From Verrucomicrobiota bacterium (GTDB taxonomy: Bacteria > Verrucomicrobiota > Verrucomicrobiia > JADLBR01), in the NCBI GenBank assembly GCA_029560585.1, contig JAKQKQ010000311.1, forward strand, positions 1-62,765: a stretch of DNA of 62,765 bases, in the 5' to 3' direction. The position numbers and the translations under genes were made by a program. Below are positions 1 to 62,765 of this stretch, one piece after another. Within the stretch, counting starts at the first letter, position 1. The number at the start of each line of letters is the position of its first letter. The notes below the pieces were generated by a model. That model saw only the letters and a program-made list of their open reading frames with translations. It was not told the origin of the DNA and made no database searches.

Positions 1-165
1 GGCCTACAAATCTTGTAGGGCATCTCTGTGAGATGCCGTGCATTGTCGGGCGCCGCACACCATTGGACGTCCCCTCTACCAACAGATGGGCATTGATTGT
101 TGGATGTTCCGTGTTGGGCGTTTGAGTTTTGAGACAGCCTCAGGCCGCGGGCCCTCCCATCCGTG
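1..165 (+). repeat. Long intergenic repeat, family B copy 1
   Basis: This non-coding stretch matches, in inverted orientation, bases 28699-28838 (28.6 kb away). Shared blocks include a hairpin at about 19-37 (GGCATCTC, 3-nt loop, GAGATGCC), the tract around CATTGATTGTTGG, and GTTTTGAGACAGCCTC near 124-142. The 3' part (GAGAC...GGGCCCTCCC) recurs a third time near 28869-28897 and more weakly near 29001-29033. No ORF here looks coding. It may continue beyond the left edge of the window. Function unknown; a mobile or recombinogenic repeat is inferred only from copy number. Confidence 0.75.
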
Positions 166-201
166 GACAAAACTGCCCCAGTCCGTTCTCCCTGCCTTCC
201 T

Positions 202-304
202 GACTCGCAAACCAGACGCCGGATCGCAGGAGCCTGCTTGCAGGCGATTCCATGCGCGGATCGCGCGCAAGCGCGCTCCTACGTCTCATTTTTACCCCCG
301 GTGG
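202..304 (+). repeat. REPIN-like double-hairpin repeat, family A copy 1
   Basis: Two adjacent hairpins, GCCTGC-TT-GCAGGC and GCGCGC-AA-GCGCGC, are bracketed by GGAGC and GCTCC, followed by a tail ending in CCCCGGTGG. Four further copies lie near 10741, 28432, 50362 and (inverted) 54570. All are intergenic. The two-hairpin form is that of bacterial REP doublets (REPINs); no RAYT transposase is visible in the window. Confidence 0.85.
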
Positions 305-427
305 TGCCCCGCCTGCGGGGCATTGGACAATGGTCCCGAGGCAACCCGAACGAACGCCTCGGGAACCAACAAGATAAGAGGCTGTGCTTGCCGCCGGTCA
401 GATGCCGCGCTTCGCCCAAAGGACCGT

Positions 428-456
428 TTGCCGAATATATTTAATTAGGGTATCAT
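428..456 (+). promoter_or_regulatory. Possible sigma70-type promoter for the hybrid kinase
   Basis: TTGCCG (428-433) and TATCAT (451-456) are separated by 17 nt, in the only AT-rich patch before the kinase start at 469. This would give an almost leaderless transcript, consistent with the lack of a Shine-Dalgarno sequence before that ATG. Sequence match only. Confidence 0.3.
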
Positions 457-468
457 TTTTCATCGGTC

Positions 469-3400
469 ATGAAGACCCGCGGACCTTGTGGAGTTGCGGT
501 CCGGCGCGCATTCACGTTGCTGGGCGTAACCTGTGTCCTCGGCTCGATATCTTGGGCCAACACCAATGCCCCCGCCCGGAATCCCCGCGAACTGCTCACC
601 GCGGACGAACGGGCGTGGCTGACGACCCACGGCCCCATCACCTACTCGGCCTACCCAGCGGCGCCACCGTTCGGCTTCGTGCGGCCGGACACTCAGTTGG
701 ACGGCGTCGCCCGCGAAGTCATGAATCTCTTGGCCAGCAAGCTGCGCGCCTCCGTAAAACCCATCGCCTACCCCACATGGACTGAGACCTTGGCCGGAAT
801 CCGGCATGGCGAGTTTGACGTGGTGGCGGGCATCCCTCGCACCCCCGAACGCGAGGCCTACCTCGACTTCACCGAACCCTGTTTGTCTGTGCCAGTCGCC
901 CTTTTCGTCGACCGCGCCAGATCCAAGATCAAGGGCATCGGGGATCTCGAGGAGCGGAGCGTCTGCGTCGTGCGCGATACCGCAGAACACGACTGGATGC
1001 GGCACACACATCCCGGCGTGGACCTGGAGGAGGTTGATACCCCACGCGAGGGCCTCCTGCTCGTTGCGGTCGGCAAATCGGATGGCATGGTCCTGGGCCT
1101 GCCTATCGGGCATGCGCTCGTCGCGGAAAACGCCCTGGGCAACCTGGGCGTGGTGCCCGAAACACTCTTCGTCGCACCGCACCACCTGGCCGTCCTAAAG
1201 GGACAGGATCGCCTCCGCGCCATCCTGCAAAAAGGGTTGAACGATATCACCCCCCAGGAGTTCCGCGCCATCATGGCGAAGTGGACGCAGCCGCAAGAAG
1301 CGGTCCCTTGGTGGCTCCGGTCTCCCTGGTTGTGGCGCGGGGCGCTCGTCCTGTTGGCGGGATTGCTGGCGTTCATCGTCTGGACCTACTCGTTGCGCCG
1401 TCGCGTCGCAAGCCAGGCGCGGCTCATTCGCGCCCAGGTCGAACAGGAGGCGCAGCTCGAACGCCGCCACAGCGAACTCATCGAAAACGCCACCGACATG
1501 GTGCTCACACGCGACCTCGAGGGTAACTACAAATCCATCAATCCCGCAGGCGAGCGACTCCTCGGTTATTCCCGCGACGAGTTCCTCCGGATGAACGTCT
1601 CACAAGTGATAATCCCCGAGCACATGGGGCGCCTGCGCCAGGCCATGGCCGCGCTCATCGCCCGTGGATCTTCCATGTACGAGGTGCAGGTGCGCACGAA
1701 GGATGGCCGACTACTCTGGCTGGAGGCCAGCCTGCGCCTCCTGCACAAGGATGGTCAACCCTTCGGGGTACAGGGCATCGCGCGCGATATCACCGAACGC
1801 CATCGCGCCGTCACCCAGCTTCGCGAGTCCGAACTCCTCTATCACTCACTTGTGGAACAGCTCCCCCAGGCCATCTATCGCACGGACCGCGAAGGGCACA
1901 TCACTTTCGCAAACTCCCGGTGCTGCCAGATGTTTGGTCGCCCCCTCCACGAAATACTGGGCAGGACCGACATCGACTTGTTCCCGATGGAGCAAGTCGA
2001 GAAACGCCGCGCCGATGACCTGCGCGCGATGGAGACCGGCAAGACGTCCGAGACCGTCGAGCGACACACCGGTCCCGCAGGACAAGAGACCTTCGTCCAG
2101 ATGTTGAGATTCCCCCTGCGCGATGCCGACGGCCAGATCTCGGGGGTGCAATGCCTGTTCTGGGACGTGACAGAGCGCAAGCAGGCGGAAGAGGCACTCC
2201 GCACCTCCCGCCAACTCCTCGCCCTCCATGTGGAGCAGACCCCGCTCGGGGTCATCGAATGGGACCTCTATTTTCAGGTCACATCCTGGAATGCGGCCGC
2301 GGAAAGGATCTTTGGCTACACGGCCGCCGAGGCAATCGGGCGCCACTCCGCCGAACTCCTCGTCCCCCCCGATGTCCGGCCCCAAGTCAACAAGGTCTGG
2401 GATGCCTTGGTCGCCCAACGCGGCGGCTCCCGGAGCACCAACCGGAACATCACCAAGGATGGCCGCGAGATCTTCTGCGAATGGTATAATACGCCTCTCG
2501 TGGATGCCTCGGGCTCGGTCATCGCCGTCGCGTCGCTCGTGCTGGATGTGACCGAACGGCACCACGCCGAAGAAACCCGCGTCCAGCTCGAGGTCCAGCT
2601 GCGCCAGGCCCAGAAGATGGAGGCGGTGGGACAATTGGCCGGCGGCGCGGCCCACGACTTCAACAACATCCTAACGGTGATCCTCGGCAATGCCCGCCTG
2701 TTGGAAGAGGACGCCAACCTCTCTCCCTCCTCGAAAGACCAGGTCCAAGAACTCATCAAGGCTGGCGAGCAGGCGGCCAACCTGACGCATCAGCTGCTGG
2801 CATTCAGCCGCAGGAACGTCATGCAGACGCACGTCGTTGACCTCAACGAGGCGCTGGCGGATATCACGCAGATGCTCGCGAGGCTCATCGGGGAAGACAT
2901 CTCGCTCGAGTGCAAGTGCTCGCCCGCCAAACTGAAGGTCAAGATCGATGCCGGCCTGATCAAGCAGGTCATCGTCAACATTGCCGTCAATGCCAGGGAC
3001 GCCATGCCCGATGGCGGTCGGCTCATGATCGAAACCGAGCTTGAGGCAGTCTCTGCCGCACATGCCCGCAGGAACCCCGAGGCACGGCCCGGCGAGTTCG
3101 CGACGCTCACCATCACCGACACCGGCTGCGGCATGAACGAGAACACGCGCTCGCATATATTCGAGCCATTCTTCACGACCAAGGAAATTGGCAAGGGTTC
3201 CGGCCTCGGCTTGGCCACGGCCTACGGCATCGTGAGGCAACATGGCGGATGGATCGAATGCGCCAGCGAGATCAACAGGGGCACCACGTTCAAAATCCTG
3301 CTCCCCACCAGCCCCTCCTCCTCCCATGTCGTCGTGGCCCCGAGGCGAACTCTCGGCGAGCCTTCCACTCGCGGCGCCGAAACGTTACTGGTCGTCGAAG

Positions 3401-3756
3401 ATGACGATTCCGTCCGCCAGTTTCTCCACACGTGTCTCAAGAAACAGGGCTACAACGTCCTGCTCGCCTCCGGCGGCAACGACGCGCTGCGCGTCTGGGA
3501 ATCTGCCCGGGACACGATCGACCTGCTCCTCACCGACATCGTCATGCCCGGAGGCATGACGGGTCGCGAGCTGGCGGAAAGGCTGCGCGCGGCCCGCCCC
3601 GACCTGAAGATCATCTTCAGCAGCGGCTACAGCCGCGACGCCTCCGAATCCAATCCGGATGAAATCCCCGGCCAAATCTTTCTCTCGAAGCCCTACAGCC
3701 CCTCCACCCTCACCGAAACGGTGCGCCGCTGCCTCGACGTGGATTTCGTTGGCTGA
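469..3756 (+). CDS. Hybrid sensor histidine kinase with extracellular solute-binding domain, PAS repeats and receiver
   Basis: A 1095-residue two-component sensor. Order seen: signal peptide (about 1-30); family 3 solute-binding domain (about 52-275); one membrane segment near 290-308; three PAS domains (about 341-455, 462-575, 586-700); HisKA with the phospho-acceptor His729 in GGAAHDFNNIL; HATPase with N box near 838 (NARDAMPDGG) and G boxes (DTGCGMN, GSGLGLA); C-terminal receiver with acceptor Asp1023 in LLLTDIVMPGG. The periplasmic domain probably binds a small amino-acid-like or other ligand and the receiver passes phosphate to an unlinked partner, because no DNA-binding output is fused. 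It stands alone at the head of a run of secreted glycan enzymes, so a regulatory link to them is possible but unproven. All key kinase and receiver residues are present. Confidence 0.93.
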   Translation: MKTRGPCGVAVRRAFTLLGVTCVLGSISWANTNAPARNPRELLTADERAWLTTHGPITYSAYPAAPPFGFVRPDTQLDGVAREVMNLLASKLRASVKPIAYPTWTETLAGIRHGEFDVVAGIPRTPEREAYLDFTEPCLSVPVALFVDRARSKIKGIGDLEERSVCVVRDTAEHDWMRHTHPGVDLEEVDTPREGLLLVAVGKSDGMVLGLPIGHALVAENALGNLGVVPETLFVAPHHLAVLKGQDRLRAILQKGLNDITPQEFRAIMAKWTQPQEAVPWWLRSPWLWRGALVLLAGLLAFIVWTYSLRRRVASQARLIRAQVEQEAQLERRHSELIENATDMVLTRDLEGNYKSINPAGERLLGYSRDEFLRMNVSQVIIPEHMGRLRQAMAALIARGSSMYEVQVRTKDGRLLWLEASLRLLHKDGQPFGVQGIARDITERHRAVTQLRESELLYHSLVEQLPQAIYRTDREGHITFANSRCCQMFGRPLHEILGRTDIDLFPMEQVEKRRADDLRAMETGKTSETVERHTGPAGQETFVQMLRFPLRDADGQISGVQCLFWDVTERKQAEEALRTSRQLLALHVEQTPLGVIEWDLYFQVTSWNAAAERIFGYTAAEAIGRHSAELLVPPDVRPQVNKVWDALVAQRGGSRSTNRNITKDGREIFCEWYNTPLVDASGSVIAVASLVLDVTERHHAEETRVQLEVQLRQAQKMEAVGQLAGGAAHDFNNILTVILGNARLLEEDANLSPSSKDQVQELIKAGEQAANLTHQLLAFSRRNVMQTHVVDLNEALADITQMLARLIGEDISLECKCSPAKLKVKIDAGLIKQVIVNIAVNARDAMPDGGRLMIETELEAVSAAHARRNPEARPGEFATLTITDTGCGMNENTRSHIFEPFFTTKEIGKGSGLGLATAYGIVRQHGGWIECASEINRGTTFKILLPTSPSSSHVVVAPRRTLGEPSTRGAETLLVVEDDDSVRQFLHTCLKKQGYNVLLASGGNDALRVWESARDTIDLLLTDIVMPGGMTGRELAERLRAARPDLKIIFSSGYSRDASESNPDEIPGQIFLSKPYSPSTLTETVRRCLDVDFVG

Positions 3757-3882
3757 TTTCCCGGTCGATACAACATGCGCACTGCGACTCGCACAACGGA
3801 TTCCGCCCCTGCCATGTTCCAGACCCAAAGGCATCCTCGCCCATCGATGGAAACCGGATCCGCGCGGCCCCGGAATCACCGG

Positions 3883-6800
3883 ATGACCCATGTGGGCCTC
3901 CTGTGCGCGGTGGTCTTGGCCGCCCCTGCCCCCTGCGCCCGGCCATCGACGATCGAACGCATCTCGGATATCGCGTGGGTGATCCGAGACGATGCGGGGG
4001 TGTGGTCCAACGGGAGCATGGGCAACACCCACCAGTTGCAGCCCGATTACCGCGCGAAGAAATCCCTCGATCTCAGCGGCGTCTCGGAGGATGCGTGGCG
4101 CCAGATTTCTGGCGCGAGGCTCTCCATATTCTTCTGCGTGCGGGATTACTCCTGGAATAATCCCAAGATAAAGCCAAACGGGCTTGACGAGGCATTCGAG
4201 ATCGTGGTGAACGGCAGGGTGCATCGCCACGAGACGCGCTCGGGCGTACCGGTCTACATCGAGAAGAAATCGATGACCGACGCGATGCGCTGGCATGATT
4301 TTCCCATACCGAAAGAGGAACTGGTGCGCGGGCCAAACGAGATCCTGCTGCGAAAAGCGGCGGCGTCCGGAAAGGCGCCGGACGATTACCTATACCTCGG
4401 CATTGATCGCAGCGTGCCATGCAAGAATAGCTGGGTGACGCTGGCGAAGGGTGCCCCATGGCGCCAGGATCGGTTGAATGTGCCCGGCGGAGCGGGTGAG
4501 TACATGGTTCGCCTGTACCTGCTGCAAGGGCAGACCGAATTCGTCGCAACGTGGTTCCCTCCCGATAACCGCACCCGCGACGAGCACCAGTTCATCGCAT
4601 ATGCCGGTGCCCACGGCGATGCCGCCCGCGTCGAATGGAACCCGCTCGGCATGGATCCCCTCTCGCCGCTTGTCGCAGTCGCGGAAACCACAGACGACCG
4701 CGAGTTCTCCGTGCAGTGGCTTGACGAGACCGGCGAGGCCAGGGAGCCGCCGGTCAAAGCCCGGGGCCCACACTTTGAAACGCTCCTGCCCGCCCCGCTC
4801 GCCTTCAAGCCCGGCGGTATCCGGTTTCCAAAGAACCTCGCACTGAAGCAGGTATCGATCAGCGGATCCCTGGATCATCACCCCCTGCCGCGACGGCTGG
4901 ATATCGCCCCGCGTGTCTCCAATCCAAAGGGCCGACCCGCAGATCGCCGGCCCGCTTGCCGCGTCGAGTCGGGGCGGATTGTTCTCGAGAATGCCACCCT
5001 TCGGTGCGAGTTCACCGCGGGAAAACGTCTGGGACTCCGTTCGCTCTACAACGATCTGGCAGCGGCCGAGATGTTGCGCCACCCGCAGGACTGTGCCATT
5101 TTCGTGGTGGAGACCGCCGGGAGGCGGTACGCCGGGTCGAGAGACTTCGCGTGCGAATCCATCGACTGGCGGTCCGGCGAAACGGGCCTCACGGCCGTGC
5201 TGCATTGCGCCGACACCGGCCTTCGGGCGAACCTGACGGTCAAGATAGACGACGCCCTGCGCATGGGGCTCGAGCTCGTGAACAAGAACGATAGTCCCAT
5301 CGACCTGAAGGTAGCCTTCCCCCATCTCTCGGGCCTCGCGGTATCGGACGCCATTGCGGATGACTACTACTTCTTCCCGTGGGGTGGCGGAATCATCTCG
5401 GACTCGCCAGCCATTCTCCGACGCGGTTACGGGGACCATGAGGCGCTCTACCAGATGATGGACATTTTCAGTCCAGCCCGCGGCGCCGGGCTCTCCATGC
5501 GCTGCCTCGATGACGACGGTCGCCACAAGATCTTCGCCCTCCGCAAACACGTCGCGGGCCAGGTCGAGGCGGACGGGGACAAGTGCTATCTGAGGACGGC
5601 CGAAGAGTACAAGTGGACGAACTCGCTTGAGGCGATCGAGGGGACCGGCCTCGCCTTCGAGTATCTTCGGCACACGCGCGGCCCCGGGGAATCCTTCCGG
5701 GCCAAGGATGCGGCGATCGAACCACACGCCGGCGACTGGCATGCGGCCATGAGGAACTACGCCGACTGGTGCCACCGGACCTGGAGATTCCGTCCCTACC
5801 CTTCCCGCCTCGATGGCATCGTCAACATGATCGCGGCCGGCTGGGGCCAAAGCGTCCTGTTTAGGGATGGGGCGTACCGCACCGACATCATCAGACCCAT
5901 GACCGACTGCGTCGAGCTGATGTCATGGTGGGACTGGTCTACGCTCGGGCCGTGGAGCACGCCCTTCGAGCGGTTGCACGAGGTCCTGAGCGAGACGACG
6001 ATCAAACGCTGGCAATCGTATTTCGTGAAAGATCCGGTCACGGGCCAGAAGATGTGGAACAACCAGCCCGGCGATTACGACGGCTACAACGAGCGCTTCG
6101 GGGGACTGGCCGCGTTCCGAAAGGCGATTGGCACCTTTCGGGATCTCGGTGCGATGGTGACGCTCTACACGGACCCCTTCCGGATGGACGACGCCAGCAA
6201 AGTGGGCCGCGCGCACGGCAAGGCCTGGGGCGTCGTCGAGGCCAACGGAAAACACTCGACGGCCTACGAAGTGTGGAACCCCTGCCACGATTGCCCCGAC
6301 GTTCGCCGGTGGGTCGCGGGCGCCATGGGTCGCGTGATGCGGGAAACCGGCGCGGACGGCATCCGGCTGGACGAGTATGGCCATCGCGGCTGGGCGTGCT
6401 TCAGCACCCTGCACGAACACACGTTCGCGGAGCGCGGATGCACGGAGTGGCAGAGGGCCGTCGCGGAGGCCACCAAGATGATCCACGCCGCAATGGACGA
6501 GGCAAAGCCCGGATCGGTCCTGACGACCGAGCACCCGGGATACGACTACCTCATGCAATATCTCGAGGGCTGCATCACATACGACCTCACGGTGCAGGCG
6601 TCCCCCCTGCGGCCGCTGGAATGCAATACGCAGCGCTTCTATTTCCCAGAATGCCGCGCCTACGAGCTCGACCACCGCGGCGCCGATCGGAAAGATCGAA
6701 AGAAGTTCTGGAATGCGGTGGCCTCTTTCGGCCGGTATTATCCCGAGGCGATGTATCACGTCCTCCACGAGAACGGCGATGCGTTTGGCGGCCGCAAAGC

Positions 6801-7278
6801 CGAGCCTCTCGTGCCCACCCTGGCGCAGTTCCTCTACGCCAATCGCTTTGACGGCCCCGGCAAGACCCTGTTCACCCTCTACAACGCCATGGGCCACTCC
6901 TTCGAGGGCCCCGCCCTCGGGCTCAAGCCGGGCCAGGGCCAACACCTCTTTGACCTCCTCGGGTCGCGCGAGGTCGCCGCGGCCGACGGGGTCGTCCGGA
7001 TTTTTCTCCCGAGGGATGACGTGGCCTGCCTGGCCTTGCTGCCAGACCAGCTGTCAGCGTCCCGAAATGGCGCCGGCCTGGACATCGGTGTCGCGGCCGC
7101 AACCGATGGCGATCGGCTGCGCCTCTGCGACAAGGACGGCAAGGCACTCTTGGAACAGAGCGCCCACGCCGGAAACAATTCTATGGGGCTCGCGCAGATC
7201 GCAGGAAATGCCACCTGCGTAAAGCTCATGAGGAACGATCGGTTGATCGACGCCGAGGCCGTGCCAATCTCGCCATGA
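3883..7278 (+). CDS. Secreted DUF6259-like putative TIM-barrel glycoside hydrolase
   Basis: About 1131 residues from the chosen start, which gives a signal peptide (MTHVGLLCAVVLAAPAPCA); the frame is open upstream to 3775 but those residues do not look like an export signal. The N-terminal half is beta-rich and resembles sugar-enzyme accessory domains. The C-terminal half has the TIM-barrel pattern of DUF6259-type proteins: WSTLGPWSTPF, YDGYNERFGG, GADGIRLDEYG and TTEHPGYDY, with Asp/Glu in the third and fourth blocks as candidate catalytic acids. Substrate unknown. Its stop overlaps the next start by 4 bp (ATGA at 7275-7278), so the two are probably co-translated. The family call rests on remembered motif pattern; export and large modular enzyme character are firmer. 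Confidence 0.7.
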   Translation: MTHVGLLCAVVLAAPAPCARPSTIERISDIAWVIRDDAGVWSNGSMGNTHQLQPDYRAKKSLDLSGVSEDAWRQISGARLSIFFCVRDYSWNNPKIKPNGLDEAFEIVVNGRVHRHETRSGVPVYIEKKSMTDAMRWHDFPIPKEELVRGPNEILLRKAAASGKAPDDYLYLGIDRSVPCKNSWVTLAKGAPWRQDRLNVPGGAGEYMVRLYLLQGQTEFVATWFPPDNRTRDEHQFIAYAGAHGDAARVEWNPLGMDPLSPLVAVAETTDDREFSVQWLDETGEAREPPVKARGPHFETLLPAPLAFKPGGIRFPKNLALKQVSISGSLDHHPLPRRLDIAPRVSNPKGRPADRRPACRVESGRIVLENATLRCEFTAGKRLGLRSLYNDLAAAEMLRHPQDCAIFVVETAGRRYAGSRDFACESIDWRSGETGLTAVLHCADTGLRANLTVKIDDALRMGLELVNKNDSPIDLKVAFPHLSGLAVSDAIADDYYFFPWGGGIISDSPAILRRGYGDHEALYQMMDIFSPARGAGLSMRCLDDDGRHKIFALRKHVAGQVEADGDKCYLRTAEEYKWTNSLEAIEGTGLAFEYLRHTRGPGESFRAKDAAIEPHAGDWHAAMRNYADWCHRTWRFRPYPSRLDGIVNMIAAGWGQSVLFRDGAYRTDIIRPMTDCVELMSWWDWSTLGPWSTPFERLHEVLSETTIKRWQSYFVKDPVTGQKMWNNQPGDYDGYNERFGGLAAFRKAIGTFRDLGAMVTLYTDPFRMDDASKVGRAHGKAWGVVEANGKHSTAYEVWNPCHDCPDVRRWVAGAMGRVMRETGADGIRLDEYGHRGWACFSTLHEHTFAERGCTEWQRAVAEATKMIHAAMDEAKPGSVLTTEHPGYDYLMQYLEGCITYDLTVQASPLRPLECNTQRFYFPECRAYELDHRGADRKDRKKFWNAVASFGRYYPEAMYHVLHENGDAFGGRKAEPLVPTLAQFLYANRFDGPGKTLFTLYNAMGHSFEGPALGLKPGQGQHLFDLLGSREVAAADGVVRIFLPRDDVACLALLPDQLSASRNGAGLDIGVAAATDGDRLRLCDKDGKALLEQSAHAGNNSMGLAQIAGNATCVKLMRNDRLIDAEAVPISP

Positions 7279-9764
7279 TGCGAACGATCACCCTGCTCGT
7301 CGCGACGATGTGCGCCGCGGCTAAGGCCGCGCCGCCAGATCATCCCCTGGGCCCCGACGAGCACACGCTGCTGCTCGCGCACTTCGACAAGACCCCCAAC
7401 GCCGACCACGCGCTCGGGATCAGCCTCGCCGATGGCGGCGGTACCCCGACCCCCAAAGGGCGATTTGATGGGGCGATCTTCATGGGAAAGCGGGACGCGC
7501 TCACATTTGGCGGAAAAGGCAATTTTCCCGGAGCTGCGGGAACGGTCGAATTCTGGATCCAACCGCGGTGGGGTGGCAACGACGGGCAAGTGCGGCACAT
7601 CTTCGACGCCGGCGCAAAAGAGCGAGACAAGATCAGCATCAACAAGCTGGACAACGGCCGTTTTGGCATAGGCATGTTCGGCACCCCGACCGGCACGACG
7701 AATTTCGTGTATCGGCGGGCCGATCATGATATCAGCGCGTGGGAGGCCAATGGGTGGCATCACGTCGCCGCCTGCTGGCAAAATGGGGAACTTGCACTTT
7801 GGCTCGACGGGCGGAAGGCCGCCTCCCAATCCGGCGCGTTGCCCCCGCAAGCGGAGCCCGAGGTGATCCGCATCCAGGGCGGAGATTTCGTCATCGACGA
7901 ATTGTGCATCAGCCGCGTCTCGCGATATTCCGATGCGGGCCGCCTGGCGGCTCGGCCCGTGAGCCCGAGAACGCAACCAGGCTACGGATGGAGGTTCAAC
8001 GAGCCGCCCGGCACCTATCGGTGCACGCCGCCAAAAGACGCCGTGGCCGAGGGGGGCGTCATCGTCCTGGACAAGGGCTATCTCGACGATGCGGACCCGT
8101 CGAACCTTCCGCCTTTCCACCCACCTCGCGTCGAACTCTTCGCGTCACCAGGCGAGACCGAGCCCGCGACGCTTCTGATCGTCGCCGGCAAGTCCCTCCG
8201 AAATGTCTCGGTGCACGTGTCCGACCTAAATGGCAAAGCGGGCCCCCTCGCAGGTGATCGAGTCATCGTCCGTCGGGTCGTCAGGACCCCCATGCGAAAA
8301 ATCTATACGGCGAAGAGGTCCGAGACCGATATCGTCGGCCGATTCCTGCCACGCTGGCAGCCCCTCGATATTCCCGCGTGCGAGTTCCGCGAAACCTGGC
8401 TGGAATTTCGCTTGCCCGAGAACCTGGCACCTGGGCGTTACGAGGGCTGGATCGTGATCGCGCATTCGGATGGCGAATGCAGGGTGCCGCTTCAGCTGGA
8501 TGCCCTGCCAATCCGCCTTGTCGATCATCCCCGGAAAACACTGGCGTCGTACTACACGATGGGCCGCAGGATGCGCGACAGGACGCGCACGCTCCGCGAG
8601 CTGGGAGATATGCGCGACCACGGGATCCGCAATCTGTTCGCGCACCTTGGCATCCAGTACGGTCAGGATGCGGGGAGGATCGCACCCGATTTCACGGAGG
8701 TGCGCGAGGGACTCGAACTCCTGCGCCTTGCGGGCTTCCGCGAGGGGACGGTTGTCCTCGACACCTCCTTCCCCACCCTGGCCCGAATGCTCGGCCACGA
8801 GGATCTGGGCAAAGGGGATGGCTCATCGCTGGACGGCGATGTGGAGTTCCACCGGATCGCCAAGGATGCCCTGCTGCAATTCCTTAGACTGCAGGGCGAA
8901 ACGCCCGATTTTCGCCTGTTTGTCTCGCACCTCGATGAGGTCTTTGGCAGCCGCAAGCTGCTCGATCAATACATCCGCCTGAGCAGGGCCGCGCGCCAAA
9001 CGGCAGGGGTAAAATTATACATCACCTTCAATTCCGTCAGGGATGAGATGGACGCCTGGCGCAAAGACCTCGATCCGTTCGTGGACCTCCGCTGCAACCA
9101 CGGTTATAGTTTTGAGCTGTGGCTCGCCCGCGGCCACACGATGGATGAATACGATCAGGAACTGAAGGCCAGCGGCGACGAGGCGTGGTTTTACCACAAC
9201 GCCCGCGGCACCTACTGGACCCCGGAGTGGTCGCGCATCATCAACGGAGTCTATCTCTGGGCCAGCCCCTTCACCGCACATTGCCCCTGGACATATCAGG
9301 CATATTTCGAGAATCCGTTCGACGATACCGATGGGCGCGAATCCAAGGGACACGACTGGGGCCTCTCCTTCCCCGGCCCGGATGATCCGGCGGATCTGGT
9401 CCCCACGCGCTGCTACGAGGCGATGCGAGAGGGCGGCGACGACCTGCGATATATAGCCACCCTGGAAAAGGCGATCTCCGACGCAACGGGGCGCAAACCC
9501 GCAGAAGCCGCCGCGGCCCAGCGGTTCCTCGATGACCTCAGGCGACTGATCCGCAACCCGCGATCCGCCCCGCGAGAAGTCGTTGCCGCCCCGGCGCCCG
9601 CACCCGGTGCCGTCGATGCCGATACCGGCCTCATCATGGGCCAGGGTGCCATCGGCACCGCGGGCGAGTCCCCCCTCATCAATGCCCTCGCCGTCCGTTT
9701 CGACGGGAACCACTGGCAGTCGCTCCGGCGAGAGATCGCGGGTTGGATCATCAAGCTACAGTGA
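7275..9764 (+). CDS. Secreted LamG/concanavalin-like plus DUF4091/GH123-like protein
   Basis: 829 residues with a signal peptide ending near AAKAAPP. Residues about 30-215 look like a LamG/concanavalin A-like lectin fold (HTLLLAHFDKTPNADHA, VEFWIQPRW, WHHVAACWQNGELALWLDG, IDELCISRVSRY). The rest is a barrel-type domain ending in a segment typical of DUF4091/GH123-like proteins (PTRCYEAMREGGDDLRYIA). GH123 members cleave N-acetylgalactosaminides, but no specific substrate can be read here. It starts inside the previous gene's stop (ATGA) and its TGA is directly followed by the ATG of the next gene, so three genes form a tight unit acting on an external glycan. Confidence 0.72.
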   Translation: MMRTITLLVATMCAAAKAAPPDHPLGPDEHTLLLAHFDKTPNADHALGISLADGGGTPTPKGRFDGAIFMGKRDALTFGGKGNFPGAAGTVEFWIQPRWGGNDGQVRHIFDAGAKERDKISINKLDNGRFGIGMFGTPTGTTNFVYRRADHDISAWEANGWHHVAACWQNGELALWLDGRKAASQSGALPPQAEPEVIRIQGGDFVIDELCISRVSRYSDAGRLAARPVSPRTQPGYGWRFNEPPGTYRCTPPKDAVAEGGVIVLDKGYLDDADPSNLPPFHPPRVELFASPGETEPATLLIVAGKSLRNVSVHVSDLNGKAGPLAGDRVIVRRVVRTPMRKIYTAKRSETDIVGRFLPRWQPLDIPACEFRETWLEFRLPENLAPGRYEGWIVIAHSDGECRVPLQLDALPIRLVDHPRKTLASYYTMGRRMRDRTRTLRELGDMRDHGIRNLFAHLGIQYGQDAGRIAPDFTEVREGLELLRLAGFREGTVVLDTSFPTLARMLGHEDLGKGDGSSLDGDVEFHRIAKDALLQFLRLQGETPDFRLFVSHLDEVFGSRKLLDQYIRLSRAARQTAGVKLYITFNSVRDEMDAWRKDLDPFVDLRCNHGYSFELWLARGHTMDEYDQELKASGDEAWFYHNARGTYWTPEWSRIINGVYLWASPFTAHCPWTYQAYFENPFDDTDGRESKGHDWGLSFPGPDDPADLVPTRCYEAMREGGDDLRYIATLEKAISDATGRKPAEAAAAQRFLDDLRRLIRNPRSAPREVVAAPAPAPGAVDADTGLIMGQGAIGTAGESPLINALAVRFDGNHWQSLRREIAGWIIKLQ

Positions 9765-10742
9765 ATGTATGATCCCATGAACCTCCCACAGCGAAATCGT
9801 CCAACCCGTCGCGAATTCCTTGGTGCCGGGGCATTGGCGGTCATCGGTTCTGCCCTGGCGAGAGGGACAGCGGCTGCCGATCCGCCCGTCGCTGACCCCC
9901 GTGGAGAGCAATACATCGACGCTCATGTCCATGTCTGGTCGGACGACCTCGTCCGGTATCCGCTCAAGGCCGGCTTTCCCAAGGAGAAAATGCGGCGGCC
10001 GAGCTTCACCCCCGAGGACCTTTTCACGCACACGCGCCCCTGTGGCGTCACCCGTGTCGTCCTCATACAGATCAGCTACTACGGCAGCGACAATTCCTAC
10101 ATGTTGCACATGATGCACAAATATCCGGGGATCTTCTCGGGCGTCGCCGTCGTCGATCCAGATGACAAACCGCGCGCGACGATGCTCGCCCTTGCCCATC
10201 AGGGCGTCCGTGGCTTCCGCATCGGCCCCGGGCAGGCGTCCGCCGAGCATTGGTTGGACGGCGATGGGATGGCCGCCATGTGGAAGTGCGCGGCGGACGC
10301 GGGTCTGGCAATCTGCCCATTGATCAATCCCCAGCATCTGCCCGCTCTGGATCGGATGAGCGCCCGTTTTCCCGAGACGCCGGTCGTGATCGATCATCTC
10401 GCCCGCATAGGGATCGACGGTCAATTCAGGGAAACCGACATCGATGCCCTCTGCGGGCTGGCCCGCAACAAGAACGTGCGGGTGAAGGTCTCGGCTTTCT
10501 CGGCGCTCGGCGCAAAGAAGGCGCCTCACCTCGACCTCGCCCCTTTGATTCGGCGCGTCCTGAACGCCTATGGCCCCGAGCGGCTGATGTGGGCCACCGA
10601 TGGCCCATGGCAGATGATGGACGGCCACGCATACCGCGATTCAATCGACCTGATCCGCTTCCGACTCGATTTTCTCACCGACCACGACCGCGCCTGCCTG
10701 CTCCGCAAAACCGCGGAGAAACTCTTCTTCCTGTCGTCCTGA
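9765..10742 (+). CDS. Tat-exported amidohydrolase (amidohydrolase-2 type)
   Basis: 325 residues. A twin-arginine signal (RREFLGAGALAVIG) precedes a metal-dependent TIM-barrel hydrolase of the COG3618/amidohydrolase-2 group: metal-binding HVHVW near residue 50, VVIDHLARIG, and late barrel Asp in MWATDGPWQM. Relatives include lactonases and 2-pyrone-4,6-dicarboxylate hydrolase-like enzymes acting on cyclic esters or sugar lactones, which would fit the glycan context. The ATG at 9765 directly abuts the TGA of the preceding gene; a second in-frame ATG lies at 9777. The REPIN-like repeat just downstream probably marks the end of the transcription unit. Confidence 0.82.
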   Translation: MYDPMNLPQRNRPTRREFLGAGALAVIGSALARGTAAADPPVADPRGEQYIDAHVHVWSDDLVRYPLKAGFPKEKMRRPSFTPEDLFTHTRPCGVTRVVLIQISYYGSDNSYMLHMMHKYPGIFSGVAVVDPDDKPRATMLALAHQGVRGFRIGPGQASAEHWLDGDGMAAMWKCAADAGLAICPLINPQHLPALDRMSARFPETPVVIDHLARIGIDGQFRETDIDALCGLARNKNVRVKVSAFSALGAKKAPHLDLAPLIRRVLNAYGPERLMWATDGPWQMMDGHAYRDSIDLIRFRLDFLTDHDRACLLRKTAEKLFFLSS

Positions 10743-10844
10743 CTCGAGAATTCCGACGCCAAATCGCAGGAGCCTGCTTGCATGCGATCCAATGCGCGAA
10801 TCGCGCGCAAGCGCGCTCCTACGTCCCATTTTCTTCCCCGGTGG
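10741..10844 (+). repeat. REPIN-like double-hairpin repeat, family A copy 2
   Basis: Same structure as the copy at 202-304: GGAGCCTGCTTGCATGCGAT hairpin (one stem mismatch), GCGCGCAAGCGCGC hairpin, then a CCATTTTCTTCCCCGGTGG tail. It begins on the stop codon of the amidohydrolase gene. Confidence 0.88.
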
Positions 10845-11003
10845 TTTCTCGCCGCGCGGGACAAGAAATGCGACCCGCATCAAAAGGAACTCTCAGAAGT
10901 CGGGCGACGAACGCCCCTGGAATCCGAAACCTGCGTCTGCCATGCTGTTCACGTGGGAAAGGCGCTCGCGAATACCCGTCGCACCACTGGCAGCGACCGC
11001 GGA

Positions 11004-12885
11004 ATGACACGATTCTTCCGGGTCTGCGGCCCGGCGGACCCCGGCCGGAACGATGAGCGGCATGGGGCCGTCATCCGTCATTTCCGCTGGGCGGCAGGCA
11101 TATTCCCCCTCGTTGCCTGCCTAGCGTCCAGTGCAAGCACCCCGCGGCCAGACATCGTGCTCGGCGATTTTGAGGGAGCGACATTCGGCGACTGGAGCAC
11201 GACTGGCGATGCGTTCGGTTCGGCACCGCTTCGACCGGGCGACAACCCGCGGTTTCACAGCAAGCGCGGCGAAGGGTTGGCTTTCAGCGGCCGTGGCGGC
11301 ACCGGCCCCAGGGGCACGCTCCTTTCACCGGAGTTCTCTATCCAGCGGCCCTTCATCAATTTCCTCATTTCGGGCCGATCGCGATCTGCCGGCGGTCCTG
11401 GGCACCGAGCTGATCGTGGGCGGCCGCGTCGTCCGCGCGGGCGCCGCCACCGAGGGACGCGGCGACAATTCGCTTCGCTGGCGAAGCTGGGCCGTCGGCG
11501 AGTGGATCGGCCAGACTGGGCGGATCCGCGCCAACGATAACGCCACCTACGGCGCGCTCGCCGTCGATCACATCACACAGGGCGATGAACGGAAGTCCGT
11601 GTGCTCGGACGCCACCACTCTTTTTCAGGAGACCTTCAGGCCCCAATTCCATTACACGGCGCGAACCGGTTGGATCAACGATGCCAATGGCATGATCCAT
11701 TACAAGGGGTGGTGGCACCTGTTTCACCAGCACCGGCCCCCGGGCAGTCCCGCCACGGTGTGGGGCCACGCCGCCAGCGACGACCTGCTCCACTGGCGCC
11801 ATCTGCCCACCGCCATCCCTTGCGAAGAAAATGACGCCATCTTCTCCGGATCGGGTCTCGTGGACTGGGAAAATGCCTCCAGCTTGCGGCGCGGGGATGA
11901 TCCGCCGTTCCTTTTCTTCTATACGCTCCATCCCGACGCGAAATCCGGCCGCAAGGCCACACAGTGCATGGCCTACAGCACCGACGGGGCGCGCACATTT
12001 GAGAAGTTCTCGGGCAACCCCATCCTCAGCACTCGCGACAACAACGATCGCGACCCGAAAGTCTTCTGGCACAAGCCAACCCGCGCGTGGTTCATGGTTC
12101 TCTCGCTGTCTCGGAACAACGCCGATCGCGAGCACGCCACGTATGGCCTGTTCCGCTCCAAGGACCTCAGGTCATGGGCCCTCCTCCAAGAGATCGGGCC
12201 GGGCGCGTGGTATTGGGAGTGTCCCGACATGTTCGAGATGCCCGTGGACGGTGACCCCGCCCGGACAAAGTGGATTCTTGCGAAAGGCAGCGGCCCGAAA
12301 ACCGAAACGCCAAACGCCTACCCCGGCATGCCATTCAACCAGCAGATGAGCTTCCCGCGCGAACTTACCCTCCGCACGACTCCAGACGGGCCACGCCTGT
12401 TCCGCCAGCCGGTCCCGGAGATCGAGATGCTCTATGCGAGAGAACACCAATCGCCAGTGCGCGCACTGAATCCAGGCGATAACCCGCTCGCGGGCATCGG
12501 ACACGATCTGCTGGACATCGAACTGGAGATGGAACCGCAGGGCGCCGAGCGCGTGAACCTGGTGCTGCGCGGCGAGGAGATCACCTACGAGATCAAAGAC
12601 GCGAAGCTCAAGGCCTTTGGGCGCACCCTGTCGCTCCCCCTGACGGATGGCAGACTGGTGCTGCGGACACTGCTGGATCGCGCCAGCATCGAGCTATTCG
12701 GAAACCGCGGCGAGGTCACGCACTCGGGCGTGTTTTTTCCCGACCCCTCCGATCGTTCGTTCTCCCTCACCGTATCGGGCGGCCAGGCGCATCTCCACCG
12801 ACTCGTCGTCCGCGAACTGCGGTCCATCTTCTCCCAAGATTTCATACGCGCCGAGACGACCAAGATCCGGACGCACATCCAATAG
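11004..12885 (+). pseudogene. GH32 beta-fructosidase (levanase/inulinase type), frameshifted
   Basis: The N-terminal part (signal peptide, then DFEGATFGDW ... FINFLISG) is in one frame to about 11375; the continuation (DRDLPAVLGTELIVGGRVVR ...) is in the frame starting one base later, so one extra base (or an equivalent shift) lies at about 11373-11386. The beta-propeller that follows has all three GH32 catalytic motifs: WINDANG with the nucleophile Asp at 11680, RDP at 12049-12057, and the acid/base Glu in ECPDMFE at 12217. A C-terminal beta-sandwich is also present. The family hydrolyses terminal fructose from levan, inulin or sucrose. Intact, the protein would be about 625 residues. The reading frame from an internal start at 11131 does not encode an export signal. 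Assembly error, recent mutation or programmed shift cannot be told apart here. Confidence 0.85.
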
Positions 12886-13019
12886 CACGGCATCCTCTCG
12901 CATAGAGTTCACTTTTTAGGCCGTCCCTTTCGCGAGGGATCCCCTGGTCGCGCGGGCGTAACTCTCGGGTGCCGTTTGCATTTCGGGCGTCTGATCCCTA
13001 GCATATCTTTCGAGCACGT

Positions 13020-14444
13020 ATGGGTGGCACCCTTTTTGTGAATCCCCCCAGCTTCGAGGGCTTCGACGGTGGCGCGGGCTCGCGCTACCAGGCCAGGCGC
13101 GAGGTGACGAGCTTCTGGTATCCCACCTGGCTTGCCCAGCCAGCCGCTCTGGTTCCCGGCTCGCGCCTCCTCGACTGTCCCCCACACGGGATTAGCCGCG
13201 AAGAATGCCTCCGGATCGCCCGGGACTTTGACCATGTCATCCTGCACACCTCAACGCCATCCCTGCAGAACGACTGCCGTGTGGCGGAGGCCATGAAGGC
13301 ACAACGCCCCGGCACCGTGATCGGGTTCGTCGGACCCCATCCCGCGGTCTTGCCCGAGGCTACGCTCAATTCATCACGGGCGATCGACTGGGTCGGCCGG
13401 GAGGAATTCGACTACACGTGCAAGGATGTCGCCGATGGCCGACCTTTCGAAGACATCAAAGGGCTGAGCTATCGCGACCGCGAAGGCCAAGTGCGGCATA
13501 ATCCCGACCGCGAACTCCTGGCCGACATGGATGACCTGCCTTCGGTCGCCGATGTCTATCGTCGCGATCTCGACATCGGGCGATATTACATCGGATATCT
13601 CCTGCACCCGTACATAAGCTTCTACACCGGTCGCGGGTGCCCCGCCCGCTGCTCCTTCTGCCTCTGGCCCCAGACCATAGGGGGCCACCAATATCGCGTG
13701 CGGTCGTCAGGCACCGTCGTGAACGAGGTGAGACGGATGAAAGACATTTTCCCGGAGGTGAAAGAGTTCTTCTTCGATGACGACACCTTCACCGCCAACC
13801 TGCCTAGGGCCCGGGAGATCGCGTCCGGCCTCGCGGAGTTGGGAGTGACGTGGAGCTGCAATAGCCGCGCGAATCTGACGCACGACAATATCCGATTCCT
13901 CAAAGATCGGGGCCTCCGCCTCCTGCTCGTCGGCTACGAGAGCGGCAACGGGGAGATCCTGCGCAACATCAAGAAGGGTCTCACCCTGGGCGAGATGCGC
14001 GCTTTCACACGCGATTGCCGGAAGGCCGGCGTCACCATCCACGGAACTTTCATCATTGGCCTGCCCGGTGAGACACCAGATACGATCGAGGAGAGCATCC
14101 GGTTCGCAATGGACCTCGACGTGTTCAGCATCCAGGTCTCCCTCGCCGCGCCATACCCCGGCACGGAGCTTTTTGAGCAGGCGCAGGCGAACGGCTGGCT
14201 CCGGCCCCTCGAGACGGCGTCTGTGCGCGGGGATGGCTACCAGGATGCCGTCCTCCAATACCCGGGTCTGAGTCGTGACGACATGCTTGAGGCCGTCGAT
14301 CGCTTCTACCGCAGGTATTTCCTGAGACCCAGGCCCATACTCCGGATCCTGAAGACCATGCTCGCCGACAAAGATATCTGCGTCAGGCGCATCAGGGAGG
14401 GTTTCGAATTCTTCAGGTCTCTGCGGGCCCTTCGGACCACGTAG
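13020..14444 (+). CDS. hpnJ: HpnJ-type B12-binding radical SAM protein
   Basis: 474 residues. The N-terminus has the hallmark of the hopanoid-associated HpnJ family (VNPPSFEGFDGGAGSRYQAR, SFWYPTWLAQPAALVPGSR), followed by a cobalamin-binding-like Rossmann region and a radical SAM core with CxxxCxxC at Cys207, Cys211 and Cys214 (GRGCPARCSFC). In Burkholderia, hpnI, hpnK and hpnJ are known to build the cyclitol ether head group of bacteriohopanetetrol: HpnI adds N-acetylglucosamine, HpnK deacetylates it and HpnJ contracts the ring. Here it is convergent with hpnI and hpnA and close to hpnK, but no hopanoid core gene is in the window, so the acceptor lipid may differ. Confidence 0.9.
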   Translation: MGGTLFVNPPSFEGFDGGAGSRYQARREVTSFWYPTWLAQPAALVPGSRLLDCPPHGISREECLRIARDFDHVILHTSTPSLQNDCRVAEAMKAQRPGTVIGFVGPHPAVLPEATLNSSRAIDWVGREEFDYTCKDVADGRPFEDIKGLSYRDREGQVRHNPDRELLADMDDLPSVADVYRRDLDIGRYYIGYLLHPYISFYTGRGCPARCSFCLWPQTIGGHQYRVRSSGTVVNEVRRMKDIFPEVKEFFFDDDTFTANLPRAREIASGLAELGVTWSCNSRANLTHDNIRFLKDRGLRLLLVGYESGNGEILRNIKKGLTLGEMRAFTRDCRKAGVTIHGTFIIGLPGETPDTIEESIRFAMDLDVFSIQVSLAAPYPGTELFEQAQANGWLRPLETASVRGDGYQDAVLQYPGLSRDDMLEAVDRFYRRYFLRPRPILRILKTMLADKDICVRRIREGFEFFRSLRALRTT

Positions 14445-14480
14445 GGAAGCCGCCATCGGTTTCCGGGAAGCGCTGGAACG

Positions 14481-15632
14481 TCATCCGTCCCGTGGCCGTG
14501 ATATGCCGGCGTTGGACCATCGCTCCCTGGCGCCTTCCCACACCACCGAGATCGGGAACCACGTTGCCGCCCACGTGACACAACGGATCACTGGCCAAAG
14601 ACCCAGCACCCACCAGGCGGTGCGCGGATAACGGCATCCGATCGCCGAAAGCGACGCCATGGCCACCAGCACTTCAAACGCCCACTGGCCTACGAATCCG
14701 ATCCAAGCCACCCACCACGACGGGGAGAATGCAATGGCCACCAGCCAGCCCAACAGCGGCAGGATGCTCAACATCGACGCGTACGAGAGCGGGCGGCACC
14801 ATCTCAGCGTCTTGTGCCACCGATAGTAATGGCGGAGCGCCGGCAGGATGCGCGTCTGAAGCGCAATGGTCTCTACGATCACCGGGCACAGCCGCACCGG
14901 GCCCATCCGCTGCCCAATCAAGAAATCATCCGCGAGGCAACCGCCCAGCTCATCCCACGAGACCCGCTCCTTAAACCTCTTGGCCGGGAAGGCGACAGCC
15001 GCCCCAAAGGCCGAGGCCGAAGTCCCCCGCCTGCCGAGCAACAAGACCCCCGGCAGAAACTCGGCATCGACGAACAGCGCATCCAGCGCCCCGATCGCAG
15101 CGGACACATTCCTCACCCGATAGGCGCATGTGACAACACCGCACCCTTCCGCCAACCCCTGCCGGATGGAGTTCAGAAGCCCATCGGGAGCTATAATGTC
15201 CGCGTCCGACCAGAGCCAGTAGTCCGCGTCCGCCTGTCCGGCGAGGATCTCCATCCAACCGATCTTGGGGTTCGCCCTGTGCTCCGGTGCACGCCGGCAC
15301 ACCGTCTTGATCCGGGCCTTGGGATTGGTGCGCGACCACCGCTCGATCACCCGCTGCCATGGCCCAGCCTGTTCCTGCGGCACTCCCACCAGGATCTCGC
15401 TCCTCTCATCCATCTGGGCGACGAACGATTCCATTGCCGCCTCCAGCTGCGCGTAAGCGGCCTCCCCGAGACCTCGCGGTATCGCCTTGAAAATCGACAG
15501 GCCCAATGATGGCGCCGCGACAGCCACCTCTCCCGCCTTGCGATTTGCCGCGGCCAACAACCACCGCGCCACCAACCACCAGACGGCCGCCGACACCGAC
15601 CAACCGATGAGCACCAGAGAGACGGCAGTCAT
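14481..15632 (-). CDS. hpnI: HpnI-type membrane glycosyltransferase (GT21/ceramide glucosyltransferase-like)
   Basis: 383 residues. One N-terminal membrane anchor (about 5-27), a GT-A domain, then C-terminal membrane segments (about 290-360). Family motifs in order: NPKIGWMEIL, the metal-binding SDAD, GVVTCAYR, FLPGVLLL, FGAAVAF, LADDFLIGQ and the (Q/R)xxRW-like HKTLRW. This pattern is that of GT21/HpnI enzymes, which transfer a sugar from a nucleotide donor to a lipid at the membrane. Its ATG overlaps the hpnA stop by 4 bp (15629-15632), so hpnA-hpnI is one translational unit. HpnB-type glycosyltransferases have a different N-terminal motif, so HpnI is preferred. Confidence 0.82.
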   Translation of the reverse strand: MTAVSLVLIGWSVSAAVWWLVARWLLAAANRKAGEVAVAAPSLGLSIFKAIPRGLGEAAYAQLEAAMESFVAQMDERSEILVGVPQEQAGPWQRVIERWSRTNPKARIKTVCRRAPEHRANPKIGWMEILAGQADADYWLWSDADIIAPDGLLNSIRQGLAEGCGVVTCAYRVRNVSAAIGALDALFVDAEFLPGVLLLGRRGTSASAFGAAVAFPAKRFKERVSWDELGGCLADDFLIGQRMGPVRLCPVIVETIALQTRILPALRHYYRWHKTLRWCRPLSYASMLSILPLLGWLVAIAFSPSWWVAWIGFVGQWAFEVLVAMASLSAIGCRYPRTAWWVLGLWPVIRCVTWAATWFPISVVWEGARERWSNAGISRPRDG

Positions 15633-16714
15633 CCGCGAATCGAATGTTCGGGCGAGTCGGCGCCCTTGGCGGCGAAGTCACCCCACGTCCCAGAGAACCA
15701 GGCCACAGTCTCTGAGATGATTCCTTCCAGGGACCGGCTCGGGCGCCAACCCAGCGGTTCGTAAGAACTCTCAAGCTCAAAGAACTGCCTCTGGCGCGCA
15801 AAATAGGCCGTCTCCCAACACAATCGCTCATCGAGCCGTCGCACAAAGCCACCGGCGAATTCTCCCAGAATTCCCCCCAGGGCGATCAAGGGCCACGGCA
15901 TCGCTACCTTCGGAAAGCGCACGCCTGGCCCCGCCCTGGACGCCACCAAACTCAAGAAATCTTTCAGCCACATATTCCGGTCGCCCAGGATGTACCGCTC
16001 GCCGGCCACGCCGCGACGCCCGATGGCCAAAAGACCCTCGGCGACATCTTGCACGGCAATCAGATTCAATCCCGTGTTCGAGTAAAAAGGAAACTGCCCG
16101 CGCAAAAGATCCCGGATCATCTGGCCCGTCGGCGTTGGCCGATCATCCCCCGCGCCAATGGGCGCCGTGGGGCTGGCGATCGTCACGGGCAAACCGCGGC
16201 CAGCGGCATCCAACACCGCCCGCTCGCTCCTCCATTTGGATTGCTTGTAGTGACACCGGGCGGGGGCCCGCGCCGGAAAATCCCTCCTCGAGGCCGGACC
16301 CTGACGCGAAATCAGAATCCCCGCCGTGCTGCAGTGAACCATCGCCTCAACGGCCGCGCCCCAACAGGCGGCCAGCACATTCTCCGTACCACCCACATTG
16401 GTCGCCCAGAGATCTCCGCGATGCCTGGCGCCGAACGCATACAGCCCGGCAATATGGTACACCACCCTGGCACCGTCGCATGCCCTCCTCACGGCCGCGG
16501 CATCCAAGATGTCCCCCTCCATGATTTCCGGCCGAGGCCCGAAGAGCGCCTCCGCCTTGGCCACCGATCGGCACAAGAGCCGGACGCGAGTCCCCTGATC
16601 CAGCAAAACACGCACCAGCCACCTGCCGATGAACCCTGTCCCTCCAGTCACCAGGACGATGCCATCCTCGGAATGCCACATGCGTTGGTACGGCTTCAAT
16701 ATCAGTGGGATCAT
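15629..16714 (-). CDS. hpnA: HpnA-like NAD-dependent sugar epimerase/dehydratase
   Basis: Extended short-chain dehydrogenase of up to 361 residues. Rossmann nucleotide motif VTGGTGFIGRWLVR, the DGARVVYHIAGLYAF block typical of the hopanoid-associated epimerase HpnA, catalytic YxxxK in HYKQSK, and YILGDRNMWLKDFL. The first ATG (16714) gives an 11-residue extension; ATG at 16681 (MWHSEDGIVLVTGG) sits closer to the family's usual start. It is divergent from hpnK across about 55 nt and coupled to hpnI downstream. It probably reduces or epimerises a sugar or polyol intermediate; exact substrate unknown. Confidence 0.8.
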   Translation of the reverse strand: MIPLILKPYQRMWHSEDGIVLVTGGTGFIGRWLVRVLLDQGTRVRLLCRSVAKAEALFGPRPEIMEGDILDAAAVRRACDGARVVYHIAGLYAFGARHRGDLWATNVGGTENVLAACWGAAVEAMVHCSTAGILISRQGPASRRDFPARAPARCHYKQSKWRSERAVLDAAGRGLPVTIASPTAPIGAGDDRPTPTGQMIRDLLRGQFPFYSNTGLNLIAVQDVAEGLLAIGRRGVAGERYILGDRNMWLKDFLSLVASRAGPGVRFPKVAMPWPLIALGGILGEFAGGFVRRLDERLCWETAYFARQRQFFELESSYEPLGWRPSRSLEGIISETVAWFSGTWGDFAAKGADSPEHSIRG

Positions 16715-16769
16715 TCAAAGCAAAGCTTGTAAATTTTTGTCCGCGAGGGAATTGTCCGTCGGCGGCCCC

Positions 16770-17504
16770 ATGATGCAGCAGGTCATTTTCATAGCTGACG
16801 ACTTTGGAAGGGACGCCCCCACCAATAACGCAATACGCGAGGGCCACCTGAATGGAGCGCTGCACGGCGCCAGCCTGATGCTGGGCCAACCGGGCACCGA
16901 GCAGGCCATCGAGATCGCACGAGACCACCCCGGGCTCCGGCTGGGCTGGCACATCCACCTGTGCGACTCGACACCCGCGACGTTTGGATCATGGCCCTGG
17001 GGCCGCTCGCCCCTCATGGCCGGGCTTCTCCTGGCGTTCTTTGGCCGACGGATTCGGGCCGAGATGTCCGCCCAATGGAATCTATTCGAGATGAGTGGCA
17101 TCCCCTGCTCCTTCGTCAATTCCCACCACCACATCCACGCGCACCCCGCGGTGCTCCAGGCCATTGGCGCTCTATTGCCAGCATCCTTCGGTGGCTGGTT
17201 GCGCGGTTTCAATGTGAGACCCTTCTCCCGTCGTCTGCCGGCGCACGCCCGGGTCCTGCGGCTGGTGGGAACCCGGGCATTGGCCCGCTCACCACTCCCG
17301 ATGCGATGCTCGGACACCACCTGGGGGTTGGATCGCCTCTGCGCGATGGACGCCCTCGAGATCGAGGCGGTTCTTCCAACCCTGGGACAGGGGCTTCACG
17401 AATTCATATTTCACCCTCGCGGCACGGATGACGATGCTGACTTCGGTGCCCTGATTAACCTCAGGGGACGGGTGGGCTCTGCGCCCCACCCGAAACGGGG
17501 ATGA
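16770..17504 (+). CDS. hpnK: HpnK-like YdjC/ChbG-family sugar deacetylase
   Basis: 244 residues starting at MMQQVIFIADDFG, the DD metal-site motif of the YdjC/ChbG family. Other metal or catalytic residues: WHIHLCD and the histidine cluster NSHHHIHAHP; EFIFHPRG closes the active site. HpnK removes the N-acetyl group from glucosaminyl-hopanoids after HpnI. The C-terminus is short and basic after DADFGALINL, and members are often somewhat longer, so a truncated tail is possible. Upstream ATGs in the same frame (from 16629) lie inside the divergent hpnA gene and were rejected. Confidence 0.82.
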   Translation: MMQQVIFIADDFGRDAPTNNAIREGHLNGALHGASLMLGQPGTEQAIEIARDHPGLRLGWHIHLCDSTPATFGSWPWGRSPLMAGLLLAFFGRRIRAEMSAQWNLFEMSGIPCSFVNSHHHIHAHPAVLQAIGALLPASFGGWLRGFNVRPFSRRLPAHARVLRLVGTRALARSPLPMRCSDTTWGLDRLCAMDALEIEAVLPTLGQGLHEFIFHPRGTDDDADFGALINLRGRVGSAPHPKRG

Positions 17505-17642
17505 CCCGCCCGCATCATGAAACAGCCATGTCGAAGCGTCCGTATCGCGCTGGGTCGCGCGCGCGCACAACGCCTTGCGCGGGGAAGTCTCGCCTGTATA
17601 CGTTGGTCTCCCCCCAAGAGGAACGCGACCGAGTGGCCATCG

Positions 17643-18161
17643 ATGCCAAGCTGTCCAACCAGCCTATCCCAGAGACGCCCGTGGGGCATCCCATTCCTGC
17701 TGCCTTACATGGCCCCCTTGGCCGCCGCCCTGCAGCTGCTTTCGGGTTGCGCGAGCATGCCGATGCGACAACCCCTCGATATCACCGGGCCCGGATGGAA
17801 AGTCAGGGAAGGCCAGGCCACCTGGACACCGGGGCATGCCGAGTCGCCCATCAACGGCGAACTGACGCTTGCCAGCGGGCCGCCCAATTCCTTCTTCGTC
17901 CAGTTCTCCAAGCCGCCGTTCACTTTGGTCACCGGCCAGGCTTCTGCAGGCTCATGGATCCTCGAATACCCCCTCCTGCGGAAAACACTCGCCGGTCGCG
18001 AAGCCCCTCCTCTTGATCGGGTGTGGTTCGTTCTCGCAAATGCGCTTGGTGATCAGCGCCGCCCCATTCCCGGCTGGACTTTTGCGAAGACGCCCGACGG
18101 CGGATGGGCGCTGGCAAATCGTCGGACGGGCGAACGGCTGGAAGGATTTCTGAGTCCATGA
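17643..18161 (+). CDS. Small outer-membrane-type lipoprotein (possible LolB-like)
   Basis: About 172 residues from the chosen ATG, which gives RR-hydrophobic-LLSGC, a lipobox with the lipidated Cys about 32 residues in. The start could also be 17709 or, less likely, 17517. The mature part reads as a small beta-rich domain (GELTLASGPPNSFFVQFSKP, WILEYPLLRKTLAG, WALANRRTGERLEG). Its stop overlaps the next start (ATGA at 18158-18161). With a LolA-like carrier two genes downstream, a LolB-like receptor role is a reasonable guess. The sequence alone does not prove this and I do not recognise the family with certainty. Confidence 0.6.
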   Translation: MPSCPTSLSQRRPWGIPFLLPYMAPLAAALQLLSGCASMPMRQPLDITGPGWKVREGQATWTPGHAESPINGELTLASGPPNSFFVQFSKPPFTLVTGQASAGSWILEYPLLRKTLAGREAPPLDRVWFVLANALGDQRRPIPGWTFAKTPDGGWALANRRTGERLEGFLSP

Positions 18162-19222
18162 CCCCTCTTCCCATCCAGGGGTGGACTATCGCGGACGTGA
18201 ACCCTACGTCCGTCCTCGTGGCGGCCATCATCCTCGCCGTCGTTCTCCTTCCGGTTCTGAAATGGTGGCTCGCCTGGCGCCCGCCGCAATCGTCAACCGG
18301 AACAACCGCTGGCACGCCAGGCGCAGACCTGCCACCCGCACATAGGCCATCCGCGTTCTACACCGCGGGGATCTGGCGCGCCGGCCAGCACATCGTTCGC
18401 CTCTTGCCCCATCGGCTCAGCGCTGCCATCGGCGGGCTCATCAGCCGAATGTACTTTGCCCTGCACCCAAGGCGTCGAACCATCGTCGTTGAGAACTTGC
18501 TACCCATCGTGGGCAACGACCTCGTTGCCGCACGCGCGGCTTCCCGGCGGCTCTTTTGGCAATTCGGCACCAAGGTGGTGGGCCTTCTCAGATACGAGGC
18601 CGGCGTGCCCCCGGACTATTCCTCGGTGGATTGGAGCGGCCGCGACACTCTGCTCGATGCCCAGTCCAGGGGCCACGGCGTCCTCATGGTCACGGTGCAT
18701 CTCGGGGATTGGGAAATCGGTGGTGCCCTGGTGGCCGACGCCGGGATCAAGCTAGTGGTGCTGTCCCAGGCCGAGCCGAGCAACGGTTTCACGGCCATGC
18801 GCCAGGCGTCCCGCGCCCAATGGGGCATCGAGACCATCGTCGTCGGCCAAGATGCATTTGCCTTCGTGGACGTGATCAAGCGCCTGCAATCCGGTGGCGT
18901 GGTGGCGCTGCTCGTGGATCGCCCGCCGCCGTCCAGCGCAGTCACCGTCACACTTTTCGAAAGACCGTTCTGCGCCTCGATATCGGCCGCCGAACTCGCC
19001 CGCGTCACCGGCTGCACCATCCTGCCAGTCTGCGTCGTTCGCGATCGCCATGGCGTCTGCGCCCATGTGCTGCCGGAGATCTGTTATGATCGCCGGGCGC
19101 TCGGAACCCGTGATGCGCGAATCCACCTGACGCAACAAATCATGCGTGCCTTCGAACCGGCCATCCGCCAGTATCGCGACCAATGGTACCATTTTGTGCC
19201 CGTCTGGTCTCACACCGACTGA
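18158..19222 (+). CDS. LpxL/HtrB-like lipid acyltransferase
   Basis: 354 residues from the ATG in the ATGA overlap with the lipoprotein gene. An N-terminal membrane segment (about 15-35) precedes a lipid A acyltransferase-type domain: RTIVVENLLPIVG, the HX4E catalytic motif at His181-Glu186 (HLGDWE), the Gln/Arg-rich FTAMRQASRAQWG block and VALLVDRPPP. Such enzymes move acyl chains from ACP onto membrane lipids at the cytoplasmic face. Comparable acyltransferases are standard parts of aryl-polyene clusters, where they attach the polyene chain. Here the ACP at 26462 is a plausible acyl donor. Confidence 0.85.
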   Translation: MTPLPIQGWTIADVNPTSVLVAAIILAVVLLPVLKWWLAWRPPQSSTGTTAGTPGADLPPAHRPSAFYTAGIWRAGQHIVRLLPHRLSAAIGGLISRMYFALHPRRRTIVVENLLPIVGNDLVAARAASRRLFWQFGTKVVGLLRYEAGVPPDYSSVDWSGRDTLLDAQSRGHGVLMVTVHLGDWEIGGALVADAGIKLVVLSQAEPSNGFTAMRQASRAQWGIETIVVGQDAFAFVDVIKRLQSGGVVALLVDRPPPSSAVTVTLFERPFCASISAAELARVTGCTILPVCVVRDRHGVCAHVLPEICYDRRALGTRDARIHLTQQIMRAFEPAIRQYRDQWYHFVPVWSHTD

Positions 19223-19230
19223 CACGCGGA

Positions 19231-19908
19231 ATGCTGGAACTGTTTCTCTGCGCTGCCCTCGCGGGGCCAGCGTGCGGGCCGACCCTCGCCCCGGCCGCAG
19301 ATGCCGGCACGATCCTGGATTCTTGGATCGGGGCCCAGAAGGCATTCAAGACGTGGACTGCGGATTTCACCCAGACCCGTGCGCTCAAGAGCCTAAATCG
19401 GCCGCTCGTGTCAACCGGCAAAGTCTGGTTCTCCAACCCAAACCGATTCCGCTGGGAGACCATGAACCCTGCCCCCACAATCGCCGTTCGCGACGCCGAC
19501 CAGATGATGGTTATCTACCCGCGCCTCAAGAGGGCGGAGCGCTATCTCCTGGGCGGAGAGGCATCCGGACCCATGGGCGACGCCCTCGCGCTTCTGGATG
19601 TAGGCTTCCCGCGGGACCGGGCGAGTTTTGATGCGAGATTCCGGCTCGTATCCGTCGTGCCCCGCAATGGTCGCTGGGAACTCCGCATGCAGCCCGCGAA
19701 GATCGTCACGCGAAGGCTGGTGCCAGAACTCACCGTCCAGATATCCACCAACGATTTCGAATTGGCCACCTTCGAGGTCACTTTTGCCGACGGCTCCCGG
19801 ATGCGGAACCAATTCACCCGGCAAGAACCCAACGCCCCGATCGCCGATGACGTTTTCCGGCCCACCCTGCCCCCAGATTTCAAGATCACGGAACCCCTCC
19901 GCAAGTGA
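19231..19908 (+). CDS. LolA-like periplasmic lipoprotein carrier
   Basis: 225 residues from MLELFLCAALAG (signal peptide), 8 nt after the acyltransferase stop. The mature domain matches the LolA fold: FKTWTADFTQTRALKSLNRP, GKVWFSNPNRFRWE, DADQMMVIYPRLKRAE, LTVQISTNDFELATFEVTF, and a DDVFRPTLPPDFKI end. Dedicated LolA homologues are found in aryl-polyene clusters, where they are thought to help move the finished lipid to the outer membrane. With the lipoprotein and acyltransferase this forms a three-gene transport and attachment unit. Confidence 0.88.
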   Translation: MLELFLCAALAGPACGPTLAPAADAGTILDSWIGAQKAFKTWTADFTQTRALKSLNRPLVSTGKVWFSNPNRFRWETMNPAPTIAVRDADQMMVIYPRLKRAERYLLGGEASGPMGDALALLDVGFPRDRASFDARFRLVSVVPRNGRWELRMQPAKIVTRRLVPELTVQISTNDFELATFEVTFADGSRMRNQFTRQEPNAPIADDVFRPTLPPDFKITEPLRK

Positions 19909-19965
19909 CCGCGCCATCCGACCCGCGAAGATCCTCGGCACGGCCCCATCACATCAACCGTCAAG

Positions 19966-21234
19966 TCAGCGCCGACGATTCGTCAGGTATTTTTCGCGCC
20001 ATGCGGGTCGCGAGATCTTCCCACGCCCGTCAGCCGGCAGGGAATCCACAAACCACCAATCGCGGGGCACATGCCATGGCGGCAGTCTACCCAGGAGGAA
20101 ATCTCTAAGTCTCTCACGGCTGACGCTCGCATCGGTCTCCACGATCGCGACAATCGACTCGGACCGACCGTGTGAGTCATCCGGGCATCCGAAAACGACG
20201 CATTCCTTGACGCCCCGATATTCGCGAAGCATTCCCTCGATCACCTCTGGATCGACCTTTCTGCCGGCCACGTTGATGCGATCGCCGATCCGCCCCCGCA
20301 ACAGCACGGCCCCGCCCTCGATATCCACCAGGTCCGCCGACAAAAAGCATCCCCGCACCAGAGCCTCTTCCGCCACCGGCCAGTAGGTTTCCCCGACCGC
20401 GGCACCGCGGACCTCCAGGCACCCCTCGCGGCCAACGTTCAGCACCACGTTCTGCACCGCCGCTCCCACCGCTTCGCCCGCCGACCTGGGGGCTTCGGTC
20501 ACGTCGTATGCGATCCCGCCACACTCGGTCGCGCCATAGAAGTTGTGAATCTTTAGCCCGAGTTCCTCGAATACCCTCCTCTCCAGTTCCAGCGGCAGCG
20601 GTGCCCCGGCCGATATGGCCAGCTTCACTGAAGGGGGAATAGTGCCCGCCGCATGCCACGCTCTCCAGAGGGCCGGCACGGCCGGCACGGTCAGGGCCTC
20701 GGCATGCCGCCCCGCCAACCGGATCGACTCCGGCAGGCTGGAATCGCCTAGGATCAACGGGATCCCGTGAAGCAGCAACGGCGTCACGAGATTCGAAAAC
20801 CCGTAGGAATGTGCCAGCGAAATTAGCCCGACATTCGGCCAATCGGGCCGCAACCCCATCGTCTGTACGATGTTGTCCGAATCCGCCGCCAGTTGTTCTT
20901 CCGTAAACGCCACCATCCGCGGCCTGCCCGCCGTCGCGGAGGTCGTCTTGAGGTGCACGCAGTTTGCCGGCGGGATCGGCACGCTCGGTTCCGGCTGCCC
21001 CCTTTCCAGCGGACAGACAACCCGGCCCGCGCGCCATGCGCGCAGCACGGTCAACACGAACTCGGCCGTCTGGCCCCGCGGAAACGAGACGGGCCCCTCC
21101 ATCAATGTCGAGGCCTCCACCTCTTCCGCCAACGCCGAGAACGACCAGTCGCGCCCGGAAGCCAGCTCGCGAAGGGCAATGTCCTTGCCGCGCGACCGTG
21201 CGACCTCCAGCCAACGCTCGTAAAGCATTGGCAA
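19966..21234 (-). CDS. AMP-dependent acyl/aryl-CoA or acyl-ACP ligase
   Basis: 422 residues of the ANL superfamily. Visible motifs: a divergent phosphate loop (KTTSATAGRPR in place of TSGSTGxPK), the NFYGATECGG adenylate motif, the hinge GRIGDRINVAGRKVDPEVIEG region (within 20-residue blocks) and a C-terminal GRGKISRPAWREKY where the catalytic Lys lies. It activates a carboxylic acid as an adenylate. The shortness and divergent loop resemble the ligases of aryl-polyene loci that load the starter acid. Convergent with the LolA-like gene, divergent from the unknown gene at 21302. A second ATG is at 21228. Confidence 0.85.
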   Translation of the reverse strand: MPMLYERWLEVARSRGKDIALRELASGRDWSFSALAEEVEASTLMEGPVSFPRGQTAEFVLTVLRAWRAGRVVCPLERGQPEPSVPIPPANCVHLKTTSATAGRPRMVAFTEEQLAADSDNIVQTMGLRPDWPNVGLISLAHSYGFSNLVTPLLLHGIPLILGDSSLPESIRLAGRHAEALTVPAVPALWRAWHAAGTIPPSVKLAISAGAPLPLELERRVFEELGLKIHNFYGATECGGIAYDVTEAPRSAGEAVGAAVQNVVLNVGREGCLEVRGAAVGETYWPVAEEALVRGCFLSADLVDIEGGAVLLRGRIGDRINVAGRKVDPEVIEGMLREYRGVKECVVFGCPDDSHGRSESIVAIVETDASVSRERLRDFLLGRLPPWHVPRDWWFVDSLPADGRGKISRPAWREKYLTNRRR

Positions 21235-21301
21235 ACTGTTAGTCGATCCCTATCCGTCAGATCAAGCCGGTTGTGCGCCCCGCCCGCACCGCCCGAAGAT
21301 T

Positions 21302-22045
21302 ATGCCAGCGCCACCCCCGACCGACGCCGATCACCCGGGCGGATTTCTGTTTGAACGCGACACATTCTATTTCCCAAATGAATTGGTGTGGGAGTATCGC
21401 TTCGAAACGGCGGCCGGACCCCCGGTCGTTCGACGCAGGATCCCCCCACCGACATACTCACACCACTGCTTCGTCCTCGTCCGATCCGCCCGCCAGTTCC
21501 TCTACCATGCCTCGTTTGAACCATCGGAACCGCCCGTCGATCCGGCCTCCTACCGCGAGCGCATCCGCAATGTCGTCTCCCGGAATCCGAGGGTCCCGGC
21601 CAAGCCCGGCCAACGTATCCCATTTCCCGGCTTCCGCGGCCTTCGCGAGTTCAGCCAGCAGCACGAGCGACTCCTGAAGTGCTGCTGCGGCGGTGCGTGG
21701 CAATCATACGTTCTTCGAAGTCATTGGCGCATGGTCTTGCCCATTTCTCGCAACCACCAGAAGCGGACCGCAGCCCAGTTGACTCACAAGATCCAGAGCG
21801 GGATCGCACCCATTGTCCATCTTGTTAGATTCCCCCAGCTCACCATAAACCACGGCATGATCCTGTTCTCCGTCACGGGGGAGCCCGATCACCTGAAATT
21901 CGCCGCCTACGACCCCAATGTGCCCGAGCGGCCCAGCCAACTGACCTACGATGCCCGGAGTGCTTCCTTCTCCATGCCAAGGAACTCCTACTGGAAGGGC
22001 GGATCGCTCGATGCCATAGAGATCTATCACGGCTGGCTATACTGA
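21302..22045 (+). CDS. Uncharacterised protein in the lipid locus (possible cysteine-peptidase-like fold)
   Basis: 247 residues; not recognised. No signal peptide or clear membrane segment. Notable blocks: FLFERDTFYFPNELVWEY near the start, a Cys cluster (KCCCGGAW) in the middle, and INHGMILFSV ... FAAYDPNVPERP ... IEIYHGWLY at the end. The spacing of Cys, His and YDPN faintly recalls papain-like or C39-like cysteine peptidases and acyltransferases, but this is only a suggestion. It sits between the AMP-ligase and the small membrane protein, so it probably belongs to the lipid pathway. GC-rich codon use agrees with its neighbours. Confidence 0.65.
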   Translation: MPAPPPTDADHPGGFLFERDTFYFPNELVWEYRFETAAGPPVVRRRIPPPTYSHHCFVLVRSARQFLYHASFEPSEPPVDPASYRERIRNVVSRNPRVPAKPGQRIPFPGFRGLREFSQQHERLLKCCCGGAWQSYVLRSHWRMVLPISRNHQKRTAAQLTHKIQSGIAPIVHLVRFPQLTINHGMILFSVTGEPDHLKFAAYDPNVPERPSQLTYDARSASFSMPRNSYWKGGSLDAIEIYHGWLY

Positions 22046-22109
22046 AACAAACGCGAGCGGCGGCCGAGCTGGATACAGGCCACTCAAACGACAGCATCCG
22101 ATCGCAAGA

Positions 22110-22436
22110 TCAACCGGCCTGTGGCTCCTTCGCCCGACGCCGTGGGTTCCAGAACGCCGAGCCAAAAAACACTAGGCCGCAGAGGTTTATCCCCGCTATG
22201 TACCCCAACTTGTAACCGCGCCCCACACCACCCGGCGAAAAAATCTTCACGTCACGCCCCATGAGGAGCGCCGGCAAGGCCATCGGCATAAACGCGCCAT
22301 GCATCATCCCATAACAAAAACCATACTCGCGACTGGGTGGATACAATCTGGGTCCTGCGGCGTCATACAGCCATCCCAGGATCAACCCCACGACAAGAAG
22401 CCGTGCGGGCCCCACCAGATACCGCGCCCACCTCAT
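22110..22436 (-). CDS. Small three-helix membrane protein
   Basis: 108 residues starting at MRWARYLVGPARLLVVG. Three hydrophobic segments (about 8-27, 45-62, 80-97) carry conserved-looking motifs YGMMHGAFMPMALPALLMG and YKLGYIAGINLCGLVFFG. I have no named family for it; similar small proteins are annotated as hypothetical in Verrucomicrobia. The same frame is open far upstream, but that part is antisense to the radical SAM gene. A role in the lipid locus is possible by position only. Confidence 0.6.
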   Translation of the reverse strand: MRWARYLVGPARLLVVGLILGWLYDAAGPRLYPPSREYGFCYGMMHGAFMPMALPALLMGRDVKIFSPGGVGRGYKLGYIAGINLCGLVFFGSAFWNPRRRAKEPQAG

Positions 22437-22592
22437 CGCGGAATTGTGGCCGTTACCCCCGATCGACCAAAGCCCAAAATCGATCGCAAATCGAAGACCG
22501 CGCGCCCGAGATCCAGGATTTGCGCTCATCTGTAATTGCGTTAGAAGCTTGTCGGACTCGCGAATCGCCGACAGCCTCAAGATGATCCGAAT

Positions 22593-23987
22593 ATGCCCAG
22601 CCGCATACTGCTGATCAGCACCAACAAGTGTGACTTTCCCTACCCCGTCTTTCCCCTGGGGCTGGCAATGATCGACGAGGCCGCGCGCCGCGCCGGGCAC
22701 ACCACCCGATTGTTGGACCGGCAGTTCGACGAGACACCCATTAAGGACGTGATCAGAGACTTTCGACCCGATTTTGTTGGCATGTCCCTGCGCAACATCG
22801 ACGAAGTGGTCTTCCGGCATCACGAGACGCACTTCGGACCACTGGTGGACCTCTGCCACGAGATCCACCAGCACCTTGATTGCCCGCTCATCCTGGGCGG
22901 CAGTGGATTCTCCATCTTTCCCGACCAACTCATGGAACTTAGCGGCGCCGATTTCGGCATCTTGGGCGAAGGCGAGAAAGCCCTGACGCAACTCCTGGCC
23001 GCCCTCGAAACCGGACAAGATTGTCGCGGCATCCCCGGCCTCTTTTTTCGGTCGCACAACCGCGTGGTTTCGAATCCCGGCATGTCGCCGCGCGCAAGAC
23101 TTGACTCGGACCCTTCGAGCAGACCACCGGGCCTGGCAGAGTATTACCTTCGCGAGAGCTCCATGCTGAACCTGCAGACACAGAGGGGATGTCCATTCGA
23201 ATGCTGCTACTGCACATACCCCTTGCTCGAAGGACGGAGCCACCGCCGACGTCCCCCCGAGATGGTCGCCGAAGAGATGCTGCTTCTCCAACGCCACGGG
23301 GCCCGCTACGGCTTCATCGTTGACTCCGTCTTCAACTCATCGCTATCCCACGTGGTGGAAACCTGCGAGGCCATCATCAGGCGCGGGGTGAAGATGCGGT
23401 GGTGCTGCTCCCTGCGCCCGCAGGGCCTCACGCGAGAACAGATGCACCTCATGGCTCGTGCCGGCCTGACGCACGTCGAGTTCGGCTCCGACAGCTTTTG
23501 TGATCCCGTCCTGCAAGCCTACGGCAAGCGTTTCACATTCGACGATATCCTCAGCTCCAGCGAACTGGCCCATGCGGAGAAAATCGACTACTGCCATTTT
23601 CTGATCTGCGGCGGCCCCGGCGAAACCCGCGACACTTTGCGGCAGACATACGAGAATTCCAAGAGGCTCCCAAACGCCACGATCCTGGCCCTGACTGGAA
23701 TGCGGGTATACCCGGGGACCCCGTTGTTCGGGCACGCCCGGGCCCACGGGACCTGCCCGGACGCAATCGGCCTGCTGGAGCCGCACTTCTTCTTCTCGCC
23801 CGGCCTCGATCCCGATGATGTCACCGCTGATCTCGCGGCGTTCTCGGCCCAATCGCCAAACTGGATAGTGAACGAGCCCCAGCCGCAGTACTACGCCATG
23901 GCCAGCCGCCTCCGGCAACGGGGGGTGGTCGGCCCCCTCTGGAGCTACCTTTCTTTGATGCAACGAGTTTTACCGAGACCCATCTGA
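22593..23987 (+). CDS. Lipid-biosynthesis-type B12-binding radical SAM protein
   Basis: 464 residues. The N-terminal cobalamin-binding-like domain (CDFPYPVFPLGLAMIDEAAR, GGSGFSIFPDQLMEL, GILGEGEKAL) is followed by a radical SAM core with CxxxCxxC at Cys200, Cys204 and Cys207 (RGCPFECCYC); an extra Cys205 sits inside the motif. This type accompanies ketosynthases and ACPs in ladderane-like and other unusual fatty-acid clusters, where radical SAM enzymes probably methylate or cyclise the chain. It heads a plus-strand operon: its stop is 2 nt before the ketosynthase start. Confidence 0.85.
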   Translation: MPSRILLISTNKCDFPYPVFPLGLAMIDEAARRAGHTTRLLDRQFDETPIKDVIRDFRPDFVGMSLRNIDEVVFRHHETHFGPLVDLCHEIHQHLDCPLILGGSGFSIFPDQLMELSGADFGILGEGEKALTQLLAALETGQDCRGIPGLFFRSHNRVVSNPGMSPRARLDSDPSSRPPGLAEYYLRESSMLNLQTQRGCPFECCYCTYPLLEGRSHRRRPPEMVAEEMLLLQRHGARYGFIVDSVFNSSLSHVVETCEAIIRRGVKMRWCCSLRPQGLTREQMHLMARAGLTHVEFGSDSFCDPVLQAYGKRFTFDDILSSSELAHAEKIDYCHFLICGGPGETRDTLRQTYENSKRLPNATILALTGMRVYPGTPLFGHARAHGTCPDAIGLLEPHFFFSPGLDPDDVTADLAAFSAQSPNWIVNEPQPQYYAMASRLRQRGVVGPLWSYLSLMQRVLPRPI

Positions 23988-23989
23988 AT

Positions 23990-25231
23990 ATGCTCTTCCC
24001 TCCCCCAGTTCCGCCCAAAGAGCCACGCCGCGTGGTCATCACAGCCGCCGGCATCCTTACGGCCCTAGGCCGCGGATGGAATGCCAACGCCACGGCTTTT
24101 CGGGCCGGTAAAACCGCATTCCGACCCTCCATGCATTTCGACGTCTCCCGCCAGCGAGTTAAGACGGCCGCCGAGATCGACCTGCCTGAAAACATGCCCG
24201 CCACCCGCCTATCGGCCCGATCCCACACCCGGCTGGACCGCGCCGCCAAGATGCTGTTGATCGCCGCAGCTGAAGCCTGGGAGCAGTCCGGCTGGGACCC
24301 GTCCGAGGATCTCCCCCTCATCCTCGGCACAACGGGTGGCGGCATGTCGCTCGGCGAGGCGTTCTTCCGCCAGGCGATCCGCGAGCCGATCTCGCGCCGT
24401 GGCCAGGCGGAGCGCGCAATATATTATCAGGCACACCGGCAAGGATTGGTACTGTGCGAGGCCCTGGGCTTTTCTGGACCCCTCACGCTCATCGCCAACG
24501 CCTGCGCCTCGGGCGCCAACGCGATTGGCCATGCGTGGGAGTGGGTCCGCACAGGTCGCGCGGAGCGGGTCCTGGCGGGCGGTTACGACGCGATCACTCA
24601 GCTGGTGTTTGCGGGCTTTGACTCGTTGCAGGCCCTATCGCCCACGCGCTGCCGTCCGTTTGACGCGGGGCGAGATGGGCTTGCGCTGGGGGAGGGCGCG
24701 GCCGTGCTTGCAATCGAGAGCCTCGATCACGCCCGGCGCCGAAATGCAAATATTCTGGGCGAAGTCTGCGGTTACGCCGCAATCACCGACACCTACCACC
24801 TGACGCAACCGCAACCCGAGGGCAAAGCCGCATTCGCAACGATGCGGGCTGCATGTGCCCAGGCCAGCGTCGCAATCGAGGACATAGGGTACATCAATGC
24901 GCATGGCACGGGCACATCGTACAACGATACCGCCGAAGCGCTTGCCATCAATGAAATCGCAGGTTCCGCCGCGGGAAGGATGCCCGTCAGCTCAACGAAG
25001 GCATGCATCGGTCATCTGCTCGGCGGCGCGGGGGCTGTCGAGACCGTCGTTTGCCTCATGGCCCTGCACGGCCAGTGGCTGCCGCCTGAACCCGGCATCG
25101 AAACCCCCGACCCCATCTGCAAATTCCCAATCGTCCGAGAACCCAAGGATGCCAAATTGAGATTCGCGATGACCAATTCGTTCGGTTTCGGGGGCGCGAG
25201 CGCCTCGCTTATCCTGAAGGGGTGGCAATGA
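23990..25231 (+). CDS. Beta-ketoacyl-ACP synthase (FabF-like, catalytically complete)
   Basis: 413 residues of the condensing-enzyme family. The full Cys-His-His triad is present: Cys172 in NACASGAN, His305 in NAHGTGTSYND and His342 in KACIGHLLGG. It would elongate an acyl chain on the ACP encoded downstream. The next gene starts inside its stop codon (ATGA, 25228-25231), as in KS-CLF pairs of type II polyketide and aryl-polyene systems. The sequence is closer to FabF/KS-alpha than to FabB or FabH types. Confidence 0.93.
   Translation: MLFPPPVPPKEPRRVVITAAGILTALGRGWNANATAFRAGKTAFRPSMHFDVSRQRVKTAAEIDLPENMPATRLSARSHTRLDRAAKMLLIAAAEAWEQSGWDPSEDLPLILGTTGGGMSLGEAFFRQAIREPISRRGQAERAIYYQAHRQGLVLCEALGFSGPLTLIANACASGANAIGHAWEWVRTGRAERVLAGGYDAITQLVFAGFDSLQALSPTRCRPFDAGRDGLALGEGAAVLAIESLDHARRRNANILGEVCGYAAITDTYHLTQPQPEGKAAFATMRAACAQASVAIEDIGYINAHGTGTSYNDTAEALAINEIAGSAAGRMPVSSTKACIGHLLGGAGAVETVVCLMALHGQWLPPEPGIETPDPICKFPIVREPKDAKLRFAMTNSFGFGGASASLILKGWQ
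25216..25222 (+). promoter_or_regulatory. Shine-Dalgarno for the chain-length-factor-like gene
   Basis: GAAGGGG lies 5 nt before the ATG at 25228, supporting that start over the in-frame GTG at 25222, which lies within the SD. Confidence 0.5.
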
Positions 25232-26283
25232 CCAACGTGTTCGTCCACGGCGCGGGCGCCGTCTCGCCAGCGGGATGGGGTCTCGCCACCCTGTTCTCAG
25301 CACTGGAGCAGGGCGTGCCATTGCCAGAGCAGGATCTCGCTCGACCCGGTTCCACCAAACCTCTGCGGGTACGACAGACCCCACCCCCACCAGCCCGCCC
25401 CGCCTTTCTGTCGCATCCGCGCCTCCGCCGCACCAGCCCGATCACCCATTTCGCCATCGCCGCCGCACTCGAGGCACTCGGTGCCGAATCAAATGCCGAC
25501 CCCAAGGACCGGGGCCGCCTCGGGCTGATCTGCTGCGCCATGATCGGCTGCGCAAACTACTCCCGTCGCTTTTTCGAAGAAGCCTTGCGCGATCCGGTCA
25601 CCGCAAGCCCGATGCTATTCCCCGAAACAGTGTTCAATGCGCCCCTCAGCCACCTCGCGGCCCTCCTCGGCACCAACTCGGAAAGCCTTACCCTCCTCGG
25701 GGACGATGGCGTGTACCTGCAGGCGCTGGCTCTTGCGGGCAGTTGGCTTCTCGCCGACAAGGTCGATGCGTGCCTGGTCATCGCGGCAGATGAAACGGAT
25801 TGGGTCGCATCTGAGGGCGTCAACGTTTTCAGTCGCCATGCCGCCCGTGCCGATGGGGCCGGTGCCATCTACCTCAAGGCAGTACCCCCCTCGGGACAAG
25901 GCGCCATCCTGTCTGGGGTCACGGATGCCTGGAACTTCACCCGGCCCCACCAGCCTCACCTCCTCGCGGCCCGCATGCGATCCCAGTTGCCCCCGGGGAA
26001 ACCAGATCATTGGCTTATCACCAGCATCGGGGGAACCCGAAAAAGCGATAGTGCGGAAGTCGATGCCTGGGCCGACTGGCCTGGACGGCGAATGGACGCC
26101 CGGGCCATCCTGGGGCACGGCCACCCCACGCTGGCCGCATGGGAATGCGCGGCAGCATTTGAGGCCATCCGACGCGGCTCTTGCCCGGTCGCCGTGGTGA
26201 GCGTCGTCGGCGCAAATGAGCAGGCCATAGGCGCATGGTTCGAGAGCCACACGCCCGCGCCGGAGATCCCCACCCCCCTATGA
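25228..26283 (+). CDS. Chain-length-factor-like ketosynthase homologue lacking the active-site Cys
   Basis: 351 residues with an overall thiolase-like layout (VHGAGAVSPAGWG start, APLSHLAALLG, VVSVVGANEQAIGAW end). The active-site region reads LLGDDGVYLQAL where a ketosynthase has ACASG, and the NAHGTGT region is lost (SIGGTRKSDSAEVDAW). Only GHGHPTLA recalls the last His motif. It is therefore probably a non-catalytic KS-beta partner that forms a heterodimer with the preceding enzyme and sets chain length. Position and the ATGA overlap support the pairing. Confidence 0.82.
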   Translation: MTNVFVHGAGAVSPAGWGLATLFSALEQGVPLPEQDLARPGSTKPLRVRQTPPPPARPAFLSHPRLRRTSPITHFAIAAALEALGAESNADPKDRGRLGLICCAMIGCANYSRRFFEEALRDPVTASPMLFPETVFNAPLSHLAALLGTNSESLTLLGDDGVYLQALALAGSWLLADKVDACLVIAADETDWVASEGVNVFSRHAARADGAGAIYLKAVPPSGQGAILSGVTDAWNFTRPHQPHLLAARMRSQLPPGKPDHWLITSIGGTRKSDSAEVDAWADWPGRRMDARAILGHGHPTLAAWECAAAFEAIRRGSCPVAVVSVVGANEQAIGAWFESHTPAPEIPTPL

Positions 26284-26458
26284 ATTCGCGTCCCTTGCGG
26301 GAATTGACGAAAAGATGCTCAATGACATACGGCAGAAAAACCCCATGAGGCGCCTCAGCCGCCCGGCGGAAGTCGCTGCCCCAGTGCGTTTTTTGGCTTG
26401 CCCCGATTCTGGTTACCTTACAGGCTCCGCCATCGAAATCGACGGCGGTATCGTCTAA
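26279..26458 (+). pseudogene. C-terminal remnant of a FabG-like 3-oxoacyl-ACP reductase
   Basis: In the frame ending at the TAA 26456-26458, the sequence encodes about 59 codons resembling the last quarter of an SDR/FabG enzyme: KNPMRRLSRPAEVAAPVRFL and CPDSGYLTGSAIEIDGG, i.e. the P(L/M)xRxxxPxEVA and SGYxTGxxIxxDGG signatures. There is no Rossmann motif, no SYK catalytic set and no proper start; the recognisable part joins abruptly to the end of the ketosynthase-like gene. A deletion of the first three quarters of a ketoreductase gene is the simplest reading. Confidence 0.8.
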
Positions 26459-26461
26459 GAA

Positions 26462-26758
26462 ATGAGTGGCACGTCTTCCCTTAAGCAAGCCATTAAGGAA
26501 CTTCTGGTCCGAGATCTGATGCTCCAGATCGGCCCCGGCGAAATAGGTGACAACCAACCGCTGTTCGGTCCCGAAAGTCTCGGTCTGGATTCCGTCGATG
26601 CCCTGCAAATTGTCGTGGCCCTCGATAAAAACTACGGCCTGAAGATCATCGATCCCGCAATGGCCAAAGATATTCTCCAGAATGTCTCCACGATCACCGA
26701 GACAATCGAACGCCATCGGATGGGTGAGCCGATACTCCGGCCACCCACTCAAGGTTAG
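26462..26758 (+). CDS. Acyl carrier protein
   Basis: 98 residues, with the phosphopantetheine attachment Ser44 in LGLDSVDALQIVVAL. Helix II and III residues look normal (PAMAKDILQNVSTITETIE). It starts 3 nt after the end of the ketoreductase remnant and closes the KS-CLF operon. It is the probable shuttle for the chain built by the ketosynthase pair and used by the acyltransferase at 18158. The tail after HRMGEPI is longer than in primary-metabolism AcpP, as is common for secondary-lipid ACPs. Confidence 0.92.
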   Translation: MSGTSSLKQAIKELLVRDLMLQIGPGEIGDNQPLFGPESLGLDSVDALQIVVALDKNYGLKIIDPAMAKDILQNVSTITETIERHRMGEPILRPPTQG

Positions 26759-27105
26759 TTCGAAAAACTCCCGGTTCACCTCGGTCGTTTGGCCTTTCCG
26801 GCAGTGCAACACGCTCCGTCCCAATCTCTTGCGCGATTGGCCATTCTTCAGTCCGCGTGGGGTCCTCCGCTGGCGGACATGGTAACGCAAAGACATCGGC
26901 ACGCAGCATTCGAACCGTTGATGGCCGCGCCCGAACAACCGCAGGCGCACGCTTTCGGAGGCGCATTACAGAACCCTTTCAACCGAAACGTGGCGGACCG
27001 TTGGGGAGTGTGGTCCATACACAAACGACCCCCGATTTCGGTGTCGCGCACCCTGCGCTTCGCGGAACCGCTCGCATCCGTTCTGAAAATGTGCTATTTT
27101 TGTCG
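26759..27105. other. Gene-free stretch after the ACP
   Basis: No convincing gene, hairpin or repeat. Several ORFs run through it in different frames without recognisable protein character. It may hold remains of a lost gene and must include the promoter of the DUF4410 lipoprotein; the AT-richer part near 27083-27120 is the likeliest place. Confidence 0.4.
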
Positions 27106-27705
27106 ATGTGGTATATATTTCGTGGTTTCTCTTTCCTGTCGATCCTTGCCCTTCTGGGCTGTGCCAGCGGGAGCATCAGCAAACACGACATCGGCCCTGC
27201 CAGTTCTGTTCCGGCCACAAAGCTCTCAAAACCCAGCGCCCTTTACGTTGGCCGTTTCGACACATCCAAGGGTACTTGGGCAACGCGTGATCCACAAAAG
27301 CGGGACGCTGAGGCCAAACAGGTTGAGGCCACGATCCGACAGGGCCTTCTGGAGCGCCTCCCGGCGATAGCCCCCACACATCTCTATGACGGATCCCAAA
27401 AGTCTGGCTGGCTAGTCACGGGCGAGACCGTTCATGTCGACCCCGGTAGTGCCGTCTTGCGCGCGCTGGTTGCTGCCGGCGCCGGCCAATCCAAAGTCCG
27501 CATGAACGTCCGGATACTCGATTTGTCCCGTTCCAAGACCCGCCCTATCGCCGCTTTCGAGGTCTACGCGGATTCTGGCATTGGCCTGCTTGAGTTCGGC
27601 GGCGTCCCGGTCATGGCTACCAGCGACACTCGACGCAACATCGCGCGCATTTGCCGGGAGATCCGCGACGAGATCCGCGACGAGATCAGGCGAATCGTAA
27701 GGTGA
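27106..27705 (+). CDS. DUF4410-type lipoprotein
   Basis: 199 residues from ATG 27106. Lipoprotein signal (MWYIFRGFSFLSILALLGC) with the lipobox Cys at about residue 19. The mature domain has ALYVGRFDTSKGTW, GWLVTGETVHVDPGSAVLRA, VAAGAGQSKVRMNVRILDLS and DTRRNIARICREI, the pattern of DUF4410 proteins, whose function is unknown. A longer paralogue lies at 46632. The open frame upstream to 26857 lacks export character and was not used. The C-terminus repeats the short unit EIRDEIRDEIRR, a probable terminal helix. Confidence 0.8.
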   Translation: MWYIFRGFSFLSILALLGCASGSISKHDIGPASSVPATKLSKPSALYVGRFDTSKGTWATRDPQKRDAEAKQVEATIRQGLLERLPAIAPTHLYDGSQKSGWLVTGETVHVDPGSAVLRALVAAGAGQSKVRMNVRILDLSRSKTRPIAAFEVYADSGIGLLEFGGVPVMATSDTRRNIARICREIRDEIRDEIRRIVR

Positions 27706-27904
27706 GACGTCTCGGATGTGCCTCGTGCACCGCGCCCGGGCGCACTATGGGGATGAGAATCGATCCCGGAGAGCGGGGGCCGGGTCCGGTTCGATGCTGC
27801 GCGGTAGGCGGGGTCGACTGAGGCATACCGCGGGCAATCCCCCGCGACGTCGGCCAAGGCACGCGGCGGCATGCGGGAACGCTCGGGATGGCGCGTGCCC
27901 AGCC

Positions 27905-28354
27905 TCAGGGTTTTCCCCCAAAGCTCACGTAGTCATCCAGGTCCAGCAGGTCAAACCACGTGGCGATATCCGTCCGTCCGGGTGCGACCTTGGAGTGCAG
28001 CTCGTTGAAGTACGCGCGCGAATCGGGGTCGGTCGGCGCCCGCCTTTCGGCCAGCTCGGACCAGGCGGCGATCGCCGAGTCATCGCGCTTGTGTTTCGCC
28101 TTGGCCCGGATCCACTCCAAGAGTTCGCTGTCGCTTTTCCCCTTGGCGATCTCTGCCTTCAATGCCTCCGGATCGATCCCGGCAAACTCAAGAAATCGCT
28201 GGTCCATCGGGCAGGCATAGTTGTATTCACCATTCTTCCCGGCCAGGGTCGCGCGACCCTTGTCGAGCATGCGCGGCAATGTGGCATAGCCGCCGAGGCG
28301 GACGCGCGGACTGCGGGGAGCCTGTTTTGTCAGATCGGGTGCTTGGATGCTCAT
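27905..28354 (-). CDS. DUF5069 domain-containing protein
   Basis: 149 residues, cytoplasmic, with the DUF5069 hallmark at the start (APDLTKQAPRSPRVRLGGY, LPRMLDKGRA) and YNYACPMDQRFLEFAGID. Function unknown; the family is common in Verrucomicrobia and relatives, which helps place the organism. It stands alone, with about 200 bp of featureless DNA on its 3' side (27706-27904) and the repeat cluster upstream. Confidence 0.88.
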   Translation of the reverse strand: MSIQAPDLTKQAPRSPRVRLGGYATLPRMLDKGRATLAGKNGEYNYACPMDQRFLEFAGIDPEALKAEIAKGKSDSELLEWIRAKAKHKRDDSAIAAWSELAERRAPTDPDSRAYFNELHSKVAPGRTDIATWFDLLDLDDYVSFGGKP

Positions 28355-28431
28355 GATTGAACCTAACAGATCGACGGCCTTCGTCCATCGGGATCACGGA
28401 CAGGGTTGTCGCCGCACGGAGCGAAGCCCTG

Positions 28432-28534
28432 ATTCGAAAATTCAGATGCCGAATCGTAGGAGCCTGCTTGCAGGCGATCCCTTACGCGAATCGCGCGCAA
28501 GCGCGCTCCTGCGTCCCATTTTCTTCCCCGGTGG
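28432..28534 (+). repeat. REPIN-like double-hairpin repeat, family A copy 3
   Basis: Same two hairpins as at 202-304 and 10741-10844, preceded by TTCGAAAATTCAGATGCCGA and followed by CCATTTTCTTCCCCGGTGG. Lies upstream of the DUF5069 gene, within a 690-bp gene-free stretch. Confidence 0.88.
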
Positions 28535-29048
28535 GGCCCGCCCCCAGAATGGAGCAGGAAACGAAGGTTCAGGGCCTTTTCACAGATGCGAAGTGTGTCT
28601 TCCGACCGAATGACCCGATTCCGCCGGGAGGGACGCCGGCCCCGGCGTCCGCGATTCACCCGCCGCGCGACACCTGGGCCAACCCGGCCCGCGAGGCGAG
28701 GCTGTCTCAAAACTCAAACGCCCAACACGGAACACCCAACAATCAATGCCCTTCTGATGATAGAGGGGACTTCCAATGGTGTGAGGCGCGCGACAATGCA
28801 CGGCATCTCACAGAGATGCCCTACAAAATTTGTAGGCCGCCTGTGCCAGGCGGCTCGGCTCAGACGTTTTGAGACACGCTCAGGCCGCGGGCCCTCCCCA
28901 GGATGCCCGCATGGCGTGCCCAAGACCGCGAAGGGCATCTCCGTCAGTTGCCCAAGTCGGCACGTCCCTCGAAGGGTCAAGGTTCATGAAACAGTCTTGT
29001 TTTGAGACAGCCTCAATCCGGCGTCCCTCCCATAGCCAACGCCGCGGC
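28535..29048. repeat. Repeat patchwork including family B copy 2
   Basis: Bases 28699-28838 are an inverted copy of the window's first 140 bases or so, with the hairpin GGCATCTC-ACA-GAGATGCC at 28803-28821. A further fragment (GTTTTGAGACACGCTCAGGC, from 28867) and a third (TTGTTTTGAGACAGCCTCAA, from 28998) repeat its outer end in the other orientation. No ORF is convincing. Together with the family A copy just before it, this gene-free block is a landing site for several repeat types. Confidence 0.75.
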
Positions 29049-30551
29049 CTATCCCTTCCTGCAGGGCACCGTGACCTGATTGAAATACGGGGGCGTGCTG
29101 GGGACGGTGTCGTTGGCGTCCACCTTGTACCCGCATCGCCGGATCAGTTCGGGCCCCGGGAGAAACTCGTCACCGGTCTGGGCGAGCCGCGCGCGCAGGC
29201 GCTCCTCGAGGTCCGCGCGGATTTTCGCGAATGCGGGATCGGCCACGAGGTTGCGTTGCTGGAAGGGATCTTCCGCGTTGTCGTACAGCAACCAGGGTCC
29301 CTCCAGATCGCGGACGTAGGTGTAGCGGACCGTGCGGACACCGCGATATTCCTTTCCACCCTTGGCGCGAGTCCATTCGCCGAAGGGCGACGGGCACATG
29401 ATCAGGGCCGCGCTGTCGGACCCCTCCTTCCGCCCCACGAGCAGCGGCGAAAAATCCTCGCCTTCCGCGGTCGATGGCACCGGCACCCCGCAGAGCGACA
29501 GCACCGTGGGCATGATGTCCGGCGTGTTGATCGGCGTTTGGATGTCACGCGGCGCGACGGCCATCGGCGCCGGGCAGCGCACGAGTAATGGCACGCGGAG
29601 GGACTCGTCCCAGGGCTTCTGTTTCTTCAGCAAGCCCTGGGAATGGAGCATGTCGCCGTGGTCGGAGGTGTAGATAAATATCGTGTTTTGGCCGAGCCCC
29701 GTGTCGCGGAGCGCGTCGAGCAGTCTCCCGACGCACTGGTCCAGCGCCTCGATGTGCGTGTAATAGCCCGCGTACGTCTTCTGCGCCTCCGCGCGCAACG
29801 CCTCGGGCACATTCGGACGCAGGGTCAGCGAACGCGCATCGTATCGCGCTAGGATCTCTGGCGGGCCCGTGCGGTACGGGTCGTGCGGCGGCCCCCAAGA
29901 GAGAAAGAGGGCAAACTTCTTCTTGTCGGCGGCCCGGGCCCTGAGAAAACCCACGGCCTCGTCGGTCTGCGCGTAGGCATCGTAACCGGGCCAGACTTTC
30001 TTCTGCTCCGGGTCGTCGCCGAAATACTCCGACTTATTGTACGCGTGCGTGCATTCCATCGCGCGCCAGAACTTGAAGCCCTTTCGCCGCTCCGGCGGCG
30101 TGAACTTCGTCCGTCCCCGCCCGTCGATGTGCCATTTTCCGACATAGCCGGTCTCGTAGCCCCCTTTGTCCAACGCCTGCGCGAATGACACCGCCCGATC
30201 ATTGAGACTCAGGTCGTTGATGAACAGGCCGTGTGTGAGGGGGTACTGGCCCGTGATGAGGGATGCGCGGTGCGGGGAGCACACCGGCATGCACGAGACC
30301 GCGTTGCGAAAATTCACGCTCTCGCGGGCAAGCCCATCGATCCGTGGCGTCGCAACCTCACGGTTGCCCTCGTAGCCGTGGTCGCACCAGCGCCACTGGT
30401 CCGAAAAGACATAGACGAGGTTCGGTTCCCCCATCCCCCCGCCGATTCCGGCACCCCGCGCCGATGTGCCAGCCGAGATTATCCCGGCACTCGCCGCGCC
30501 GAAGCCGGTCTTGAGGAAATCTCGTCTCGTCGTCCCATGCGCCGTCGCCAT
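29049..30551 (-). CDS. Tat-exported S1-family sulfatase
   Basis: 500 residues. Twin-arginine signal TTRRDFLKTGFGAA, then an alkaline-phosphatase-fold sulfatase: metal site near NLVYVFSDQWRW, the formylglycine site Cys91 in CSPHRASLITG, GYVGKWH, HDPYRTG and TSDHGDMLHSQG. It would hydrolyse sulfate esters on a glycan outside the cytoplasm after Cys91 is oxidised. The sulfatase at 59259 is a clear paralogue (both share PPERR-GF, a YN.S.Y block and GYDA.AQT). An in-frame ATG at 30563 is the alternative start. It ends the minus-strand polysaccharide group after a 320-bp spacer. Confidence 0.92.
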   Translation of the reverse strand: MATAHGTTRRDFLKTGFGAASAGIISAGTSARGAGIGGGMGEPNLVYVFSDQWRWCDHGYEGNREVATPRIDGLARESVNFRNAVSCMPVCSPHRASLITGQYPLTHGLFINDLSLNDRAVSFAQALDKGGYETGYVGKWHIDGRGRTKFTPPERRKGFKFWRAMECTHAYNKSEYFGDDPEQKKVWPGYDAYAQTDEAVGFLRARAADKKKFALFLSWGPPHDPYRTGPPEILARYDARSLTLRPNVPEALRAEAQKTYAGYYTHIEALDQCVGRLLDALRDTGLGQNTIFIYTSDHGDMLHSQGLLKKQKPWDESLRVPLLVRCPAPMAVAPRDIQTPINTPDIMPTVLSLCGVPVPSTAEGEDFSPLLVGRKEGSDSAALIMCPSPFGEWTRAKGGKEYRGVRTVRYTYVRDLEGPWLLYDNAEDPFQQRNLVADPAFAKIRADLEERLRARLAQTGDEFLPGPELIRRCGYKVDANDTVPSTPPYFNQVTVPCRKG

Positions 30552-30659
30552 GCCCCATTTCATCCCCCCGATACCATGCACCGCAAGCGGAAACGCAACC
30601 CACGCCGGCCGAGGGTGCATGACACCAGAATTACCCTACCCGCCTGCGAATCCCCAAGC

Positions 30660-30745
30660 ACCGTGGGGCAGACAATCCTGTCTGCCGCCACCATCCGCAC
30701 AGGACCGCCGCCGCAGGCAGGATTGCCTGCGCCACGGCAGGCGGG
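30660..30745. repeat. Double-palindrome repeat, family E
   Basis: Two palindromes, GGCAGACAATCCTGTCTGCC and CGCAGGCAGGATTGCCTGCG, are bracketed by GTGG and CCAC. It occupies the 320-bp gap between the sulfatase and PcRGLX-like genes. The ATCCT/AGGAT centres and outer GTGG/CCAC are also found inside the 116-bp elements at 37718 and 60870. The rest of the gap (30552-30659, 30746-30871) shows nothing clear. Confidence 0.65.
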
Positions 30746-30871
30746 CGCGTCGAAGGCCTGCGACACACGCAACTTTGGCGTCACGCACCCCCGGCCGGTT
30801 TCCGACATGAAGGCAAACGGCGGACCGCAAGGGTTTCCTTGCGGATCGGGGCCATCCGGTGCGCCCGCCGG

Positions 30872-33800
30872 CTACTTCTGGGCCCCGGTCGTCGCCTCGG
30901 TCCCTTTGACCGTCCCAGACCCCGTCGCCTGTTCGCGCAGGTCGGCCAGGAGTCCGACGAAATGCGGGGCGACTCGGATGAATTGGCTGTAGCTTTTGCC
31001 CATGCCGCTCATGGCCTCGATGGCGGAATCGGTGCCTTTCCTCAGGTGACTCGCGAGTCTCTCGTCGGGGTGGCCGTCTTGTTGCGTCAACCGAAAGGCA
31101 TAGCCGATGCCATCGAAGAGCAGGAAGTTCGACCACGGGCCTTTGGACGAGACGGGGCAACTCGTGTAGCGGAAGCCGCGCACATCCTCGCACCACATGT
31201 CATCGATGAGGAAGTTCGCCCCCATGATGATGCTCTTTGCGACGAGGGGGTCGCCGGTTTCGAGGTGGTACCACTTGAGGCCGGTGAGCAGGACACCCAC
31301 CATGAATCCGGCGTTTCCGTAATGGGCCGGCTCGCAGAGGCAATGGCCCGGCACCAGCATCCGGCGCCAACCACCTCCGCGCGTGTTGAACTTCGCCTTC
31401 GGGGTCTGTCGCTCAAGGACGCGCGCGACGATGATGCGCGCGGCGTTCAGGTAGAACGGGTCGCCCGTGGCCCGATATGCCGCCATCGTCAAGATCAAGT
31501 GCCAGCCGGAATCGCGACAGTTCGTGAAATCGTAGTTGATCATCCGGTAGGTGTCGTAGCGATCCGCGATCTTGAGACCCGTCTCGAACGACCGCCGATC
31601 GCCGGTCAAGAAGTAATGGTCCATGTGGCCCTCGCACCAGGTGTGGGAGACGGTGAAATGGCCTCCGGCCGTTCCCTGATTGGGCCCCGGCAATGGGCTC
31701 TTTGCCAAGTAATCGCCGACGTGCCCGATGCAGTGCGCGTAGGCGCAGCCAACGCGATCGGCGCTCGCGTGCGCATGCACGGTGTCGACATCGCGATTGT
31801 GGATCTCGGCCTCCTCGCCCGCCCGCAGGAAGCGGAGGTCTCCCGATCGGACGAACTGCAAGAAGAAGGCGTGCTGCGTGTCGTACTCGATATTGCCCCA
31901 GTTGATGAGGCGCTCGCCCCACCAGTCTCCGAAGTTGAACATGCCGAACTCGCGGCCCCGCTCGCGATTGGCGAGGTACTTATCCAGCGTCTCGCCCACC
32001 TTCTTGTCATAGTCCCGAACGACCGCGCGGACCGGATCGGCCACGGCGAATTCGCCAAACGCGCCCGAGGCGGCATACCACGACGGGGCCGCGACCGCGA
32101 ACAGCGGCCGGTCCAGCGGCGGGCTGCCGCCATCGAGGCCGAGCCACACCTCGTGGGTCTTCGTCATGCCCTGACGCATCCTGTAACCGCTGGCCTGTCC
32201 GCCCGTGGCGGCCGCATCGACCCAATAGAACAGCTTGTGCGCCTCGACCTTTCCCTTGGCCCAATCGTATTCGTCCGGCTTGAGCGACGGCATGAGCCAG
32301 ATGGTCGCGCCCGTGGGACCCAACTCGATGTCCTTCGGGTAGTTCTGCCAGAAATCGCGCAGAAAAACCGGCCCGACTGAATCGGCCATCCGTTTCCCGT
32401 CTCCACCCAACGATTCGAAGTGATCATCGGAGTGCTGGCGCACCGCACGCGACGCCCCCCGGAGCGATGGCATGCGCCACGCGAGGCTCCGGACCGTTGC
32501 AAATTCGTTGCTCGAGGCGGAGTGGCCGAACGTGAGCAACACACGCGCCCGCGGAAGACCGGGATACACGTGGGCGCTCGCCTCGTACGAGAACCCCGAA
32601 TCCCCGATGGCGGCTGCGGCGTGAAACGACTGGCGCAGGGCGCCGGTTTCTTCCGGCGACAGCCCATCGATGCTCACCGCGTGCGTGCGGCCGCCGGCAT
32701 CGACCAGCACCAATTCGCCGAGTTCCGGTGGCGCCATGGGTTTCGCTTTCGATGATGGCCCCGTGACCCCTGGGCCGAATTCCAGCGTGTATTCGGCGGT
32801 CGTGCCCGAGTGCCTAAAATCGAGCAGGAGCCACTTCACGCTCCCGTCGGGCCAGCGGCCCGTGACTTTCGCTTGAAGCGGCAATTCCTTGCCCCCCGGG
32901 CCGAGCAAACGGACGTGGCGGGCCGATCCCAGGGCACCGCGCGCGAACGGAACGCCGCTCGTCACGGGCCAGTCGCGCAAACGTTCCCCGGCCCCCGAGG
33001 GCGAGTCGACCCGAAGCCTGACTCGCCCGGCCGTCGGCGTCGGGCGTTCGGCGGGTTCTTCCCATGAACACTCGCGCCATCCAGTGGTGACCTCCTTCCC
33101 TTCGCGGGTCTCCGCGGAGATGCGGTAGCGCGTGCTCTCCCCCCGCTTGAGTCCTGCCAACAGGACTCGATGATTGTTCGCCGCGAGCGGCTCCTCGATC
33201 ACCTTGCCATCGCCGTATGCGACCGTGCAACGCGCCGCCCAGCTCGTTATCCATGTCAGCCGATTCTCGGTGGCCGCGATCTCCCGGAACTCGTAGAGCG
33301 GCGGGCGCGCGTCCGGTCTCTCCCGCAGCAGCACAAGGTCCTCGGTCCGATAATTGCCCTCTGTACCGAGCGCGCGAAGCCGGATCTTGTCACCGGGCTT
33401 CAATCCGACGGCGTCCGCGATGAAAAAGAGGTGCTGGTTGTTGTCGTCGAAGTTGGCGACCGCCACCGCGCGCCGCTCGTTGCCCACTTGGATGGCGACT
33501 ACTTCGTGGCCGACCTCATCGCGCAGGATGAAGCCGATGTGGAACTTGCCGTTCGCGTTTGGCGGAACCTCGGCAGTGATGGTCCCTGTGCCCGGCGAAC
33601 GCAGCACGTTATCGGCCCGGTATTCGCTGCGATCGAACCGGAACCCATCCAGCGCGCAGCCGCGGATCGGGATGGGGATGTTCCGCGGGTCCTCCATGAG
33701 GGCGTCGATCCGATCCAGTCCCCAGGTCTGCCCCACGCCCACGCTCTCGCTAATTTCGCTATCGAGCTTCATCTTGGGGCGTTCGCCGATCGGGGGCCCC

Positions 33801-34372
33801 TTGGCGTCAAAGTATCCGGTGCCCGTGACGCCGCGGTGCGGTTGCACTGTCTCCGAGAGCACGGATAGCCGGAAGGCCGATGCGCCGTCGCGCTGGGCAA
33901 GGTCCGCGTCGTAACTGATGAATGCCGCCTGGCCGCACACCGCCACGCGGGGTGGCGGCGCGACCCGGGTTTTGCCATCGGCCGAATAGGCCGTGATTCC
34001 CGGTCGGCCGTCGGAGCAGTGCAACATGAACTCGCAGCCATGGCCGGGTTGACGGCCGGTGGCCGCATTGTCATCAGCGTCGAGGTACAGGAGCAGGCTG
34101 GAGTTGGTCGGATACGGTGCCATGAATTCGACGCGCCAGATGAACCGGTTGCCGCCCGCATTGGCGAGCGACACCCGGCAGGGCGATCGCCCCAAATCAC
34201 CCGGCACCTTGCCGGACGGCCGCTCCCAGATCGTAACGAACGTCTCGGCCGAGCGCGGATCGCTGCCCAGCCCCGCCTCCACATCGTCGGGCATGCCGTC
34301 CCCGTCCGCATCATTCGCAAACGATGTTCCAGAGCAGATCGGCAGGAGGGCCAAGAGGAACCACGGTTTCAT
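30872..34372 (-). CDS. Large secreted PcRGLX/YetA-like protein (putative rhamnogalacturonan-type lyase)
   Basis: 1166 residues with a signal peptide (MKPWFLLALLPICSGTSFA). Directly after it, DADGDGMPDDVEAGLGSDP is a calcium-binding thrombospondin-type-3 repeat. The middle contains a block typical of the PcRGLX/YetA N-terminal barrel (DWPVTSGVPFARGAL, LPLQAKVTGRWPDGSVKWL), then a beta-sandwich and a long C-terminal alpha/alpha-toroid (HTWCEGHMDHYFLTGDRR, GDPFYLNAARII). Characterised relatives cleave rhamnogalacturonan backbones; the fused 480-residue N-terminal region is unusual and suggests a different or sulfated substrate. Probably co-transcribed with the FGE-like gene 69 bp upstream. Confidence 0.75.
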   Translation of the reverse strand: MKPWFLLALLPICSGTSFANDADGDGMPDDVEAGLGSDPRSAETFVTIWERPSGKVPGDLGRSPCRVSLANAGGNRFIWRVEFMAPYPTNSSLLLYLDADDNAATGRQPGHGCEFMLHCSDGRPGITAYSADGKTRVAPPPRVAVCGQAAFISYDADLAQRDGASAFRLSVLSETVQPHRGVTGTGYFDAKGPPIGERPKMKLDSEISESVGVGQTWGLDRIDALMEDPRNIPIPIRGCALDGFRFDRSEYRADNVLRSPGTGTITAEVPPNANGKFHIGFILRDEVGHEVVAIQVGNERRAVAVANFDDNNQHLFFIADAVGLKPGDKIRLRALGTEGNYRTEDLVLLRERPDARPPLYEFREIAATENRLTWITSWAARCTVAYGDGKVIEEPLAANNHRVLLAGLKRGESTRYRISAETREGKEVTTGWRECSWEEPAERPTPTAGRVRLRVDSPSGAGERLRDWPVTSGVPFARGALGSARHVRLLGPGGKELPLQAKVTGRWPDGSVKWLLLDFRHSGTTAEYTLEFGPGVTGPSSKAKPMAPPELGELVLVDAGGRTHAVSIDGLSPEETGALRQSFHAAAAIGDSGFSYEASAHVYPGLPRARVLLTFGHSASSNEFATVRSLAWRMPSLRGASRAVRQHSDDHFESLGGDGKRMADSVGPVFLRDFWQNYPKDIELGPTGATIWLMPSLKPDEYDWAKGKVEAHKLFYWVDAAATGGQASGYRMRQGMTKTHEVWLGLDGGSPPLDRPLFAVAAPSWYAASGAFGEFAVADPVRAVVRDYDKKVGETLDKYLANRERGREFGMFNFGDWWGERLINWGNIEYDTQHAFFLQFVRSGDLRFLRAGEEAEIHNRDVDTVHAHASADRVGCAYAHCIGHVGDYLAKSPLPGPNQGTAGGHFTVSHTWCEGHMDHYFLTGDRRSFETGLKIADRYDTYRMINYDFTNCRDSGWHLILTMAAYRATGDPFYLNAARIIVARVLERQTPKAKFNTRGGGWRRMLVPGHCLCEPAHYGNAGFMVGVLLTGLKWYHLETGDPLVAKSIIMGANFLIDDMWCEDVRGFRYTSCPVSSKGPWSNFLLFDGIGYAFRLTQQDGHPDERLASHLRKGTDSAIEAMSGMGKSYSQFIRVAPHFVGLLADLREQATGSGTVKGTEATTGAQK

Positions 34373-34441
34373 ACCAATCGCGATGCTGGCGCGACCCCCG
34401 CGCGCGCGGCGAGACGAAAACCATCTCGCGGGCCCTCCCGT

Positions 34442-35305
34442 TCAGTCGCCGCCCCGGCGGACGCACCGGAAACCGTAATCGGGATAGCCGAGGCAGGTGT
34501 CGAGGTTCATCGGTGAATCCTTCGATCGAAATGCCGACGTGCAGGCCTTGGGCTGCGAACGCCATCCCCCCCCGCGCAAGACGCGCAACTCGCCCGCCGC
34601 AGGGCCAGTTGGATCCTCGGCGGGACCGCTCTTGTAGTAGGCCGGACCATAGAAATCATTGCACCACTCCATCACGTTGCCGTGCATGTCGAACAGCCCC
34701 CACGCGTTGGCGAGCTTAGTCCCGACCGGATGGGGCGTGCCACCGGCATTGCTCTTGACCCAATCATAGGCGGGCAGTTTCTGGACCTCATCGCCGAAGG
34801 CATAGGTCGTCTGCGTTCCGGCGCGGCACGCGTACTCCCACTCGGCCTCGGTCGGGAGCCGATACCCATTCGCGGCGAAGTCACAGACCCAGGTCTTCGG
34901 GGTGTAGCACGGTTTCAGGCCCTCCTTCTGGGAGCGCGCGTTGCAATATCGGACCGCGTGCACCCAGCTGGTCTGTTCCACGGGGTTCTTATCACCCTGG
35001 ACCTTGGATGTGTTGATGCCGGTCAGGGCGAGAAACGACTCCTGGGTGACCTCATGCTTGTCCATGTAGAATTGGCTGATCTTGACCTTGCGGGCGGGCT
35101 TCGTGTCCTCCGCGCCGCGCGGGTCACCCATCGTGAATTCCCCGGCGGGGATGAGGACCATGGCGACGCCCGTGGCCGTCTTGATCTCTCTCGGCGGCGA
35201 TCCCGCTGCCGTTGGGCCGGTGTTCTGTGCCATCGCCAGGGGTGCCAGTGCAAGCCCCCATGTCCCCAGGAGCGTCGCCATCGAATATGTCTTGAGCGTC
35301 TTCAT
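34442..35305 (-). CDS. Secreted FGE/SUMF1-family protein lacking one active-site Cys
   Basis: 287 residues from MKTLKTYSMATLLG, with a signal peptide ending near LAMAQ. SUMF1 fold motifs: MVLIPAGEFTMGD, MDKHEVTQESFL, GYRLPTEAEWEYACRAG, GLFDMHGNVMEWCNDFYG, LRVLRGGGWRSQPKAC and YGFRCVRR. True formylglycine-generating enzymes use two Cys about five residues apart after RGGS; here the first is Ser and only the second (KAC) remains. It is therefore probably not a sulfatase-maturing enzyme but a related extracytoplasmic protein. Its start lies 18 bp downstream of the previous gene's stop. A longer start at 35332 overlaps that gene and lacks a clean signal. Confidence 0.82.
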   Translation of the reverse strand: MKTLKTYSMATLLGTWGLALAPLAMAQNTGPTAAGSPPREIKTATGVAMVLIPAGEFTMGDPRGAEDTKPARKVKISQFYMDKHEVTQESFLALTGINTSKVQGDKNPVEQTSWVHAVRYCNARSQKEGLKPCYTPKTWVCDFAANGYRLPTEAEWEYACRAGTQTTYAFGDEVQKLPAYDWVKSNAGGTPHPVGTKLANAWGLFDMHGNVMEWCNDFYGPAYYKSGPAEDPTGPAAGELRVLRGGGWRSQPKACTSAFRSKDSPMNLDTCLGYPDYGFRCVRRGGD

Positions 35306-35322
35306 AATTCCGTGGACCCCTC

Positions 35323-37689
35323 TCATCGCCATTCGTGGCCGCAGGTCTGCCAGAGCAAATCCATCGTCCGCTGCCGCACCTCGCGGGCGCAGTCGAACTC
35401 GGCGTCATCCCTCGCCCCCATCATGGCGAGGCCGGCCGTCTGCCGCAGTTCCTTGACGATCTGGCGCATGCAACCCAGGACGCTGTCCTGCGCCCCCCCG
35501 ATGGCCCGCGTCTGCTTGCCCAGATCCTTCGCGATTGAGAACTTATCGGGCGCGTCGGACCCATCTCCCTTCGCATCCGCGTCGATCAGCGCCTCGACCT
35601 TGTCGACCAGATCCAGGCAATCGGCCGGGGTCTTCATGTTGGCACCCCGGCCCTTGGAATAGGTGTCCTCGATCCGCGCCATGAACTGATCGAGGCGATC
35701 GACGAGGGGCGCGAGGCCCGGTTTGGCCGCCTTTTGCCCAAGCAACCATTCATGCTCTCGTCGCATCCAGCTCATGTATTCCTCGATCCGCTCGCGTTTC
35801 GTCAGCACGAAGTAATCCATCCGGCGCAATTCCTCAATCAGCCTGCGGCGCTCCTTCGCCTCCTCGCCCTGCTCAAACGCCTTCTCGTACTGGGCGGTCA
35901 CGGCGCACGTCGCCGGATACCGGTGCCTCGGCATGTCCACAGGCTCCAACTGCGAGTGGTATTGAAACTCGGGCGTCTTCTCCAGCGCCTGGCGCAGGAT
36001 GTCTCTAGCCAGCGGGAAATCGCGCGGTGTCGCGGCCGCGCTCTCCCACGGGTAGATCAGCGCCACGTCGTCGGGATCGAGAGTCAGGTCCTCGTCGCCC
36101 CGGAAGAACGTCTGGCGCATGGCGCCCTCGAACTTGGCGTTCACCAGATGCATGAAGCCATCCTGGAGGAAGGCGGGGTACGAGACGTCGCCACGGCAAC
36201 TCGTCCACATCGTGCGCGAGCCGTTCTCGCGGCAGTGCTCCCAGTTGCCGTCCTTGTGACGGAATGTCGGTTCCCAGGAATCGATCAGGCCATCCTGCTG
36301 GCGGCGAAAATCCACCCTCCAGCCCGCCTCGAACGGCATCGTCCACGCGAGCCTATTGCCCTGGATATCGGTCAGTTCGCGGATCGGTTTCTGGTGCCAG
36401 ATCGCGGGTGCCGCCAGCGCGCCGATCCACACGCTCGCCCGCTGGTCGCGGCGGTAGTCGATATCGGTTCGGGAGATCACCCGAGCACCGCCCTCGCCCC
36501 CGAGGTTTATGCCCACCCTCTGGTCGCCGGTGAGCCAGACGAACGCCAGAATGGCATCACCGCCTTCGACGAACTGGAGGAGCATCCTCTCGCTCGGAAC
36601 GCGCAGTTGCGCGGCGGGGGCCCTCTCGGCATTCACGACGATGTCGCCGCCAAACCAGTCCGGCACCACGGCGAACTTCGACGCGCTGGTTGCCAAGGCA
36701 CGCTCCACGCCCTCGCGCGCCTCGGTCTCTATGTAGCGGCAGTCCTGCTGAATTCGGTACCGCACCGTTAACGTCTTCCCGCCCTCCGTCCCGAAGACGA
36801 CGTCGAGGGCGATCTCGTCGGGGTAGTTCCCGGCGATCTTGAAGGACTGGATAGCCTTTGCACGCTTGCCGCCCATGCCGACGGGCGTGATGTCGGAGAG
36901 TTTCTTCCAGACATCCCCGGGCATGCGCGCGTGATACTCGGCCGAGGGCTCCCCTTTTCGGAAGGCGATGCCAACGTACTGGTTCCCAAGCCACGCGTCC
37001 CCGCCAAACGCCGCGCCGCGGCCTAGGATGATCCTCCACCCCTCGCGTTTCTCGAGTTCCTCCGGTGCAATGCCCTTTGCGTGCGCGCGCCCCGTATCGG
37101 CGATCACCAGGCGTGGCTCCGTGGGCACCAGCTCGATGTCATCCAACCAGAGCCGCCCGCGCTTCCGGAGGCCGATCTGGAGGGATGCGGGAAATCCCGC
37201 CGTGGCGGTCACGAACATCTCGCATCGCTGCCAGGTGTCTTTGCGCAGGCTGAACTCCTGCCCGGTCATTCCGCCCACCTGGAGGTCGTCGGGCGCCTTT
37301 CCGCCCCCCCACGATCGCGTGTCATAGATCTGCATGGTGAAGGAGATATCCGCGTCACTCCGCGCCCAGGCGCGGTACAGGTATGCCCCGGGCGGCACCG
37401 TCACCCTGTGTGACGGATGTATGTAGCCTTTGTCGTTCGCGTGATCGATCCGCAGGCTGGAGCGACCGCCATGGAACACGGCTTCGTCTCGAGTGACCGT
37501 TCCCTCCGCCCCGCCCTCGCTCTGCTTGTCCCATTGCGCGGGATCACCGCCAACGCCAACTTCCTCGAAACTGGCGTTGAGCACGAGGTTGGTCGGGATG
37601 TCGCCTTGCTCTGCCCAGATCGCGCCGGCGGCAAAACACAGCCCCAGACCCAGTAGACACGGGCGACCCATGAATCTGACTCTTCTCAT
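35323..37689 (-). CDS. Large secreted protein with N-terminal carbohydrate-binding-like domain
   Basis: 788 residues; signal peptide ends near GAIWAEQ. Residues about 35-190 read as a CBM4/9-like jelly roll (NLVLNASFEEVG, SSLRIDHANDKGY, WLDDIELVP). The middle is beta-rich and may be another sugar-binding or catalytic domain; the last 250 residues are helical with possible coiled coil (EKAFEQGEEAKERRRLIEEL). No named family recognised. The start is supported by a strong SD (37693-37698). In the ancestor it directly followed the SGNH hydrolase gene (see the 116-bp element), so it may act with polysaccharide O-acetylation. Confidence 0.72.
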   Translation of the reverse strand: MRRVRFMGRPCLLGLGLCFAAGAIWAEQGDIPTNLVLNASFEEVGVGGDPAQWDKQSEGGAEGTVTRDEAVFHGGRSSLRIDHANDKGYIHPSHRVTVPPGAYLYRAWARSDADISFTMQIYDTRSWGGGKAPDDLQVGGMTGQEFSLRKDTWQRCEMFVTATAGFPASLQIGLRKRGRLWLDDIELVPTEPRLVIADTGRAHAKGIAPEELEKREGWRIILGRGAAFGGDAWLGNQYVGIAFRKGEPSAEYHARMPGDVWKKLSDITPVGMGGKRAKAIQSFKIAGNYPDEIALDVVFGTEGGKTLTVRYRIQQDCRYIETEAREGVERALATSASKFAVVPDWFGGDIVVNAERAPAAQLRVPSERMLLQFVEGGDAILAFVWLTGDQRVGINLGGEGGARVISRTDIDYRRDQRASVWIGALAAPAIWHQKPIRELTDIQGNRLAWTMPFEAGWRVDFRRQQDGLIDSWEPTFRHKDGNWEHCRENGSRTMWTSCRGDVSYPAFLQDGFMHLVNAKFEGAMRQTFFRGDEDLTLDPDDVALIYPWESAAATPRDFPLARDILRQALEKTPEFQYHSQLEPVDMPRHRYPATCAVTAQYEKAFEQGEEAKERRRLIEELRRMDYFVLTKRERIEEYMSWMRREHEWLLGQKAAKPGLAPLVDRLDQFMARIEDTYSKGRGANMKTPADCLDLVDKVEALIDADAKGDGSDAPDKFSIAKDLGKQTRAIGGAQDSVLGCMRQIVKELRQTAGLAMMGARDDAEFDCAREVRQRTMDLLWQTCGHEWR

Positions 37690-37692
37690 AAG

Positions 37693-37698
37693 CTCCTT
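37693..37698 (-). promoter_or_regulatory. Strong Shine-Dalgarno (AAGGAG)
   Basis: On the minus strand GTAAGGAGCTT precedes the ATG at 37689; AAGGAG is 3 nt before it at its end. This is the best SD in the window. The TAA within it is the stop codon the SGNH gene would have had before the adjacent element inserted. Confidence 0.75.
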
Positions 37699-37717
37699 AC
37701 TTCATACTACGTGACGC

Positions 37718-37833
37718 GAATGGCCCTAAGTTAAGGGATATCGGGCATCGTGGCATGGGCATCCTGCCCATGGCCAGCCCCACGGCCAGGATGGCCGTGC
37801 CACTGTCGCGACAAACTTAACTTAGCGCCATTC
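37718..37833. mobile_element. 116-bp MITE-like element, family C copy 1
   Basis: The ends are inverted repeats: GAATGGCCCTAAGTTAAG at the left, and the reverse complement of the right end is GAATGGCGCTAAGTTAAG (17/18). It is flanked by 11-bp near-identical direct repeats, CTACGTGACGC (37707-37717) and CTACCTGACGC (37834-37844), as expected for a target-site duplication. A second 116-bp copy at 60870 differs at six positions, all in the left third. Inside are two palindromes, around CATGGGCATCCTGCCCATG and CACGGCCAGGATGGCCGTG. Too short to encode a transposase, so non-autonomous. Duplications of about 11 bp suggest an IS4-type helper, an inference only. Confidence 0.9.
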
Positions 37834-39008
37834 CTACCTGACGCCCGTCGTCCATCCCCAGCCAGCCACGCGCGAAAAACGTCATCGTCCCACAAGGCCC
37901 GGGCGAGGTGCGCGTAGCCCGGCGCCAGCGGGTGGCTCGCGTCAGCATACTCCTCGCTCGGCAGGGGCATCCCGCAGAAAACGTCGACACCCGCGAGCCT
38001 CAACTCCTCGGCCATGGCGCCCACCATCGTCTCGTGGCTGGCTCGGCTCTCCGGGTTCAGGAGATGCGGGTTGAAAGGACTCACCCAGACGAAAACCCGA
38101 TTCCCTCGAGACTGCAGAAGGCCGATGACATCGCGAAAGAATCGCCACTGGAGGGATTCCCTGGCTGCGGGCCATGGAATGCCGCCCACCGGGATGCCGC
38201 GCTCCTCCCACGTGAGTGGCTGGCCGTGCGGCCCCGGGGTCGGCTGGGGAACCTGCGCACTGAATCCGGCAAATGGCCGCGGCAAGGGATCGTCGATCCG
38301 GGGTTCCGACCCCGCATCCCCCGATTCCGCATCGCGGCCGGTCTCCGCGCCCCCGCCTTCCAGGCGCGCGCCCTTGGACTTCTGGTGCTCCATCCATCGG
38401 AAGAACGGGATGGCCCGCTCCACCACGATGCCCGCGCGCTCCTCGAATGAAGCCGAGTAGCTGGGCACCGATGGCCAGAACTGCGGAACCAGCGCCGGAT
38501 GATTCAGGGTGGCCCTCCCCGACTCGCCGTCCGCAGGCACCTCGCGGAGATCGTGCCGCGCCGAGCTCATCCACAGCGTGTTTAGCACGACCACGACATC
38601 CCTGCCGCGGACAACCCCGCCATGATACCGGAGCATGCCGAGCATCGCGGCGGGGTGCAGGCCATTGACCCCCAGATTCGCGAACCGTTCCTCCCCGGCA
38701 CGCCGATTCAGTTGCGCCGTCAGCGTGTCGCCCAGCCCAACATACTCGCCCCACACCACGGAATCGCCGATCACGAGGACCCGCCCGGCGCGCGCAGCCT
38801 CACGAAACCACCGGGCGCAATGCCAGTAATCCTGGCTGAATTCATAGGGCAACCGATAGTCCCCGCACGGGCGAAACGGCTCGAACCAGACCCAGGCCGC
38901 CGGAATCCCGAATGCCAGCGCCAAGAGCACCCCAGCCAGCGCCAGCCACTGCCTCCCCGAGAGCCTCAGTGCGTTGGAGGAGTAGACAAACTGGCGCGCG
39001 TATTCCAT
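37731..39008 (-). CDS. Membrane-anchored SGNH hydrolase-like protein (polysaccharide O-acetylation partner)
   Basis: 425 residues. One membrane segment (about 22-42), then an SGNH-type domain with the nucleophile motif VLVIGDSVVWGEY and the late DASHPLAPGY (Asp-x-x-His). It follows the MBOAT gene with a 13-nt gap; the pair resembles AlgI with AlgJ/AlgX, where MBOAT moves acetyl groups across the membrane and the SGNH partner puts them on polysaccharide. The last 30 or so residues (NGAKLSLSRQWHGHPGRG...) are encoded by the 116-bp element and are foreign; the native end would have been ...GRRASRSMK. The tail should not affect the catalytic core but could affect folding. Confidence 0.85.
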   Translation of the reverse strand: MEYARQFVYSSNALRLSGRQWLALAGVLLALAFGIPAAWVWFEPFRPCGDYRLPYEFSQDYWHCARWFREAARAGRVLVIGDSVVWGEYVGLGDTLTAQLNRRAGEERFANLGVNGLHPAAMLGMLRYHGGVVRGRDVVVVLNTLWMSSARHDLREVPADGESGRATLNHPALVPQFWPSVPSYSASFEERAGIVVERAIPFFRWMEHQKSKGARLEGGGAETGRDAESGDAGSEPRIDDPLPRPFAGFSAQVPQPTPGPHGQPLTWEERGIPVGGIPWPAARESLQWRFFRDVIGLLQSRGNRVFVWVSPFNPHLLNPESRASHETMVGAMAEELRLAGVDVFCGMPLPSEEYADASHPLAPGYAHLARALWDDDVFRAWLAGDGRRASGRNGAKLSLSRQWHGHPGRGAGHGQDAHATMPDIP

Positions 39009-39021
39009 GTGACTCCACCGA

Positions 39022-40422
39022 CTAGAATTGAAAATAGATGAAAGCCTGGGAACGGGACGAAGTGAATACGGCGAGATAGATGATCATGCCCAGCGCCGTC
39101 AACAGCCGCACCACTCCCGATTCCAGAAGCGGCCGCAGCCTCGACTCGAAGGCGAACTCATATCCCCAAAGTCCGAGACACAGCGCGTATCCCATCAGAG
39201 GAAATTGCGGATCCGTCAGCGGCGTGGTGACCATCCGGGCGAGGACGGTCAGGGCGTCATGAAGGCTCGTCGCCCGAAAGAAAACCCATGTCACACACAC
39301 GAAAGCGAACACCAGCATCTGTCTCGCGAATCGCGGAACCCGTTCCTTGTAGACACTTGACTCCTCCAACCTCCGGGTCAGCAGTCGCCCCACCCCATGG
39401 AGCAGCCCCCAGAAGATGAACGTCCACGCCGCGCCGTGCCAGACCGCGGAGATCATCATCGTCACGAACATATTTGCGTAGGTCCTCCACGGCCCACCGC
39501 GATTGCCCCCCAGTGGGATGTAGACGTAGTCCCGAAACCATGTCGAAAGGCTGATGTGCCAGCGCTGCCAGAACTCCCCGAGCCCGGACGCGAGATAGGG
39601 GTTGTTGAAGTTCAGCATCAGGTTGAAACCCATCGCCCGCGCTATGCCGCGGGCCATGTCCGTGTACCCGCTGAAGTCGCAGTAGATCTGCCAGGCGAAA
39701 GCGAAGGTCGCCATGGCGAGCGCTGCCCCGTTGTAGAGTTGCGGCACGGCATACACCTGGTCCACATAGGACGCGAGATAATCGGCGATCGCCACCTTCT
39801 TGAAAAATCCGACAAGGAACAGGGACATGCCATCCGCGATGTGCCGCCCCGTGATCTCGCGCCTCCCGTAGAGCTGCCCGAGAAGATTCTTGGCGCGCTC
39901 GATGGGACCCGCCACGAGCTGCGGGAAAAAAGAGACGAAGGTCGTGTAGCGGATGAAACTGGGCTCGCAGGGAACATTGCCCCGGTAAAAATCGATCGTG
40001 TAGCTCAATGACTGAAACACGAAGAACGAGATCCCCACCGGCAGGACAAACTGCCAGCCTTCAGGCAATATCTCCTGCGGAAGCGGCAGACCTCCGGTGA
40101 CCCCCGCCAGCGCCAGCGCGCGATTCACGTTCTTCACCAAAAACGTGGAGTACTTGAAGAACCCCAGCAGCCCGAGATTGGCGACGAGGCTGATCACCAG
40201 CCAGAGCCTGCGCCGACCCCCGGCGGCCATCCGGCGCACGCAGAAAAAATCAATCAGCGTGGAATAGACGATCAGCGCCAGATAGGACCAGTTCCACCAC
40301 CCATAGAAGACGTAGGATGCGGCCCACAGCCAGTAGACGCAGAACCTCGTCCCCCGCGTCGGCAGATAGACCGCGTAGACGATCAGGAAGAAGGCGGCGA
40401 ATGTCCAGGTGTGGAAAAGCAT
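39022..40422 (-). CDS. MBOAT-family O-acyltransferase (AlgI-like)
   Basis: 466 residues, polytopic with about 10-12 membrane segments. Diagnostic motifs: FFPQLVAGPIERAKNLL, YCDFSGYTDMARGIARAMG, FWQRWHISLSTWFRDYVYIP and the catalytic His in SAVWHGAAWTFIFWG. Members acetylate alginate, teichoic acids, cellulose or other surface glycans using a cytoplasmic acetyl donor. First gene of a likely operon with the SGNH partner. Located amid sulfatase, lyase and fucose genes, so it might modify a surface polysaccharide made by this cell rather than help degrade one. Confidence 0.93.
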   Translation of the reverse strand: MLFHTWTFAAFFLIVYAVYLPTRGTRFCVYWLWAASYVFYGWWNWSYLALIVYSTLIDFFCVRRMAAGGRRRLWLVISLVANLGLLGFFKYSTFLVKNVNRALALAGVTGGLPLPQEILPEGWQFVLPVGISFFVFQSLSYTIDFYRGNVPCEPSFIRYTTFVSFFPQLVAGPIERAKNLLGQLYGRREITGRHIADGMSLFLVGFFKKVAIADYLASYVDQVYAVPQLYNGAALAMATFAFAWQIYCDFSGYTDMARGIARAMGFNLMLNFNNPYLASGLGEFWQRWHISLSTWFRDYVYIPLGGNRGGPWRTYANMFVTMMISAVWHGAAWTFIFWGLLHGVGRLLTRRLEESSVYKERVPRFARQMLVFAFVCVTWVFFRATSLHDALTVLARMVTTPLTDPQFPLMGYALCLGLWGYEFAFESRLRPLLESGVVRLLTALGMIIYLAVFTSSRSQAFIYFQF

Positions 40423-40541
40423 CCGCTCATCCCCTGTCGCCCGTCACATCGGCGTCCGTTGGCCCCCCCGCGCCCCCGTTAGTCGCGCGCCTCCCGGCCC
40501 GAGACATGACGCGGCTGTCATGTGGGTTTTTCAACGGGCCG

Positions 40542-41849
40542 CTAGGACGACGCGACCCGCGCCGCGCCGGACCTCACCCGGCAACCGACGAAACCGTAGT
40601 AGGCGACGTATATGTAGCAGAGCAGCGGCACGATATACGCGATGGCGATGCTGTGCGTCCGGTCGCTGATGAGCCCCATGATGGGCGTCAGGGCCGCGCC
40701 GCCCACGATGCCCATGATGATCATCGAGCCGCCGATCTTGGTGTTCGGGCCCAGCTCCTTGATGCCCAGCGCGAAGATCGTCGGGAACATCACCGACATG
40801 AAGAAGCTCGTCAGGAAAACGCACCACATGCCGAATTCGCCGGGCCACTTGACGCCGATGCCCACGAACACCACGTTGATCACCGCGAACCATCCCATCA
40901 GCACGCCCGGGCGGATGTATTTCATGACCCACGTGCCAAAAAATCGCCCCACTAGGAAGGCCACGAGTGTCCCCGTCAGGAAGTAGCCGGCCATCTTCTC
41001 GTCGCGCCCCGTGGTGCCCTGCACATATTGGATGAAGAAGCTCCAAGTCCCCACCTGCGCGCCAACGTAGAGGAACTGGGCCAGCACTCCCTGTATGAAG
41101 TGCGAGTGCCTGAACAGGTCGGAGAACTTCCCCTTCTCGCCATCGCCCTCCGATGACGTCTCCTCCGAAGTCTTCGGGAACTTCGTGAGCGCCAGCAGCA
41201 CGGCCCAGATCCAGACCACGACGCCCAGCACGGCGTACGGGGCAGCCACCCTCATGGTCTCGGCCGCAAGATAGCTCTCCCGGACGGCCGGCTCCATCGC
41301 CGCCAGTTGTGCCTTCGAGTGCTCGATGCCCGAGAATATGAACAGGGTTCCCACCAGCGCCCCGGTGATCGCGCCGAAGGGGTTGAAGGCCTGCGCCAGA
41401 TTCAGGCGCCGCTCCGATTCGTGCGGGTCGCCGAGCGTCGCGATGAACGGATTCGCGCCCGTCTCGAGGAACGACAGGCCCGTCGCGATCACGAACAGCG
41501 CAAAGAGAAAGAAATTGTAATCGCGCACCATGGCCGCCGGATACATCAGGAACGAGCCAACTCCGTAGAGCACCAATCCCAGGACCAACCCCGCCTTGTA
41601 ACTGAACCGCTTCATGAACATCGCGGCGGGGATCGCCACCAGGAAGTAGCCCAGGTAGAAGGCCGACTGCACCAGCCCGGCCTGCAATCGCCCGAATTCG
41701 AAGGACTTCTCAAACTGCTTGATCAGCACGTCGTTCAGGTTGTTCGGGATGCCCCAGAAGAAAAACAGGGCCGTCACCAAAACGAACGGGATCACGTTGC
41801 CGGACGCGGAAACCAGATGATGCTCGTGGGGATGCTTGGCGGAGCTCAT
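40542..41849 (-). CDS. fucP: FucP-like sugar:proton symporter (MFS)
   Basis: 435 residues, about 12 membrane helices. Start and core match the fucose/glucose-galactose permease group: FVLVTALFFFWGIPNNLND, GLSFLETGANPFIATLG, LNLAQAFNPFGAITGAL and ALTPIMGLISD. It imports L-fucose or a related hexose with protons. ATG 41849 is preferred over the upstream GTG (41855). It is divergent from the GH29 fucosidase-like gene, across 207 bp that probably hold the promoters of both. No fucose catabolic genes are in the window. Confidence 0.88.
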   Translation of the reverse strand: MSSAKHPHEHHLVSASGNVIPFVLVTALFFFWGIPNNLNDVLIKQFEKSFEFGRLQAGLVQSAFYLGYFLVAIPAAMFMKRFSYKAGLVLGLVLYGVGSFLMYPAAMVRDYNFFLFALFVIATGLSFLETGANPFIATLGDPHESERRLNLAQAFNPFGAITGALVGTLFIFSGIEHSKAQLAAMEPAVRESYLAAETMRVAAPYAVLGVVVWIWAVLLALTKFPKTSEETSSEGDGEKGKFSDLFRHSHFIQGVLAQFLYVGAQVGTWSFFIQYVQGTTGRDEKMAGYFLTGTLVAFLVGRFFGTWVMKYIRPGVLMGWFAVINVVFVGIGVKWPGEFGMWCVFLTSFFMSVMFPTIFALGIKELGPNTKIGGSMIIMGIVGGAALTPIMGLISDRTHSIAIAYIVPLLCYIYVAYYGFVGCRVRSGAARVASS

Positions 41850-42045
41850 GGGCACGCATTTACAGACTCGTCCGCCTCATGGGAAGCCCCGATTCCTTGC
41901 CGGCCGCAGGCCCCGCTGCGCGCGCATCCGCCTCGCTCGCCCAAACCAACCCTCGACTTCCCGGCGCCGCCCTGCCACGATTCGCCGAGGAATAGGAAGG
42001 TGCGGCCCCCCACCGGCCGGGTGCCGGCGCGCGGACCGCTCGACC

Positions 42046-42052
42046 AAAGAGG
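42046..42052 (+). promoter_or_regulatory. Shine-Dalgarno for the GH29-like gene
   Basis: AAAGAGG ends 4 nt before the ATG at 42057 and fixes that start; the open frame upstream to 41307 is antisense to the permease. Confidence 0.55.
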
Positions 42053-42056
42053 CATC

Positions 42057-43790
42057 ATGAGGAAACATTACCGTCACCCATTCCTGTCACTCGCCCTATC
42101 GATGATCGCGGTCGCCGCGGCGCTCGGGCAGGAAAATCTCCCCCCCGGCGACAACTACCGCAACGAGACCCCGGAACAGCGCGGCGCGCGGATGGCCTGG
42201 TGGCACGGCGCCAAAATCGGGGTCCTATACCGCTGGGGCCTGTTCGCGATCCCGGCCGGAAAATATGGCGGCAAGTCCGTCGGGGGAGGACCCGAGTGGC
42301 TCATGTCGAATGCCAAGGTCCCCGTCGCCGAGTACAAGCAATTCGCCAAGCAATTCACCGCGGCGAAATACGACCCCGAGATCTGGGCGAGCCTGGCCAA
42401 GGAAACCGGCGCCCGCTATCTCATCATGGACGTCAAGGACCTCGACGGCTTCGCCCTTTTTGATTCCGCCACCACTGACTGGGACGCCAAGGCAGCCGCC
42501 TGCGCCCGAGACCTTGTCAAACCCATGGCCGGCGCCGCCCAGAAAAACGGCCTCCCGCTGGGCTTCCAATACTGCCAGTCCCAAGACTGGATCAACCCCG
42601 GCGGCGGCATCAAGGAAGACAAGAGCTGGGACCCCGCGCAAAAAGGCGATTTCAACGCGTTCTTTCAAAAGATCGCCCTGCAGCAGGTCAGGGAACTCAT
42701 GTCGAACTATGGCGAAATCGCCATCATGTGGTGGAACGAGGGCATCAAACTGAGCCGCGAGCAGGCCGTGGCGCTCTTTGGAACAATGGCGCAGGCACAG
42801 CCCAAAATCCTCATGAACAGTCGGCTCGGCCACTACCGGGGCGACTTTTACTCGATCGGTTCGCCAATGCCGCCCTACCCCCTCAACCATGACTGGGAGT
42901 ACTACACCTCCCTCAACGAAGCCAAGATCGTTATCCCAAGGATGGCCGAGGCCGTTTGCAAGGGCGGCAATTTCCTCCTGTTTGTCGCGCCCGATGGGCA
43001 GGGATCGATCCCGCCCCAGACCGCCGATCGCATGCGCGCATTCGGGGCTTGGCTGAAGGCTAACGGCGAAGCCATCTACGACACGTCCGGCGGCGCCGTC
43101 TGTTTCCAGGCGTGGGGCGGCAGCACGCAGAAGGCGCGCAAGGGCGGAAACACGCTGTACCTCCACGTGCTGAAATGGCCCACCGACGGCATCCTAAACG
43201 TCCTCGGCCTCCGCAGCGTTCCGACATCCGCCTCGATCCTTCTTTCCGGCGAAAAGGTCGCCTTCGATATGGGCCCCGATGGCGTGATCCTCAAGGTGCC
43301 CGCCGCGGCGCCCGATGCCATCGACGCCGTCATCAAACTGGAGATCGACGGCGAGCTCTACGCCGATAAGCCACCCGCATCGCCAAATGAGAAGGGCCAG
43401 ATCGTGCTCGAGGCCCCCGATGCGGCCATCACCCGCGGCATTCCAGGCGAAGGGATCCGTTTCGAATTCCGCGACAACCACCTGCATCTCGCCGGCTGGG
43501 ACAAGCCGGCGGATTGGGTGAGCTGGCGCTTCCTCATCCAAGAGGCCGGCAATTTCAAGATCGAGGCCGTCATGTCATCCGAGCGGGAAAGTGCCTTCCG
43601 CATCGACATCGGCGAAGAATCCGTCTTCCCCGTGGTGCCCGGCGGCGGGGATCTCGGCAAGTTCAAAACAGTGGATCTGGGCGAAATCAAGATCACGGCG
43701 GCGGGCTACAACGACCTCTCGCTCAAGCCGATCGGCCAGACCTGGAAGCCCATTAACGTCCGGCGCCTCATACTCACCCCGGTGAAATAG
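42057..43790 (+). CDS. GH29 alpha-L-fucosidase-like secreted protein with altered nucleophile position
   Basis: 577 residues; signal peptide ends near AAALGQE. GH29 landmarks: WHGAKIGVLYRWGLFAIPAG (WFxxAKFGIFxHWG type), YLIMDVKDLDGFALFDS, DWEYY, GGNFLLFVAPDGQGSIPPQT and WLKANGEAIYDTSG. The C-terminal part is beta-sandwich. The nucleophile region reads NYGEIAIMWWNEGIKLS, where active fucosidases have W(F/N)D: the Asp position is Asn, or Glu if one gap is allowed. It may be inactive, a sugar-binding protein, or an enzyme with a different specificity. Divergent from the FucP-like permease, which supports a fucose-related role. Confidence 0.82.
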   Translation: MRKHYRHPFLSLALSMIAVAAALGQENLPPGDNYRNETPEQRGARMAWWHGAKIGVLYRWGLFAIPAGKYGGKSVGGGPEWLMSNAKVPVAEYKQFAKQFTAAKYDPEIWASLAKETGARYLIMDVKDLDGFALFDSATTDWDAKAAACARDLVKPMAGAAQKNGLPLGFQYCQSQDWINPGGGIKEDKSWDPAQKGDFNAFFQKIALQQVRELMSNYGEIAIMWWNEGIKLSREQAVALFGTMAQAQPKILMNSRLGHYRGDFYSIGSPMPPYPLNHDWEYYTSLNEAKIVIPRMAEAVCKGGNFLLFVAPDGQGSIPPQTADRMRAFGAWLKANGEAIYDTSGGAVCFQAWGGSTQKARKGGNTLYLHVLKWPTDGILNVLGLRSVPTSASILLSGEKVAFDMGPDGVILKVPAAAPDAIDAVIKLEIDGELYADKPPASPNEKGQIVLEAPDAAITRGIPGEGIRFEFRDNHLHLAGWDKPADWVSWRFLIQEAGNFKIEAVMSSERESAFRIDIGEESVFPVVPGGGDLGKFKTVDLGEIKITAAGYNDLSLKPIGQTWKPINVRRLILTPVK

Positions 43791-43953
43791 CAGGCCCCGC
43801 GCGACAAGCCGCCCCCACGCGGGTTAGAACATTCAACGGCGCCCATCTGAAACCGTGCGACCTGGTTGTCTCTCGGCAACGGCGCGCGGGCACGTCGCGA
43901 GATCAGTCGGCACTGTTCACGGCGACATGATAGCGTAGATTGCGGTAAGAGCG

Positions 43954-45603
43954 ATGACGGACAAATGGCCAGACCAGAATCGCGGGCCGAAGGCGCCGCG
44001 GTTAGCCCTAGTGCTCGGTGGCGCCATCGTGTTCGCCATCGTTGGCTGGATCATCGGAACGCGCGCGACGCCCGGGCCCAATACCGTCTCGAATCAGACA
44101 CACGCGTCGAAAAGGGTCGCCCGCGTCACGTCCGATGCCACCACCCACCGATCGGCGCCCGCCCGGTCCCAAAATACATCGTCCAGCGTGATCCCCCCAA
44201 ACGCCAAACCCGGCGAGGCCATCCTGAGGTTCAAATCGGACGAGGCCCTGCGCCAATTCATCGCCAATCCCCCCAAGGGCATCCGCATCCTCGGCTCAGA
44301 ATCGCGCCTCCGGGCCGTCCGAATCGGATTCGATGACCCCGCGGCGCTCGAGGTCGTCCAATCTTCGGACACGTCATCGATCGAATTCAACTTCATCGTT
44401 TCCGTGCCCGAGATGCCGGATCCCGACAAGGTTGCCTCCCTCGGGCCCTCGGCACCCTTCGGGAATGGGGCCCTCGCGTGGCTCGGTGCATCTGATCGGC
44501 CATCCTCCTGGGGCGCCGGCGTCAAGGTCGCCGTGCTGGACGCGGGCATCCAGCCGCACCCCGCGTTGGCCGGCGTGACAATCCGCTCCGTCGATCTCAT
44601 GGGCGGCTCAACCGAAGTCGCTTACTCTGGCCACGCCACCGCCGTCGCCTCGCTGCTGGCGGGTTCGGCGGCGGGAATCCCCGGCGTTTCGCCCGGGGTG
44701 GAGATATTCGACATCCGCGTGCTCGATGCCTCGGGCACCGGCGACAGCTTCACCCTCGCGAGCGGTATCCTCCGCGCCGCCGACATGGGCGCCCAGGTCA
44801 TCACGCTGAGCCTCGGCACCTATGGGGACAGCCCCATGATCCGCGACGCGGTCGATTACGCGCTAGCCCGAAACATCGCCATCGTCGCCGCCGCCGGCAA
44901 CGATGGCTACGCAAACCTCACCTACCCCGCGCGCTATCCGGGCGTCATCGCCGTCGGGGCCATCGATGCCACCGGCGCCACGGCGCCGTTCTCCAACTCG
45001 GGACAGACCCTCGCGATCGTCGCGCCGGGCACCGCGATCACCGCCGCATGGCTGGACGGACAGACCATCGCATTCAGCGGAACATCTGCCTCGGTGCCCC
45101 TCGTCAGCGGCGCCATCGCGTACGTCATCGCCGACCAGCGCTACCTCTCCCCCTCGGCCGCCGCCGAAATCGTCCTCCAGAACGCCGACGATGCCGGACC
45201 GCCCGGAAACGACCCGGCCTACGGCTACGGCACCCTCGATCTCGGTCGCCTCGAAGATCGCCAGACCACCGGCCTCCACGACCTCGCCATCGCAAGCCAC
45301 TGGGTCGATCCGGCCGCCGCCACGACCTCTGGATCGATCCCCGTCCAGATTACGGTCCAGAATCTCGGGACTGTCACCGAATCCTACGCGATCCTCAAAG
45401 TCACCGATGGCCAATCACATCAAGAGTTCACCATCGTGAATCTGGCACCCGGCGCCATCTCGACCCGCACGTTCACACTGAACCAGAACGCCTCCGGCGA
45501 AGGCGCGCCCGTCTTTATCCAATCCTCCGTCTCACGAACAGGCGTGCAGGACATCCGCCCGGCCAACAACCAGCGCACATCGGTGCTCCTCCAATCGAGG
45601 TGA
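43954..45603 (+). CDS. Subtilisin-like serine protease (S8), membrane-anchored or secreted
   Basis: 549 residues. An N-terminal membrane segment (about 17-35) serves as anchor or uncleaved signal. An inhibitor-like propeptide (about 85-155) precedes the S8 domain with its triad: Asp in VAVLDAGI, His in SGHATAVASLLAG, Ser in FSGTSASVPLVSGA, plus the oxyanion Asn in AAAGNDG. The last 110 residues form a beta-sandwich (CARDB-like: LHDLAIASHWVDP, IPVQITVQNLGTVTE). It stands alone after a 160-bp spacer with no clear features. Probably degrades or processes external proteins. Confidence 0.92.
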   Translation: MTDKWPDQNRGPKAPRLALVLGGAIVFAIVGWIIGTRATPGPNTVSNQTHASKRVARVTSDATTHRSAPARSQNTSSSVIPPNAKPGEAILRFKSDEALRQFIANPPKGIRILGSESRLRAVRIGFDDPAALEVVQSSDTSSIEFNFIVSVPEMPDPDKVASLGPSAPFGNGALAWLGASDRPSSWGAGVKVAVLDAGIQPHPALAGVTIRSVDLMGGSTEVAYSGHATAVASLLAGSAAGIPGVSPGVEIFDIRVLDASGTGDSFTLASGILRAADMGAQVITLSLGTYGDSPMIRDAVDYALARNIAIVAAAGNDGYANLTYPARYPGVIAVGAIDATGATAPFSNSGQTLAIVAPGTAITAAWLDGQTIAFSGTSASVPLVSGAIAYVIADQRYLSPSAAAEIVLQNADDAGPPGNDPAYGYGTLDLGRLEDRQTTGLHDLAIASHWVDPAAATTSGSIPVQITVQNLGTVTESYAILKVTDGQSHQEFTIVNLAPGAISTRTFTLNQNASGEGAPVFIQSSVSRTGVQDIRPANNQRTSVLLQSR

Positions 45604-45610
45604 CGCACCC

Positions 45611-46528
45611 TCAACCGCCGAGGCCCACCGAGCGCCCCGTGGCGTCGGCCTGCGGTTCGACGTGGACCAGCACATCGGCCACCTCGGGATGGTTTGCGCG
45701 CACGGCGTCCTTCACCCGGTGCGCGATGCGGTGCCCCTCCAGCACCGTGATGGCCCCATCGACGCGCACGTGCAAATCCACGTAATAGTTCAGGCCCGTC
45801 TTGCGAACCCGGCACTTGTCCAACGCGTCCACCCCCCCGACCCCCGCCGCCGCATCCCGGATGGCGGCTACCACGTGGTCCGGCGGTGCCGCGTCCATGA
45901 TCTCGGCCAAGGCCGGGCGCAACAACCGCGCCCCGTTGGAGCCGATCACCACACAGGCCAGCAGGGCCGCCCAATCGTCCGCGGCCTCGTAACCCTCGCC
46001 CCCCACAAGCGCCACCGAGATGCCAACGAATGCCGCCACCGATGTGATCGCATCGCTCCGGTGATGCCAAGCGTCCGCCTCGACAGCCCTGCTCCCGATG
46101 TCCTGACCGACATTTCGGATCAGGCGAAACAGGACCTCTTTCACCACCACCACCGATATCAGGACCCCCAGGGTGAACGCCGCGGGCGCGTGATGCGGTT
46201 CAAGAATCTCACGAACGCTCATCGCCGCGAGCCCGACGGCCGCACCCAGCAGGGCGATGGCCACCACGGCCGCAGCCAGCGGCTCCGCTTTGCCGTGGCC
46301 ATACGGGTGGTCGGCGTCGGGCGGCACCGCGGCCAAACGCAACCCGCTCATCACCACCAGCGACCCAAAGACGTCGAGGCACGACTCGATCCCATCCGCG
46401 ATGAGCGCGTATGATCGCCCAACCACACCCGCCACCATCTTGCCACCAGCCAAGACCAGATTGGCGCACAGCCCCACGATCGCCCAGCGTGCGCCCCGAT
46501 CCAGTCTCCCCTTGATGACATCGCTCAC
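45611..46528 (-). CDS. Cation diffusion facilitator family metal transporter
   Basis: 305 residues with about six membrane helices and a cytoplasmic C-terminal ferredoxin-like domain. CDF metal-site motifs: ALIADGIESCLDVF (helix 2), HPYGHGKAEPLAA and DAWHHRSDAITSV (HxxxD, helix 5); GLNYYVDLHVRVDGAITV and VEPQADA in the C-terminal domain. It exports Zn, Mn, Fe or similar ions by proton exchange; the specificity cannot be read with certainty. Convergent with the subtilase (8 nt apart) and divergent from the DUF4410 lipoprotein. Confidence 0.93.
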   Translation of the reverse strand: MSDVIKGRLDRGARWAIVGLCANLVLAGGKMVAGVVGRSYALIADGIESCLDVFGSLVVMSGLRLAAVPPDADHPYGHGKAEPLAAAVVAIALLGAAVGLAAMSVREILEPHHAPAAFTLGVLISVVVVKEVLFRLIRNVGQDIGSRAVEADAWHHRSDAITSVAAFVGISVALVGGEGYEAADDWAALLACVVIGSNGARLLRPALAEIMDAAPPDHVVAAIRDAAAGVGGVDALDKCRVRKTGLNYYVDLHVRVDGAITVLEGHRIAHRVKDAVRANHPEVADVLVHVEPQADATGRSVGLGG

Positions 46529-46631
46529 ACCGCCACGACCCTACCAGCGGGCACGGATTTCGCTACCCCCAACCGCCAGAAGGGAAAAAAATTCGTTTGC
46601 CACCGGCAGCTTTTCGCCAAGACTTCAGCCC

Positions 46632-47375
46632 ATGAGACGAGGGACCATTTGGCTGTGCGGCGGTTTTGCTGTGGCGCTGTTGGTTGGCTGCGCGTCGGTG
46701 AGCGTCAAGGACGTCGATCAGGGACGTCGCGTCAAACCCAAGCGGAAACCCGCGACGGTGTACGTCATGCCCTTCTCCACGGAAGGTGCGCAGTTCAACG
46801 TCGACCGCGAGGGGGCCGAACTCGAATCTTTCAAGCACGACACCGCCGTGATGCTGGCCGACCTGACTTCAGAGCGCATCAGGGCCCAACTCGCCCCGTC
46901 ACAGATCATCGGTGTCCACGATTCTCTTCCCGAAAAAGGTTGGGTCGTCCGGGGCCGCTTCATCGCGGTCAATCAGGGCAGCCGCGCACTCCGAACCATC
47001 GTCGGCCTAGGCGCCGGCGCCACCAAAATGCAGGTGGCCGTCAGCGTCTGCGACCTTTCCCGCTCCAGTTCCACCCCCTTCCTGACCTTCGAGACGGAAG
47101 GCGGGAGCGGATCGATGCCCGGTATCATCACAAGCCCGGGGCCGGTCTCCGCAGGACTCTCGATGGTCGGCGGGTCCATTCGCGGTGTCACGGACGACGC
47201 TCAGCGGACGGCCCGCATGATCACCGCGAGACTTTCCGAGTATATGCTTGAGCGGAAATGGATCAAACCGGAACAGGCCACGTCAGTGAAACGCGCCGGC
47301 GACTTTACGGAACCCACCCCGGCCTCCACAGCCAAATCCCAATCAAAGCCCCCCACCAAGAAGATGGGCAGATAG
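46632..47375 (+). CDS. DUF4410-type lipoprotein, longer paralogue
   Basis: 247 residues from MRRGTIWLCGGFAVALLVGC; lipobox Cys at about residue 20. The domain parallels the protein at 27106: TVYVMPFSTEGAQFN, GWVVRGRFIAVNQGSRALRT, VGLGAGATKMQVAVSVCDLS and DAQRTARMITARLSE. This copy has a longer basic, Pro/Ser/Lys-rich tail. Function unknown; as a lipoprotein with a small globular domain it is probably attached to the outer membrane. The 103-bp gap to the divergent CDF gene must carry both promoters. Confidence 0.82.
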   Translation: MRRGTIWLCGGFAVALLVGCASVSVKDVDQGRRVKPKRKPATVYVMPFSTEGAQFNVDREGAELESFKHDTAVMLADLTSERIRAQLAPSQIIGVHDSLPEKGWVVRGRFIAVNQGSRALRTIVGLGAGATKMQVAVSVCDLSRSSSTPFLTFETEGGSGSMPGIITSPGPVSAGLSMVGGSIRGVTDDAQRTARMITARLSEYMLERKWIKPEQATSVKRAGDFTEPTPASTAKSQSKPPTKKMGR

Positions 47376-47553
47376 CTGCCGCAAGCCACGGGCAAAAACC
47401 GGCCCGGCCCATCCCTCTCGGACGGTGCATCCCAGAACTGCGGGACGGCGCAGCCCCCAGTGCCCAGGCGCAAGCCAGCCAGCCACTGCGCGCCAGGCAA
47501 AATCCCCCATTTAAGACAGACGTGGGCGCATTATTGGGCTATAGTCTCGGCAG

Positions 47554-48525
47554 ATGCGAACCCTGGTTCCGATCTTGGCTTTGACCGCTGCGTGGCCCGC
47601 CGCCTGGGCCCAGCAGCCGGCGGCCCCCGCCCCGGAACCCCAGGCCCGCCCGACCCCGGCAAGAGAATCGAAACCGAAGCCGCCGGATCGCGACACATTG
47701 CCCTTCGATGATCCCTTGGCCCGCCAGAAATTAGACCACGATCTTTGGATAACAAAAGGTGTCCAGGGTGGCTTCAAGACCGAGGAGCTTTGGATCCTCC
47801 AGCCGCCTGCGGCGATCGCGGCCCCCACCGCGACCGAGACCGCGCAACCAAAGGACCGCAACGCGCCGGGATCCTGGTCCGCCATGTCCGGATCCATGAA
47901 CCAGAATCGCCCTGAAGAGCTCACGGCCGAAGAGCGGGTGCGCCTGTTCCAGGAATGGGAGCGTTTCGTCTTTGGAGAACCCAAGAAATCCACCGACCGC
48001 AGCGGCGGGATCACGGACCCTTGGCGGAAATCCGAGACCCGCGATGACAACCCCCGCGTCAGCAGCGAACCCCCAAAGGCGGATTTCAAGATCTCCCCGC
48101 TTAACCCCACGCTCGGCTCCGCGCAGCCCCAGGATTCTGCGGTGGGTTCGCTTGCCCCCAACACGCCGCCACCGCCCCGGACCGAAACCACTGACATCGA
48201 TGCCAAATTCTCGCCGTTCGGCGCACCGGTTGTCCCCGGCCTGCGCCCGGAAGGCTGGTCCCCCGATGCCTACCGGAATTCGTCGCTGCCCCTCTCCGGG
48301 ATCGTCCCCCAGACACCCCTCGGATTGCCCGGCGGACTGCCCGCAACCGATCCCCGCACCATGAGCACCCCAAACACGCTGCCATTCTCCCCCTTTTCCC
48401 CCCAGGCACCGGGAATGAACTTCGGCCTGCCCCAGAATAACCCGCAGATGCCCGGTGCCCCCCAGGGCCCCACCCCCACCCCGCGGGCCCACTCGACCGA
48501 CAGTTTCATGCCCCGGCAGTGGTGA
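47554..48525 (+). CDS. Secreted proline-rich protein of unknown function
   Basis: 323 residues. Signal peptide (MRTLVPILALTAAWPAAWAQ) followed by low-complexity sequence rich in Pro, Ala, Gln and Asn. The only block that looks folded is about 120-150 (RPEELTAEERVRLFQEWERF). No known domain. Probably disordered and periplasmic or surface-exposed. Coding is supported by its length, the signal peptide and codon usage; it precedes purB by 73 bp but no functional link is apparent. Confidence 0.65.
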   Translation: MRTLVPILALTAAWPAAWAQQPAAPAPEPQARPTPARESKPKPPDRDTLPFDDPLARQKLDHDLWITKGVQGGFKTEELWILQPPAAIAAPTATETAQPKDRNAPGSWSAMSGSMNQNRPEELTAEERVRLFQEWERFVFGEPKKSTDRSGGITDPWRKSETRDDNPRVSSEPPKADFKISPLNPTLGSAQPQDSAVGSLAPNTPPPPRTETTDIDAKFSPFGAPVVPGLRPEGWSPDAYRNSSLPLSGIVPQTPLGLPGGLPATDPRTMSTPNTLPFSPFSPQAPGMNFGLPQNNPQMPGAPQGPTPTPRAHSTDSFMPRQW

Positions 48526-48598
48526 GCCCGCCACCGGGCCCCCACCCCACCCGGGATTTGGGTTGAACGACACCCGTCCCCGTGTTTACTCCACCGCC

Positions 48599-49927
48599 AT
48601 GATCGCGCGCTATTCACGCCCCGGCATGCAGTCGGTCTGGACCGAGGAAAACAAATGCCGCATCTGGCTCGAGATTGAAATCCTCGCCTGCGAGGCCATG
48701 GCCCGTCTCCGAAAAATCCCCGCCTCCGATGCCCGCGCCATCCGCCGCAAGGCCCGCTTCGATCTCGCCGAAATCGCGCGCATCGAGGAGCGAACCAACC
48801 ACGATGTCCTGGCCTTCTTGGAGAACGTCGCCTCCTACGTCGGCAAACCCGGGCGTTGGATCCACCAGGGGCTCACGTCGTCCGACCTCCTCGACACCAC
48901 CCTTGCGGTCCAGATGGTCCAATCCGCCGATATCCTCCTCGAGGACATCGGCCTCCTCCGGGCCGCCGTGGCCCGACAGGCGAAAGCCCACAAACTCACA
49001 CCGATGATCGGCCGCTCCCATGGCGTCCACGCCGAGCCGATCACCTTCGGCCTCAAGATGGCACTCATGTACGACGAATTCGGTCGCGCCGAGCACAGGC
49101 TCCGCGCCGCCCGCGAGGATGTGCGCGTCGGCAAGATATCCGGGGCCGTCGGCACACACGCCCACCTCGACCCGCGCGTCGAATCTCACGTCTGCCGTGC
49201 CCTCGGCCTGCGGCCCGCCGCGCTCTCCACCCAGATCATCCAGCGCGACCGCCACGCCCATTTCCTGGCCGCGCTCGCGGTCGCCGGTTGCAGCATCGAG
49301 CGATGGGCCACGGAATTCAGGCACCTCCAGCGCACCGAGGTCCTCGAAGTCGAGGAGCGCTTCGCCAAGGGACAGAAGGGTTCCAGCGCCATGCCGCACA
49401 AACGCAACCCCATCACCGGCGAACGCCTCGCCGGATTGGCCCGGGTCCTCCGCGGGAACGCCCTCGCCGCCATGGAAAACGTCGCGCTCTGGCACGAGCG
49501 CGATATCTCGCACTCCTCCGTCGAGCGCATCATCCTCCCCGACTCCTGCGTCCTGCTGGACTACATGCTCGCCAAGACCACCGACCTCGTCGCTGGCCTG
49601 CAGGTCTACCCCCCCGCGATGGAGGCCAACCTGTGGAAATCCAAGGGCCTCTTCTTCTCTCAGGCCGTCTTGCTCGCTTTGACCGAGAAAGGCATCGCCC
49701 GTAAGGCAGCCTACGAAATGGTCCAACGCGCCGCCATGGAATGCTGGCAATCCGCCCGCGAGGAGGCCGCCGCGCGCCCCGACCCCGCGACATGTCTCCC
49801 GGCCTTCCTCAAGGCCAGCCCGGAGATCCGCGCCCACCTCTCCCAAAAGGAAATCGACCGCGCCTGCTCGCTCGAACCGCACCTCCGGCACGTCGCCTCG
49901 AAGTTTCGCAAGCTCGGCCTCGGCTGA
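48599..49927 (+). CDS. purB: Adenylosuccinate lyase
   Basis: 442 residues of the fumarase/aspartase superfamily. It splits SAICAR and adenylosuccinate, releasing fumarate, in purine synthesis. Motifs: YSRPGMQSVWTEENKCRIWL at the start (PurB type), HHD-like NHDVLAFLENVA, THQ-like GLTSSDLLDTTLA, GRSHGVHAEPITFG and the signature GSSAMPHKRNPI carrying the catalytic Ser loop. Size is normal for the short bacterial/archaeal PurB type. The upstream in-frame ORF region overlaps the Pro-rich gene and was excluded. The only clear housekeeping gene here. Confidence 0.96.
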   Translation: MIARYSRPGMQSVWTEENKCRIWLEIEILACEAMARLRKIPASDARAIRRKARFDLAEIARIEERTNHDVLAFLENVASYVGKPGRWIHQGLTSSDLLDTTLAVQMVQSADILLEDIGLLRAAVARQAKAHKLTPMIGRSHGVHAEPITFGLKMALMYDEFGRAEHRLRAAREDVRVGKISGAVGTHAHLDPRVESHVCRALGLRPAALSTQIIQRDRHAHFLAALAVAGCSIERWATEFRHLQRTEVLEVEERFAKGQKGSSAMPHKRNPITGERLAGLARVLRGNALAAMENVALWHERDISHSSVERIILPDSCVLLDYMLAKTTDLVAGLQVYPPAMEANLWKSKGLFFSQAVLLALTEKGIARKAAYEMVQRAAMECWQSAREEAAARPDPATCLPAFLKASPEIRAHLSQKEIDRACSLEPHLRHVASKFRKLGLG

Positions 49928-49971
49928 CCAGGGACTTCAGGCGGTGTTCGCGGGCGCGGCTCGTGCCCCGG

Positions 49972-50202
49972 CCTAGCCTGCATATTTCACGCTTCCGCGT
50001 GAAATATGCAGGCTCAAAAGAAAACCGCGCTCCGAAGAACGCGACTTTGAAGGGTCTGGGGCCACCGGTCCGCGAAACACACTCTGCAACCGCGAAAAAA
50101 CCCAGTCTTTGCCTGACCTTTCCCAATAAATGGCTTTCATGGCGCGGTTTTCCCAGAGCCCGGAATTTCACAGCCGGCAGGCTGTGAAATATCCGGGCTA
50201 GG
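49972..50202. mobile_element. 231-bp element with hairpin ends, family D copy 1
   Basis: Left end CCTAGCCTGCATATTTCAC and the reverse complement of the right end, CCTAGCCCGGATATTTCAC, match at 17/19. Each end is itself a hairpin (left about 49975-50013, right about 50155-50202). Bases 50062-50202 recur inverted at 62625-62765 with one difference in 141. No ORF of note. No clear target duplication was found. The near-identity implies recent spread or conversion. Confidence 0.82.
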
Positions 50203-50255
50203 AATCCGGGACGGGAGGATTTTGGACTGCGGTGGCAGAGTCCGGCAACCGCCCA

Positions 50256-50340
50256 GTAGCGAAGGGCTTGCGCCCTTCGGCCTTTGGGATGACTACCGAA
50301 GCCCACAAGGGCTTCGCTACCATTTTCTGCCCCGGTGGTC
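50256..50340 (+). repeat. REPIN-like double-hairpin repeat, family F
   Basis: GTAGCGAAGGGCTTGCGCCC-TTCG and CCGAAGCCCACAAGGGCTTC-GCTAC hairpins, with outer inverted ends GTAGCGAAG/CTTCGCTAC, then CATTTTCTGCCCCGGTGG. The tail is nearly the same as that of family A although the hairpins are unrelated. Single copy in this window. Confidence 0.75.
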
Positions 50341-50361
50341 CGGCAGCCGCCGGATGGGATC

Positions 50362-50463
50362 CGACTCGAAAATTCAGATGCCAAATCGCAGGAGCCGGCT
50401 GGCAGGCGATTCCGTGCGCGAATCGCGCGCAAGCGCGCCCCTAGGTCTCATTCTCACCCCCTT
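50362..50463 (+). repeat. REPIN-like double-hairpin repeat, family A copy 4
   Basis: Preceded by CTCGAAAATTCAGATGCCAA; first hairpin GCCGGC-TG-GCAGGC is degenerate, second GCGCGC-AA-GCGCGC is perfect; the tail ends CACCCCCTTGG. It lies directly after family F. The rest of the 577-bp gap 49928-50504 shows no gene. Confidence 0.85.
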
Positions 50464-50504
50464 GGATAAACGCCGCCCTTGCCCCGACCGCGCTCGGTGC
50501 GAGA

Positions 50505-52016
50505 TCAGTCGGCCCGGGCCCGCACACCGGGCGAAACGCGGCCAACCATCCGACACGATTCGGAAATCAGCATGGTCACACCAAGCGCCCAAAGGGGCTC
50601 AAAAGGCACAAGATAGCGCGTGATCCCGCGTGCGATGGCAAACGTCAGCACGAGGCATGCCGCCGCCACAGCCAGCCACAAGGCCAGTCTCCAGCCGTGC
50701 CGCACAACCCCAAGGACCCAACCAAACAGCGCCAGAAGACCCGCCCACCCCCACCAGGGCGGCGCCGTGATCGGTTCCAACCGGCGCAGCGGTGCCTCGA
50801 CGCTACCCGCGCCTTGCCCAGAGAAGAATCCGTCCCGCCAACGCTCCCATGTGGCACCATCGCCCCACAGGATCGGGATATAGCCGGGTTCCGCGCTCAT
50901 CTGTTCGGCCCAATCTTCACCCATCTTCGAAGGCCGAAATTCGTTGGCCAGCTCCCGTTCCTTGCTCAGCACGTATCGCAATTTATACCATAGTAGTTGA
51001 ACAAACATCATCGGTCGCGACAGCACGGCCTCGACCGCGAGGTCGCGGCAAACCCGATGAAGCCGCGCATCCTGCCCCCGCCCCTTGAGCGCGTCCCACC
51101 GCGGCCCGATGCTCCCCTTCCGATGGCCGAGCTTGCCCTGCATGTCGTCCTGCATGTCCGGGTAGTTCGCCAGATCCCGTCTCGCCGCCTCCACCCACGG
51201 GCGCAGCTCCTCTTTGTACTCCGCGTGCAGCGGTGAACGCAGGTCAGTCAACGGAAACACCGAACTGTAGAATAGCCATCCCTCCTGCGTCACGCGCCCC
51301 CCCAGCCATAGCGCCGCACACACGATGATCGGCGGCACCATCCGCCACGCCCCCTGTGGCATTCCCCTCCGCCACCAGCCGGCGCCCATCACGCCAGCAA
51401 TGATGGGCACCGCAAACAGCACGGCCATTCTCCCGTCGGGGCGCACCGCCAACGCCAGCGCCGCCGACCACAGCACACCAGCCGCATGCGCCACCCCTCC
51501 CCGCAATAAAAACCGCCACAGCCGCCACAGATACAGCAGGAACGCCGCCGCGTATGCGATCTCGGCCATCATGTCGTGGGCGTAGAAGAGCAAAGGCACA
51601 TTGAGTCCGACAAGAACCGCCAGCACCCAATCCAGCCAGTTCGCCTCGGGCGCAAGATCGCGCCGGAGCCGCACCGACAACCACACCACCACCAGGGCCA
51701 ACGCGTGCTGCACAAAAAGGATGTGCAGGCTCAGGCGCCCGGGAACCGGATGCAGCACCGTCAGCAGCGCCGGGTACAGCAGCGCTCGCTTCGGATGAAT
51801 GCCAATATGCCCATCCTCCCAGAACATCCTCGCCGTCCGAAGATAGGTGTGCGAATCACTGTGAAAGGTGCACGCCGGCACCTCCCAGATCATCCAGAGC
51901 CGGAAGGCCACCACCACGAAAAACGCCACCAACAACAACGCTCTCATCCGATGGGCGCCGAACCGGCATAACCACGCCGGGCGACCACCCCCCTCGCCTG
52001 TATCATGAAACGTCAA
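50505..52016 (-). CDS. Polytopic membrane protein resembling GT-C glycosyltransferases
   Basis: 503 residues with about 9-10 membrane helices and a soluble insert (about 265-400). An acidic motif in the first loop (TFHSDSHTYLRTARMF) resembles the catalytic loop of GT39/GT83-type enzymes, which use polyprenyl-phosphate sugars outside the membrane. No further signature, so activity is inferred from topology. The first Met gives a 23-residue extension; ATG at 51947 (MRALLLVAFFVVV) is the alternative. Divergent from the gene at 52089. Confidence 0.65.
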   Translation of the reverse strand: MTFHDTGEGGGRPAWLCRFGAHRMRALLLVAFFVVVAFRLWMIWEVPACTFHSDSHTYLRTARMFWEDGHIGIHPKRALLYPALLTVLHPVPGRLSLHILFVQHALALVVVWLSVRLRRDLAPEANWLDWVLAVLVGLNVPLLFYAHDMMAEIAYAAAFLLYLWRLWRFLLRGGVAHAAGVLWSAALALAVRPDGRMAVLFAVPIIAGVMGAGWWRRGMPQGAWRMVPPIIVCAALWLGGRVTQEGWLFYSSVFPLTDLRSPLHAEYKEELRPWVEAARRDLANYPDMQDDMQGKLGHRKGSIGPRWDALKGRGQDARLHRVCRDLAVEAVLSRPMMFVQLLWYKLRYVLSKERELANEFRPSKMGEDWAEQMSAEPGYIPILWGDGATWERWRDGFFSGQGAGSVEAPLRRLEPITAPPWWGWAGLLALFGWVLGVVRHGWRLALWLAVAAACLVLTFAIARGITRYLVPFEPLWALGVTMLISESCRMVGRVSPGVRARAD

Positions 52017-52088
52017 CGCGGCAAGACAGTTCGATCACTGCCCTTACTCTTTTCGGTTGCCTCCCCCGCAATCTGCCTATTATGCCGA

Positions 52089-53348
52089 ATGCTCGCGTCG
52101 CTCGCCCAACCCCACGGATCGCTCCGCGCGAGGGCCGTGGCCGGCGCGCTTGCCCTGGCCGTCGCGGTGACCGGCGAACTCCTCTGCGCCCAGACACCCG
52201 CCGCCCCAGTCACCCCCGCTGCCCCCACGCCTCCCCCCCAGTCCGATGACGACTCGTCCGCCCTCAGGCTGGGCAAGCCCGGACCATGGGGACAGATCGA
52301 GTATTATCCCATCCTGCTCGAGGCACCCGCATCCCTCGTCAGCCTGTTCCCGGTGCCGTCTGCGAAGACCATCTGGAAATTCAAGAACCTCACCGATCCC
52401 CAGCTCCGCCAGTCGCTCATCGGGGCCGGGCTCAGCCCAGAACAATGCGACCGGCTATTCACCAGCCCGACGCCCCCGTTTAGAGAACAGGGCATCACAC
52501 ACCTGTTCCCCGAGAAGGATCTGGTCATGGGTTTGACCCCAGAAATCCGCGCCCGCGTCTATCAGATCCTCCGCCGATGCGACGGCAACCAGCTCCACGC
52601 CCAGCCCTACGTGATCGAGGGCGGCGACACCAAGGAGTGGTTCGCGGGCAGCCACCTCAGGGATGAACTTGTCGAACTGACCGACCGGCTCGCCTACCCG
52701 TGGGCAAGCGGCCGCGCGTTCAGCGACCTCCCACTCCTCCTCAATTATGTCCGCGATTCCAAGGAGCAGGACCTCCTCCTCAAGACCCTCACCCGTACCC
52801 GTAGCGTCATCGCCCGCCTCATCGTGGAGCGCGACGCAGACCTCCAGTCTCTCTCGGACTACTGGACCGGCTACAGCCGAAAAAAAGACGTCCTCCCCAT
52901 CCTCGAATCCGTCGCCAAGACCGCCGGCGTCCGAAAGATCGACATCGTACACCTGCTGCCCTCCTTGGCCCGCAAGCTCCTGTACACCTACCCGGACGTC
53001 TCGCTGATGGCCAAGGGCTCTCTCCCCGACTGCCACTGGACCAGCCTCAATTTCTTCAACTACGATCCCATGGATCGCCTGCTCGACTACGACGGTGCCC
53101 TGCAGTACATTTCGGAGCGCTACCAGCCGGCCACCGGGACCCTCCAGTTCGGCGATGTCCTGTTCTTCCTCGAGAAGGGCACCGAGGATGCGTTCCACTC
53201 CTGCGTCTTCATCGCGGACGACATCGTCTTTACCAAGAACGGCTCGAATATCGCCATGCCCTGGATCCTGATGCGGATCGACGACCTGCTCGCCAAATAC
53301 CGCCAGGACTTCGAGGTCGAAATACGCGCGTTCAGGCTGAAGCCCTGA
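52089..53348 (+). CDS. Secreted protein with C-terminal NlpC/P60-like domain
   Basis: 419 residues from ATG 52089, chosen because it gives a signal peptide (AVAGALALAVAVTGELLCAQ) and avoids overlap with the divergent gene; the frame is open to 52005. A Pro/Ala linker follows, then a mainly helical region (about 70-310). The C-terminal part reads PDCHWTSLNFFNYDP ... FGDVLFFLEKG ... HSCVFIADDIVFTKNG, the Cys ... Gly-Asp ... His order of NlpC/P60-type cysteine peptidases or amidases. If so it cleaves peptidoglycan stem peptides or a similar amide. The family match is by pattern only. Confidence 0.6.
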   Translation: MLASLAQPHGSLRARAVAGALALAVAVTGELLCAQTPAAPVTPAAPTPPPQSDDDSSALRLGKPGPWGQIEYYPILLEAPASLVSLFPVPSAKTIWKFKNLTDPQLRQSLIGAGLSPEQCDRLFTSPTPPFREQGITHLFPEKDLVMGLTPEIRARVYQILRRCDGNQLHAQPYVIEGGDTKEWFAGSHLRDELVELTDRLAYPWASGRAFSDLPLLLNYVRDSKEQDLLLKTLTRTRSVIARLIVERDADLQSLSDYWTGYSRKKDVLPILESVAKTAGVRKIDIVHLLPSLARKLLYTYPDVSLMAKGSLPDCHWTSLNFFNYDPMDRLLDYDGALQYISERYQPATGTLQFGDVLFFLEKGTEDAFHSCVFIADDIVFTKNGSNIAMPWILMRIDDLLAKYRQDFEVEIRAFRLKP

Positions 53349-53356
53349 TCTACCAA

Positions 53357-54454
53357 CTACTCTTTCCGGCCCAGCGTTTGATCGTATTGTATGCGGATGC
53401 CGCCCTCTGGCGGGAAGCTGACGCGGTAGGCGGGGCTGAGACCGGCGGCGGGCCTGCCATGGACGCGCCCCTGGCGAATCGTGAGGATGGCGTCACCGTA
53501 GTCGGGGGCCTCGATGACCTTGCAGATGTAGCAAGAGCGCGCGGGGAATAGAGCCCAATCTCCGATGAGCTGATAAGGTCCATCGAAGCGCTCGGCCGTC
53601 CAGCAGAGCGCGGCGGCGGCATAGCGCCCATCGGGATGCTGGGCCTTGAATTCGGCCGTGAGGAGCTTTGGCCACATGGAGGCGATCAGGTACCAGCGGC
53701 CACCGCGGGTGAATAGCTGGGCGGTCTCGCAGCGTGTACAGAACCCCGGCACGAATAGGGGAGGCAGCATCTCCCAGCGGACCATGTCGCTGGTGCGGGC
53801 CAGGGCAAAACTGCCACGCGCGTACATGTCGCCATCGCGAACGCGGCCATTGATCACGGCGTAGACGGCTTCCTCGCCAGATTTTCGCACCAGATAGGGA
53901 TCACACCATCCCGAGCACTCGGGCGGATTCGTGGCCATCTGGTCGGGTGTCTCGTACCATTGGCCCGAGGCGGGTGGCGAAAGCAGCGGGCCGTCGCCGT
54001 GGACGGTCCAGCGATCGAGGTCCTCGCTCCACGCCAGGGCCATCCCCTGCCCCCCGGAGAGGCTGTAGCCAGTCACCAGCATCGCGTAGCGGCCCCCGAA
54101 ATCAATGGTGCTGCCCGTGGCGTAGCCGCGATCCACCCAGGTATCTTGGCCGGGCCGCAGGGCGACGGGGCCCTCCTCCCACGCGAAGAGATCGGTGCTG
54201 GTGGCATGGCCGACGCACCAGCTCTTCCGGCGCAGGGCCTCCGCCACACCGGGTGGCTCATAGAGATAATACAGGTGGTACTTCTTGTCAGGGGCGCGGA
54301 ACAGCCAGTGGTCCCAGAAGATGCCCTCCCGCGGAATAAAGTGAATGGGCACTTCAGGGGGTGCGGATCCGCCGGCCGCAGCGCCGCGAACGCACGCCGC
54401 AGTCGCGGACCCGCCTACCAGGGTGATGAAGCGCCTCCGGCTCAAGGCCAACAT
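53357..54454 (-). CDS. Tat-exported GH43/GH32-like beta-propeller protein
   Basis: 365 residues. Twin-arginine signal LSRRRFITLVGGSATAACV. The rest has the repeating pattern of five-bladed propeller glycosidases (GH32/43/62/68/130 superfamily): FWDHWLFRAPDKKYHLYYLY, STDLFAWEEG, CSGWCDPYLVRKSG, TSDMVRWEM and CETAQLFTRGG. Candidate acids: Asp in FWDHW, Asp in WCDPY, Glu in CETAQ. Likely releases a sugar from a plant or algal polysaccharide; the GH32 WxNDPNG motif is absent, so it is not a typical fructosidase. It lies 9 bp from the convergent NlpC/P60-like gene. Confidence 0.75.
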   Translation of the reverse strand: MLALSRRRFITLVGGSATAACVRGAAAGGSAPPEVPIHFIPREGIFWDHWLFRAPDKKYHLYYLYEPPGVAEALRRKSWCVGHATSTDLFAWEEGPVALRPGQDTWVDRGYATGSTIDFGGRYAMLVTGYSLSGGQGMALAWSEDLDRWTVHGDGPLLSPPASGQWYETPDQMATNPPECSGWCDPYLVRKSGEEAVYAVINGRVRDGDMYARGSFALARTSDMVRWEMLPPLFVPGFCTRCETAQLFTRGGRWYLIASMWPKLLTAEFKAQHPDGRYAAAALCWTAERFDGPYQLIGDWALFPARSCYICKVIEAPDYGDAILTIRQGRVHGRPAAGLSPAYRVSFPPEGGIRIQYDQTLGRKE

Positions 54455-54569
54455 GTCTCAACGTTGCCGCGAAACCGGGCGATTGGGGAGGACGGAAAAT
54501 GGCTTTCGGGTGCCAGACCGACGGCGGGATCGGCTTTCTTCTTGGGTCTGGGCCACGGGAAACCCGCGA

Positions 54570-54667
54570 GCCAGAAAATGGGACGTAGGAGCGCGCTTGC
54601 GCGCGATTCGCGGATGGGATCGCCTGCAAGCAGGCTCCTACGATTCGGTGTCTGAATTTTCGAGTCA
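54570..54667 (-). repeat. REPIN-like double-hairpin repeat, family A copy 5 (inverted)
   Basis: Reads CCAGAAAATGGGACGTAGGA, then GCGCGC-TT-GCGCGC and GCCTGC-AA-GCAGGC hairpins, ending TGAATTTTCGAGTCAG: the reverse complement of the other copies. It lies in the 280-bp gap between two minus-strand genes. Confidence 0.88.
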
Positions 54668-54733
54668 GCCGATCCGGCCCGCGAGGCCGCGGGCCCTCCC
54701 GAATCATGTGCCAGGACCAAACGAGTCATTGTA

Positions 54734-56092
54734 CTACTCCATCTCAACACCGCTCAATCTCAGGCGATAGTAGGCCAATTCGGCCGGGAAGAACTGCGAG
54801 ATATACAGGCGGTCGAATCGGTAATGGCGAATCACTTTCAGGATCGCCGGCGCATGCCACCGCAATATTTCCCGGTCTGGGCAGAGCGTGATCACCCACG
54901 CCGCAAACAGCGGTTCGCGCACCAGCCGATTCTCGTACACCCGTCGCGGTGAAAGGGAATCCAGCAGCGCAAGCTGCTTCATGGCCAGATCCCTGGCCTC
55001 CCGCACGGATCCCTGCTCGCGCCACAGCGCGTTGATCTCGCGCCAGTCCAACAGGAACCGCTGCTTGTCATTGTTGTCAAACTCCAGGGCCAGAGGGAGA
55101 CTCTCGGCGGCAACCGCCGCGCTCGCCCTGAGACCCTCCTCGTACGCGGCCTTCAGCGCAGGATCGCTCTCCATTTCCCACAACCCGCGCAAGCCGGCGA
55201 CACCGGGGCAGAAGGTCCACGTGTGCCATGACTGGAGGGCCGGGACCATGCCCTTTGCGCAGAAATCAAGCCGGCTCTCTTTGCCCTTCGGGTTCCGCTC
55301 CGCGACCGCCCGCCGGTATTCTTCTTCCCAACGACTGTCGCCACCCACATCGGCCCCCATTTTGAGCAAGAAGAGCAGCCGTGATGCGCCCTGCCAGCCA
55401 AAGCTGTCAAACTCACCAAAGTAATCGAACGGGGGCCGATCGCCCGGGACTTTCCACTTATGGCTCTCCAGCGCTTCCAGCACCTCGATGATCTTGGCCT
55501 TCACTTGCCCGCGCTCGGCCTCGTCGGGAATCCCGCTGCGCACATAGCGCCACATGCCATAGAGCCATGGCATGGCCTGGTCGTTCGAACTTAGCGGATA
55601 ATGCGCGCTGCCATCAGCGGTCAGGCCCCGGGCGAGGAAGCCCTTCGTCTGCCCAACGGTCGCCAGCTTCATCAGACCCAGTGCGATGCGGTGTGCCTTC
55701 TCGCGGTCTTCGTCCCTGTTGGTGATCGTCCAACGGTTGATGGCCGCCTCCATATACAGCCCGCCGAACATCGACCCGTCGGTGATCGAAATGTCCCAGG
55801 ACAATGCATTGGGCTTGTTCGCCCGGCACTCCTCCGGAGTGGGTATGACCACCTCGCCATCGGGGCCGGCGTGGTCGTAGAACGTGTTCCACCGGGGATC
55901 AATGAATCGTCGCCAGAGTTCGCTGTTCGCCTTCTCGACCGCGCCGTCTATTCCCGCGTGCCGGTCTTCAGCGTAGGGGAAAGCCGTCATCCCCGCCAGA
56001 AACGCCAGCGCGAACAATAGCCCGCTTATCGGTCGGACCTCCCCCCCTAGCTTCCCGAACGACCGAACCACGGGCCGGACCCCTCTGATCAT
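54734..56092 (-). CDS. Secreted alpha/alpha-toroid-type protein, function unknown
   Basis: 452 residues from MIRGVRPVVRSFG, with a signal segment PISGLLFALAFLAGMTAF. The mature part is helical with aromatic and acidic residues spaced as in (alpha/alpha)6 glycan enzymes: WRRFIDPRWNTFYDHAG, SWDISITDGSMFGGLYMEA, YPLSSNDQAMPWLYGMWRY, FDYFGEFDSFGWQGASRL and WHTWTFCPG. No family is certain; unsaturated-glucuronyl hydrolases and lyases share the fold. The open frame extends to 56143 but without better start features. Follows the PQQ-type propeller gene by 120 bp. Confidence 0.7.
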   Translation of the reverse strand: MIRGVRPVVRSFGKLGGEVRPISGLLFALAFLAGMTAFPYAEDRHAGIDGAVEKANSELWRRFIDPRWNTFYDHAGPDGEVVIPTPEECRANKPNALSWDISITDGSMFGGLYMEAAINRWTITNRDEDREKAHRIALGLMKLATVGQTKGFLARGLTADGSAHYPLSSNDQAMPWLYGMWRYVRSGIPDEAERGQVKAKIIEVLEALESHKWKVPGDRPPFDYFGEFDSFGWQGASRLLFLLKMGADVGGDSRWEEEYRRAVAERNPKGKESRLDFCAKGMVPALQSWHTWTFCPGVAGLRGLWEMESDPALKAAYEEGLRASAAVAAESLPLALEFDNNDKQRFLLDWREINALWREQGSVREARDLAMKQLALLDSLSPRRVYENRLVREPLFAAWVITLCPDREILRWHAPAILKVIRHYRFDRLYISQFFPAELAYYRLRLSGVEME

Positions 56093-56212
56093 TCGAACAG
56101 CTTGGCAAACGGCACCGCGAAGGTCGAGCAGCACCGCCCACAAGTTGCCGCGTCCTGACCGGGGGACAGGATCGTCCGCGCCACGACCCTGGACGCGCAG
56201 CGAGATTTCTGG

Positions 56213-57583
56213 CTAGGGCTTCGCGATGCAGAACAGCTTGGAGTTGGTGCGGATGAAGATCTGACCCCCGGCCACGACCACGGTCGACCGGATCTGATCG
56301 TCCCGCTCCTCCCCCATCGGGATGACCTGCAACACGGCACCATCGTCCGCCTTCAAGATTGCGACCTCTCCGGCAAAATTGATCAGGAAGATCCGCCCGT
56401 CGGCGCCCGTGGGCGAGGCCTCGTACTTCGCGCGCCCCGGGGTGGGCACAATCCACTTCGGTGAGCCGGAGACCGGGTCCACCCGCGCCAGCGTCTTGCG
56501 CACATCGCTCAATACAAAGAAGTCACCCTGATAAAACAGCGGCGTGGGCACGTCACTGGTCACGTCGGGCTGGGCCTCCGATACCCACGCCAGCGCGGCA
56601 TCGGTCAGGCGACCCGCGCCGTCGGCCCGCACCGCATAGACAGGCTCTCTCTTCGGGGCACAGGCGAGAATGACCCCCTTCCCGGCCACCGGCGACGGCA
56701 CCAGACGCCAGTGCCCGAGCCGCTTGGGGTTCCAGGTTCCCCATCGCCAGAGTTCTCGCCCGGTGGCCGGGTCATGCCCCGTCAGACAATCCCCGCCCGC
56801 CACAAGCAGTTCCGCGCGCCCGGCCGGGGTCGTGCAGGGTATCGGCGAAGTGAACGCCTCCCGCGATTCGGCCACCGCCTCCGATGGTCGCACCTGTCGC
56901 CACAGATCCCGTCCCGTAGTCGGATCCACCGCCAGCAGGTACGACTCGTTCGGGCCATCCGGCTTTCCCCGGCCCTGGACCGGTACGTCCCGCTGCAAGA
57001 CCTGATAGTAAAGGCGGCCGTCATGCAGCAGCGGGCTGGAGGCGAACGTCCATCCAAACGCGAATTCGCCTAGATCCTTGGCAAGGTCCCGCGACCACAA
57101 TTCCCGCCCACCGAAGTCAAACGCCGCCGTCTTGCCATTTCCGTAGAAGAAGACCACCAGCCGACCATCCGTCACGGCCGACGGCGAAGCGTAATTGCTC
57201 AGCCGCTCGCGGCGAATCCCTGTGCCCATCGTCTTCCGCCAGCGCTCGGCCCCCGTCCGCCGATCGAAAGCATGCGCGAACAGCGTGTCGCTCGCCGCAT
57301 CGGCCGACGACACGAACACGAGGTCTCCCGAGACGATAGGCGTCGCCGCACTGGGGCCGGGCAGGTCCGCGCTCCATGCCACATTCTCCGTCTTCGACCA
57401 GGTCGCGGGCAGGCCCGATTCCGGCGTCGAGCCGTTGAAGTCAGGGCCGCGCCAATGGCGCCACTCCGCCCCTTCCGCCGCTAGCCCCGACGCGACTAAC
57501 GCGCAGACCATCGGCCATATTCTGTAAATCCGTATTGCGGTGCGATGCTTCAACCTTCGCGAGAATGCCCGCGAAAAGCCCAT
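56213..57583 (-). CDS. Secreted PQQ-type beta-propeller protein
   Basis: 456 residues starting at MGFSRAFSRRLKHRTAIRIY with a signal segment IWPMVCALVASGLAAEG. WRGPDFNG and repeated blades ending in tryptophan-docking motifs (DRRTGAERWRKT, DPTTGRDLWRQ, DPATGRELWRW, DPVSGSPKWIV) define a PQQ_2/YncE-type propeller, common in planctomycetes and verrucomicrobia. No catalytic PQQ-dehydrogenase residues seen, so a binding or scaffold role is more likely than an enzymatic one. The upstream frame to 57715 has no export signal and was left out. Confidence 0.85.
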   Translation of the reverse strand: MGFSRAFSRRLKHRTAIRIYRIWPMVCALVASGLAAEGAEWRHWRGPDFNGSTPESGLPATWSKTENVAWSADLPGPSAATPIVSGDLVFVSSADAASDTLFAHAFDRRTGAERWRKTMGTGIRRERLSNYASPSAVTDGRLVVFFYGNGKTAAFDFGGRELWSRDLAKDLGEFAFGWTFASSPLLHDGRLYYQVLQRDVPVQGRGKPDGPNESYLLAVDPTTGRDLWRQVRPSEAVAESREAFTSPIPCTTPAGRAELLVAGGDCLTGHDPATGRELWRWGTWNPKRLGHWRLVPSPVAGKGVILACAPKREPVYAVRADGAGRLTDAALAWVSEAQPDVTSDVPTPLFYQGDFFVLSDVRKTLARVDPVSGSPKWIVPTPGRAKYEASPTGADGRIFLINFAGEVAILKADDGAVLQVIPMGEERDDQIRSTVVVAGGQIFIRTNSKLFCIAKP

Positions 57584-57741
57584 TTTCAAACAACTTCCGT
57601 GTCCGACGCGGGGGACTCGAACGAGGATACGCCCCGCCATGCACGGCGGAGAGTTTTCGGCGCGACCATGATGATGGCCGATCGGTACGCCGCATGCGGG
57701 AAATGCGGAAAGCACGGGAGCAGGACGACGCGTCTCGGCCC

Positions 57742-59262
57742 TCAGGGCTGCTTCGGTTTGAGCGGCGCCCGACCACCGCTGTCCACGGGATAGACGGCCC
57801 CGTGACTGTCGAGGGCGGCGGCAAGGCCCGCCATCATCCGGCGGAGTTCGTTGGGACGCGAGGCGGCGAGATCATCTTGCTCGAAGGGATCATCCTTTAG
57901 GTTGAAAAGCTGGTAGTGTGAGCCGCCGGACACGTCGGAGGGGAAGTAGTGATAAATGACCTTCCACGCGCCGTCCCGATAGCTTGTCCAGTAATCGCTG
58001 CGGTGAGGAGCGTGGGGGTAGTGCATCAGGAAGGTCTCCGGCCTCTGGGGATCGGGCTTGCCGACGAGCAAAGTGGCAAGATCCAAGCCATCCACGACAT
58101 GGCCCGCAGGAGCCGCAATGCCGAGGAGGCCGAGGACCGTCGGAAACAGGTCTTGCACGGCGGCCTGCTGGCCCTGGATGACCCCGGCCGGGATGCACAG
58201 GCCTTGCTGGTGGGCGTTGGCTGGCGCCGGCTTCGCCCACGCGGCAATGAAGGGCACGCGCATCCCTCCCTCATAATGGGCGCCCTTCTTGCCCCGAAGC
58301 GGGGCGGCACAGGCAACCTCATGCTGATGTCCGAGCGGCGCGTCGGTGCCATTGTCGCCGAGGAATAGGACGAGCGTGTCCTCGGCAATACCGAGCGATG
58401 CGAGATGGTCGAGCAGATCGCCCAGAGACTTGTCCATGCCCTCGATCAGCGCGGCGAAGGCCTGGGCGTCCCTCGGCTTGCCGGAATCCGTGTAGTGGTC
58501 CTCGAATCGCGGATCAGACTGGAATGGCGCATGCACGGCATAGTGCGCGAGGTACAGGAAAAACGGTTTGCCCGCCTTCACCGCATCCGATACGCGCGCC
58601 TTCGCCTCAATCGTGAGCGCCTCCGTGAGGAAGATGTCCTTGCCATGATATTTCTCGAGGCCGGGGACGGCACTGCGCTCGCGTTTGGTGCCATGGCCGA
58701 AGTTCTCCTTCCCATAATAGCTGCCCGGCGCGCCAATGCAGGCGCCCGCCACATTGATCTCGAAACCGAGGTTGAGGGGATCTCCACCTTCGGAATCGCG
58801 CGGGCCGAAGTGGCCCTTGCCGACGTGGATGGTGCGGAAGCCATTGGCCCGCAGCACCGCGGCAAGCGTCACGTCGCCTTTCTTGAGTCCCCTCCAGTTC
58901 CAATCGGGAGGACCATTGGGACCCGCGTTGTCCTTGTCCGGGTTGATCCAGTTCGTCGTGCGATGCCGCGCGGCATTCTGGCCGGTCATGATGGATACGC
59001 GCGTCGGAGAGCAAACGCTCATCGCGCAGAAATTGTTGAAACGGATCCCGCTGGCCGCAAGCCGCTCCATGGCCGGTGTGCGGTAGAAATCGTTGAGCGG
59101 ATAGCGCTTCGGTCTGCCGTCCGCATCGGTCAGAAATGGCACCGACGTATCCATCACGCCCATGTCATCCACGAGGAAGATCACGATATTGGGCGGCGAA
59201 ATCGCCCGGGCGGGGATGGCGACCACGAGCAGAGACAGGCAGAGATAAACGATCTTCTTCAC
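57742..59262 (-). CDS. Secreted S1-family sulfatase
   Basis: 506 residues from a GTG start at 59262 that overlaps the upstream sulfatase's TGA by 4 bp (GTGA, 59259-59262). Signal peptide KKIVYLCLSLLVVAIPARA. Motifs: NIVIFLVDDMGVMD metal site, formylglycine Cys84 in CSPTRVSIMTGQ, HVGKGHFG, AHYAVHAPFQ and FLGDNGTDAPLGH. It differs from the other two sulfatases (DDMG type, like choline/N-acetylgalactosamine-6-sulfatase groups), so the pair probably acts on different sulfate positions of one glycan. The first ATG of the frame (59340) would bury the start inside the upstream gene and was rejected. Confidence 0.92.
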   Translation of the reverse strand: MKKIVYLCLSLLVVAIPARAISPPNIVIFLVDDMGVMDTSVPFLTDADGRPKRYPLNDFYRTPAMERLAASGIRFNNFCAMSVCSPTRVSIMTGQNAARHRTTNWINPDKDNAGPNGPPDWNWRGLKKGDVTLAAVLRANGFRTIHVGKGHFGPRDSEGGDPLNLGFEINVAGACIGAPGSYYGKENFGHGTKRERSAVPGLEKYHGKDIFLTEALTIEAKARVSDAVKAGKPFFLYLAHYAVHAPFQSDPRFEDHYTDSGKPRDAQAFAALIEGMDKSLGDLLDHLASLGIAEDTLVLFLGDNGTDAPLGHQHEVACAAPLRGKKGAHYEGGMRVPFIAAWAKPAPANAHQQGLCIPAGVIQGQQAAVQDLFPTVLGLLGIAAPAGHVVDGLDLATLLVGKPDPQRPETFLMHYPHAPHRSDYWTSYRDGAWKVIYHYFPSDVSGGSHYQLFNLKDDPFEQDDLAASRPNELRRMMAGLAAALDSHGAVYPVDSGGRAPLKPKQP

Positions 59263-60689
59263 GGGCGTTTCCTTGGGCTTTGGACGGGAGCGCCGGGCTG
59301 GTAGGAGGCACTGCCGTGAGGGGCCACCACGTAGCCCCATTTATCGATGTAGAATTGGCGGGCCTGAAAGTCGTCCCCGATCCTCTTCAGTTCGGCCTGC
59401 AACCGCCCGTCGAGTTCCCGGCGCAATCCCTCTCGGCTGGAATCGTCCACGAGATTCTTCATCTGGTATGGATCGCTCTGGTTGTCGAAGAGTGCCCACG
59501 GCCCCTTGAGGCCACGGACGTAGGTATACCGGCCGGTGCGGATGCCGCGATACTCGTCCAGGCCGGGGTTGAACGGCGAGACGCTCATGATCAACGCCGC
59601 GCGGTCGCGATCCGGCGCACCAGCGGCAATCAGCGGCGAGAGGTCTTCGCCCTCGATGGTCTTTGGGACCGGCACGCCTGCGAGGCCGAGCAGCGTGGGC
59701 AACACATCGGGCACGTTGATCGGTGTGGTGACTCGGCGCGCGGGCGTGCCCGGCCGCCGCAGCAGAAACGGGATGTGGGCGGCTTCGTCGTAGAACCACT
59801 GTTTAATGCAAGGGCGAATGTCGTGCGCGCCCATCATCTCCCCGTGGTCCGACGTGAACACGACGATCGTACTCTCGGCAAGCCCGGTCTCATCGAGCGT
59901 GGCGAGGACGTCGCCCACGCATTTGTCCAGTGCGGTGCAATGCGCGTAGTACCCGACGAGTTCCTTGCGGGCGGCGGCCTCTCTGCCCGCGGGCACGTTG
60001 GGCGGCAATTTCAATGTCTCGGCCGGATACATCGCCTGGTATTCCTCCGGGGCGGTGCCATGCGGGAAATGCGGCGTGCCATACGACATGAACAGCAGAA
60101 ATGGTCTTGCCGCCGAGGCGTGGCCCTTTAGGTACTGCTGGGCATCGGCTGTCTGCGCGAAGGCATCGTAGCCGGACCACGTCCGCTTCTCCGAAGAGGT
60201 GCCGGTGTAATAATGCGAATTGTTGTAGTCGTGGTCACACTCGGCCCCCTTCCAGCAGTCGAACCCCTGCCGTCGTTCGGGTGGGATGTAGGACTTGCGG
60301 CCGTGACCATCGAGATGCCATTTGCCGATGTAGGCAGTGTCGTAGCCCGCGCCCTTGAAGATCTCGCCCATGCATAGCTCGTCGTCGGGCAGATAGAGGT
60401 CGTTGAGGAACATCCCCGTCGATGTCGGAAAGCGCCCCGTCTGCAGCGCCGCCCGGTACGGGGTGCAGACCGGCAGGACCGAGACAGCGTTGTCGAACCG
60501 GACGCTCCGCGCGGCAAGCTTGTCAATGTTGGGCGTTTTCACGTTCGGGTCGCCTGAGTAGCCGAACGCCGAAGCACGCCACTGGTCGGCGAGCATGAAG
60601 ACGATGTTTGGGTGCGCGAGTTTGGCGCCGTCCGCCCGGCCGCTGATGGCGACTGTGACGAGCCCGATGATAAAGAAATTGGTTCTCAT
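59259..60689 (-). CDS. Secreted S1-family sulfatase, paralogue of the 29-kb sulfatase
   Basis: 476 residues from MRTNFFIIGLVTVAISG (signal peptide). Motifs: NIVFMLADQWRASAFGY, formylglycine Cys75 in CTPYRAALQTG, YIGKWHLDGHGR, TSDHGEMMGAHD. The block PPERRQGFDCW...YNNSHYY matches the Tat sulfatase at 29049, whereas this one uses a Sec signal. The open frame runs on to 60935 but crosses the 116-bp element, so that extension is not part of the gene. Coupled to the next sulfatase by a GTGA overlap. Confidence 0.93.
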   Translation of the reverse strand: MRTNFFIIGLVTVAISGRADGAKLAHPNIVFMLADQWRASAFGYSGDPNVKTPNIDKLAARSVRFDNAVSVLPVCTPYRAALQTGRFPTSTGMFLNDLYLPDDELCMGEIFKGAGYDTAYIGKWHLDGHGRKSYIPPERRQGFDCWKGAECDHDYNNSHYYTGTSSEKRTWSGYDAFAQTADAQQYLKGHASAARPFLLFMSYGTPHFPHGTAPEEYQAMYPAETLKLPPNVPAGREAAARKELVGYYAHCTALDKCVGDVLATLDETGLAESTIVVFTSDHGEMMGAHDIRPCIKQWFYDEAAHIPFLLRRPGTPARRVTTPINVPDVLPTLLGLAGVPVPKTIEGEDLSPLIAAGAPDRDRAALIMSVSPFNPGLDEYRGIRTGRYTYVRGLKGPWALFDNQSDPYQMKNLVDDSSREGLRRELDGRLQAELKRIGDDFQARQFYIDKWGYVVAPHGSASYQPGAPVQSPRKRP

Positions 60690-60869
60690 GTCTTCAGCCA
60701 GAAATACCGAGTCCGTGCCCCGGGGTCTGCTGCCGGGCCGCATCGGGGAGGGACCCCATCCCCGAAAACTCCGAAGGGGCCGAAACCCCGGGCAAAGCCG
60801 CCCCGACCATTCGCGAAGTGTACCAAGCAGCCGCCCAAAGGTCGAGCGGTACCGGCCATGAGCAGGCCC

Positions 60870-60985
60870 GAATGGCGCCAAGTTAAGGGACATTTGGGAT
60901 CGTGGCATGGGCATCCTGCCCATGGCCAGCCCCACGGCCAGGATGGCCGTGCCACTGTCGCGACAAACTTAACTTAGCGCCATTC
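60870..60985. mobile_element. 116-bp MITE-like element, family C copy 2
   Basis: Left end GAATGGCGCCAAGTTAAG; reverse complement of the right end GAATGGCGCTAAGTTAAG (17/18). It is flanked by a perfect 11-bp direct repeat, TGAGCAGGCCC, at 60859-60869 and 60986-60996. Same length and orientation as the copy at 37718; the last 80 or so bases are identical. It sits in the 347-bp gap between the divergent sulfatase (60689) and hydrolase (61037) genes, whose promoters it may move or disturb. The remaining gap has no clear features. Confidence 0.93.
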
Positions 60986-61036
60986 TGAGCAGGCCCCTGC
61001 TTGTCGCCCACGCAATCACCCCTGTAGGATCCGCGC

Positions 61037-62629
61037 ATGGCATCGACTCGCCGCACCTTCCTCAAGCACGCCAGTCTCGGCACGCTTGGCCTCTGGATCC
61101 CCAAAGGCATCGCCGAAACAACGACGAGCACGACCGGGGGACTCCCTCGCAGCACGCCAGAGGCACAGGGTGTCTCTTCGGCGGGCATCCTGGCGTTTCT
61201 TGATGCAATGGAGAAGGACCCGTTTGAACTGCACGGCCTCATGATGCTGCGGCATGGCAACGTCATCGCCGAAGGGTGGTGGGCACCCTATGCTCCACAG
61301 TTGAACCACACCATGTATTCGCTGAGCAAGAGTTTCACCTCCACCGCCGTCGGTTTCGCCGTCGCGGAGGGAAAGCTCAGCACCGGGGATCGGGTCATCT
61401 CGTTTTTCCCGGACCACTTGCCCGAAGTCGTTGACGACAACCTCGCGGCGCTGCGCGTGAAGGACCTGCTGACGATGTCGGTGGGCAACGAGAAAGAACC
61501 GACTCAGGCGGTCACCAAGGAAGAGAACTGGGTGCGCGCATTCCTCGCGCAGAAGATATCGCACAGGCCAGGCAGCGTCTTCATGTACAACAGCGCCGCC
61601 ACCTACATGTGCTCGGCCATCGTACAGAAGGTCACGGGGCAGAAGATCATCGACTTCCTGAAACCACGACTGTTTGAGCCGCTCGCCATCACCGGCATGA
61701 CCTGGGAAACCTGCCCGCGCGGCATCAACACCGGCGGCTGGGGCCTGAGCATCGGGACGGAAGCACTCGCGAAGTTCGGCCAGTTCTACCTGCAGAAGGG
61801 CCAATGGAATGGCCGCCAGATCCTGCCAGCGTCCTGGATCGAGGAAGCCACCACGTTCAAGATCCAGCAACCCGGTGGCGACAGACCGGACCGGCCAAAA
61901 TCACAGAATGACTGGCTGCAGGGCTACGGCTACCAGTTCTGGCGATGCCAGCACGGCGCCTTCCGCGGCGACGGTGCCTTCGGCCAGTTCACCATAGTCC
62001 TCCCCCAGCAAGATGGCGTCATCGTGATGACCGGTGAAAACAAGAACATGCAGGGCGAGATCGATCTCGTGTGGCGGCATCTGCTGCCGGCATTTCAATC
62101 GGGGCCCCTGCGGCCCGATGCCGCGGCCGCCTCCGACCTCCAGCAGAGACTCCGATCACTCAAACTCGCCCCACCCCGGGGCAGTGCAACATCCCCAAAT
62201 CTCGCGCGCATCAACGGAAGGGCTTTCAAACTGGAAACCAACGACATCGGTCTCACCGCCACCTCGATCGCCTTCTCAAGCGACACCTGCGCGTTCACGG
62301 CCCATGCCGACCAAGTCCCACACGTCATCACCTGCGGCATGGGGCACTGGGAGCTCGGCGAGACATCCATTCCGGGCACGCCTCCGCGCCTGATCGCCGG
62401 CGGCAAACCAGAAGGCAAGATCACCTCGAAGATCGCCGCGAGCGCCACGTGGACGGACGAGAATACGCTGGTCATGACTTGGCGCTACCACGAAACCCCG
62501 CACCACGACACCGTGACATGCGTGCTCGACGGCGATCAGATCACCGTCCGCTTCCTCAGCAGCATCGCCGCCATGGGCGCGAAACCAAACGACGCACGAC
62601 CCTCCTTGAAGGGTCGAATAACGGCCTAG
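61037..62629 (+). CDS. Tat-exported serine hydrolase of the beta-lactamase class C family
   Basis: 530 residues. Twin-arginine signal STRRTFLKHASLGTLGLW. The catalytic domain has SxxK (YSLSKSFTS), YxN (MYNSAATY) and a late motif near GAFRGDGAFGQF. Typical activities are esterase, D-aminopeptidase or beta-lactam hydrolysis; an esterase acting on acylated glycans is plausible here. The last 130 residues form an extra beta domain. The stop TAG (62627-62629) lies within the family D element, so the insertion supplies the stop and may have altered the last residues. Confidence 0.88.
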   Translation: MASTRRTFLKHASLGTLGLWIPKGIAETTTSTTGGLPRSTPEAQGVSSAGILAFLDAMEKDPFELHGLMMLRHGNVIAEGWWAPYAPQLNHTMYSLSKSFTSTAVGFAVAEGKLSTGDRVISFFPDHLPEVVDDNLAALRVKDLLTMSVGNEKEPTQAVTKEENWVRAFLAQKISHRPGSVFMYNSAATYMCSAIVQKVTGQKIIDFLKPRLFEPLAITGMTWETCPRGINTGGWGLSIGTEALAKFGQFYLQKGQWNGRQILPASWIEEATTFKIQQPGGDRPDRPKSQNDWLQGYGYQFWRCQHGAFRGDGAFGQFTIVLPQQDGVIVMTGENKNMQGEIDLVWRHLLPAFQSGPLRPDAAAASDLQQRLRSLKLAPPRGSATSPNLARINGRAFKLETNDIGLTATSIAFSSDTCAFTAHADQVPHVITCGMGHWELGETSIPGTPPRLIAGGKPEGKITSKIAASATWTDENTLVMTWRYHETPHHDTVTCVLDGDQITVRFLSSIAAMGAKPNDARPSLKGRITA

Positions 62630-62765
62630 CCCGGATATTTCACAGCCTGCCGGCTGTGAAATTCCGGGCTCTGGGAAAACCGCGCCATGAAAGCCATTTA
62701 TTGGGAAAGGTCAGGCAAAGACTGGGTTTTTTCGCGGTTGCGGAGTGTGTTTCGCGGACCGGTGG
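62625..62765. mobile_element. Family D element copy 2, cut by the window edge
   Basis: Reverse complement of 50062-50202 with one difference in 141 bases, beginning with CCTAGCCCGGATATTTCAC and its hairpin (about 62627-62672). Continues past the window. The element's first bases provide the stop codon of the serine hydrolase gene. Confidence 0.85.

Follow-up and report, generated by a model that had tools for sequence, protein, structure and literature searches.

The last codons of an SGNH-type protein gene in a 62,765-nt stretch of DNA from a Verrucomicrobiota bacterium (contig JAKQKQ010000311.1, hereafter the window) were almost certainly rewritten by a non-autonomous MITE with ends of the IS4 subgroup, which landed there, presumably after mobilisation in trans, and left the protein with a tail of 34 residues. 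The element comprises 116 bp at positions 37718-37833, a length within the approximately 70-300 bp of MITEs, and codes for no transposase. Its terminal inverted repeats are 18 bp long and have the sequence GAATGGC(C/G)CTAAGTTAAG, with one mismatch between the two ends; the left repeat, GAATGGCCCTAAGTTAAG, lies at 37718-37735 on the plus strand, and the right repeat, GAATGGCGCTAAGTTAAG, lies at 37816-37833 and is read on the minus strand. The element is flanked by 11-bp target site duplications, CTACGTGACGC at 37707-37717 and CTACCTGACGC at 37834-37844, which differ at one position, and the chance that a given pair of 11-mers matches with at most one mismatch is approximately 34/4^11 = 8e-6. 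The assignment as a MITE draws on copy number in the genome, a scan for the terminal inverted repeat and the target site duplications. Folded as a single strand, the element is more stable than its shuffled counterparts (z -6.0, DNA parameters). Relative to the family consensus, the window copy has 5 substitutions in its 116 positions. All five private substitutions (37725-37752) fall in element positions 8-35, with two of them adjacent, and the 81 bases that follow carry none; this clustering possibly reflects a subfamily variant or gene conversion.

The SGNH-type gene lies on the minus strand at 37731-39008 and encodes a protein of 425 residues with a DltD-like fold. Residues G81, D82, S83, D356 and H359 are invariant across 40 sequences, forming the GDS and DxxH blocks of an SGNH protein, and the structure model matches DltD and GDSL hydrolases, although the Pfam matches are weak and few. 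Removal of the element and one repeat yields an older gene end, ...DDDVFRAWLAGDGRRAS(R/G)SMK*, that is, DGRRAS followed by R or G, depending on the repeat that is kept, and then SMK and the stop. This old end, (AG)T ATG AAG TAA followed by GGAGCTT (37690-37706, minus strand), now stands outside the SGNH frame. Behind the restored stop, the sequence TAAGGAGCTTATGAGAAGA (TAA GGAGCTT ATG AGA AGA) leads into the start of the next gene, which encodes 788 residues, with a spacing of 7 nt between stop and start. The reconstructed ancestral protein has 394 residues, compared with 425 today, in that 34 tail residues replace three (S-M-K). The tail, RNGAKLSLSRQWHGHPGRGAGHGQDAHATMPDIP, together with a TAA stop located in the far inverted repeat, is encoded at 37731-37836 on the minus strand.

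The position of the reconstructed end agrees with the homologues: of the 80 with a readable end, 73 terminate within residues 380-396 of the query, and the median C-terminus is at residue 385. Two of the three frames that enter this end of the element meet a stop at once in the inverted repeat, which leaves a single open frame; because the SGNH frame happened to meet that one, translation would run through the element and end at the TAA of the far inverted repeat. The original prediction had placed a 116-bp element between near-identical 11-mers, which proved right to the base, and had proposed that excision would bring stop, Shine-Dalgarno sequence and start within 7 nt, which the joined flanks confirm; its estimate of about 30 foreign residues was close to the count of 34.

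The catalytic residues D356 and H359 and every conserved column precede the tail, and the predicted structure has pLDDT values mostly above 90 in the core and mostly below 50 in the tail, which is thus predicted to be disordered. Since the conserved columns precede the insertion and the pLDDT of the tail is low, the tail is most likely a tolerated, disordered appendage, and the catalytic domain would have been left untouched when the three native codons were replaced. Selection could instead have retained the tail, for instance if it served as a tag for localisation or interaction, as might be argued from a frame that has stayed open despite 5 differences from the consensus in 116 positions and 1 in 11 in the duplication. 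Such co-option is very unlikely, given that 34 open codons with approximately four changes are no test of selection, that the tail is predicted to be disordered and that the homologues manage without it.

The genome holds approximately 21 copies of the element with coinciding ends, which are 82-95% identical to the window copy over the aligned lengths, and an independent genome scan with the terminal repeat agreed on the copies. Direct repeats are present at all 16 copies that were analysed end to end, with a length of 11 bp at 15 of them and 12 bp at one; thirteen of these duplications have at most one mismatch (seven none, six one), and of the other three, two differ at two positions and one at three. 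Their sequences favour a palindrome close to GGGTCWGACCC: position 5 is C in 27 of 32 target arms, and position 7 is G in 29 of 32. The right duplication at the window locus has C at position 5 and fits this consensus better than the left one, which is why the left duplication is probably the mutated copy and the right one the unmutated copy. This preference recalls the GGGN5CCC target of IS231A, but the ends of the present element do not begin with 5'-CAT.

A second copy in the window (60870-60985) has a perfect 11-bp duplication, TGAGCAGGCCC, and lies between two divergent genes, namely a minus-strand sulfatase gene and, on the plus strand, a gene whose product has a Tat-like signal peptide. 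Among the copies examined, those other than the copy in the SGNH gene are mostly intergenic or ambiguous. A further C-terminal rewrite was considered at the copy designated L007, where a SurA-like open reading frame ends six codons into the element, but is not claimed here, as the joined flanks leave the frame open for approximately 40 more codons. Some copies lie near contig ends of the draft assembly, and a repeat copy could in principle have been placed at the SGNH junction in error in a draft of so many contigs. The probability of such an error is very small: the window copy carries private substitutions and its own target duplication, and it is internal to its contig, where the neighbouring genes form a coherent set.

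The manner of insertion can be read at L007, which is inserted within a second repeat family. With the joined flanks of L007 as query, the genome yielded at least 36 more copies of this repeat, which run through the insertion point. At 31 uninterrupted sites of the target repeat that were inspected, a single 11-mer of the AATTCAGACAC type is present, whereas L007 has two, placed around 116 bp. This comparison of filled and empty sites demonstrates that the element family inserts with an 11-bp duplication. The empty sites are thus those of a sister copy; at the window locus itself none was found in relatives, as the genus-mate G001 has no clear SGNH orthologue and the junction of the closest relative locus is too diverged at the base level. 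A high-copy repeat that is a target of the MITE, AATTCAGACACCGAATCGTAGGAGCCTGCTTGCAGGCG..., is present in the window at 54574-54671 on the minus strand, with others at L265-L293 and approximately 40 copies in the genome.

The ends of the element are those of IS4-family insertion sequences, as seen in other members of the phylum. The same terminal repeat was present in 56 of 388 phylum genomes sampled, and a control with the reversed pattern was nearly silent. In two other genomes, facing GAATGGCACTAAGTTAAG ends enclose complete insertion sequences of 1591 and 1558 bp, each with one transposase gene (494 and 482 residues) and with 11-bp duplications; the duplication around the 1591-bp element is perfect and that around the 1558-bp element imperfect. 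Both transposases match NF033592 (NCBIfam, IS4 family) above the cut-off and carry the YREK signature. A DDE transposase with the motif Y(2)R(3)E(6)K is linked to these ends at L125 and L126 and in a congeneric genome (L294); in the latter, a related YREK transposase runs up to an identical terminal inverted repeat, and its upstream part is cut near a contig end. The IS4 subgroup has been described as having ends of the form -AATR--------WTW----, duplications of 10-13 bp and a size of 1400-1650 bp (PMC2266710). The right repeat, GAATGGCGCTAAGTTAAG, fits every specified position of this consensus, and the duplications of 11 bp, once 12 bp, fall within the described range. Because ends, duplication length and linked transposases match, the ends of the element belong with the IS4 family, IS4 subgroup. 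The linked elements of 1558-1591 bp, the single-ORF YREK transposase and the non-random target are likewise shared with that subgroup, whereas the present element differs in having no transposase, with none found in its genome.

Two queries of the organism's own genome, a draft of 336 contigs, returned no cognate transposase. Six DDE_Tnp_1 matches are present in this genome; none has these ends nearby, which rules them out as the autonomous partner, and YREK is found only in L063, a frame of 329 residues. Given this negative result in the draft, the mover was presumably an insertion sequence that acted on the element in trans and has since been lost or is absent from the assembly. The absence of the cognate transposase is a matter of current mobility and is not defining for the origin of the MITE. 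We infer a course of events in which an IS4-subgroup transposase acted in trans on the 18-bp ends, with cut-and-paste insertion at GGGTCWGACCC-like sites and duplication of 11 bp; one copy landed in the last codons of the SGNH (DltD-like) gene.

The interior of the element raises the question of a different mover. The core (37750-37803) is built from one palindromic unit, GTGGCAYGGSCATCCTGSCC, present twice and facing itself in a REPIN-like layout, with matches in a pattern scan of the genome at 37750-37769 (plus strand) and 37784-37803 (minus strand). Paired facing units of this kind are also characteristic of REPINs and GTAG-tagged REPs, and REPs have been reported in Verrucomicrobia (PMC3733652); the present unit differs from REPINs in being bounded by terminal inverted repeats with an 11-bp duplication, and no linkage to a RAYT gene was found. 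The genome also contains six Y1_Tnp (RAYT/IS200-like) genes, L170-L175, so that the element could be read as a pair of REPIN-type palindromes mobilised by a RAYT, a Y1 HUH transposase, rather than as an IS4-type MITE. This reading is extremely improbable, and the duplications together with the ends largely rule it out. The mobile unit is bounded by the 18-bp inverted repeats and not by the palindromes, it is accompanied by target duplications, and the same ends surround other interiors and IS4 transposase genes in other genomes. From the general behaviour of HUH elements, RAYTs are not expected to produce 11-bp duplications. Additionally, the free palindromes of the genome sit in a different compound repeat (CATCTTGCCC versus CATCCTGCCC). 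A compound repeat distinct from the MITE, GCCACGGGCGGGACGCCCGTGCCACAGGACCGTGGCATGGGCATCTTGCCCATGGCC...CCGAAGGGCGCAAGCCCTTCGCTAC, with approximately 20-25 copies (L140-L143, L151, L153 and others), shares the palindromic unit of the MITE core.

The IS4-subgroup ends of the MITE enclose different interiors in other genomes, and these interiors are often strongly self-complementary, which suggests that local palindromes may have been captured repeatedly within these ends. A more speculative proposal, to which we attach low confidence, is that the ends form a portable shell, into which a palindrome abundant in the respective lineage is captured; in the present case, the captured unit would be a double hairpin of the REPIN type through which one frame is open, and the composite would spread by the IS4 transposase and append a fixed peptide to the proteins that it hits. 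At L059:12608-12972, the same IS4-type ends delimit an element of 365 bp in which another inverted-repeat element, GAGGCTGTCTCAAAAC...GTTTTGAGACAGCCTC, is nested; the interior of the 365-bp element is in part similar to the 221-bp elements of G001.

The neighbourhood of the SGNH gene was considered with regard to the effect of the insertion on the downstream gene. The SGNH gene is preceded by a gene for an MBOAT (DltB-like) acyltransferase (39022-40422, minus strand), a homologue of which accompanies the SGNH relative in 75 of 82 loci, and is followed by the gene for the 788-residue protein (35323-37689, minus strand). The closest relative locus is L176, from Lentisphaerae bacterium RIFOXYA12_64_32 (56% identity), which has an ortholog of the 788-residue protein (56%) at the same place and shows the same order of MBOAT, SGNH, 788-residue and FGE genes, without the element and with a gap of approximately 103 nt. 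Because the gap in L176 is this wide, the tight spacing of stop and start is not a conserved feature.

In the window, the SGNH and 788-residue genes are co-directional today, with a gap of 41 nt and an intact GGAG just before the ATG. Their junction yielded no site resembling a terminator or a promoter, which speaks against a splitting of the operon by a terminator or a new promoter. The original prediction had stated that the element rewrote the gene end, displaced the cluster of stop, Shine-Dalgarno sequence and start, and split an operon, with the loss of translational coupling. The rewriting and the displacement hold, as the homologues end at the older position, and neither the splitting of the operon nor the loss of coupling is supported. 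A changed expression of the 788-residue gene, through lost coupling or a hairpin in the mRNA, would be in keeping with the 7-nt arrangement of stop, GGAG and start in the reconstructed ancestor and with the strong hairpin that the inserted sequence can form (DNA parameters). Given the intact Shine-Dalgarno sequence and the 41-nt gap, in which no terminator-like or promoter-like site was detected, as well as the unchanged gene order across a longer gap in L176, such an outcome is rather unlikely, and the loss of coupling as such is possible. We infer that the downstream gene is affected mildly or not at all, that the element was mobilised in trans and that the tail is tolerated.

MITEs, REP-containing MITEs and palindromic elements translated within host genes have already been described, and the kind of event reported here is ordinary. 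The palindromic elements of Rickettsia (Ogata et al., reviewed in PMC10969869) comprise several families in which in-frame insertion is frequent; a small palindromic element translated in frame within a host protein is shared with the present case, and the difference is one of frequency, with one clear case here. Coxiella QMITE2, in the portion of the report that describes it (PMC5896051), shares with the present element a similar size, a REP palindrome inside, long direct repeats (7-11 nt) and a slight overlap with the 3' ends of genes. It differs in that those overlaps amount to 1-10 bp, compared with an extension of 34 residues here, and no IS4 assignment is stated in that portion.

The SGNH gene is a clean natural case in which a miniature transposon came to encode the C-terminal end of a protein that is conserved elsewhere along its length. 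The chain of evidence is unusually complete, as one can read the target site, the ancestral end of the gene and the family of the presumed transposase. At the level of the phylum, one set of IS4-type ends has spread around differing interiors. Automatic gene annotation is also affected, in that tails derived from such elements will be called as protein sequence.
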